Shown one piece after another: positions 1 to 31,403 of a DNA stretch of 31,403 nt; the stretch's first letter is position 1, and the number at the start of each line of letters is the position of its first letter. The stretch is from a virus. The notes under the pieces are model-generated. The model saw only the letters and a program-made list of their open reading frames with translations, did no database searches and was not told the DNA's origin. A program made the translations under genes and the position numbers. The stretch is taken from positions 1 through 31,403 of IMG/VR virus record IMGVR_UViG_3300009164_000225, one strand, 5' to 3'.

Positions 1-42
1 AAATTAAGTTGTGCAACACGTAAAATGCAAATTAACTTATAA
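1..42 (+). CDS. 3' end of a Cys-rich protein gene (partial, variant copy)
   Basis: Reading from base 1 gives KLSCATRKMQINL and a TAA stop at 40-42. The gene at 30988-31314 ends KMGCETRKMQINL, so this is the last 13 codons of an allele or paralogue of it. The first 14 bases differ at several positions from the right-end copy, and the rest is identical. The 5' part lies outside the window. If the genome is circular, this fragment and the right-end gene occupy the same locus in two variants. Confidence 0.6.
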   Translation, partial: KLSCATRKMQINL

Positions 43-123
43 CTATGTATATTATAACATACAATACGTTAAAAAGATATACTAAATGTATATTATAACT
101 AACAATTTAAAAAGAAATAAGAT
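15..123. repeat. 109-bp terminal direct repeat, left copy
   Basis: Bases 15-123 are identical to 31287-31395. The repeat covers the last codons of a Cys-rich protein gene, the intergenic leader and the bases up to the next start codon. The flanks differ on both sides (gtgc against gtga before it; gatgaaac against gattatgagag after it). It is therefore either an assembly overlap of a circular genome with strain variation, or a true duplicated intergenic segment. Confidence 0.9.
45..99. promoter_or_regulatory. Direct and inverted repeats in the leader (candidate operator)
   Basis: The 14-mer ATGTATATTATAAC occurs at 45-58 and again at 86-99, a 41-bp period. The second copy overlaps a perfect inverted repeat, ATATAC (77-82), 5 bases, GTATAT (88-93). 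A weaker TGTAT-N8-ATACA pair spans 46-63. This arrangement suits a dimeric regulator binding on one face of the DNA, but no TAnnTTTG box is visible here. The sequence is very AT-rich, so chance is not excluded. Confidence 0.35.
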
Positions 124-400
124 GAAACAAACAGCAGTAGAATTTATTTATGATAAATTCATTCAAAATCAATGCGGAGGTACTATTCTTCCATTACAAG
201 AATTATTTGAATACGCCAAAGAAATGGAAAAGCAACAGATTATTAATGCACATTTTGAAGGTGTTAAAGAAACAGTACTTAATTTAAGTGAGCATATTGA
301 TATACCTAAAACATTAAATACTATTCAAGAAATTGAAAATGGTATTGGAAAACACGAAGAAGGAGAACAATATTACAACGAACAATTTAAAAACAAATAA
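122..400 (+). CDS. MKQTAVE-module small protein 1
   Basis: 92-aa soluble protein of unknown function. It begins MKQTAVEF, carries the segment YAKEMEKQQIINA near residues 31-43, and ends EQYYNEQFKNK. The MKQTAVEW/QAKEMEKQQ family is common as small accessory genes in Bacteroidota phages. I chose the ATG at 122, not an in-frame ATG at 86, because the MKQTAVE start is shared with the genes at 405 and 1227 and follows the same ACAATTTAAAAA leader. Charged and probably helical; no catalytic motif is seen. Confidence 0.75.
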   Translation: MKQTAVEFIYDKFIQNQCGGTILPLQELFEYAKEMEKQQIINAHFEGVKETVLNLSEHIDIPKTLNTIQEIENGIGKHEEGEQYYNEQFKNK

Positions 401-404
401 AATT

Positions 405-614
405 ATGAAACAAACAGCAGTAGAATGGTTAGTTAGTCACTTTGCAGATAATAGATTTTTAAGTGCATTTGAAGAAGAAATTAAACAAGCCAAAGAAATG
501 GAAAAGCAACAGATTGTTGATGCAGTTGATGAAACAAATAATAAATGGAGAAGCCAAAAAGCTGAAGTTATATTAAATGGAAATCAATATTATAACAAAA
601 AATTTAACAAATAA
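405..614 (+). CDS. MKQTAVE-module small protein 2
   Basis: 69-aa paralogue of the gene at 122. It has MKQTAVEWLV at the start, QAKEMEKQQIVDA in the middle and a GNQYYNKKFNK tail. The ATG at 405 follows the AATTATG leader four bases after the upstream stop; a longer frame opening at 333 would overlap the previous gene by 68 bases and is not needed. Function unknown. Presumably cotranscribed with its neighbours. Confidence 0.75.
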   Translation: MKQTAVEWLVSHFADNRFLSAFEEEIKQAKEMEKQQIVDAVDETNNKWRSQKAEVILNGNQYYNKKFNK

Positions 615-618
615 CATT

Positions 619-792
619 ATGAAAAAATTAACAGTAAAAGAAATTTTAATTACAATTATATCAAGTTATTTAATTGTATCATTTATAAATGCAGAATTAA
701 ATCCTTTTAATTTATCAATAGAAGATAGAATAATTGAAATTATTATTATTGTAACTTCTTTAGGGTTTCAATTAGCTAGTAAAAATATTTAA
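619..792 (+). CDS. Small membrane protein
   Basis: 57 aa with two likely membrane helices, about residues 7-27 (ILITIISSYLIVSF) and 37-52 (IEIIIIVTSLGFQLA). The start at 619 follows an ACATTATG leader five bases after the previous stop; an in-frame ATG at 577 lies inside that gene and is less likely. No family recognised. Its place among accessory genes suggests a host-membrane function, but nothing specific can be said. Confidence 0.55.
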   Translation: MKKLTVKEILITIISSYLIVSFINAELNPFNLSIEDRIIEIIIIVTSLGFQLASKNI

Positions 793-796
793 TATT

Positions 797-1453
797 ATGA
801 AAAACATACACGTATTGCCAACAGATAAACCAAGTAAGTTATTTAAAGATATAATAAAAAATGAGTTATTTCTATTTGATGAATATGCTTATGATTTTCC
901 TCCAGTAGGTAAAAACCAACACATCTACATCACTAATGATGAAGAAAAATTAAAAGAAGGATGGTATATAAATATAATAACAAAAGATATTATAAAAGGT
1001 TCAGATGTTACTGATTATTGGAAGTATATAATCCTAACAACAGACCAATCATTAGATGGTGTTCAAGCTATTGATGATGAGTTTTTAGAATGGTTTGTTA
1101 AGAATCCAAGTTGTGAGGAGGTTAAAGTTATGAAAGATACTTTTTTTGAAAGTGTAAACTACCATTTTTACAAAATCATCATTCCACAAGAAGAATTTAA
1201 ACAAGAATTTTTTAAAAAAAATAAAATGGAACAAACAGCAGTAGAGTGGTTAGTAAATTTAGTTCAATCAAACATAGCTCCTAATTATATACCAAAAGAA
1301 TTTATTAAACAAGCCAAAGAAATGGAAAAGCAACAACAAGATGAATTTGCTATTGGGTTTGCAGCGTGGTGTATATGGAATGAGGTAGAAGATATATCTA
1401 CCTATTCTTTTAAAGAACTTTTAGAACTTTATAAAATAGAACAAGGATTATGA
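797..1453 (+). CDS. Two-domain accessory protein (N-terminal unknown plus MKQTAVE and DEFAIGFA modules)
   Basis: 218 aa. Residues 1-142 look like a stand-alone family common in Bacteroidota phages, with GVQAIDDEFLEWFVKNPSCE near 95-114 and a YKIIIPQEE end near 129-137. Residues 144-185 repeat the MEQTAVEWLV...QAKEMEKQQ module of the two upstream paralogues. Residues 186-218 repeat DEFAIGFAAWC and KELLELYKIEQGL, shared with the next gene. In this phage the parts are fused in frame. An internal ATG at 1227 could also start the second part alone. Function unknown. Confidence 0.75.
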   Translation: MKNIHVLPTDKPSKLFKDIIKNELFLFDEYAYDFPPVGKNQHIYITNDEEKLKEGWYINIITKDIIKGSDVTDYWKYIILTTDQSLDGVQAIDDEFLEWFVKNPSCEEVKVMKDTFFESVNYHFYKIIIPQEEFKQEFFKKNKMEQTAVEWLVNLVQSNIAPNYIPKEFIKQAKEMEKQQQDEFAIGFAAWCIWNEVEDISTYSFKELLELYKIEQGL

Positions 1454-1677
1454 CGCTAGTACAGAAATTTGAAAGTGCAATTGGCATCTTTATGCAAGTT
1501 GAACGATGCGAAAAAATAGCTGATGAATTTGCTATTGGATTTGCAGAGTGGTGTGATAATAATTATTTTAGAATGGGTAATACATCTTTTTGGGCAGAAT
1601 CAATGGATTGGGATAATGATAATGAATTTACAACAAAAGAACTATTAGAAATCTATAAAAAAGAAAAAGGATTATGA
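1450..1677 (+). CDS. DEFAIGFA-WC module protein
   Basis: 75 aa. The ATG overlaps the previous stop (ATGA). Residues 25-34 read DEFAIGFAEW and the C-terminus TTKELLEIYKKEKGL matches the end of the preceding protein, so the two share a module. The middle is rich in Trp and acidic residues. No known function; probably translationally coupled to its upstream neighbour. Confidence 0.65.
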   Translation: MTLVQKFESAIGIFMQVERCEKIADEFAIGFAEWCDNNYFRMGNTSFWAESMDWDNDNEFTTKELLEIYKKEKGL

Positions 1678-1766
1678 AATATATATTAATATTGGCAACT
1701 TATGAATTTATAAGACCAAAAATAATTTGGTTATGGTATTACTTAATTAAAAAAGTAACAGAATGA
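1674..1766 (+). CDS. 30-aa hydrophobic micro-protein
   Basis: The ATG overlaps the upstream stop (ATGA) and the stop overlaps the next ATG. The product starts MKYILILATYEF and contains a run of aromatic residues (WLWYYL) before a Lys-rich end, possibly a short membrane-associated peptide. The coupling on both sides is the main evidence. Confidence 0.4.
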   Translation: MKYILILATYEFIRPKIIWLWYYLIKKVTE

Positions 1767-1891
1767 AACAAGAATTAGAAAACAAAATAAAAGTAATCTT
1801 TAACCAAGATGTAATTACAAATAATGATGTATTAATAGCAAATGCTTTAATAGAACAATGGAAAAAAATAACAAACTATTATAATAGATAA
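1763..1891 (+). CDS. 42-aa hypothetical protein
   Basis: Begins MKQELENKIKVIF and overlaps the stop of the previous gene by four bases. It is predicted to be soluble and helical. No family recognised; supported by tight packing in the array. Confidence 0.4.
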   Translation: MKQELENKIKVIFNQDVITNNDVLIANALIEQWKKITNYYNR

Positions 1892-1893
1892 CT

Positions 1894-2037
1894 ATGACAT
1901 CACAATATAGAGCAAATATACTATTCAATAAGTATAGCAAAGAATATAATAGATTTATTGTATCTGGTTATATTAAACAAGGTTTAGATGAATGGAAAGA
2001 AATAGCTATTGAATTAGGTAAACTATATAAACAATAA
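1894..2037 (+). CDS. 47-aa hypothetical protein
   Basis: Begins MTSQYRANILFNKYSKEY two bases after the previous stop and ends LGKLYKQ. It is charged and soluble, with no recognisable domain. It is the last small gene before the terminase genes, and its stop lies inside a promoter-like element at 2031-2055. Confidence 0.45.
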   Translation: MTSQYRANILFNKYSKEYNRFIVSGYIKQGLDEWKEIAIELGKLYKQ

Positions 2038-2055
2038 ATAAAAACTATTATTTTT
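2031..2055 (+). promoter_or_regulatory. Late-promoter-like motif upstream of terminase genes
   Basis: ACAA at 2031 and ATTTTTAAAT from 2050, starts exactly 19 bases apart, as at five other structural-gene leaders in this window (11486, 12603, 13186, 3978, 14825). A TATATAA stretch precedes the ACAA. The distance to the ATG at 2081 is longer than at the other sites. Read as a phage-specific promoter by inference only. Confidence 0.4.
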
Positions 2056-2080
2056 AAATCAATAATGATTTTATTTGATT

Positions 2081-2338
2081 ATGGAAGATAAACGAAAATA
2101 TAACGGTGGCAATACTAATGCTGGAAGAAAACCTAAAGCAGAAGAAGTAGCATTGATTGAGAAACTTACACCTTTAGAACCATTAGCATTTGCAGCATTA
2201 GAAAAAGGATTAGCAAATGGTGATTTTAAATTCACACAACTATTCTATAATTACTATGCTGGTAAACCAAGAGAAACAAAAGATATAACTGTAAGTAATG
2301 AGCAACCTATATTTAATATTGATTTAGACGAGGTTTAA
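2081..2338 (+). CDS. terS: Terminase small subunit
   Basis: 85 aa. The DNA-recognition part of the packaging motor; it binds the packaging site and recruits the large subunit. The N-terminus GGNTNAGRKPKAEEVALIEK is the typical opening of this family in Bacteroidota phages, followed by a helical segment and YYAGKPRETKD near 64-74. The ATG at 2081 is preferred to a TTG six bases upstream. It sits directly before the large subunit with an 11-base gap. Short for a TerS, but this length is usual for the type. Confidence 0.8.
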   Translation: MEDKRKYNGGNTNAGRKPKAEEVALIEKLTPLEPLAFAALEKGLANGDFKFTQLFYNYYAGKPRETKDITVSNEQPIFNIDLDEV

Positions 2339-2349
2339 GCAACTATCTT

Positions 2350-3516
2350 ATGGAGTTTATACTTACTACTGCAATTAGAAAGTTATTGCGTTTAAAGAAA
2401 CGTATTAAAGTTATTAGAGGTGGAACATCAGCTGGTAAAACATTTGGTATTCTGCCTTTATTAATTGATAAAGCAATTAAAGAACCAATGCTTGAAATTA
2501 GTGTAGTATCTGAAAGCATACCACATTTACGTAGAGGTGCTTTAAAAGACTTTTTAAAGATTATAATGGCATTAGGTAGATATAATGATAGTCAGTTTAA
2601 TAAAAGTACTTTAAAATACACATTTGCAAATGAAAGTTATATTGAATTTTTTAGTGTAGACCAGCCAGATAAACTAAGAGGAGCAAGAAGAAATATATTA
2701 TATGTTAATGAGTGCAATAATATAGACTTTGAAAGTTACTATCAATTAGCAATTAGAACATCAGGTGATATATGGTTAGATTATAACCCTACTTCTGCAT
2801 TTTGGGTTGATAAAGAAATATTAACGCAATCAGATGTAGATTTTATTACATTAACTTATTTAGATAATGAAGCATTAAGTGATACAATAGTACAAGAAAT
2901 AGAAGCAGCAAAAGTAAAATCATTAACATCTACATATTGGGCAAACTGGTGGCAAGTATATGGCTTAGGTCAAACTGGTAGTTTAGAAGGTGTATGTATT
3001 CCAGATTGGCAAGAAATAGATTTACCACAAGATGCAAGAATACTATGTTATGGAATGGACTTTGGATATAGTAATGACCCAACAAGTTTAGTAACAATGT
3101 ATAAATATAATGATGCTTATATATTTGATGAATTAATTTATAAGAAAGGTTTATTAAATAGTGAAATATCAAATCTATTAAAAGCAAATAATGTAAATGA
3201 TATTATTTACGCTGATAGTGCAGAACCTAAATCAATAGCTGAATTAAATAGTTACGGTCATAATGTATTACCAGTATCAAAAGGAAAAGATAGTATCTTA
3301 TTTGGACTTAATTTAATTAATCAAAATAAAGTTTATATAACATCAAGAAGTAAGAACTTAATAAATGAATTGCGTAATTATATTTGGCAAACAGATAAGA
3401 CAGGAATTAAAATGAATAGACCAATAGATGCTTATAATCACGCAATAGATGCTATGCGTTATGCTATAACAAGTCAATTAGAAAATCCAAACAAAGGAAA
3501 CTATTTTATCTACTAA
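2350..3516 (+). CDS. terL: Terminase large subunit
   Basis: 388-aa ATP-driven DNA packaging motor with nuclease. The ATPase half shows Walker A GGTSAGKT (24-31), an LRGARR segment and Walker B ILYVNE (116-121), then a WLDYNP coupling motif. The nuclease half has three expected acidic sites: YGMDFGYSNDP, IIYADSAEP and HAIDAMRYA near the C-terminus. Order and length fit Terminase_3/PBSX-type large subunits. The stop overlaps the next ATG (TAATG). Confidence 0.95.
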   Translation: MEFILTTAIRKLLRLKKRIKVIRGGTSAGKTFGILPLLIDKAIKEPMLEISVVSESIPHLRRGALKDFLKIIMALGRYNDSQFNKSTLKYTFANESYIEFFSVDQPDKLRGARRNILYVNECNNIDFESYYQLAIRTSGDIWLDYNPTSAFWVDKEILTQSDVDFITLTYLDNEALSDTIVQEIEAAKVKSLTSTYWANWWQVYGLGQTGSLEGVCIPDWQEIDLPQDARILCYGMDFGYSNDPTSLVTMYKYNDAYIFDELIYKKGLLNSEISNLLKANNVNDIIYADSAEPKSIAELNSYGHNVLPVSKGKDSILFGLNLINQNKVYITSRSKNLINELRNYIWQTDKTGIKMNRPIDAYNHAIDAMRYAITSQLENPNKGNYFIY

Positions 3517-3662
3517 TGACATATGGACAAATAATAGCAGCAATACAATGTTACATACATCACGTTAAAGGAATTGAAGTACAAATTAACTTACCAAGAA
3601 ATGTAGGTGAGATAAAAAAAATGCAAGAAATGTATAAAGTAGCAGCAGAATATTTAAAATAA
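3516..3662 (+). CDS. 48-aa hypothetical protein
   Basis: The ATG overlaps the terL stop, indicating coupled translation. Begins MTYGQIIAAIQCYIHHVKG and ends AAEYLK. Soluble, possibly helical. No family recognised. Confidence 0.5.
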   Translation: MTYGQIIAAIQCYIHHVKGIEVQINLPRNVGEIKKMQEMYKVAAEYLK

Positions 3663-3667
3663 ATTTT

Positions 3668-3675
3668 TATATTTG
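3668..3675 (+). promoter_or_regulatory. Host-type -7 promoter box (TATATTTG)
   Basis: Matches the Bacteroidota TAnnTTTG box, 18 bases before the ATG at 3693. No clear TTG -33 element is seen about 24 bases upstream, so this may be weak. The leader that follows (AACAAACAAATG) resembles that of the gene at 22236, which also follows such a box. Confidence 0.45.
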
Positions 3676-3692
3676 TATCAAATAACAAACAA

Positions 3693-3860
3693 ATGAAAAC
3701 ATATATGACAAAGTACGAGATTAAATACTGGACAGAACATAATGATGAACCTACTGATTGGTATGAAGTAGTAGAAGCATTTAATGAAACAGAAGCTATC
3801 CAAAAGTTTTTAGATATGAATATAAGATATAGAAAAATAAGTTGGATTAAAGAATTATAA
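3693..3860 (+). CDS. 55-aa hypothetical protein
   Basis: Begins MKTYMTKYEIKYWTEHNDEP and has WYEVVEAFNETEAIQKFL in the middle, resembling small phage proteins with a single beta-hairpin-helix unit. It has its own TAnnTTTG box and A-rich leader, so it may be transcribed separately from the terminase genes. Function unknown. Confidence 0.6.
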   Translation: MKTYMTKYEIKYWTEHNDEPTDWYEVVEAFNETEAIQKFLDMNIRYRKISWIKEL

Positions 3861-3869
3861 AATATGTAA

Positions 3870-3959
3870 TTGAAAACCTTGATTAATAAAAAATCCCGCC
3901 CACAATTACAAGGAGAAAGGCGGATTGCAATTACAGAATTAAGACTTACAGAAATGTAG
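3870..3959 (+). CDS. Possible 29-aa TTG-start peptide or decayed gene fragment
   Basis: From TTG 3870 the frame reads MKTLINKKSRPQLQGERR and continues IAITELRLTEM to TAG 957-959. The segment R-QLQG...I-ITELR matches the protein at 20040-20207, and the DNA shares CAATTACAAGG and ATTACAGAATTAAGA with it. Bases 3894-3923 are unusually GC-rich for this genome and can pair (AATCC-GCC with GGCGGATT). It may be a micro-gene, a gene relic or a structured leader RNA. The stop lies in the stem-loop of the terminator. Confidence 0.35.
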   Translation: MKTLINKKSRPQLQGERRIAITELRLTEM

Positions 3960-3970
3960 GTCTTTTTTTT
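3942..3970 (+). terminator. Rho-independent terminator
   Basis: Nine-pair stem AGACTTACA (3942-3950) and TGTAGGTCT (3955-3963) with one G-U pair, a GAAA tetraloop and a run of Ts to 3970. It ends the terminase-side transcript just before the promoter-like repeat at 3972. Confidence 0.85.
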
Positions 3971-3971
3971 G

Positions 3972-4010
3972 TTTAATACAATTTGTACTTTATTTTATTT
4001 TTAAATAAAA
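3972..4010 (+). promoter_or_regulatory. Promoter-like repeat before the tail operon
   Basis: ACAA at 3978 and ATTTTTAAATAAAAA at 3997, 19 bases apart. The whole 3972-4010 stretch matches 14819-14857 at 34 of 39 positions; both copies directly follow a terminator and directly precede an ATG (4015 here). That placement is what a late promoter would show. No TAnnTTTG box is present. Confidence 0.55.
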
Positions 4011-4014
4011 AACA

Positions 4015-4692
4015 ATGAAGTTACAGATTACAATACCAACAAGTTTAGATGAAATTACATTAGAGCAGTATCAAAAGTTTTTATCAATAGCTAAAGATAA
4101 TCCAGATAGTGAATTTCTACAACATAAAATGGTTGAAATATTTTGTGGTATAGATTTAAAGAATGCTGCTAAAATAAGTTATAAAGATGTAAATGAAATA
4201 ACAACTAACTTATCAAATCTATTTAATCAAAAGTATGATTTAAAAAGAACATTTAAGTTAGGTAATACAGAGTTTGGTTTTATAACTAACCTTGATGAAA
4301 TAACACTTGGAGAATATACTGATTTAGATAAGTACATAAGTGATTGGGATAAGATGCATAATGCTATGGCAGTATTATATAGACCAATTACAAAGAAGTT
4401 AAAAGATAAATATCAAATAGAAGAATACAATGGTAGTTATACATATTGTGATGTTATGAAATATGCTCCAGTAGATGTTGTTTTAGGTGCAGTGGTTTTT
4501 TTTTACAATTTAGGCAACGAGTTATTGAAATCTACGATAGTTTATTTGGAGAACAACAAGGAGTTTCAGAATATAGTAAACAATCACAATTTGGAAGTAA
4601 ATGGGGTTGGTATTCATCATTCTATGCTATTGCTCAAGGAGATGTTAGAAGATTTGAAGATATTTCAAAACTTAAATTATCAGTTGCATTAA
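4015..4692 (+). CDS. Tail assembly chaperone-like protein (zero-frame product)
   Basis: 225 aa. It resembles a Bacteroidota phage tail family that opens with ITLEQYQKFL, carries FGFITNLDEITLGEYTDLD near 90-108, and AMAVLYRP near 119-126. The zero-frame end contains FFYNLGNELLKSTIVYL and GIHHSMLLLKEMLEDLK, which also looks like conserved protein. A run of nine Ts at 4496-4504 lies where the frame can slip by -1 into a second open frame ending at 4751. By analogy with lambda G/GT this would yield a short and a long chaperone that load the tape measure. Sited before the other tail genes. Confidence 0.65.
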   Translation: MKLQITIPTSLDEITLEQYQKFLSIAKDNPDSEFLQHKMVEIFCGIDLKNAAKISYKDVNEITTNLSNLFNQKYDLKRTFKLGNTEFGFITNLDEITLGEYTDLDKYISDWDKMHNAMAVLYRPITKKLKDKYQIEEYNGSYTYCDVMKYAPVDVVLGAVVFFYNLGNELLKSTIVYLENNKEFQNIVNNHNLEVNGVGIHHSMLLLKEMLEDLKIFQNLNYQLH

Positions 4693-4751
4693 CATATTTA
4701 ACATTTGAGAAAGAAAAGAACCAAATAGAAATGGATTTAATAAAAAAATAA
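4015..4751 (+). CDS. Tail assembly chaperone-like protein, -1 frameshift product
   Basis: Slipping at T TTT TTT (4497-4503) gives a 245-aa product whose end reads SKQSQFGSKWGWYSSFYAIA, then QGDVRRFEDISKLKLSVALT, then a charged tail. This frame uses the A/T-ending codons typical of the genome (gaa, caa, gga, aga), while the zero frame here uses rarer codons. Its TAA at 4749-4751 overlaps the next ATG, as genes here usually do, whereas the zero frame stops 58 bases earlier. Programmed slippage is my preferred reading; a homopolymer length error or mutation is the alternative. Confidence 0.6.
4497..4503 (+). other. Slippery heptamer T TTT TTT
   Basis: Within the nine-T run 4496-4504, zero-frame codons are GTT TTT TTT TAC. 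Both in-frame TTT codons can re-pair after a one-base backward slip, then reading continues TTA CAA TTT AGG. No obvious downstream pseudoknot was identified by eye. Confidence 0.55.
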
Positions 4752-5215
4752 TGAAAGGATTTTACCAAATAACAACAACAATAAAAGACCAATTATACAA
4801 AGATGCTTTTGTAAATACAGTATCAGCTGGAGATATATTTGAAGTAGATTTAAACAAGCAAACTATATTCCCATTATCACATATAATTGTAAACAATGCT
4901 CAATACAATGGTAATACTTGGATATTTAATATATCAGTATTATGTATGGATGTAGTTGATTTTAGCAAAACAGAAGTAACAGACCAATTTTTAACAAATG
5001 ATAATGAACAAGATGTACTACATACACAACTAATGGTTATTAATAGACTCTTAGAAGTATTGCGTAGAGGCAGTTTATTTGATGATTTATATCAATTACA
5101 AGGAACACCTAATTGTGAACCATTTGTAGATAGATTTGAAAATAGAATAGCAGGTTGGACAGTTACATTTGATGTAATGGTTGCTAATGAAATGACAAGT
5201 TGTGATGAATGCTAA
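4751..5215 (+). CDS. Tail completion/terminator-like structural protein
   Basis: 154 aa. It begins MKGFYQITTTIKDQL and has VNTVSAGDIFEVDLNKQTIF, CMDVVDFSKTE and RFENRIAGWTVTFDVMVAN, the pattern of a small beta-rich virion protein found next to the gp10-like gene in Bacteroidota siphophages. Size and position suit a tail terminator or tail-to-head joining protein, but this role is inferred. Its ATG overlaps the -1 frame stop of the upstream gene. Confidence 0.55.
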   Translation: MKGFYQITTTIKDQLYKDAFVNTVSAGDIFEVDLNKQTIFPLSHIIVNNAQYNGNTWIFNISVLCMDVVDFSKTEVTDQFLTNDNEQDVLHTQLMVINRLLEVLRRGSLFDDLYQLQGTPNCEPFVDRFENRIAGWTVTFDVMVANEMTSCDEC

Positions 5216-5756
5216 TAGTTTAACATCTACTAAAGAAGTTTTAGAAGCATATAAAAAATATGTTATTCAACAGGCAAGAAGTAATTTATCTAAAGACAAT
5301 AAGAACGTTTCTAAACAACTTTATAATAATATAAAAGGTGAAGTAGTATCAGAGAATGATTATTTCATATTAGGGTTTAATATGCCAGATTATGGCTTTT
5401 ATCAAGATGAAGGAGTTAAAGGTTCTAATCCAAGTTTAGTAAAGAATGGAAAACAGAAAGCACCTAATAGTAGATTTAGTTTTAAAAGTAAATTGCCACC
5501 AGCAAAAGTATTTGAATTATGGGCAAAGCAAAAGAACATAAGACTAAGAGATGAAAAAGGAAAATATAAAAAAGGTAATTATAAAACAATAGGATTTATA
5601 TTAGCTAAAAGAGTATTTGCACAAGGAATTAAACCAAGTTTATTTTTTACAAAACCATTTGAAGCAGGATATAAGAAATATATAGATACAGATTTAATAA
5701 AAGCATTTGGTAATGATATAGAAATGCTAATTGATTATACAATAACAAACAAATAA
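5205..5756 (+). CDS. HK97 gp10-like tail/neck protein
   Basis: 183 aa from the ATG at 5205, which lies inside the end of the previous gene. The middle shows YGFYQDEGVKGSNPS and the C-terminal part FFTKPFEAGYKKYI after an IxLAKRVFAQGI helix, the usual signature of gp10-type head-tail or tail completion proteins (basic N-terminal helix, GxxxDxGVKG turn, FFT-PF end). Lys-rich. Cotranscribed with the tail genes. Confidence 0.55.
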   Translation: MNANSLTSTKEVLEAYKKYVIQQARSNLSKDNKNVSKQLYNNIKGEVVSENDYFILGFNMPDYGFYQDEGVKGSNPSLVKNGKQKAPNSRFSFKSKLPPAKVFELWAKQKNIRLRDEKGKYKKGNYKTIGFILAKRVFAQGIKPSLFFTKPFEAGYKKYIDTDLIKAFGNDIEMLIDYTITNK

Positions 5757-5757
5757 A

Positions 5758-6846
5758 ATGAAAGCAATATTAATAAGAAGTCCATATTTTACAGTAATAG
5801 ATGAAACATCACAATTAGGAAGTAAAGTTGAATTATTTATTTGGAATAAAGGAGAAACAGAACCAACTGTACCTACTTATACTTTAAGTAAAAAAGCAGC
5901 ATCAGCATCACAAACTAAAAATGAATATAATATATCTAATTATATAAAAGAATACATTGATATAATAAAACCTACTTATGATTATAGTACAATAGAAGAA
6001 AGTACTAAACAATGGTGTTATGTAAAAGTTAAAAGATATACTGAAGAAACTATAAATGATTTTGTATTATTAAATGAAACATTATATAGTGCTTTTAATG
6101 GATATATAGATTATTTAAGTGGTATTCAAATATCTACAAATAATAATTATAATATATTAACAAATTTTAGGATAAATAAAACATATAAATATTATAGATA
6201 TGGTGGAGAAAAAATTCCATTTATAAATATATTTATTGCTGAAAAAGATGATGTTAGTTATCAAGTTAAATATAGTGATTTGAATGGTGATAATGAAGAA
6301 ATATTTACAATAGTAGATAATCCTGCATTTGATTATTTATTTTCAGTTCCTATAAGTAATGTTGAAAATACTATTTTTAAAGATGGTAATATAATTGAAA
6401 TATTAGTTGATGGAAATTCTGTATTTAAAGTATTATTTATTCCAGAATGCGAAAATAAATATACACCAATGTTATGTTCATTTGTAAATGAATTTGGTGG
6501 TTGGGATTTTATTACATTTTTTAAAGCAAAAACAGAAAGTTGGGAAATTAAAAATAAAGAATATAATTTATTGCCTAATAGTTTAGAATACAATCCATCA
6601 AGAGGAGAAAGTAAATTCTTTAATTATGAAGCTAAACAAAGTATTAAAATAAATACAGGTTGGGTTGAAGAATATTATAATGATTTAATAAAAAACTTAT
6701 TGACTTCAGAAACTATTTTATTAGATAATAAACCAGTTAAATTAAAAACAATGACAACTGATTTAAAAACATCATTACAAGATAAAATGATTAACTATAC
6801 AATAGAATTTGAATATAATTATAATCAAATTAATAATGTAATATAA
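5758..6846 (+). CDS. Tail structural protein, unknown role
   Basis: 362 aa starting MKAILIRSPYFTVIDETSQL, with many short beta-type segments and aromatic residues and no membrane segment. N-terminal IRSPYFVxI is typical of a Bacteroidota phage tail-tip gene found before the large baseplate protein. No catalytic motif is seen. The stop overlaps the next ATG (TAATG), indicating coupled synthesis with the 850-aa protein. Possible distal tail or baseplate component, inferred from position. Confidence 0.55.
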   Translation: MKAILIRSPYFTVIDETSQLGSKVELFIWNKGETEPTVPTYTLSKKAASASQTKNEYNISNYIKEYIDIIKPTYDYSTIEESTKQWCYVKVKRYTEETINDFVLLNETLYSAFNGYIDYLSGIQISTNNNYNILTNFRINKTYKYYRYGGEKIPFINIFIAEKDDVSYQVKYSDLNGDNEEIFTIVDNPAFDYLFSVPISNVENTIFKDGNIIEILVDGNSVFKVLFIPECENKYTPMLCSFVNEFGGWDFITFFKAKTESWEIKNKEYNLLPNSLEYNPSRGESKFFNYEAKQSIKINTGWVEEYYNDLIKNLLTSETILLDNKPVKLKTMTTDLKTSLQDKMINYTIEFEYNYNQINNVI

Positions 6847-9398
6847 TGGAGTTATACATACAAAATCAAAAAATATTTGATAGTGGAGTTAATGAATTAA
6901 CATTATCAAATGTAATAAGTGATAGTACAAAAATTTGGATAGTAAATCAATGGACTAATTATTATGTTTATATTATTTCTGGAGATGGTGCAGGTCAAAT
7001 TGCTTTAATAACTTCAAATGATGAAGATAAATTATTTTTTGATACATTAGAAAAACCTTTAAATAATAATTCTATTTATGAAATAGCTGATTTTAAATAT
7101 CAAAGAGTTGAGATGTTTCAAGATGAAAAAGTTTCAGTTACTTCTACTATACAAAATTATTCAGATATAGGAAAACTATTTACTGATTATTCACAATCAT
7201 TTACTATTCCAGCATCACCTACAAATAATGCTATCTTTTCACATTGGTACGATAATGCAGTTGATAATGGTTATGATGCAAGAATACGTTATAATGCTTT
7301 TATTGAAATAGATACAATACCATTTAGACAAGGTAATGTTCAATTAGAAAAAGCAAATAAAAAGAATGGATATATTGAAAGTTATACTTTAACATTTTAT
7401 GGAAATTTAACACAACTAAAAGACAAATTTGGAGATGATAAATTAAATGCTTTAGACTATACAAGTTTAAATCACGTTTATGATAGTTTAACAGTTTGGC
7501 AAAGAATTAAATATAATTATGAAGTTAATTATCCATTAATAGGAAATAATAGAAAATTAGAATATTTAACTGGAACAACATCAGATATAACTACTAATGC
7601 TGGAGCTATTAAATGGAATGATTTATTTCCATCAGTACAAGTAAAAAAAATATTTGATTTTATACAAACTAAATATGGAATAACATTTACAGGTAATTTT
7701 TTAAACTATGGACAATTTGATAAGTTGTATATGTTTATGAAAAATAGTGAATTACCAAGAGCATATAATGCAGGAGTATTTTTTGATTATTATAGAATTA
7801 CAGGTACTGCAACATTCCCAGAATATAATCAAGTAACAAATGTTATAACTACTGATTGGAATAGTGGTTATTTTATAACAGGTACATCACCATTTCCTGT
7901 ATATGGTGGAAATAGAAGAATATTATTTAAGTTTAAAGTAGAACCAGCATCAGCATATACATCAACAATTTATAGAGTAGATTTATTTCAAGATGATGTT
8001 ATAATTAAAACATTTGAGAATTTAGTAGGAACAACTGATAATTATATATTTGACATTAAGCAATCAGATGATGCTGCAAGTCATAAATATAAAATTAAAG
8101 TTTCTGCATTAGGAGCATTTGATTTTAAATCAAGAATAGCTTATGTAAGAAGAAACACATATGGAGATAGAACTACTGACTGTTACAATTATGCAACAAG
8201 TGGTTCACCAACTGGACAATCATTTATTGCAATGCAAGATATTGTAAATTATGTACCAGATATTAAAGTAGCTGATTTTTTTATGGGAATAGTAAAGATG
8301 TTTAATCTTATTATTACACCTATAAATGCTACAACTTTTAAATTAGAGCCATTAGAATTATATTATCAAGCAGGACAAATAAAAGATTTAACACCATACA
8401 TATATGCTGATGAATTAGATATTGAAAAACCTAAACTATTTAAGTCAATAGAATTTAGTTATGAAAAGTCTGAAAACATATTGAATGACAAATATAGTGG
8501 CTTATTTAACAAACAATATGGAGATTTATTATTTGATAGTGGTTCTAATTCAGAAAGTGGTAAATACGAGATTAAATTGCCTTTTGAAGATGTAATGTGG
8601 GAAAAGACAACAGGATATGATTTTCAAACTGCTACATTATGGAATAAAGATTTACAAAGTTATACACCAAAACCAATATTGATGTATAAAAATGACTCAA
8701 CAATAGTACCAACTGCTATTAAAGTTACAACAGAAACATCAAGTGTTTATAATACTACTTTAAACTATATAAGATTTAATAATGATATTCCATTAGGTGG
8801 AACTGATTTAGGTTATGTAAACACATTAAATTGGAATGCAGAAGTTTCTTCGTGGTATTTAACAGTAGCACCAGATGGATTATATAAAAGACACTATGAG
8901 CAATATATTGCAAATCTATATAATCAAAAGACAAGAGTTTTAAAAGTTAAAGCAAAATTAGAGCCAAGAAATTTAACTAAATTAAAATTAAATGATAGGA
9001 TTATAATTAGAGATAACAGATATATTATTAATTCTTTTACTACTGATTTAACTAATGGAGAAGCAACATTTGAATTAATAAATGATTATAGAGTATTAGG
9101 ATATAATTCAATAGGATATAGATATTCAAATATTGAATTGTTATCAGTAGATAATACTGCACAAGATATTCAAATAGATATTTATAAAGGAATGTTCAAA
9201 TTAATAAATGTTTATGCTGATGCTACTGGATTTGTTACTTGGGCAGATGATAGAAATATGGAAGATGATTTTAGTACAATTATTTCAATAGCACAAAATA
9301 CAACTAGAGCAGAAAGAATTAAAAACTTTGAAATAGAATTTGAAGATTATGATGGTAATATAGTTTTAGTAGAAATTCCAGTAATACAAGATTTATGA
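6846..9398 (+). CDS. Large baseplate or tail-tip protein
   Basis: 850 aa, the largest product here. The N-terminal part contains RVEMFQDEKVSVTSTIQN and IGKLFTDYSQSFTIPASPTN, and the last third contains LKLNDRIIIRDNRYIINSFT, a pattern of the conserved tail-tip/baseplate protein of Bacteroidota siphophages. Mostly beta-rich with no peptidoglycan hydrolase motif recognised. It sits between the 362-aa tail protein and the tape measure, so it probably builds the tail tip that meets the cell. Confidence 0.6.
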   Translation: MELYIQNQKIFDSGVNELTLSNVISDSTKIWIVNQWTNYYVYIISGDGAGQIALITSNDEDKLFFDTLEKPLNNNSIYEIADFKYQRVEMFQDEKVSVTSTIQNYSDIGKLFTDYSQSFTIPASPTNNAIFSHWYDNAVDNGYDARIRYNAFIEIDTIPFRQGNVQLEKANKKNGYIESYTLTFYGNLTQLKDKFGDDKLNALDYTSLNHVYDSLTVWQRIKYNYEVNYPLIGNNRKLEYLTGTTSDITTNAGAIKWNDLFPSVQVKKIFDFIQTKYGITFTGNFLNYGQFDKLYMFMKNSELPRAYNAGVFFDYYRITGTATFPEYNQVTNVITTDWNSGYFITGTSPFPVYGGNRRILFKFKVEPASAYTSTIYRVDLFQDDVIIKTFENLVGTTDNYIFDIKQSDDAASHKYKIKVSALGAFDFKSRIAYVRRNTYGDRTTDCYNYATSGSPTGQSFIAMQDIVNYVPDIKVADFFMGIVKMFNLIITPINATTFKLEPLELYYQAGQIKDLTPYIYADELDIEKPKLFKSIEFSYEKSENILNDKYSGLFNKQYGDLLFDSGSNSESGKYEIKLPFEDVMWEKTTGYDFQTATLWNKDLQSYTPKPILMYKNDSTIVPTAIKVTTETSSVYNTTLNYIRFNNDIPLGGTDLGYVNTLNWNAEVSSWYLTVAPDGLYKRHYEQYIANLYNQKTRVLKVKAKLEPRNLTKLKLNDRIIIRDNRYIINSFTTDLTNGEATFELINDYRVLGYNSIGYRYSNIELLSVDNTAQDIQIDIYKGMFKLINVYADATGFVTWADDRNMEDDFSTIISIAQNTTRAERIKNFEIEFEDYDGNIVLVEIPVIQDL

Positions 9399-9556
9399 TA
9401 AAATTAATAATTGAAATGCTACAAATGGATGAGCATTATGGGCAATCTGAAATAATAGAAATAGCAAAAGGTAAATATGAATTACCAGCTACATTTTCAG
9501 ATACATTTAAACAATTTAAAAGACAATTAAAAGAAAAGAAAAATGGCAGAAACTAA
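9395..9556 (+). CDS. 53-aa hypothetical protein between baseplate and tape measure genes
   Basis: The ATG overlaps the previous stop (ATGA) and the end overlaps the tape measure start by 14 bases. Begins MIKLIIEMLQMDEHYGQSEI and ends with a Lys/Arg-rich helix. Overlaps on both sides support it as a real gene; function unknown. Confidence 0.55.
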   Translation: MIKLIIEMLQMDEHYGQSEIIEIAKGKYELPATFSDTFKQFKRQLKEKKNGRN

Positions 9557-11429
9557 AACTATAAACTTAGAAGTAAATTCTAACTTAAATAAAACTGAAC
9601 AAGCAGTTACATCTTTAAAAAGTGAATTAAGAAAAGCACAAGCAGAAGTAGCATCTTTAAGTGATAAGTTTGGTGCAACATCTAAAGAAGCTATTGAAGC
9701 AGCTAAAAGAGCAGCAGAATTAAAAGATAGAATTGGTGATGCTAAGAATTTAACAGATGCCTTTAATCCAGATGCAAAGTTTAAAGCATTAGCTGGTGCT
9801 GCTAATATTGCTGCTGGAGCATTAGCTGGTTTTGAAGGTGCTATGGGATTAGTTGGTGTACAATCAGAAGAAGCACAACAAGCTATTTTAAAAGTACAAT
9901 CAGCATTAGCATTATCACAAGGTTTAAATGTTTTACAAGAAATACCAGACACATTTAGAAATATTAAAGCAGTAGCTATAAATGCTTTTAATGGAATAAA
10001 AGGAGCTATTGGAGCAACAGGAATAGGTTTATTAATTGTTGCTTTAGGAGTACTTTATACAAATTGGGATAGTATAAAAAAAGCAGTTACAACTGCAATA
10101 CCAGCTTTTAATAATATAGGTGCAGTATTTAATAAAACAAAAGAAGTAATTTTTGGGATTGGTAATGCAATTATACAATATTTAATAACACCATTTAAGG
10201 TTTTAGGTAAACTTATAATGGGTGATTTTAAAGGTGCTTTAAATGATATTAAAAATGGTTTTAATATAATTGGTAATTATGAAAAAGGAGCATCAAAAGA
10301 AAGACAAGACCAAGCAGATGCAGCAGCAAAAGAAAGATTAGAAAAACAAATTAAAAATAAAGAAAATGAAATTGCAGTAGCAAAAGCAGCTGGAAAAGAT
10401 ACATATAATTTAGAAAAAGATAATCTACATAGAAAATTAATTTTAAATAAAGAAAATCAAGAAGAACTTGAAAAATTAAGACAAGAAGAAAAAATATTAG
10501 ATGCAGCACATAAAAAAGATTTACAAGAAAAACAAAAAGCACATCAAAATGAATTAAATAGATTATCAAAAGAAGCAGAAGCAGAAGCTAAAAGATTAAG
10601 AGAAGAAAAAGAAAAAGAAGAACAAGAATTAGCCAAAACAAAAAGAGATAAACAAAGAGAAGATGCTTATGCAGTTTTAGATGAAATAGAAAAAGCTGCA
10701 AAAGAAAATGCAGATAGGGTAAAAACTGAAAGTGAAAAAGCAATTGATGATGAAAATTCACGATATGAAAAATTAAGAAAAGCTGCTGAGGATGCTGGTA
10801 TGTTACCAGAACAAATTGAACAATTAGAAATACAACATTTAAATAATTTAAATGATATTAAATTAGCAGCACAACAAAAGGATTATGAAAATGAAAAGAC
10901 TATTGATGAAGCAAAGTTAGCACAAAAGAAAGCTATTGAAAATGCTAAAATGGAGTTATTAAATTCAGCATTTGGAGCAGCAAAAGGTTTATTTGAAAAA
11001 AATAAAGGTGTACAAAAAGCAATTATAATAGCTGAAAATGCTATGGCTTTATCAAGTTTAGTAAGAAGTACAATACAAGCAGTTGGAAAAGATAACGTAG
11101 CATCTCCTACTACTTTAGGTATGCCTTGGAGTGGTATTCATATTGCTCAAGGTGCTATTGGTGCTGCTAATATTGTAATGAGTACAACAAAAGCATTAAG
11201 TGCTTTAGGTGGTGGTTCAGCAGGTTCATCTCCATCTATGGGAAGTACAGTTGGCGGTGGTGCTGCTGCTCCAAGTTTTAATGTAGTAGGAAATGCAGGA
11301 GTAAATCAAATAGCAGAAACTATGAATAGACAACAACAAAGTCCAATACAAGCATATGTAGTAGCACAAAATGTAACTACTGCTCAATCATTAAATAGAA
11401 ATATAGTTAGTAACGCAAGTTTAGGATAA
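9543..11429 (+). CDS. Tail tape measure protein
   Basis: 628 aa. It sets tail length and leaves the tail at DNA ejection. Residues 1-75 are Ala/Lys-rich coiled coil; a hydrophobic segment IGATGIGLLIVALGVLYTNW lies near 155-175; residues 250-480 are a long charged coiled coil rich in KEK and EAE repeats; the end has a Gly/Ala/Ser-rich region with IHIAQGAIGAANIVMSTTKA. This order is typical. At about 1.5 angstroms per residue the length predicts a tail near 90-100 nm. It follows the baseplate gene, the reverse of the usual order. Confidence 0.8.
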   Translation: MAETKTINLEVNSNLNKTEQAVTSLKSELRKAQAEVASLSDKFGATSKEAIEAAKRAAELKDRIGDAKNLTDAFNPDAKFKALAGAANIAAGALAGFEGAMGLVGVQSEEAQQAILKVQSALALSQGLNVLQEIPDTFRNIKAVAINAFNGIKGAIGATGIGLLIVALGVLYTNWDSIKKAVTTAIPAFNNIGAVFNKTKEVIFGIGNAIIQYLITPFKVLGKLIMGDFKGALNDIKNGFNIIGNYEKGASKERQDQADAAAKERLEKQIKNKENEIAVAKAAGKDTYNLEKDNLHRKLILNKENQEELEKLRQEEKILDAAHKKDLQEKQKAHQNELNRLSKEAEAEAKRLREEKEKEEQELAKTKRDKQREDAYAVLDEIEKAAKENADRVKTESEKAIDDENSRYEKLRKAAEDAGMLPEQIEQLEIQHLNNLNDIKLAAQQKDYENEKTIDEAKLAQKKAIENAKMELLNSAFGAAKGLFEKNKGVQKAIIIAENAMALSSLVRSTIQAVGKDNVASPTTLGMPWSGIHIAQGAIGAANIVMSTTKALSALGGGSAGSSPSMGSTVGGGAAAPSFNVVGNAGVNQIAETMNRQQQSPIQAYVVAQNVTTAQSLNRNIVSNASLG

Positions 11430-11443
11430 TGTTATTTAAAAGC

Positions 11444-11474
11444 ATCATTAAGTTAAAAAAAGATAGTTAATGAT
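11444..11474. repeat. Inverted repeat after the tape measure gene
   Basis: ATCATTAA (11444-11451) and TTAATGAT (11467-11474) are perfect 8-bp arms around 15 bases. No T-run follows, so it is not a standard terminator; it may be a weak terminator, RNA processing site or operator. Confidence 0.35.
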
Positions 11475-11485
11475 ACTTATTTAAA

Positions 11486-11513
11486 ACAAAATATAAATAA
11501 TTTAATTTTTAAA
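11486..11513 (+). promoter_or_regulatory. Late-promoter-like motif upstream of the protease gene
   Basis: ACAA at 11486 and ATTTTTAAA at 11505, 19 bases apart, 19 bases before the ATG at 11524. A TTTAAA stretch precedes the ACAA. It belongs to the set of six such leaders. Confidence 0.45.
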
Positions 11514-11523
11514 AAAAAGTAGA

Positions 11524-12117
11524 ATGAAAAAGTTAGAAACTATTTATTTAGATATAGATGAACAAAATATTCAAGATGGAATAGATGCTATTAGTTTAGT
11601 TAAATTTCCAGCTATTGAAGAAAATTGGGTTGCTTTAAATGAACACAAAGTAGAACTTAAAACTATTGATGAAGATAAACGTATTGTAATAGGATTAGCT
11701 TTAATACCTGAAAAAGATATTTATAGACGCAATGGAGATTATGAATATAATATTCGTTTCTCAAAAGAAACAGTTAGAAAAGCATCAGAACTATATCTTA
11801 AAAAACTTAAAATACATAATTCAACATTAGAACACGAAAAGAAAACTGATGGTGTTTATACAATAGAAAGTTGGATAGTAGAAGATGTAAACAAAGATAA
11901 ATCTGCAATATATAATTTAAACGCAGTTGAGGGTGCTTGGGTTGTTGTTCAAAGAATAGATAATGATGAAGTATGGGCAGATGTTAAAAGTGGTTTATAT
12001 CAAGGATATAGCATAGAAGGATATTTTAGCGAAAAAGCAGAATTAAATCTACAACAAGATGCAGAGCAAGAATTGATTGATAAAATTAAACAAATCATTC
12101 TTAAAAATGAAAATTAG
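11524..12117 (+). CDS. Prohead protease (XkdF-like serine protease)
   Basis: 197 aa. It matures the capsid by cleaving scaffold and capsid precursors. Features: ISLVKFPAIEENW near 23-35; candidate catalytic His104 in TLEHEKKTDG and Ser116 in TIESWIVED; then GAWVVVQRIDNDEVW and GYSIEGYF. This matches the XkdF family, which keeps the His-Ser layout of herpesvirus/HK97-type proteases. It sits upstream of the scaffold candidate and capsid genes. The end overlaps the HAD gene by 11 bases. Confidence 0.75.
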   Translation: MKKLETIYLDIDEQNIQDGIDAISLVKFPAIEENWVALNEHKVELKTIDEDKRIVIGLALIPEKDIYRRNGDYEYNIRFSKETVRKASELYLKKLKIHNSTLEHEKKTDGVYTIESWIVEDVNKDKSAIYNLNAVEGAWVVVQRIDNDEVWADVKSGLYQGYSIEGYFSEKAELNLQQDAEQELIDKIKQIILKNEN

Positions 12118-12400
12118 TTTTGATTATGATGGAACATTAAGTACTGCAAAAGGTACTGAAATGGCAACTAAATTTTTAGCTGATGGAAATGATGTTTATA
12201 TAATTTCTGCAAGACATTTAAAGCAAGGAATGATTAATAAAGCAAAATCATTAGGTATTCCTATTAGTAGAGTTTATGCAACAGGCAGTAATATAAATAA
12301 AGTAAACAAAGTTAAAAGTTTAAAGATAGATGTTCATTATGATAATAATGAAAATGTAATTAAACAACTTGAAGGAATAGGTAAAATTTTTAATAATTAA
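12107..12400 (+). CDS. HAD-family phosphatase-like protein
   Basis: 97 aa from the ATG at 12107, giving MKISFDYDGTLS at the very N-terminus: Asp6 and Asp8 of HAD motif I. IISARH fits motif II and DVHYDNN near 78-84 fits the acidic motif IV. This is a minimal capless HAD fold, as seen in small phage phosphatases acting on nucleotides or DNA ends; the substrate is unknown. An upstream in-frame ATG at 12077 would extend into the protease gene and is unlikely. Its place between capsid genes is unusual. Confidence 0.65.
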   Translation: MKISFDYDGTLSTAKGTEMATKFLADGNDVYIISARHLKQGMINKAKSLGIPISRVYATGSNINKVNKVKSLKIDVHYDNNENVIKQLEGIGKIFNN

Positions 12401-12403
12401 ATA

Positions 12404-12592
12404 ATGGGTAAAAACAAGTACACAAGTCCAAAAGATGGAAAAAGAGGTTGTTTATGTGATGATAGCACATATTCAAATGAATGTTGCAAAGGTGAATTAA
12501 TAAATCAAGGTATTGGTTCATTAGTTAATCAAGGAGAACATACAGTAACAGTTATAGATGGAGTAAGAACAACAATTAGACAAAACGGATAG
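12404..12592 (+). CDS. Small Cys-rich structural-region protein
   Basis: 62 aa with GKRGCLCDDSTYSNECCKGE near 13-32 and QGIGSLVNQG after it. The CxC...CC cluster could bind a metal or form disulfides. Similar short proteins with a CLC--YS--CC-G...QGIG pattern occur beside capsid genes of Bacteroidota phages. Role unknown; possible minor virion protein. Confidence 0.55.
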   Translation: MGKNKYTSPKDGKRGCLCDDSTYSNECCKGELINQGIGSLVNQGEHTVTVIDGVRTTIRQNG

Positions 12593-12602
12593 TCAATTTA
12601 TA

Positions 12603-12636
12603 ACAAATATAAATAGTATTAATTTTTAAATAAAAA
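12603..12636 (+). promoter_or_regulatory. Late-promoter-like motif upstream of the scaffold-capsid genes
   Basis: ACAA at 12603 and ATTTTTAAATAAAAA at 12622, again 19 bases apart, 17 bases before the ATG at 12639. TTTATA precedes the ACAA. Confidence 0.5.
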
Positions 12637-12638
12637 AA

Positions 12639-13193
12639 ATGAACGTAGTAAATCAAATTAAAGAACTTTTGGGTATGGAAGTAAAACTTGCTCAAATGAA
12701 ATTACAAGATGGTGTTACTGTTATTGAAGCAGAAGCATTTGAACCAGAAATGGCAGTCTTTATTGTAAATGGTACAGATAAAGTACCAATGCCAGTTGGA
12801 GAGTATATGCTTGAAGATGGTAATGTTTTAAAAGTAGATGTAGAAGGAGTTATAGCTGCTATTGAAACACCACAAGAAGAAATGCCAGTTAATGAAGAAA
12901 CAACACAAACACCAGCTGAAATGGAAATGACTGCTGAAACTTCTACACCAAAAAGAGTAGTAGAAAGTGTTACAAAAGAAATGTTCTTTTCTGAAATTGA
13001 AAAATTAAGAGCAGAAATTGCTGAATTAAAATTATCAAAAACTGAAGTAGTAGAAGCAGTTGAATTATCAAATGATAATGTTGAAATTTTAACACACAAT
13101 CCAGAAGCTACATCAGAAGTTAAAAAGAATTTATATTCACAAAAAAGAGGTGCTACAACATTTGATGTAGTATTGAGTAAATTAAACAAATAA
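12639..13193 (+). CDS. Scaffold-like protein upstream of major capsid
   Basis: 184 aa. The N-terminal half is beta-type with LEDGNVLKVDVEGVIAAIE near 61-79, then an acidic linker rich in Glu/Thr/Pro, then a coiled coil with IEKLRAEIAELKLS near 126-139, and a basic end. Acidic composition, coiled coil and position just before the capsid gene fit a capsid assembly scaffold; no cleavage site could be assigned by eye. Confidence 0.6.
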   Translation: MNVVNQIKELLGMEVKLAQMKLQDGVTVIEAEAFEPEMAVFIVNGTDKVPMPVGEYMLEDGNVLKVDVEGVIAAIETPQEEMPVNEETTQTPAEMEMTAETSTPKRVVESVTKEMFFSEIEKLRAEIAELKLSKTEVVEAVELSNDNVEILTHNPEATSEVKKNLYSQKRGATTFDVVLSKLNK

Positions 13194-13212
13194 TAAAAAT
13201 AAAAATTAAATA
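13186..13212 (+). promoter_or_regulatory. Late-promoter-like motif overlapping the scaffold stop
   Basis: ACAA at 13186 and ATTAAATAAAAA at 13205, the same 19-base spacing, 12 bases before the capsid ATG at 13217. The second box is a shortened variant. It would let the capsid gene be expressed above the scaffold gene. Confidence 0.4.
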
Positions 13213-13216
13213 AAAA

Positions 13217-14170
13217 ATGGCTACAACAACAAGTATTACAACAACTTATGCTGGAGAATTTGCTGGAAAGTATATATCTGCTGCATTATTATCTGCTTCA
13301 ACTATCGAAAATGGTGGTATTGAAGTAAAACCAAATGTAAAATATAAAGAAGTAATCAAGAAAATTGCTACTGATGCAATAGTAAAAGATGCTACTTGTG
13401 ATTTTACTGCAACTTCAACTGTAACTTTAACAGAAAAAATCTTACAACCCGAAGAATTTCAGGTAAATTTGAGCTTGTGCAAGAAAGATTTTCATAGCAA
13501 TTGGGAAGCCGTACAAATGGGTTATTCTGCTTTTGATAGTTTACCACCATCATTTGCTGATTTCTTGTTAGCTCACGTAGCTGCTAAAGTTGCTGAAAAA
13601 ACAGAGCAAAACATTTGGAAAGGTGTAACTGCTAATGCTGGAGAATTTAATGGTATTGCTACTTTGGTTGCTTTAGATGCTGCTTTACCAACTGCTCAAG
13701 AAGTTGCTGGAACAACTGTTACTGCTTCAAACGTAGTTGCTGAATTAGGTAAATTAGTTGATGCCATTCCTGCTTCACTTTACGGAAAAGAAGATTTGTA
13801 TTTATATGTTTCTCAAAATATTGCAAGAGCATACGTTAGAGCATTAGGTGGATTTGGTGCAAGTGGTTTAGGAGCTAATGGTACAAACAATATGGGTACT
13901 CAATGGTGGAACAATGGTTCACTTTCATTTGATGGTATCAAAATATTTGTTGCAAATGGATTAGCTAACAATACTGCTATTGCTGCACAAAAATCTAACT
14001 TATTCTTTGGAACTGGCTTACTTGCGGATACCCAAGAAGTTCAATTAATTGATATGAGTCCAATCGATGGGTCGCAAAATTGTAGAGTAGTAATGAGATT
14101 TACCGCTGGAGTACAATACGGAATAGTTGAAGATATTACTACATACGGTATTACAAATTCAGCTAATTAA
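13217..14170 (+). CDS. Major capsid protein
   Basis: 317 aa, forming the capsid shell. It has a Thr/Ala-rich N-terminus, ILQPEEFQVNLSLCKKDFHS near 76-95, SFADFLLAHVAAKVAEKTEQ, a Gly-rich loop FGASGLGANGTNNMG, and a beta-rich end with RVVMRFTAGVQYGIVEDI. The pattern resembles HK97-fold major capsid proteins of Bacteroidota siphophages. Codon use includes more G/C-ending codons than neighbouring genes, as expected for high expression. A strong terminator follows. Confidence 0.85.
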   Translation: MATTTSITTTYAGEFAGKYISAALLSASTIENGGIEVKPNVKYKEVIKKIATDAIVKDATCDFTATSTVTLTEKILQPEEFQVNLSLCKKDFHSNWEAVQMGYSAFDSLPPSFADFLLAHVAAKVAEKTEQNIWKGVTANAGEFNGIATLVALDAALPTAQEVAGTTVTASNVVAELGKLVDAIPASLYGKEDLYLYVSQNIARAYVRALGGFGASGLGANGTNNMGTQWWNNGSLSFDGIKIFVANGLANNTAIAAQKSNLFFGTGLLADTQEVQLIDMSPIDGSQNCRVVMRFTAGVQYGIVEDITTYGITNSAN

Positions 14171-14191
14171 TAATTAATTATTAATCAAATT

Positions 14192-14222
14192 AAGGGTGGT
14201 GCAAAAACACCACCTTTTTTTT
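14192..14222 (+). terminator. Strong Rho-independent terminator after the capsid gene
   Basis: Seven-pair GC-rich stem GGTGGTG (14195-14201) and CACCACC (14208-14214), loop CAAAAA, then eight Ts. It ends or attenuates the capsid transcript before the tail tube gene. Confidence 0.95.
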
Positions 14223-14242
14223 AACTTTAAATATATATAAAT

Positions 14243-14767
14243 ATGGCTTGTGATATTAGTTTAGGTAGATTAGAACCTTGCAAAGATAGCAATGGTGGAT
14301 TAAAAGCAGTTTACTTTGTAAATTGGGGAGAAGTAGATGGAATTACTTATGGTACAGGTGAGCAAACAGATGCTATTAATGGTTTTAATGGTGACCCAAA
14401 TGCTTACAGATATGAGTTAAAAGGTAATTCATCTTTTACTCAAACAATTACTTCTTCAAGAGAAAATGGAACTACATTTTTTCAACAAGAATTAGCATTA
14501 ACTTTAAAAAAATTATCAATAGTAGACCACAAACAAATTAAACTTTTGGCTTATGGTAGACCACAAGTAATTGTTGAAGATAACAATAGTAACTTCTTCT
14601 TTTGTGGATTAGAACACGGAATGGATGTAACAGGTGGAACTATTGTAACTGGTGCTGCTATGGGTGATTTAAGTGGTTATACATTAACACTTACAGGAAT
14701 GGAACCAGTACCAGCAAACTTCTTATTAAATGGTATAGGTGATTTTAATGTTATTATTACAGATTAA
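14243..14767 (+). CDS. Major tail tube protein
   Basis: 174 aa. It begins MACDISLGRLEPCKDSNGG, then LKAVYFVNWGEVDGI, with beta-rich remainder containing QTITSSRENGTTFFQQELAL and ALxxDLSGYTLTLTGMEP. This matches tail tube subunits of Bacteroidota siphophages. It lies between two terminators with its own A-rich leader, in keeping with separate high-level expression. Its distance from the tape measure gene is unusual. Confidence 0.75.
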   Translation: MACDISLGRLEPCKDSNGGLKAVYFVNWGEVDGITYGTGEQTDAINGFNGDPNAYRYELKGNSSFTQTITSSRENGTTFFQQELALTLKKLSIVDHKQIKLLAYGRPQVIVEDNNSNFFFCGLEHGMDVTGGTIVTGAAMGDLSGYTLTLTGMEPVPANFLLNGIGDFNVIITD

Positions 14768-14791
14768 TAATTGTTTTTTTGTTTTTTAATT

Positions 14792-14817
14792 AAGGAGTGT
14801 TTAGACACTCCTTTTTT
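14792..14817 (+). terminator. Rho-independent terminator after the tail tube gene
   Basis: Stem AAGGAGTGT (14792-14800) and ACACTCCTT (14805-14813), four-base loop TTAG, then a T-run. Perfect pairing. Confidence 0.9.
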
Positions 14818-14818
14818 A

Positions 14819-14857
14819 TTTAAAACAATTTCAACTTACTTTTATTTTTAAATAAAA
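14819..14857 (+). promoter_or_regulatory. Promoter-like repeat before the portal operon
   Basis: Second copy of the 39-base element at 3972-4010 (34 of 39 identical). ACAA at 14825 and ATTTTTAAATAAAAA at 14844, 19 bases apart, 19 bases before the ATG at 14863. It immediately follows a terminator. Confidence 0.55.
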
Positions 14858-14862
14858 ACTAA

Positions 14863-15192
14863 ATGATAATTTTAAAAGAACAAGTAGAAGAACAATCTTT
14901 GAAATTCATTCCAAGAACATATTTCGCTACTGCAATAGTTTTGGTAAATGAAATGACAAATGAAAGTACTACTATAACATCTGATTTTTATAAAGATGGA
15001 TATTATCTATTTACTACTACTACATTTGATTTAAAAGAGGGTAATTTTTATACGTTATCAATTCTTAATAATACTGATGTAGTTTATAAAGACAAAATAT
15101 TTTGCACAAATCAAGTTATTGCTGATTATACAATTAACAAAGATGAATATGTAGCAAATCAAACAACTAATGATTTTATAGTTTATGAATAA
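14863..15192 (+). CDS. Small beta-rich virion-region protein
   Basis: 109 aa with alternating hydrophobic/polar strands and repeated Thr-rich segments (VNEMTNESTTITSDFYKDGY, YYLFTTTTFDLKEGNFYTLS). It may be an Ig-like or head-decoration type fold. First gene after the promoter-like repeat and overlapping the portal gene by eight bases. No family confidently assigned. Confidence 0.55.
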   Translation: MIILKEQVEEQSLKFIPRTYFATAIVLVNEMTNESTTITSDFYKDGYYLFTTTTFDLKEGNFYTLSILNNTDVVYKDKIFCTNQVIADYTINKDEYVANQTTNDFIVYE

Positions 15193-16984
15193 TTCAAATA
15201 TTTCTATTGTAAATTTAAGTGCATATACATCACCTAAAATACAAGAAAATAAAAAGCAAGGTTATATTGAGTACGGAGATGATAATAATTACTTTCAATT
15301 TTTAATTGATAGGTTTTTATATTCAACTACAAATGGTGCTATTATTACTGGTATATCTAATATGATATATGGTAAAGGTTTAGATGCTTTAGATGCTTCT
15401 AAAAAGCCAAATGAATATGCACAAATGAAAACCTTATTTAAGCCAGATATGTTGCGTAAAGTATGTTTAGAACGTAAACTGATGGGTATGGCTTCTATGC
15501 AAATAGTAAAGCAAAAGAATAAAGTAGTTAAAGTTGAGCATTTTCCAATACATACATTAAGAGCAGAAAAATGTAATGATAAAGGAGAAATAGAAGCGTA
15601 TTATTATTGTCCAGATTGGAGTAAGAAAAAACCAAGTGAAGTACTTAAAAGAATACCAGCGTGGGGTTTTGGTAATGGTAATGAAATTGAAATTATGGTT
15701 ATTAAACCTTATTTACCAATATTTCACTATTATACACCCGTTGATTATAATGGTGCTTTAGATTATGCTTTATTAGAAGAAGAAATATCTGAATATCAAA
15801 TAAACGATGTTAAGAATGGATTTAGTGGTACTAAGGTTATCAATTTTAACAATGGTATTCCAACTGAAGAAATGCGTAACCAAATTAAAGCAGATGTTAA
15901 AAATAAATTAACAGGTTCAAGAGGTGATAAAGTTATTGTAGCTTTTAATGCAAATGCAGAAAGTAAAACAACAGTTGAAGATATACCATTAACAGATGCA
16001 CCTGCACACTATGAATATTTGTCAAATGAATGCTTTAATAAATTAATAATAGGACATAGAGTTACTTCTCCTATGCTTTTAGGAATTAGAAATGGCGATG
16101 GTGGTTTAGGTAATAATGCAGATGAAATAAAAACTGCTACTTTATTATTTGATAATATAGTTATTAAACCATATCAATATGAAATAATAGAAGCATTAGA
16201 TGAAATATTATTTTATAATGATATTAGTTTAAAATTATACTTTAAAACTATACAACCATTAGAATTTACTGAATTAGATAATACACAAAATGCTGACCAA
16301 GTAAAAGAAGAAACTGGATTAAGTTCACATACTTGTTTGTCTTCAAATATTGCAGATGTTTTAATTGCTAAAGGAGAACATTTAGGAGAAGAATGGAATT
16401 TAATAGATGAGTTTGAAGTTGATTATGATTTAGAAGATGAATTAGATTTAGAAATTCAAACTATAAATAAAAAAAATAATCAAAAAAATATATTATCTAA
16501 AGCGTGGAAATTTGTTTCAACAGGTATAGCAAGACCAACTGCTAAAAGTTTAGAACAAGATGCAATAGTTGATGGTGTACAATTTATTACAAGATATGTT
16601 TATAGTGGTAATGCTACTGGACAAAGAGAATTTTGTAGTAAAATGATTAATGCTGATAAAGTTTACAGAAAAGAAGATATTATTGCTATGGAAAGTCAAG
16701 CAGTAAATTCTGGTTTTGGAGTTAGTGGTGCTGATAATTATTCAATTTGGTTATACAAAGGTGGTGCAAGATGTGAGCATAAATGGTTGCGTAGAACTTA
16801 TGCAAACTTTGAAGGAGTTAAAATAGACCCTACAAATCCAAATGCAAAAACTATTTCAAGTGCTACTGCTGAAAAATATGGTTATAGAATTAGAAACGAA
16901 AAAGAAGTTGCTATGAAACCAGCAGATATGCCTACAAAAGGTTACACACAAGAGTATTGGGACAAAATGGGATTTACAAATTAA
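15185..16984 (+). CDS. Portal protein with C-terminal Mu-F-like minor head domain
   Basis: 599 aa. Residues 1-400 look like a portal: YIEYGDDNNYFQFLIDRF near 27-44, early helices around ITGISNMIYGKGLDAL, a central RxTSPMLLGIRNGDGGLGNN region near 293-312, and a helical crown. Residues 440-599 carry REFCSKMINADKVYRKEDI, YSIWLYKGGARCEHKWLRR and RIRNEKEV, resembling the Mu-F/SPP1 gp7-type minor head protein. The usual two genes would thus be one. The portal is the channel for DNA packaging and ejection. Confidence 0.75.
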   Translation: MNNSNISIVNLSAYTSPKIQENKKQGYIEYGDDNNYFQFLIDRFLYSTTNGAIITGISNMIYGKGLDALDASKKPNEYAQMKTLFKPDMLRKVCLERKLMGMASMQIVKQKNKVVKVEHFPIHTLRAEKCNDKGEIEAYYYCPDWSKKKPSEVLKRIPAWGFGNGNEIEIMVIKPYLPIFHYYTPVDYNGALDYALLEEEISEYQINDVKNGFSGTKVINFNNGIPTEEMRNQIKADVKNKLTGSRGDKVIVAFNANAESKTTVEDIPLTDAPAHYEYLSNECFNKLIIGHRVTSPMLLGIRNGDGGLGNNADEIKTATLLFDNIVIKPYQYEIIEALDEILFYNDISLKLYFKTIQPLEFTELDNTQNADQVKEETGLSSHTCLSSNIADVLIAKGEHLGEEWNLIDEFEVDYDLEDELDLEIQTINKKNNQKNILSKAWKFVSTGIARPTAKSLEQDAIVDGVQFITRYVYSGNATGQREFCSKMINADKVYRKEDIIAMESQAVNSGFGVSGADNYSIWLYKGGARCEHKWLRRTYANFEGVKIDPTNPNAKTISSATAEKYGYRIRNEKEVAMKPADMPTKGYTQEYWDKMGFTN

Positions 16985-16987
16985 GAT

Positions 16988-17491
16988 ATGGCAGCACAAG
17001 CATTATTTATAACCAGAGATGATATAGTTAAATTTACTGCATTAAATGGAAACATTGATACAGATAAATTTATACAATTTGTTAAGATAGCACAAGATAC
17101 ACATATACAAACATTTTTAGGAACTAAATTATTTAATAGACTTAATGATGATATTGTAAATGATGATTTAACAGAGCCATATACAACGCTTTTAAGCAAG
17201 TATATTAAACCAATGGTAATACATTGGAGTATGGTTGAAGCATTACCTTTTTTAGCCATTACAATAGCTGGAAAAGGTATATATAAACATACATCAGAAA
17301 ATGCTACAAATATTGAAAAAAATGAAATTGATTTCTTAATTGAAAAGGAAAGAGATATTGCACAACATTATACAAATAGATTTATTGATTATATGAGTTT
17401 TCATCAAGCATCATTTCCAGAATATAATACTAATTCAAATGGAGATATGTATCCAGATAAAGATGCTTATTTTACAGGTTGGGTATTATGA
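16988..17491 (+). CDS. Head-tail connector-like protein (DUF6712 type)
   Basis: 167 aa, three bases after the portal gene. The helical N-terminus (FITRDDIVKFTALNGNIDTD), IAQDTHIQTFLGTKLFNRL near 35-53 and WSMVEALPFLAITIAGKGIY near 79-98 match the DUF6712 family found beside portals in Bacteroidota phages. Helix content and position fit an adaptor (gp6-like) joining portal and tail. Confidence 0.65.
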   Translation: MAAQALFITRDDIVKFTALNGNIDTDKFIQFVKIAQDTHIQTFLGTKLFNRLNDDIVNDDLTEPYTTLLSKYIKPMVIHWSMVEALPFLAITIAGKGIYKHTSENATNIEKNEIDFLIEKERDIAQHYTNRFIDYMSFHQASFPEYNTNSNGDMYPDKDAYFTGWVL

Positions 17492-17595
17492 TAAATAAAT
17501 ATAAACCAAAACAAGCTAATATTAAGAAGTTAGAATTATTTTTAAAAAAAATAGAAAATAAAAAGAAAGATGGGATTAAATTTTCAAAATATTAA
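17488..17595 (+). CDS. 35-aa basic micro-protein
   Basis: The ATG overlaps the previous stop (ATGA) and the end overlaps the next gene by 26 bases. Begins MINKYKPKQANIKKLELF; very Lys-rich and helical. The overlaps are the only support. Confidence 0.4.
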   Translation: MINKYKPKQANIKKLELFLKKIENKKKDGIKFSKY

Positions 17596-17905
17596 AGGAG
17601 ATACATTTGAACAAGTAACTTTTGAGTTATTATTAAACAATGAACCATATAGTTTAGAAGATGCAATAATTAGAATGCAACTTAGAAAAGAATATGGTGG
17701 TATTCCATTTTTATCTTTAACTTCTATTGATAATGCTGGTATAACTATTACTAATGATGTATTAGGACATTTTAAAATAAATGAACAAGTAATTAATATT
17801 TGTGCATATAATTATTTATATGATATAGAAATAGAGTTTGGTGATGGTACTATTAAAACTTATATAAGTGGTAATTTTTTAATTAAAAATGATGTAACAA
17901 GATAA
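17570..17905 (+). CDS. BppU-like baseplate/fibre-attachment protein
   Basis: 111 aa. It begins MGLNFQNIKGDTFEQVTFEL, followed by EPYSLEDAIIRMQLRKEYGG and a short beta-rich end ISGNFLIKNDVTR. The KGDTF...F-L...P--L--A-I-MQLR pattern is that of the N-terminal domain of BppU-type baseplate proteins that anchor fibres. The stop overlaps the fibre ATG (TAATG), so both are probably made together. Confidence 0.65.
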   Translation: MGLNFQNIKGDTFEQVTFELLLNNEPYSLEDAIIRMQLRKEYGGIPFLSLTSIDNAGITITNDVLGHFKINEQVINICAYNYLYDIEIEFGDGTIKTYISGNFLIKNDVTR

Positions 17906-20037
17906 TGAGCGATATAATAGATATAAACGTAGGAGAAATTATTGAAGAAGTTACTATTAATGTAGTTGATAATGTTATTCAAGTAAACATAAATAAAGTA
18001 ACAGGTGGTGGTAGTAATCAAAATTTACAAGAAGTTACAGATAATGGAAATGTAACTACAAATGATATTCAAGTTGAAAATGCAAATTACTTTAGTATTA
18101 TTCAACCAAGTGATGTAGGAACAGAAAATAAAACTACAGGTGCTTATGCTTATATTGGTGCTGATGGAGTTTTAGGTTTAAATAATGGAAATATTGAAAG
18201 CACATTAAAAAACACAAATGTAGATAATGCAGTTAGTTTAGAATTTCCAAATAAACCAACAGGAACATATACAATAGCAACAACTGAAGATACAAGTACA
18301 CAAGTAAATTCAGATTGGAATGCAACATCTGGTGTAGAAGAAATATTAAATAAACCTACTATTCCAACAAATACAAGTGATTTAACAAATGATAGTAATT
18401 TTGTTTCAGATACTGATTATACACATACTGATAATAATTTTACAGATACATTAAAAACTAAATTAGATGGTATTGCTGATGGTGCAGAAGTAAATGTAAA
18501 TGCTGATTGGAATGCTACAAGTGGTGATGCTCAAATTTTGAATAAACCAGGTTTAGCAACAGTTGCTACAAGTGGAAGTTATACAGATTTAACAAACAAA
18601 CCAACTATTCCAGCAGCACAAATACAAAGTGACTGGACACAAGCTAATACAAGTGCTTTAGATTATATTAAAAACAAACCTACTATTCCTAGTGCTATAA
18701 CACAAACAAGTCAATTAACTAACAATGGTTCTGATGGTGTAAATCCTTTTATTACTGCTTTAGATATACCATCTGCTGGTTCTGCTTCAACTTTAATACG
18801 TGAGGTTAAAAATATGACTGGTGCAACTTTAACAAAAGGTACAGTAGTTTATATTAGTGGTGCAAATGGTAATAAAGCATTGGTATCAAAAGCTATTGCT
18901 ACAACAGATGCTACAAGTGCAAGAACATTTGGTTTATTACAATCTGATATTTTAAATAATGGATTAGGAAATTGTGTTATTATTGGAGATTTAAGTGGAT
19001 TAAATACTTCTTCATTTGCAGAAGGAGCACAATTATATTTAAGCGGAGTTACTGCTGGTGTATATACAGATACAAAAGTTTTAGCTCCTACACATTTAGT
19101 TTATATTGGAAAAGTTACTCGTTCACATCCAACACAAGGACAAATAGAAGTACAAATTCAAAATGGATATGAATTAGACGAACTTCATAATGTACAAGCA
19201 CAAAGTCCAAGTAATAATGATACTTTATATTTTGATAATTCAGTAAACCAATGGAAAACTGCATCAATATCAACTATATTAGGATATACACCAGAAAATG
19301 TAGCAAATAAACAAACAGATTTAACCGCAAGTGCAACTAAATATCCAACAGTAAATGCAGTAAATACTGCTTTAGGATTAAAAGAAAATAGTGCAAATAA
19401 AAGTACATCAACTTCTGATAGTGCAAGTACAACTAAATTTCCAGTATGGAGTGCAATAGTTAGTTATTTTTCAGCTTCAAAAATTAAAACATTATTAGGT
19501 CAAGCAAGTACATCAGTTGATGGTTGGTTAAGTAGCACAGATTGGAATATATTTAATAATAAATTAACCGGTTATTTATATAAATTAGCAGTATCTCCAG
19601 CAGCGGTAACTGGAACATTATCTGAAACACAAGTATTACAATTAACCATACCTGCTAATACTTTTTCATCAAATGATATATTAACCTTTACATCTATATT
19701 TCAAAAAACAGGAATTATTGGTGGATATAGTGTAAGAGTTAAGATTTCTACTTCTGCAACTATGCCAAGTGGTGCTACATCTCAAATAGCAGTTGTAACA
19801 ATAGGCAGTACTTCTTTATTTGCTAATTTCAATAGACAAGCTATGATATTAAATGGCGGTAATATTAGTACGCTTACAAATACAACTTCATTAATATCAG
19901 ATACAGGAACAAGTACAAATACATTAACAACACAAACATTTGATACTACTGTAACAAATTATTTATATGTTTCAATAACTAATGCTTCTACTGCTGATAG
20001 TGTTGTTTTAAAGTCTTTTAAACTTTCAAATATATAA
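17905..20037 (+). CDS. Tail fibre protein
   Basis: 710-aa receptor-binding candidate. The N-terminus (1-30) is beta-rich and probably attaches to the BppU-like protein. The shaft has degenerate repeats of SDWNATSG...ILNKPTIP at about residues 136, 200 and 242, and SYTDLTNKPTIP near 224, with LKTKLDGIADGAEVNVNADW between. KQTDLTASATKYPTVNAVNT follows near 470. Residues 550-710 form a Thr/Ser-rich beta domain, the likely receptor-binding head. The SDWN/NKPTI repeat is widespread in phage fibres. Confidence 0.8.
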   Translation: MSDIIDINVGEIIEEVTINVVDNVIQVNINKVTGGGSNQNLQEVTDNGNVTTNDIQVENANYFSIIQPSDVGTENKTTGAYAYIGADGVLGLNNGNIESTLKNTNVDNAVSLEFPNKPTGTYTIATTEDTSTQVNSDWNATSGVEEILNKPTIPTNTSDLTNDSNFVSDTDYTHTDNNFTDTLKTKLDGIADGAEVNVNADWNATSGDAQILNKPGLATVATSGSYTDLTNKPTIPAAQIQSDWTQANTSALDYIKNKPTIPSAITQTSQLTNNGSDGVNPFITALDIPSAGSASTLIREVKNMTGATLTKGTVVYISGANGNKALVSKAIATTDATSARTFGLLQSDILNNGLGNCVIIGDLSGLNTSSFAEGAQLYLSGVTAGVYTDTKVLAPTHLVYIGKVTRSHPTQGQIEVQIQNGYELDELHNVQAQSPSNNDTLYFDNSVNQWKTASISTILGYTPENVANKQTDLTASATKYPTVNAVNTALGLKENSANKSTSTSDSASTTKFPVWSAIVSYFSASKIKTLLGQASTSVDGWLSSTDWNIFNNKLTGYLYKLAVSPAAVTGTLSETQVLQLTIPANTFSSNDILTFTSIFQKTGIIGGYSVRVKISTSATMPSGATSQIAVVTIGSTSLFANFNRQAMILNGGNISTLTNTTSLISDTGTSTNTLTTQTFDTTVTNYLYVSITNASTADSVVLKSFKLSNI

Positions 20038-20039
20038 TT

Positions 20040-20207
20040 ATGATACTAACTATAATTGATAAAATAACTGGACAAGAATTAAGAGCGCAATTACAAGGTT
20101 TTGAAATATCTAAAAATGAAATTGAAATTACAGAATTAAGAACTGAAGTAATGGATAAACCATATTTTGATTTTAAAACAAGAACGTTCTATAATAAAGT
20201 ATATTAA
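20040..20207 (+). CDS. 55-aa fibre-adjacent protein
   Basis: Begins MILTIIDKITGQELRAQLQG and contains EIEITELRTEVMDKPYFDF. It starts two bases after the fibre stop and its TAA overlaps the next ATG. Part of it resembles the short frame at 3870-3959. It may be a fibre-associated or lysis-region accessory protein; function unknown. Confidence 0.6.
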   Translation: MILTIIDKITGQELRAQLQGFEISKNEIEITELRTEVMDKPYFDFKTRTFYNKVY

Positions 20208-20434
20208 TGAAAATATTAATTGATACATTAACTAATAATGGAAAGTTTAGTCAAAAAAGATTAATGACTTTTAGCAGTTTTTTTGTATCAACTATTTATG
20301 CTTTTATGCCTTTAATAGATAGTAAATTTGAAGTTAAAGAATTTGTTTTTTTAGGATTTTTAGGAGCAGGTGGATTTAGTTTATTTAGAACACAAAAACA
20401 GAATGAGAATATAATAAATAATAATAATGAATAA
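20207..20434 (+). CDS. Putative holin
   Basis: 75 aa with a short N-terminal soluble part (KILIDTLTNNGKFSQKRLM), two likely membrane helices about 20-37 and 45-59, and an Asn/Gln-rich charged tail. Size, topology and location before the endolysin fit a class II holin that permeabilises the inner membrane at lysis. Confidence 0.6.
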   Translation: MKILIDTLTNNGKFSQKRLMTFSSFFVSTIYAFMPLIDSKFEVKEFVFLGFLGAGGFSLFRTQKQNENIINNNNE

Positions 20435-20597
20435 CGCACACGATATTAAAGTTTTAATTGTAAATAGTTTATTAATTAGTTTTACTTTTTCAAATGTAGA
20501 AACAGGATTAAAGATATTATCATTATTATTAGCTATTGGATATACTGCAAGGAGATGGTGGTTAATGGAAAAAAACAAAAAAAATGAAACTGAATAA
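20427..20597 (+). CDS. Small membrane protein of the lysis cassette (second holin candidate)
   Basis: 56 aa. Overlaps the holin candidate by eight bases and the endolysin by 14. It has a hydrophobic N-terminal half (FKVLIVNSLLISFTF-type) and a clear helix LKILSLLLAIGYTA before RRWWLMEKNKK. It could be a second holin, an antiholin or a holin partner. Confidence 0.55.
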   Translation: MNNAHDIKVLIVNSLLISFTFSNVETGLKILSLLLAIGYTARRWWLMEKNKKNETE

Positions 20598-21030
20598 AGA
20601 AGGATATTTATTAATAACAAAACACGAAGGATTAAGTTTAAAACCTTATTTATGTCCAGCTAAAATACCTACTATTGGATATGGTAATACCTATTATCCA
20701 GATGGTAAAAGAGTAACTTTATTAGATAAAGAAATTACTAAAGAATATGCTTTTGAAATATTTAAAGAAATAGCTGATAGATTTGCTAAAAGAGTAAATA
20801 GTTTGGTTACAAAAGAAATAAATCAAAATAAATTTAATGCTTTAGTTTCATTTGCATATAATGTTGGTACTGGTAATTTTGCTTCAAGTACATTATTAAA
20901 AAAAGTAAATATAAATCCAAATGATTTGTCTATTAGAAATGAATTTATGAAATGGAATAAAGTAAATAAAATAGTTATTAATGGTTTAACAAATAGAAGA
21001 AATGAAGAAGCAAATATTTATTTTAGTTAG
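20584..21030 (+). CDS. GH24 lysozyme (endolysin)
   Basis: 148 aa; degrades peptidoglycan at lysis. The catalytic set is visible: Glu15 in KHEG, Cys24 and Thr30 (E-8aa-C-5aa-T, as in P1/lambdoid-type endolysins where the middle residue is D or C), followed by TIGYGNT. ALVSFAYNVGTGNFASSTLL near 98-117 and the GLTNRRNEEANIY end are also typical. No signal peptide, so export depends on the holin. Confidence 0.9.
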   Translation: MKLNKEGYLLITKHEGLSLKPYLCPAKIPTIGYGNTYYPDGKRVTLLDKEITKEYAFEIFKEIADRFAKRVNSLVTKEINQNKFNALVSFAYNVGTGNFASSTLLKKVNINPNDLSIRNEFMKWNKVNKIVINGLTNRRNEEANIYFS

Positions 21031-21496
21031 TTTAGTTTTTATATCTTGTGGTTCAAGAAAAGTACATAAAACAAATTTAGAAGAAAAAAAAGATAGTATT
21101 TCAGTTAATGATGTAAAAACAGAAATAAAAACAAATGAAAATACATTTGAAAATAATATATCTAAAATAGATAAAACAGAAGATGAATTTATAATTGAAC
21201 CAATAGATACTTCAAAAGAAATAGTTGTAAATGGTAAAACTTATAAAAACATTAAAATAAGACACAAAAAAACTAAAGACAATAGTTTACATATAAATAA
21301 AAAGAAAGTGTCTAAAAACGCTTTAAAACAACAAATAAAGCATAATAAGCAAGTTGTTTCATCAAGAAAAGTATTTATAGAAAGAGAAATACATAAAAAA
21401 GAAAGTTTAGTTATATATATATATTATTTAATATTATTAATTATATTATATTTTATTTATAAATATAGATTTAATATTATAAAGTTATTTATTTAA
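21002..21496 (+). CDS. Unimolecular spanin (u-spanin)
   Basis: 164 aa. The N-terminus MKKQIFILVSLVFISCGS is a lipoprotein signal with lipobox Cys16, predicting an outer-membrane anchor. The middle is Lys/Glu-rich and periplasmic; residues about 135-154 (SLVIYIYYLILLIILYFIYK) form one membrane helix near the C-terminus. Lipid anchor at one end and inner-membrane helix at the other is the u-spanin design that fuses the two membranes at the end of lysis. Overlaps the endolysin by 29 bases. Confidence 0.8.
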   Translation: MKKQIFILVSLVFISCGSRKVHKTNLEEKKDSISVNDVKTEIKTNENTFENNISKIDKTEDEFIIEPIDTSKEIVVNGKTYKNIKIRHKKTKDNSLHINKKKVSKNALKQQIKHNKQVVSSRKVFIEREIHKKESLVIYIYYLILLIILYFIYKYRFNIIKLFI

Positions 21497-21500
21497 TATT

Positions 21501-21557
21501 CTTTGAATTAATTAAGTAATATATATTAAATTATAATTATCTTTGAATTAATTAAGT
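21501..21557. repeat. Two copies of CTTTGAATTAATTAAGT, 40-bp period
   Basis: The 17-mer is at 21501-21517 and 21541-21557, with similar AT-rich sequence after each copy. It contains the palindrome TTAATTAA. A TATCTTTG (TAnnTTTG) box overlaps the second copy at 21538-21545. The whole gap 21497-21695 holds no gene; apart from these repeats I see only AT-rich sequence. It could be a regulatory region or replication-related. Confidence 0.5.
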
Positions 21558-21695
21558 TATTTATATTATTATATATATTATTAAGAAATTAAAAATAAAG
21601 AAAATAAACGTTTTTAAGCAACGATATTTAGTAAAGTTATATAGATATACTAAAAAACTACAAAAGTGTCTTAAAACATATTTAAAATACGTTAT

Positions 21696-22094
21696 ATGGC
21701 TAAAGTAAGTAAAAAACCACTTCGTAAAAATCTAATAAAAGAATTAGATATAGTTTTTAGTCAGTTTATAAGGTTAAGATATGCTAAAAATGAAATAGCA
21801 GAATGTGTTACTTGTGGTAAAAAAGACCATTGGAAGAAATTACAGAACGGGCATTTTATGAGTAGAGCAAATTATTCAACCAGATGGAATGAAGATAATT
21901 GCCAAGTTCAATGTATGGGTTGTAATGTATTCAAACAAGGTGAACAGTATAAATATAGTTTATATCTTGGTAATAAGTTATCTGAAGAATTATATTTAAA
22001 ATCAAAACAAATAGTTAAATTTGCTGATGTAGAATTAATTGATATGATTGATTATTATAAACAACAAGTAAATTCATTGATTAAGTTTTCATAA
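21696..22094 (+). CDS. ninG: NinG-like recombination endonuclease
   Basis: 132 aa. Cys37 and Cys40 (CVTC), GHFMSRANYSTRWNEDNCQV near 52-71 and QCMGCN near 72-77 match lambda NinG (Rap), a structure-specific nuclease that cuts recombination intermediates, with an HNH-like zinc site. It is the first gene of the DNA metabolism half and is followed by a terminator. Confidence 0.8.
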   Translation: MAKVSKKPLRKNLIKELDIVFSQFIRLRYAKNEIAECVTCGKKDHWKKLQNGHFMSRANYSTRWNEDNCQVQCMGCNVFKQGEQYKYSLYLGNKLSEELYLKSKQIVKFADVELIDMIDYYKQQVNSLIKFS

Positions 22095-22118
22095 TAGTTT
22101 TTAAATGTTTTTGTTAAG

Positions 22119-22150
22119 AAAGGAGTAGTTTAATAGCTACTCTTTTTTTT
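22119..22150 (+). terminator. Rho-independent terminator after ninG
   Basis: GAGTAG (22123-22128) and CTACTC (22137-22142), extended by A-T and G-T pairs, eight-base loop, then eight Ts. It separates the lysis-ninG transcript from the early operon starting at 22236. Confidence 0.85.
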
Positions 22151-22157
22151 GTCTATA

Positions 22158-22176
22158 TGTTAAAGAAATGTTAAAG
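22158..22176 (+). promoter_or_regulatory. Paired TGTTAAAG element (copy 1)
   Basis: TGTTAAAG-AAA-TGTTAAAG, two direct 8-mers with an 11-bp period, about one helical turn. The same 19 bases occur at 28661-28679. Both copies follow a terminator and lie upstream of a TAnnTTTG box (44 bases to the box here). A likely operator or activator site for early genes. Confidence 0.55.
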
Positions 22177-22201
22177 TTTATTTTTGTATTAATTTAATAG
22201 T

Positions 22202-22209
22202 TAGATTTG
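22202..22209 (+). promoter_or_regulatory. Host-type -7 promoter box (TAGATTTG)
   Basis: Matches TAnnTTTG, 26 bases before the ATG at 22236. The nearest TTTG upstream (22183-22186) leaves only 15 bases between boxes, shorter than usual, so a bound activator at 22158-22176 may help. Confidence 0.6.
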
Positions 22210-22235
22210 TACCATAATTAAAAAACAAATAACAA

Positions 22236-22415
22236 ATGAAAGATTTATTAGATTACAACAGATTTAGAATTGAAACTTTACAAAGTAGAGTTTGTGAATT
22301 AGAAAGTTTATTAAATACAATAGAAACTTATTGCTTTGAATTAGCAGATGAAGATTGTCCATCAGATTACAAGACAATTATAAAAAAAGAATTATATAAC
22401 TTAAAAATAAAGTAA
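22236..22415 (+). CDS. 59-aa first gene of the early operon
   Basis: Begins MKDLLDYNRFRIETLQSRV with heptad-like LESLLN, so short coiled coil, and has two Cys (FELADEDCPSD). It follows the TAGATTTG box and an ACAAATAACAAATG leader. Function unknown; position suits an early host-takeover or regulatory protein. Confidence 0.6.
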   Translation: MKDLLDYNRFRIETLQSRVCELESLLNTIETYCFELADEDCPSDYKTIIKKELYNLKIK

Positions 22416-22419
22416 AATT

Positions 22420-22686
22420 ATGGAATTTATTACAGATGTATTAGGGTACAGAGCAGATGGAACTAAAATAGTTAAAAATTACTATTTATATCCAACAAAA
22501 CAAAATCTTTTAAATAATGCTCAAAAAGAATTTACTAAACAACAAAAAAAAGTTGCTAAAGCAAATTATAAACTTTCTTTAAAACAAAATATAATGCATC
22601 AAACAAGAAGAAAAGAACTTGTTGAACATTTAGTAAAACAACAATTTCCAAAATGGAATATAAAATTATCATTTTTAAATAATTAA
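22420..22686 (+). CDS. 88-aa basic hypothetical protein
   Basis: Begins MEFITDVLGYRADGTKIVKN and is strongly Lys-rich (TKQQKKVAKANYKLSLKQN). It may bind nucleic acid, but no known motif is visible. Five bases on each side separate it from its neighbours, placing it in the recombination operon before ERF. Confidence 0.6.
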   Translation: MEFITDVLGYRADGTKIVKNYYLYPTKQNLLNNAQKEFTKQQKKVAKANYKLSLKQNIMHQTRRKELVEHLVKQQFPKWNIKLSFLNN

Positions 22687-22690
22687 AATA

Positions 22691-23311
22691 ATGAAAGACT
22701 TAAACTTAAATCAAAAACTATCTTTAATTCAAAAAGAATTTAAAGCAAACAAATCAAAATTTAATAGTTTTGGTAAATATAATTTTAGAAGTGCTGAAGA
22801 TATATTAGAAGCATTAAAACCATTTAATAAAAAATATGAAGTTTGTTTTACAATTTCAGAAAAATTAATTGATTTTAATAATACACCTTATGTAGAATTG
22901 CAAGATAAGAACGGAACTTATAATGCACCAACATCAGTACCAATTATTGAAAGTAAAGCTACAATATTTGATAATAATGGAGTAAATGAAATATCAACAA
23001 CTGCTATTGTAGGTGTAGATTTAAATCAGAAAGGAATGCAAGTACCACAACAATTTGGTTCTGCTTCTTCTTATGCTAAAAAATACGCATTAGGCAACTT
23101 ACTTTTAATTGATGATACACAAGATGCAGATGCAACTAATAAACACGACAAAGAAGTAAAAACAGAAGATGATTTAAAATGGTTAAATAAAAATACACCA
23201 GAATTTAATAAAGCTATTGAATATTTAAAAAATGGTGGTAATATTGCAACTATTGAAAATAAATATAAATTAGCAAAAGCAGTTAAAGATGAATTATTAA
23301 AAGTAAAATAG
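22691..23311 (+). CDS. erf: ERF-family single-strand annealing protein
   Basis: 206 aa. Anneals complementary strands during phage recombination. The N-terminal FGKYNFRSAEDILEALKPFN near 27-46 and QFGSASSYAKKYALGNLLLI near 119-138, then DDTQDADA, are the ERF hallmarks. The C-terminal 60 residues are a charged helical tail. It lies with ninG and an SSB-like protein; a RecE-type exonuclease is encoded at 29163. Confidence 0.85.
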   Translation: MKDLNLNQKLSLIQKEFKANKSKFNSFGKYNFRSAEDILEALKPFNKKYEVCFTISEKLIDFNNTPYVELQDKNGTYNAPTSVPIIESKATIFDNNGVNEISTTAIVGVDLNQKGMQVPQQFGSASSYAKKYALGNLLLIDDTQDADATNKHDKEVKTEDDLKWLNKNTPEFNKAIEYLKNGGNIATIENKYKLAKAVKDELLKVK

Positions 23312-23357
23312 GGAAGCTGAAAACTATATAGAGTAGGCAAATTTTAAATAAAAAAAT

Positions 23358-23654
23358 ATGAGTGCAATTATTAATGTAAGTTTAAGAGTAGACAAATTAC
23401 CAAAAGAAAAATTTGTATCTGGTAAAGATGGTGCAGTTTATTACAACTTTACTATTGGTGTAAATGATGATGTTAATGCTTATGGTCAAAATGTTTCTTT
23501 AACTGATAGTCAAACACAAGAAGAAAGAGAAGCAAAGAAAGCTAAATTTTATTTAGGAAATGGTACAGTAGTTTGGACTGATGGTAATATAAAAACTGCT
23601 CCTAAAAAAGAGAAAGCAACTGCTGCTGAAGTAGCATCTGATTTACCATTTTAA
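23358..23654 (+). CDS. SSB-like protein
   Basis: 98 aa. Opens MSAIINVSLRVDKLPKEKF, then YYNFTIGVNDDVNAYGQNVS and a YLGNGTVVWTDGNI strand, suggesting an OB-type fold. It ends SDLPF, like the acidic tip by which SSB recruits partners. Shorter than bacterial SSB. Function as a single-strand DNA binder is inferred from the tail and neighbours. Followed directly by a terminator. Confidence 0.6.
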   Translation: MSAIINVSLRVDKLPKEKFVSGKDGAVYYNFTIGVNDDVNAYGQNVSLTDSQTQEEREAKKAKFYLGNGTVVWTDGNIKTAPKKEKATAAEVASDLPF

Positions 23655-23660
23655 TTTAAT

Positions 23661-23686
23661 AGGGAGTGTAAAAGCTCCCTTTTTTT
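23661..23686 (+). terminator. Rho-independent terminator after the SSB-like gene
   Basis: AGGGAG (23661-23666) and CTCCCT (23675-23680) with an eight-base loop, followed by Ts. It probably lets some transcription continue into the ATPase gene, which has no clear promoter of its own. Confidence 0.85.
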
Positions 23687-23692
23687 AACATT

Positions 23693-24547
23693 ATGACAAA
23701 AGAACAAAAACAAGAAAAACGTTTAATGATGGAATTTATAGTTGATGAAGCTATATTAAATCCGTTAGAAAAAATAGAACATCCTAAACCTGCAATATCA
23801 TTCGGTGTTAAAAGTTATGAAAGTAAAGATGGTGAAATAATATTTCCAGTACCATTAGGAACTTATGGTAATTTTAGTTTTGTACAAGCACCACCTAAAA
23901 GTAAAAAAACATTTTTTGTATCATTATTATCAGCAATATATTTAGCAGAAGATTTAAACCAATTTTGTGGTGATTTAAAAGCAAATAGAAATGATAAACA
24001 CTTAATTCATTTTGATACTGAACAAGGTAATTTTCACGCACAAATGGTATTTAAAAGACCATTAGAAATGGCAGGATTAAAGAACATAGATAAATACCAT
24101 ACATTAGCATTAAGACAATATAGCTTTAATGACAGAATAGAAATAATAGAACATTACTTATATGACAGATTAGATAGTAAAGATATAGGTTTAGTTATTA
24201 TTGATGGTGTTGCTGATTTATGTAGTGATGTAAACAATATTGAAGAAAGTAATAATGTAGTCCAGAAGCTAATGAAATGGACAAAGGAATTGAATTGTCA
24301 TATTGTAACTGTAATACATTCTAACTTTGGAACAGATAAACCTACTGGGCATTTAGGTTCATTCTTAGAAAAGAAAACAGAAACACAAATACAATTAGAG
24401 TTAAACACAGTTAATAAAGGATTAGTTAAAGTAAGTTGTAAAAGAAGTAGAAATGCACCATTTGAAGATTTCAATTTTAAAGTAAATAATTTTGGATTAC
24501 CACAAGTAGAAGGAGCATTTTATGACCCATTAAAAGATATATTTTAA
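23693..24547 (+). CDS. RecA/RepA-fold AAA ATPase with altered Walker A
   Basis: 284 aa. The P-loop position reads APPKSKKTF (66-74) where GxxxxGKT/S is expected, so both glycines are replaced. HFDTEQGNF (106-114), LVIIDGVADL with Asp171 as Walker B, and VTVIHSNFGTDKPTGHLGSF match AAA_25/RepA-type helicase loaders or helicases. VSCKRSRNAPFEDFNFKV follows. Probably a replication helicase or loader; the Lys-rich P-loop variant also occurs in relatives, so it may still bind ATP. Confidence 0.75.
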   Translation: MTKEQKQEKRLMMEFIVDEAILNPLEKIEHPKPAISFGVKSYESKDGEIIFPVPLGTYGNFSFVQAPPKSKKTFFVSLLSAIYLAEDLNQFCGDLKANRNDKHLIHFDTEQGNFHAQMVFKRPLEMAGLKNIDKYHTLALRQYSFNDRIEIIEHYLYDRLDSKDIGLVIIDGVADLCSDVNNIEESNNVVQKLMKWTKELNCHIVTVIHSNFGTDKPTGHLGSFLEKKTETQIQLELNTVNKGLVKVSCKRSRNAPFEDFNFKVNNFGLPQVEGAFYDPLKDIF

Positions 24548-24548
24548 T

Positions 24549-25532
24549 ATGAATGTAGTATCACTATTTAACGGAATGAATACAGGTAGACAAGCATTAG
24601 AAAATGTAGGTATAAAAGTAAAAAAATACTATTCAAGTGAAATTAAACCTTATGCAATAGAATTAACACAATACCATTTTCCAGATACTATACAAGTTGG
24701 TGATGTTACTAAATGGCGTGAGTGGGATATTGATTGGAAAAGTATTGATTTAATTTTGTCAGGTTCACCTTGCCAAGATTTAAGTGCAGCTGGAAAAAGA
24801 GCAGGTATTAATGGAAGTAGAAGTAGTTTATTTTTTGTCTTTGTAGAAATTTTAGAACATATTAAATCATTAAATCCTAAAGTATTATTTCTTCAAGAAA
24901 ATGTAGGAAGTGCAGCTAAATTAGATGTTGGAATTATGAGTAGGGCTTTAGGAGTTTATCCAGTAAGAATTAATAGTAGTTTAGTTACTGCACAATTAAG
25001 GGATAGATATTATTGGACTAATATAAAAACAAGACAAGATGGAATGTTTGGAGATATTATAACAGATATTCCACAGCCAAAAGACAAAGGAATAATGTTT
25101 AAAGATATTATAACTGATGGTTATGTTGAAAGAGTAAAATCAGTTGCATTATTAGAACATATAAAAAATAGTTTCGGATATAAAGATAGATTTTCAGAAA
25201 AAGCTCAAAATTATATAAAAAATAGAGAAAAGTATGGAGTTAATTTAGTATATGTAGATACAGATAAACATACTTGTTTAAATACTGGTAGTGGTGCAAC
25301 TGAAAAAGCAAAACAAGAATATTTATTACATAGAAGCGATACTACTGGAATGATTACATTAATTAAAAAAGATGGATTAGTAAGAACAGTAAATAAAATT
25401 GAAATGTGCAGATTACAAGGTTTTCCAGATAATTATTGTGATATACTTTCAACTAAAAAAGCTGGAAGTTTATTAGGCGATGGATGGACTTTACCAATAA
25501 TAGAACATATATTTAAATTTATAGAACAATGA
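24549..25532 (+). CDS. C5 cytosine DNA methyltransferase
   Basis: 327 aa. Motif I SLFNGMNTGRQAL (5-17) is a variant of DLFAGxGG; motif IV GSPCQDLSAAGK has catalytic Cys75; motif VI is ENV (117-119); motif VIII QLRDRYYW (149-156); the end GDGWTLPIIEHI fits motif X. The recognition domain lies about 190-270. No partner restriction enzyme is seen, so this is probably an orphan enzyme protecting phage DNA from host restriction. Overlaps the next gene by four bases. Confidence 0.85.
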   Translation: MNVVSLFNGMNTGRQALENVGIKVKKYYSSEIKPYAIELTQYHFPDTIQVGDVTKWREWDIDWKSIDLILSGSPCQDLSAAGKRAGINGSRSSLFFVFVEILEHIKSLNPKVLFLQENVGSAAKLDVGIMSRALGVYPVRINSSLVTAQLRDRYYWTNIKTRQDGMFGDIITDIPQPKDKGIMFKDIITDGYVERVKSVALLEHIKNSFGYKDRFSEKAQNYIKNREKYGVNLVYVDTDKHTCLNTGSGATEKAKQEYLLHRSDTTGMITLIKKDGLVRTVNKIEMCRLQGFPDNYCDILSTKKAGSLLGDGWTLPIIEHIFKFIEQ

Positions 25533-25822
25533 AAGATACAATTAAAACACACATAGAAGAATTACAAACATCAGCAGCAAGAATGTTAGTTTTAAATTCA
25601 GATAATTCAATGTTAATAAGTTTCTTTAAAGATTTACAAAATAAATTAGAATATTTGTATATCTTAAATGAAATGGAAAATGAAACTAATTGGACAGAAA
25701 TACAAAATGCTTTTTATTCTATTCTTAAATTAGATACTGAATTAACAGAAGTAGATTTAAAAATAAAAGTAAAAGAAGCACCAGAAGCTAAAACAGGAAA
25801 AATAACTATAAAAATGTACTAA
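25529..25822 (+). CDS. 97-aa hypothetical protein
   Basis: Begins MKDTIKTHIEELQTSAARML and is helical up to about residue 60, with a charged C-terminus (KEAPEAKTGKITIKMY). ATGA overlap with the methyltransferase stop and TAATG overlap with the next gene show operon membership. No function recognised. Confidence 0.6.
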   Translation: MKDTIKTHIEELQTSAARMLVLNSDNSMLISFFKDLQNKLEYLYILNEMENETNWTEIQNAFYSILKLDTELTEVDLKIKVKEAPEAKTGKITIKMY

Positions 25823-26037
25823 TGCTATACTTTCAAATATTAATCGGATTATTACTAATAACTTTTTTTGTAACTGCATTTATTGAACATACAATAATTA
25901 TAGCACCAATTAAAGGTTTAATGTTTGGAGCATTATATAATATAGATTATATTGAAGATGAAAATATTAATGAGCATACGATACAAATAGTTTTATTGAT
26001 AATTTCATTTACTTTTATATGGGAAACGAATGGTTAA
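25822..26037 (+). CDS. 71-aa membrane protein
   Basis: Helix 1 about residues 3-20 (YFQILIGLLLITFFVTAF), a second hydrophobic stretch around IIIAPIKGLMFGAL, and helix 3 near the C-terminus (TIQIVLLIISFTFIW). Overlaps the sigma-like gene by 19 bases. Function unknown. Confidence 0.55.
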   Translation: MLYFQILIGLLLITFFVTAFIEHTIIIAPIKGLMFGALYNIDYIEDENINEHTIQIVLLIISFTFIWETNG

Positions 26038-26558
26038 ACGAAGTAGCTAAGCATCACAAAGAATGGGTTAAAATTGCTAACCTATATAAAGTTGATGATT
26101 ATGCAGAAGATATAGTGCAGGAAGTTTATATAGCTTTATGGAAATATGCTGATGCTGATAAGATATTAGATGCTAAAGGTAATGTTAGAAAAGGTTATGT
26201 GTTTTTTACTATTAAAAGTTTATGTTTTCAGTATTTAAACAAACGTAATAAAATAGATAAAATAGGAATAGATACATTATTCAATTTAAGTGATGAAAGC
26301 AATATAAATGAACATAAAGCGTATAATGATATTTGCTTAATGATTGATGATGAAATAAAAAACTGGCATTTTTATGATAAAAAACTTTTTAAATTATATA
26401 GAGATACTGATTTTTCTATGAGAGATATAGCTAAAGAAACTACAATTAGTTTAATATCTATTTTTCATAGTATTAAAAATTATAAGAAAATTTTAAAAGA
26501 TAAGTTTCAACAAGATTATGATGATTATATAAGTAACGATTATAATATAATATACTAA
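26019..26558 (+). CDS. Sigma-70-like (ECF-type) transcription factor
   Basis: 179 aa. Residues 27-43 read DYAEDIVQEVYIALWKY, the core of sigma region 2; region 2.3-2.4 would follow in VFFTIKSLCFQYLNKRNK. A region 4-like helix-turn-helix lies near 133-158 (LYRDTDFSMRDIAKETTISL, then IFHSIKNYKKIL). Two-domain layout fits a small sigma factor. It may direct host RNA polymerase to the ACAA-N15-ATTTTTAAA motifs before late genes; that link is inference. Confidence 0.65.
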   Translation: MGNEWLNEVAKHHKEWVKIANLYKVDDYAEDIVQEVYIALWKYADADKILDAKGNVRKGYVFFTIKSLCFQYLNKRNKIDKIGIDTLFNLSDESNINEHKAYNDICLMIDDEIKNWHFYDKKLFKLYRDTDFSMRDIAKETTISLISIFHSIKNYKKILKDKFQQDYDDYISNDYNIIY

Positions 26559-26938
26559 TGGGAAGAAAAAAGAAAGTAACAGGATTGGGTGATACTATTG
26601 AGCAAATCACAGAAGCAACTGGTATTAAAGCAGCAGTTGAATTATTTAGCAAAGCAACAGGAATAGATTGTGGTTGTGAAGAAAGAAAAGCAAAATTAAA
26701 TAATTTAATATCTTATAGAAGAAATGTTAATTGCTTAAAAGAAAAAGAATATTTATTTTTAAAAGTATTATATGATACTAAAGTAAATCAACTTACACCA
26801 AAGCAGCAGCATACAATTAAAGAAATATATTTAAACGTATTTAATGAAAAGTTAGATAGTAGTAATTGTTCAAGTTGCTGGAGAACTATAATGAGTGATT
26901 TACGAAAGGTTTATGATACTTATGAAGTAAATGAATAA
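26558..26938 (+). CDS. Cys-containing conserved phage protein
   Basis: 126 aa with GLGDTIEQITEATGIKAAVE near 9-28, IDCGCEERKAKLNNL near 36-50, and SSNCSSCWRTIMSDL near 101-115. Two Cys pairs (CGC and CSSC) could bind one zinc ion. A family of this shape is common downstream of sigma-like genes in Bacteroidota phages; its function is unknown to me. TAATG overlap with the upstream gene. Confidence 0.6.
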   Translation: MGRKKKVTGLGDTIEQITEATGIKAAVELFSKATGIDCGCEERKAKLNNLISYRRNVNCLKEKEYLFLKVLYDTKVNQLTPKQQHTIKEIYLNVFNEKLDSSNCSSCWRTIMSDLRKVYDTYEVNE

Positions 26939-27326
26939 CTGGAAAGAAATTGATTTATTTAACTATTTAGTAGAAAATGTTTATCCAGATTTAGTTAAAG
27001 CAAAAAACCAAATGTCTAAATGGGATTGTTATTCAGTTTCAACAGGTCATAGAATAGAATTAAAATGCAGACAAAAGCATTATGATACTTTACTATTGGA
27101 AAAGAAAAAGTTTGATGCTATGATTGAAGAATGTGAAAAGCATTTAGATATACCTGTATATATTAATTCTACTCCTAAAGGTATTTATAGTTTTAATTTA
27201 CATTTAATATTCCCAAATTGGGAAATTAATAGTAGAAATCCAGCTACAACACAATTTAGCAATACACAAAGAATAGAAAAAGAAGTAACATATTTAAACA
27301 TTAACAAAGCAAAACAATTATTATGA
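26931..27326 (+). CDS. PD-(D/E)XK endonuclease-like protein
   Basis: 131 aa. WDCYSVSTGHRIELKCRQKH contains an Asp followed by E-L-K, the core of a PD-(D/E)XK nuclease; then HYDTLLLEKKKFD and PVYINSTPKGIYSFNL form the expected strands. The C-terminal TTQFSNTQRIEKEVTYLNI is also conserved in similar phage proteins. Probably a single-domain nuclease for recombination or host DNA attack; activity not established. Confidence 0.6.
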   Translation: MNNWKEIDLFNYLVENVYPDLVKAKNQMSKWDCYSVSTGHRIELKCRQKHYDTLLLEKKKFDAMIEECEKHLDIPVYINSTPKGIYSFNLHLIFPNWEINSRNPATTQFSNTQRIEKEVTYLNINKAKQLL

Positions 27327-27682
27327 AAGACAATCCAATACAATTAGAGTACTTAAAATCAGTATTACTTGCTCAATTATTACTTGAAGCAAATGAAAGT
27401 TTAATCTTTACAACACAATACAGGCAGTCAATTAAGAATTTAATTAATAGACTAAATAAAGAGTTAGAACAAATAGTAATAGAAGAATATACAAAGATTT
27501 ATAAAACTAATGCAGAGATGACCACAAACATCTTAAGAAGCATAGAAGATATAATTACTAAACTACAAACTTCTACTATTGATGAATTAGTAATGATTAA
27601 TGCAGTAATTGATAAGTACAAAGAAAACAAAGAATGGTTTTTAGATAATGCTAATGCAGAATTTTTAAGAATAGATGGCTAA
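27323..27682 (+). CDS. 119-aa helical hypothetical protein
   Basis: Begins MKDNPIQLEYLKSVLLAQLL; nearly all helix, with possible coiled coil around KNLINRLNKELEQIVIEEY and a second helical segment LRSIEDIITKLQT. ATGA overlap with the nuclease-like gene. No known family assigned. Confidence 0.6.
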   Translation: MKDNPIQLEYLKSVLLAQLLLEANESLIFTTQYRQSIKNLINRLNKELEQIVIEEYTKIYKTNAEMTTNILRSIEDIITKLQTSTIDELVMINAVIDKYKENKEWFLDNANAEFLRIDG

Positions 27683-27932
27683 AGTTAAAGATATATTTAT
27701 TCCAACAAGAGAAGAACAAGATGCAATGAGTTTATGTTGGGTAAAAGATTTAGCTTATGTTATTAAACCAACAAACAATAATAGATATAATGTTATAAAA
27801 TATCAAATAAGCAACTATAAAGAAATATTCTATTATAAAGAAAATAATAAGATAATAGAATTTACAGAAGCAGAAGGATTAAAAAAAACAATGGAATTAT
27901 ATAAGTTTCACGCTAAAAGATTTACACAATGA
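27675..27932 (+). CDS. 85-aa hypothetical protein
   Basis: Begins MAKVKDIFIPTREEQDAMSL. Mixed alpha/beta composition, soluble, with a Lys-rich end. Overlaps both neighbours by a few bases, in step with the early operon. Function unknown. Confidence 0.6.
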   Translation: MAKVKDIFIPTREEQDAMSLCWVKDLAYVIKPTNNNRYNVIKYQISNYKEIFYYKENNKIIEFTEAEGLKKTMELYKFHAKRFTQ

Positions 27933-28156
27933 CAATAAAACAAGAAGCAGTTAATTTAGTAGGTAAATTTCAAGATTTGGTATTAACAAATAATTATGTT
28001 GAACCAGATTTTAAAAGACAAAAATTATCAGCAATAATAGTAATAGATGAAATATTAAAATTATTACCAACTATTGAATATGATAAACAAAGTGAAGATT
28101 ATGAATTTTTATCAGATTATTATATACAAGTAAAACAAGAAATAGAAAACTTATGA
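27929..28156 (+). CDS. 75-aa hypothetical protein
   Basis: Begins MTIKQEAVNLVGKFQDLVLT and has AIIVIDEILKLLP near 35-47, ending DYYIQVKQEIENL. Proteins with this helix-IDEII-helix-VKQEIE layout are common small genes in Bacteroidota phages; none has a known job that I can name. ATGA overlaps at both ends. Confidence 0.6.
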   Translation: MTIKQEAVNLVGKFQDLVLTNNYVEPDFKRQKLSAIIVIDEILKLLPTIEYDKQSEDYEFLSDYYIQVKQEIENL

Positions 28157-28374
28157 TACCAACACACTACGACAATAAAAAAAACTACGATGTAATAGAC
28201 TTTATTAAAGACTATGATTTAAACTTTAATGAAGGAAACGTAATTAAATATGTAGCAAGAGCAAAACACAAAGGCACACATATAAAAGACTTAGAAAAAG
28301 CAATAGATTATTTAGAAAGAGAATTAAAACATTTAAGACAAAAACAAGAACAATGGATAGAACAAAACAAATAA
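28153..28374 (+). CDS. DUF3310 protein
   Basis: 73 aa. YDVIDFIKDYDLNFNEGNVI near 12-31, KYVARAKHKGTHIKDLEKAI near 32-51 and LEREL are the DUF3310 signature. The family appears in many phages, sometimes fused to nucleotide kinases, and its role in phage nucleotide metabolism is suspected but unproven. Overlaps neighbours on both sides. Confidence 0.8.
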   Translation: MIPTHYDNKKNYDVIDFIKDYDLNFNEGNVIKYVARAKHKGTHIKDLEKAIDYLERELKHLRQKQEQWIEQNK

Positions 28375-28526
28375 AATTTGAAACTTTAAAATTAGAATTT
28401 ACATTAACACAATATTTAAAGAAAAGAGAAGTATTATATTTAAAAGGTTGTAATGATGAAAAGTTAAATGATAAGATAAGATTAATACAAACTAAAATTA
28501 GAAATTATGCCAATACCAACACCTAA
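28353..28526 (+). CDS. 57-aa basic hypothetical protein
   Basis: Begins MDRTKQIKFETLKLEFTLTQ and ends IRNYANTNT. It overlaps DUF3310 by 22 bases and the next gene by 20. Lys-rich helix. No family recognised; both overlaps support it. Confidence 0.5.
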   Translation: MDRTKQIKFETLKLEFTLTQYLKKREVLYLKGCNDEKLNDKIRLIQTKIRNYANTNT

Positions 28527-28650
28527 TGCTGGAGAACACGAAAAAGAGTTTATACAAAGATGTATGACTGATGAAAAAATGGTTAGTGAATATCCAGAAA
28601 CAGACCAACGTTATACAGTATGTAGAACACAAATTAAGGGAAGCAAATAG
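28507..28650 (+). CDS. 47-aa small conserved phage protein
   Basis: Begins MPIPTPNAGEHEKEFIQRCM, then TDEKMVSEYPETDQRYTVC. The RCM--EKMV-EYP---QR--VC pattern is a frequent small module in Bacteroidota phages, sometimes linked to prohead protease or scaffold regions, but here it is free-standing among early genes. Its TAG stop sits inside the terminator hairpin at 28636. Confidence 0.65.
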   Translation: MPIPTPNAGEHEKEFIQRCMTDEKMVSEYPETDQRYTVCRTQIKGSK

Positions 28651-28661
28651 CTTCCTTTTTT
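28636..28661 (+). terminator. Rho-independent terminator closing the early operon
   Basis: GGAAGC (28639-28644) and GCTTCC (28650-28655), loop AAATA, then Ts. The loop and stem include the stop codon of the gene at 28507, so a translating ribosome would block hairpin formation. Confidence 0.85.
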
Positions 28662-28679
28662 GTTAAAGAAATGTTAAAG
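28661..28679 (+). promoter_or_regulatory. Paired TGTTAAAG element (copy 2)
   Basis: Identical to 22158-22176. Here the distance to the TAnnTTTG box is 53 bases, about one turn longer than at copy 1. Repeated placement after a terminator and before a host-type promoter suggests a shared regulator. Confidence 0.55.
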
Positions 28680-28689
28680 TTTTAATAAC

Positions 28690-28721
28690 TTGTTTATAAT
28701 TAAAAATAATGATTATATTTG
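28690..28721 (+). promoter_or_regulatory. Host-type promoter (TTG and TATATTTG)
   Basis: TTG at 28690-28692 and TATATTTG at 28714-28721, 21 bases between them, a good match to the Bacteroidota -33/-7 promoter. The ATG at 28753 follows an ACAATTTAAAAAAACAAATT leader. Drives the last early operon (28753-31314). Confidence 0.7.
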
Positions 28722-28752
28722 CTAAACAATTAACAATTTAAAAAAACAAATT

Positions 28753-28842
28753 ATGAAAACATTTTTAAAAGATTTCGCATTAGCATTATTATTATGGGTT
28801 GTATTTTTCACTGGTTCATTAATCCTTTTAAACGTAATTTAA
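28753..28842 (+). CDS. 29-aa membrane micro-protein
   Basis: Begins MKTFLKDFALALLLWVVFFT and is one membrane helix almost end to end. First gene after the promoter at 28690, with the same ACAATTTAAAAA leader as the left-end genes. Function unknown; may modify the host membrane. Confidence 0.5.
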   Translation: MKTFLKDFALALLLWVVFFTGSLILLNVI

Positions 28843-28843
28843 T

Positions 28844-29161
28844 ATGACACCACAAGATAAAAAAGAATTAGATTTTGTATTAAAACAAGCAACTCTAGAT
28901 TTTAATAGCTGCAATAGTAGCAGCATTAGTATTATTAACAATAGCAATTATAAAATTATGAAAATAGAAATTATTAGAAAATTAGATATACTTTTAGATT
29001 TACAAAGTGAAGATAACATATATCAAATAAATTTAATCAATTCAATTAAGCAAGATTTGATTAATGAATGGAATGCATCAGATGCTTATGCTGATGAAAT
29101 TAGAGCAGTATTAGATATGGATGTAACTTATGAAAATTTAAACAATATAAAAATTAGATAA
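28844..29161 (+). CDS. 105-aa frame, probably two genes joined by a frameshift
   Basis: As read, MTPQDKKELDFVLKQATLDF leads into a Ser/Asn-rich stretch and then MKIEIIRKLDILLDLQ. One T fewer in the TTTT at 28900-28903 would instead give TLDLIAAIVAALVLLTIAI and a stop TGA (28959-28961) overlapping the ATG at 28958. That 38-aa product is a clean single-helix membrane protein with normal gene coupling. I therefore think 28844-28961 is a membrane gene broken by one base, and 28958-29161 a separate gene. Confidence 0.5.
   Translation: MTPQDKKELDFVLKQATLDFNSCNSSSISIINNSNYKIMKIEIIRKLDILLDLQSEDNIYQINLINSIKQDLINEWNASDAYADEIRAVLDMDVTYENLNNIKIR
28958..29161 (+). CDS. 67-aa hypothetical protein (alternative start)
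   Basis: From the ATG at 28958 the product begins MKIEIIRKLDILLDLQSEDN and ends NLNNIKIR, an ordinary soluble helical protein. AAAATTATG before it matches leaders used across this genome. It is the likely true gene if the upstream frame is disrupted. Confidence 0.5.
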   Translation: MKIEIIRKLDILLDLQSEDNIYQINLINSIKQDLINEWNASDAYADEIRAVLDMDVTYENLNNIKIR

Positions 29162-29162
29162 T

Positions 29163-29927
29163 ATGATAACAACATTTGACAACAAACAATGGAATAAACA
29201 AGAACTATTAGATAATATGTATGATGATAGTTTCTATTATGGATACTTAGGTAAAAATGCATTAAGCAGTTCATCTGCAAAAATGCTTATATCTTCTCCA
29301 AAGACTTATAAATATGTTACACAATACGGAAGTGATGAAAATCAAGCATTACGTGATGGTAAACTATTCCATACAATGATATTAGAACCACATAAGTTAA
29401 ATGATTTAGTAATTGTAGATGTAGCAACTAAAGCTGGAAAAGAATATAAACTTGCTAAAGAACAAGGTTTAGAAGTATATACAAGAAAAGAGTATAATGA
29501 TGCAGAACGTTTAACTGATGCTTTAATGAAAAATCACGAAGTAGTATCTTTAATGAGTAAATCACAAACAGAAATACCAGCAATAGAAATGATAGATGGA
29601 ATACCATTTAGAGCAAAAGCAGATATATTAAAGCCAAATATGATTATTGATTTAAAAACTACAACTGGAGTTAAAGACTTTAGATATAGTGCAGACAAAT
29701 ATAGCTACGATTTACAAGCATATTTATATAAAAAGATGTTTGGTGTTGATGACTTTCTTTTTGTAGCAATAGACAAAGGAAGTTTAGATATAGCAATCTT
29801 TGAATGCAGTGATGAATTTTACGCTAAAGGTGAAGCAAAGTTAGAACAAGCTATTTCAAATTATAAATACTTCTTTGGTGAAGAAGATATGGATTTAAAC
29901 CAATATGTATTAAGAGGAATACTATAA
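29163..29927 (+). CDS. RecE-like PD-(D/E)XK exonuclease
   Basis: 254 aa. LGKNALSSSSAKMLISSPKT near 30-49, ALRDGKLFHTMILEP, then FRAKADILKPNMIIDLKTTT with the D...D-x-K catalytic pattern, and YSYDLQAYLYKKMF with the QxxxY motif. This matches the exodeoxyribonuclease VIII PDDEXK-like family. It would resect duplex ends so that ERF (22691) can anneal strands. The stop overlaps the next ATG. Confidence 0.8.
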   Translation: MITTFDNKQWNKQELLDNMYDDSFYYGYLGKNALSSSSAKMLISSPKTYKYVTQYGSDENQALRDGKLFHTMILEPHKLNDLVIVDVATKAGKEYKLAKEQGLEVYTRKEYNDAERLTDALMKNHEVVSLMSKSQTEIPAIEMIDGIPFRAKADILKPNMIIDLKTTTGVKDFRYSADKYSYDLQAYLYKKMFGVDDFLFVAIDKGSLDIAIFECSDEFYAKGEAKLEQAISNYKYFFGEEDMDLNQYVLRGIL

Positions 29928-30160
29928 TGAATGATAAAGCAACAGAACATTATAATATTACCTTATATGAAATAGAACAAGGAACATCTATTAATGAATT
30001 AAGGGATATATTAAAAAGTTATGAAGATGTAGAACTATATGAAGAATGTCAAGGAATACATTTAGCATTAGAAATAGTTTCATTCAATGTGCTTACTCAA
30101 TTAATACAAGAAAATAAACAATATAAAAAAGTTAAAATAAAATGGACACAAAAAAAATAA
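29927..30160 (+). CDS. 77-aa hypothetical protein
   Basis: Begins MNDKATEHYNITLYEIEQGT; acidic first half, basic end (KKVKIKWTQKK). Linked by TAATG to the exonuclease and overlapping the DnaA-like gene by 19 bases, so a partner in recombination or initiation is possible but unproven. Confidence 0.55.
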   Translation: MNDKATEHYNITLYEIEQGTSINELRDILKSYEDVELYEECQGIHLALEIVSFNVLTQLIQENKQYKKVKIKWTQKK

Positions 30161-30714
30161 TAGAAATAGTAGAAAAAATAACAGGAATAAATATAATAAA
30201 AGAAAGCAGGATAAGAGAAACAGTTGAAGCAAGAGCATTATATTATATAATTGCTAAAACAATATATCCAAACATAACTTTAGAAAAGATAGGTAAACCA
30301 TTAAACAAAAAACATTGTTCAGTTAGACACCTGTTATTAAACTACAATATGTATGAACAACACAATCCAATACTAAAAAAACAATTTAAACAAATTCTTT
30401 ATGCTTTAGATTATAAATCTGAAGAAAATATATCAGATGAAAAAAAAGATGAATTAATAGAAAAGTTAAAGTTTAAATTATTTATCTTAGACAAAGAAAA
30501 TAAAGAGCAATTAGAAAAACTAAAAACACAAAAACAATTAATACAAGACTTAAGACAAAAGAAATATGAATACCCAATTATTAGTATGATAACAGAACTA
30601 ATAAAAGAAAAAGCAGGAACAGAATATGAAGAAGCATTAATAGATAAACTAAATGCTTTTTACAATATAAACAACAAATTAAATCTTTATAAAAAAGAAT
30701 ATAACCAATATTAA
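30142..30714 (+). CDS. DnaA domain IV-like DNA-binding protein
   Basis: 190 aa. Residues 22-63 read SRIRETVEARALYYIIAKTI, then the IGKPLNKKHCSVRHL helix-turn-helix, the layout of the DnaA C-terminal domain that binds DnaA boxes. The AAA+ part of DnaA is absent. Residues about 95-160 are a long charged coiled coil, so it may dimerise. Probably a phage replication initiator or a competitor of host DnaA. No DnaA boxes were found by eye near it. Confidence 0.75.
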   Translation: MDTKKIIEIVEKITGINIIKESRIRETVEARALYYIIAKTIYPNITLEKIGKPLNKKHCSVRHLLLNYNMYEQHNPILKKQFKQILYALDYKSEENISDEKKDELIEKLKFKLFILDKENKEQLEKLKTQKQLIQDLRQKKYEYPIISMITELIKEKAGTEYEEALIDKLNAFYNINNKLNLYKKEYNQY

Positions 30715-30718
30715 AATT

Positions 30719-30991
30719 ATGAAACAAATATTAGTAAATGACAAAAATCTTTATTACTATAATAAAGATAAAAAAACTTATGAATTATATTATTCAGATG
30801 ATGTTGAATGGCATAATCCTAATGAAATATGTATGAGAATAATAGATACTGGAAATGGATTAGATATTACATTAAGTGATGATAATACAATTTCTTTAGA
30901 TTATCATATAGCAGAAGAAATATTAATACTTTTAAAGATTATGAATAAAAAACAGAAATATGAAATAATATCTAAAAAAGAAAAATTATGA
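30719..30991 (+). CDS. 90-aa hypothetical protein
   Basis: Begins MKQILVNDKNLYYYNKDKKT, beta-rich first half with CMRIIDTGNGLDITLSDD, ending in a Lys-rich helix. Overlaps the next gene by four bases. No family recognised. Confidence 0.55.
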   Translation: MKQILVNDKNLYYYNKDKKTYELYYSDDVEWHNPNEICMRIIDTGNGLDITLSDDNTISLDYHIAEEILILLKIMNKKQKYEIISKKEKL

Positions 30992-31314
30992 CAGATATAG
31001 CGAAATGTCAGGACATACTTTGTCCATCAAAAGAATACTGTTACAGATTTACTGCACCATCAAATGAATTTAGACAATCATATGGAGTATTTAATAGAGA
31101 AACAGATGCTTATAATTGTGATATGTTTTGGGCAAATGGAAAGCAATCAAATAAATGTAAATTAAATGGAGTTAAACGTGATGGTGAATTATGCAATTTA
31201 GACTATTGTACGTATCCTAAATGCATAAAAGATACGTATTGTAGATACTGCCATCAAGAAAATGGAGTACACAAAATGGGATGTGAAACACGTAAAATGC
31301 AAATTAACTTATAA
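30988..31314 (+). CDS. Cys-rich putative zinc-binding protein
   Basis: 108 aa with eleven cysteines, starting MTDIAKCQDILCPSKEYCYR and continuing FTAPSNEFRQSYGVF. Cys spacing in CNLDYCTYPKCIKDTYCRYC suggests two zinc sites. A similar short protein (MT-IAKC---CP----C-RFTAPS) occurs in other Bacteroidota phages. Its last codons are repeated, with changes, at the window's left end. Function unknown. Confidence 0.65.
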   Translation: MTDIAKCQDILCPSKEYCYRFTAPSNEFRQSYGVFNRETDAYNCDMFWANGKQSNKCKLNGVKRDGELCNLDYCTYPKCIKDTYCRYCHQENGVHKMGCETRKMQINL

Positions 31315-31395
31315 CTATGTATATTATAACATACAATACGTTAAAAAGATATACTAAATGTATATTATAACTAACAATTTAAAAAGAAATAAGAT
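31287..31395. repeat. 109-bp terminal direct repeat, right copy
   Basis: Identical to 15-123; see the left copy. Here it is followed by tatgagag instead of gaaacaaac, so the next gene would start differently from the one at the left end. Confidence 0.9.
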
Positions 31396-31396
31396 T

Positions 31397-31403
31397 ATGA
31401 GAG
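31397..31403 (+). CDS. Start of a truncated gene
   Basis: ATG AGA G after the AATAAGATT leader that elsewhere precedes MKQTAVE genes. Only two codons are visible. It differs from the gene that follows the left copy of the repeat. Confidence 0.3.

Follow-up and report, generated by a model that had tools for sequence, protein, structure and literature searches.

The stretch of DNA analyzed here, a viral window of 31,403 nt taken as a whole, carries on its + strand a gene with two alternative C-terminal ends. The zero-frame open reading frame (4015..4692, strand +) encodes a 225-aa protein, which was studied through an AF2 model and an alignment of 47 lineages. Late in this frame lies a run of nine T residues (T9, 4496-4504, strand +), and no other T run of nine or more occurs in the window. 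The zero-frame codons across the run are GTT TTT TTT TAC, and the heptamer T TTT TTT occupies 4497-4503, exactly where the initial annotation had located it. This heptamer is conserved, lies in the right phase and has the X XXY YYZ form of a -1 ribosomal frameshift site. The run also has the length, about nine or more A or T residues, that is expected of a transcriptional slippage site, and T9 or T10 is found in 222/222 related loci. Past the slip, the zero frame continues for 62 codons and the -1 frame for 82. The -1 extension (4497..4751, strand +), which reads FFLQFRQRV...KWGWYSSFYAIAQGD...LIKK, ends at a TAA stop at 4749-4751 and is referred to below as the T-like domain. Residues 1-163 of the zero-frame product are common to the trans-frame product, and residues 164-225 belong to the zero frame only. 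The two frames share 61 codons following the Tyr codon (4507..4689, strand +), and a -1-only tail (4693..4748, strand +) lies 3' of the zero-frame stop. All peptides quoted in the initial annotation for both frames are present in these translations, and the -1 stop does overlap the next start codon, the last A of TAA being the first base of the ATG at 4751.

The gene that begins at this ATG (4751..5215, strand +) encodes 154 aa of unassigned function and lies immediately downstream of the slip gene in all loci in which it was located (213/213). Upstream is a PBSX-type terminase large subunit gene (2350..3516, strand +), matched by TIGR01547 at 3.7e-29, just under the cutoff of that model; the terminase gene precedes the slip gene in 202/202 loci. 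A probable tape measure gene (9543..11429, strand +) is weakly assigned from its length, its composition and weak matches to the tape measure families phrog_9483 (0.03) and phrog_1538 (0.12). This candidate lies downstream of the slip gene, several genes apart, in all 42 loci in which it was found (42/42). The tape measure protein is the expected partner of a G/GT chaperone. A candidate for the tube protein is encoded at 14243-14767. An intrinsic-terminator-like hairpin followed by T8 (3941..3970, strand +; one found, 0.1 expected) ends about 45 bases 5' of the ATG of the slip gene, and it suggests that the operon beginning with the slip gene has its own promoter. At 86-1677, several small ORFs in a row have MKQTAVE-like and AKEMEKQQ-like stretches in common, a pattern that duplication of a small gene could leave.

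Relatives of the slip gene were collected in several ways. A first set comprised 80 viral relatives at 62-96% identity, and all of these (80/80) have T9 in the same phase with two open frames. Further relatives came from searches with Nonlabens phage P12024L, in which most matches had 25-34% identity, and more loci were fetched with a profile of the -1 domain or with protein patterns; these loci were then searched for runs of at least six Ts or As. Because these loci were picked by protein patterns and any such run was scanned, T9 was not a requirement for selection. The relatives amount to 222 loci, or 47 lineages at less than 85% identity, with GC contents of 25-48%. The run is T9 in 220/222 loci and T10 in 2/222, with identical phase and both frames open, and no relative with a 7-T or non-homopolymer slip site occurs among the pattern-fetched loci. 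The initial annotation had called for a check in homologues, which finds the T run and both frames conserved across the 222 loci and 47 lineages; the case that it raised against itself, a run of 7 or 10 Ts leaving a single intact frame, is absent, and both T10 relatives retain the slip architecture. The zero frame extends 55-84 codons beyond the slip in 45/47 lineages. It is short in P12024L (25 codons) and in one other lineage, L085 (16 codons), so the distal 40 zero-frame residues are dispensable in some phages. Given its conservation in all homologous loci, T9 with two open frames is, by this comparison, far beyond chance. Matches in the genome collection include MAG contigs of Bacteroidetes, Winogradskyella and Flavobacteriaceae, which makes Bacteroidota the most likely hosts, and the same arrangement is present in the isolates Nonlabens phages P12024L and P12024S. 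Homopolymers are prone to error, but an error in sequencing or assembly, or gene decay with a true frame break, has a negligible probability and is already refuted through conservation of the run and both frames, since identical T9 and frames recur in 222 loci from many metagenomes, from MAG contigs and from the isolates P12024L and P12024S.

The position of start codons bears on how the -1 domain is reached. In the -1 frame of the window, no ATG, GTG or TTG lies between the upstream stop and the WGWY motif, and on this ground other possible starts of the -1 domain were discarded. An ATG for the domain is absent in 43/47 lineages, and a slip is therefore needed. Conservation of the -1 protein sequence begins right at the slip (FFL). 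One base of the slip site is silent in both frames (TTT/TTC, TTA/CTA) and is T everywhere, with a log10 P of -5.1 against local codon usage, a value computed over related lineages. Two separate genes, with the T domain made by re-initiation and without slippage, would account for P12024L, in which the zero-frame stop overlaps a -1-frame ATG and two genes are annotated. This explanation is very improbable in view of the lineages that have no ATG, the lack of any start codon before WGWY in the window and the conservation that starts at the slip. In P12024L (L082) the overlap at 6515-6535 reads TTAATGG with the ATG in frame, and re-initiation there could give a free T domain.

Selection on the two C-termini was assessed by classing isolated changes by their effect in each frame, in 65 independent pairs and with an assumed transition weight of 3. 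In the overlap, changes silent in both frames used 24/534 opportunities (0.045), those silent in the -1 frame only 142/15062 (0.0094; one fifth of the doubly silent rate, P 3e-9), those silent in the zero frame only 84/14098 (0.0060; P 1e-12 against doubly silent), and those silent in neither frame 55/25608 (0.0021). Changes silent in one frame only are thus 5-8 times rarer than doubly silent ones, and no stop-creating change was seen in either frame of the overlap in these pairs. The doubly silent rate (0.045) does not differ from the upstream silent rate (0.035; P 0.24), which means that mutation is not suppressed in the overlap and that no RNA-level constraint is necessary. Over the 20 codons nearest the slip the dominant constraint is on the zero frame, and substitutions there that are silent in the -1 frame and change the zero frame are 26 times rarer than doubly silent ones (P 6e-13); further on, the dominant constraint is on the -1 frame. 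Distal zero-frame constraint is present and weaker (0.0123 vs 0.0217, P 8e-5), and distal zero-frame stops arose in 0/418 opportunities (P 0.007). The -1 synonymous rate is 0.0217 in the -1-only tail and 0.0103 in the overlap.

Block-wise synonymous rates in groups of close relatives follow the same pattern: for each frame, the rate is reduced within the overlap and rises again beyond it, also in the next gene. Among the 26 pairs of the largest group, the three main overlap blocks have -1 synonymous proportions of 0.07, 0.105 and 0.138, compared with 0.216 for the -1-only tail and 0.22-0.40 for the next gene, and over the first 20 codons the zero frame is more constrained than the -1 frame. 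Since a few small groups have zero synonymous change in the -1-only tail as well, it is the larger groups that carry most of the pooled comparison. When the -1 codons were redrawn synonymously, the zero frame rarely stayed open to its observed length (per-lineage median, 0.9% of trials), and redrawing the zero-frame codons instead gave 0.2%; as the lineages are related, these values cannot be multiplied into an overall probability. Both frames of a single stretch are under purifying selection, the mark of overlapping genes, and on these substitution patterns both C-termini are maintained by selection as protein. The suggestion in the initial annotation that both overlapping frames are real protein is thus supported by dual purifying selection in 65 pairs and by frames that are both open in 47 lineages; an unconserved zero-frame C-terminus, which it had named as a counter-case, does not describe this family, as that C-terminus is under purifying selection. 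Were the -1 frame (T domain) the only one that matters, the long zero-frame extension would be an unselected shadow; in line with this, the zero-frame NGxGI motif is a mechanical shadow of the -1 KWGWY, and two lineages have short zero-frame extensions. The fivefold deficit of -1-silent, zero-changing substitutions disfavors the shadow reading and leaves it very improbable, as do the 0/544 stop-making opportunities used and the stronger constraint on the zero frame over the first 20 codons of the largest group.

The identity of the encoded protein was approached through structure prediction and family searches. The AF2 model of the zero-frame product (pLDDT 81) has a long helix at residues 153-180, which is broken by the slip at residue 163, and the -1 domain is modeled as all helical (pLDDT 75). 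A structural comparison lists a single PDB chain, 2ob9_B of the HK97 tail assembly chaperone (rmsd 3.5 over 66 aligned residues, Z 4.6), and this Z is a modest value that a common arrangement of elements can produce. Foldseek found nothing significant in the PDB for either the zero-frame or the -1 domain model, and a sequence-profile search of the PDB gave no match. Neither the window protein nor the -1 domain obtained a named function or a chaperone model from Pfam, NCBIfam or PHROG; the sequence family here is phrog_32199, whose function is unassigned, and one relative matches phrog_166 'tail protein' at 3e-5. BFVD matches are mostly uncharacterized phage proteins, including those of Nonlabens phage P12024S and Flavobacterium phage 6H, and two weak ones have chaperone or assembly names (E 0.17 and 0.36). 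According to a review, tail chaperone frameshift ORFs of different phages have low mutual sequence similarity (PMC5009743), so the lack of a family match is not decisive. Gp10 of Flavobacterium phage 6H, one of these structural matches, was considered as a case of the same slip and rejected, since it has T_TTT_TTC but its -1 frame stops at once. After gp10, an unannotated stretch of 6H (L230 10048-10351, minus strand) may encode a T-like domain in another frame (SMAESGVYGPEQGVRDTPLWEILIRMYDITKRSLDEEAAYKKLEKK), which may also be reached via recoding. A literature search, with most subscription papers outside its scope, found no report of the family or of a P12024 frameshift.

A frameshift near the end of the first ORF that gives a differing C-terminus, as in G/GT genes, is found here at the sequence level, in the slip site and in the selection on both ends. 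The slip gene probably encodes a tail assembly chaperone of the G/GT type, in a siphovirus-like phage of Bacteroidota, with a dual-coded C-terminus that belongs to G alone. This is the best reading of the locus, not a proven one, and the likeness to lambda G/GT proposed in the initial annotation finds modest backing in the HK97 chaperone fold match and in the tail-module context. Several points weigh on the other side: the window protein has no Pfam, NCBIfam or PHROG chaperone match, the HK97 Z score is modest and the chaperone-named or assembly-named BFVD matches are weak, the slip gene does not adjoin the tape measure gene, and the zero frame stops early in P12024L (25) and L085 (16), so that its distal 40 residues are not universal. 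The slip might instead yield a pair of isoforms of a different structural or regulatory protein, in keeping with a gene that lies next to the terminase and whose product no family model calls a chaperone. This is unlikely in the face of the modest HK97 chaperone fold match, the tail-protein profile match of a relative, the tail-module context and the G/GT-like architecture.

The tail assembly chaperone reading invites comparison with known systems. Lambda G/GT is alike in its -1 slip, its common N-terminal part, its longer T-domain product and its likely place in a tail operon of a long-tailed phage. The lambda slip is at GGGAAAG and leaves 5 G codons, whereas the present gene slips at T9 with about 62 codons left and dual selection; in lambda, G-T is flanked by the tube and tape measure genes, and the present gene follows the terminase, with several genes separating it from the tape measure candidate. 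HK97 gp13 (G; 2OB9) is alike in its annotated -1 frameshift product and may be alike in its N-terminal fold (Z 4.6 over 66 residues), but differs in having 4% identity in the structural alignment and about 5 G codons past a candidate GGGAAAA site. P2 E and E+E' also use a -1 slip on a T run (TTTTTTG), with 6 E codons past the slip and T6G in place of T9. The mycobacteriophages Bxb1 and D29 have annotated frameshifted tail assembly chaperones whose candidate overlaps, judged by open frames, span up to 49 codons in Bxb1 and 32 or more in D29; no sequence relation to the present gene was seen. Nonlabens phage P12024L genes 40 and 41 (phrog_32199, phrog_38404) are a true homologue with the same T9, terminase neighbor and WGWY domain, and differ in a zero-frame extension of just 25 codons and in their annotation as two separate hypothetical genes. 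The novelty with respect to lambda, HK97 and P2 is the long, dually selected overlap together with the universal T9.

The slip could be made by the ribosome or by RNA polymerase. The programmed -1 frameshift of the initial annotation is borne out as to the slip and the two C-termini, but the ribosome as the slipping machine is not established, as T9 also suits the polymerase. In transcriptional slippage, RNA polymerase would add or lose U at T9, and a fraction of the mRNA would then encode the -1 product by normal translation, so that the resulting proteins would be those of a ribosomal slip. The conserved unit in 222/222 loci is T9, not the 7-base heptamer. Across 711 further ORFs from these contigs, T_TTT_TTT occurs often in frame (80 observed vs 137 expected) and its avoidance is no stronger than that of out-of-frame T7, whereas T8 (6 vs 29.5 expected) and runs of T9 or longer (0 vs 3.7) are avoided; A9 occurs 6 times against 31 expected. 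Across these ordinary genes, T8-T9 and A9-A10 are strongly depleted, and A7-A8 and T7 mildly. No downstream RNA structure, whether a stable or covarying stem-loop or pseudoknot, was found 3' of the slip, which fits slippage by the polymerase. A stimulatory RNA structure is common at ribosomal frameshift sites but not obligatory, and some bacterial sites have none. A review reports transcription slippage in bacteria at runs of 9 As or Ts and a far lower shift-proneness of U_UUU_UUU than of A_AAA_AAG in E. coli, and both reports favor the polymerase (PMC5009743). Against it, the outer two Ts can be explained by the protein, which has Val/Leu/Ile/Phe before and Tyr/Trp/Leu after, long runs are possibly avoided owing to replication slippage, and lambda-type tail chaperones are described as users of ribosomal slippage (PMC5009743). 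Transcriptional slippage has close to an even chance. Since an invariant T9 can serve the polymerase as a slippage site too, ribosomal tandem -1 slippage and RNA polymerase slippage are about equally probable; the balance tips slightly toward the ribosome, which is the machine that slips in the lambda-type tail chaperones studied so far. That this group of Bacteroidota phages makes its tail chaperone pair via polymerase slippage at an invariant T9, with 55-84 codons serving two functional C-terminal domains, is a tentative proposal somewhat short of even probability.

Under the chaperone reading, standard decoding would give the 225-aa G-like protein, and slippage at T9 would direct a minority of products into the -1 frame, giving a 245-aa GT-like protein in which the first 163 residues are followed by a helical T-like domain of 82 residues. 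On the lambda model, the common part would form a coat on the tape measure protein, and the rare T domain would bring in the protein of the tail tube. The zero frame past the slip would encode the remainder of the C-terminal helix and a distal tail, both from T-domain DNA. An unannotated and very common family of Bacteroidota phages would thereby join the lambda-type tail frameshift genes, and two alternative C-termini can evidently be encoded in one stretch of DNA and retained by selection. The family would offer a natural test of the function of the G end, which lambda cannot offer since its G has 5 residues after the slip, and its invariant T9 makes ribosomal and transcriptional slippage separable in an experimentally simple system. 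T9 together with WGWY may also serve as a searchable landmark for tail genes in phages whose genes are mostly annotated as 'hypothetical protein'.
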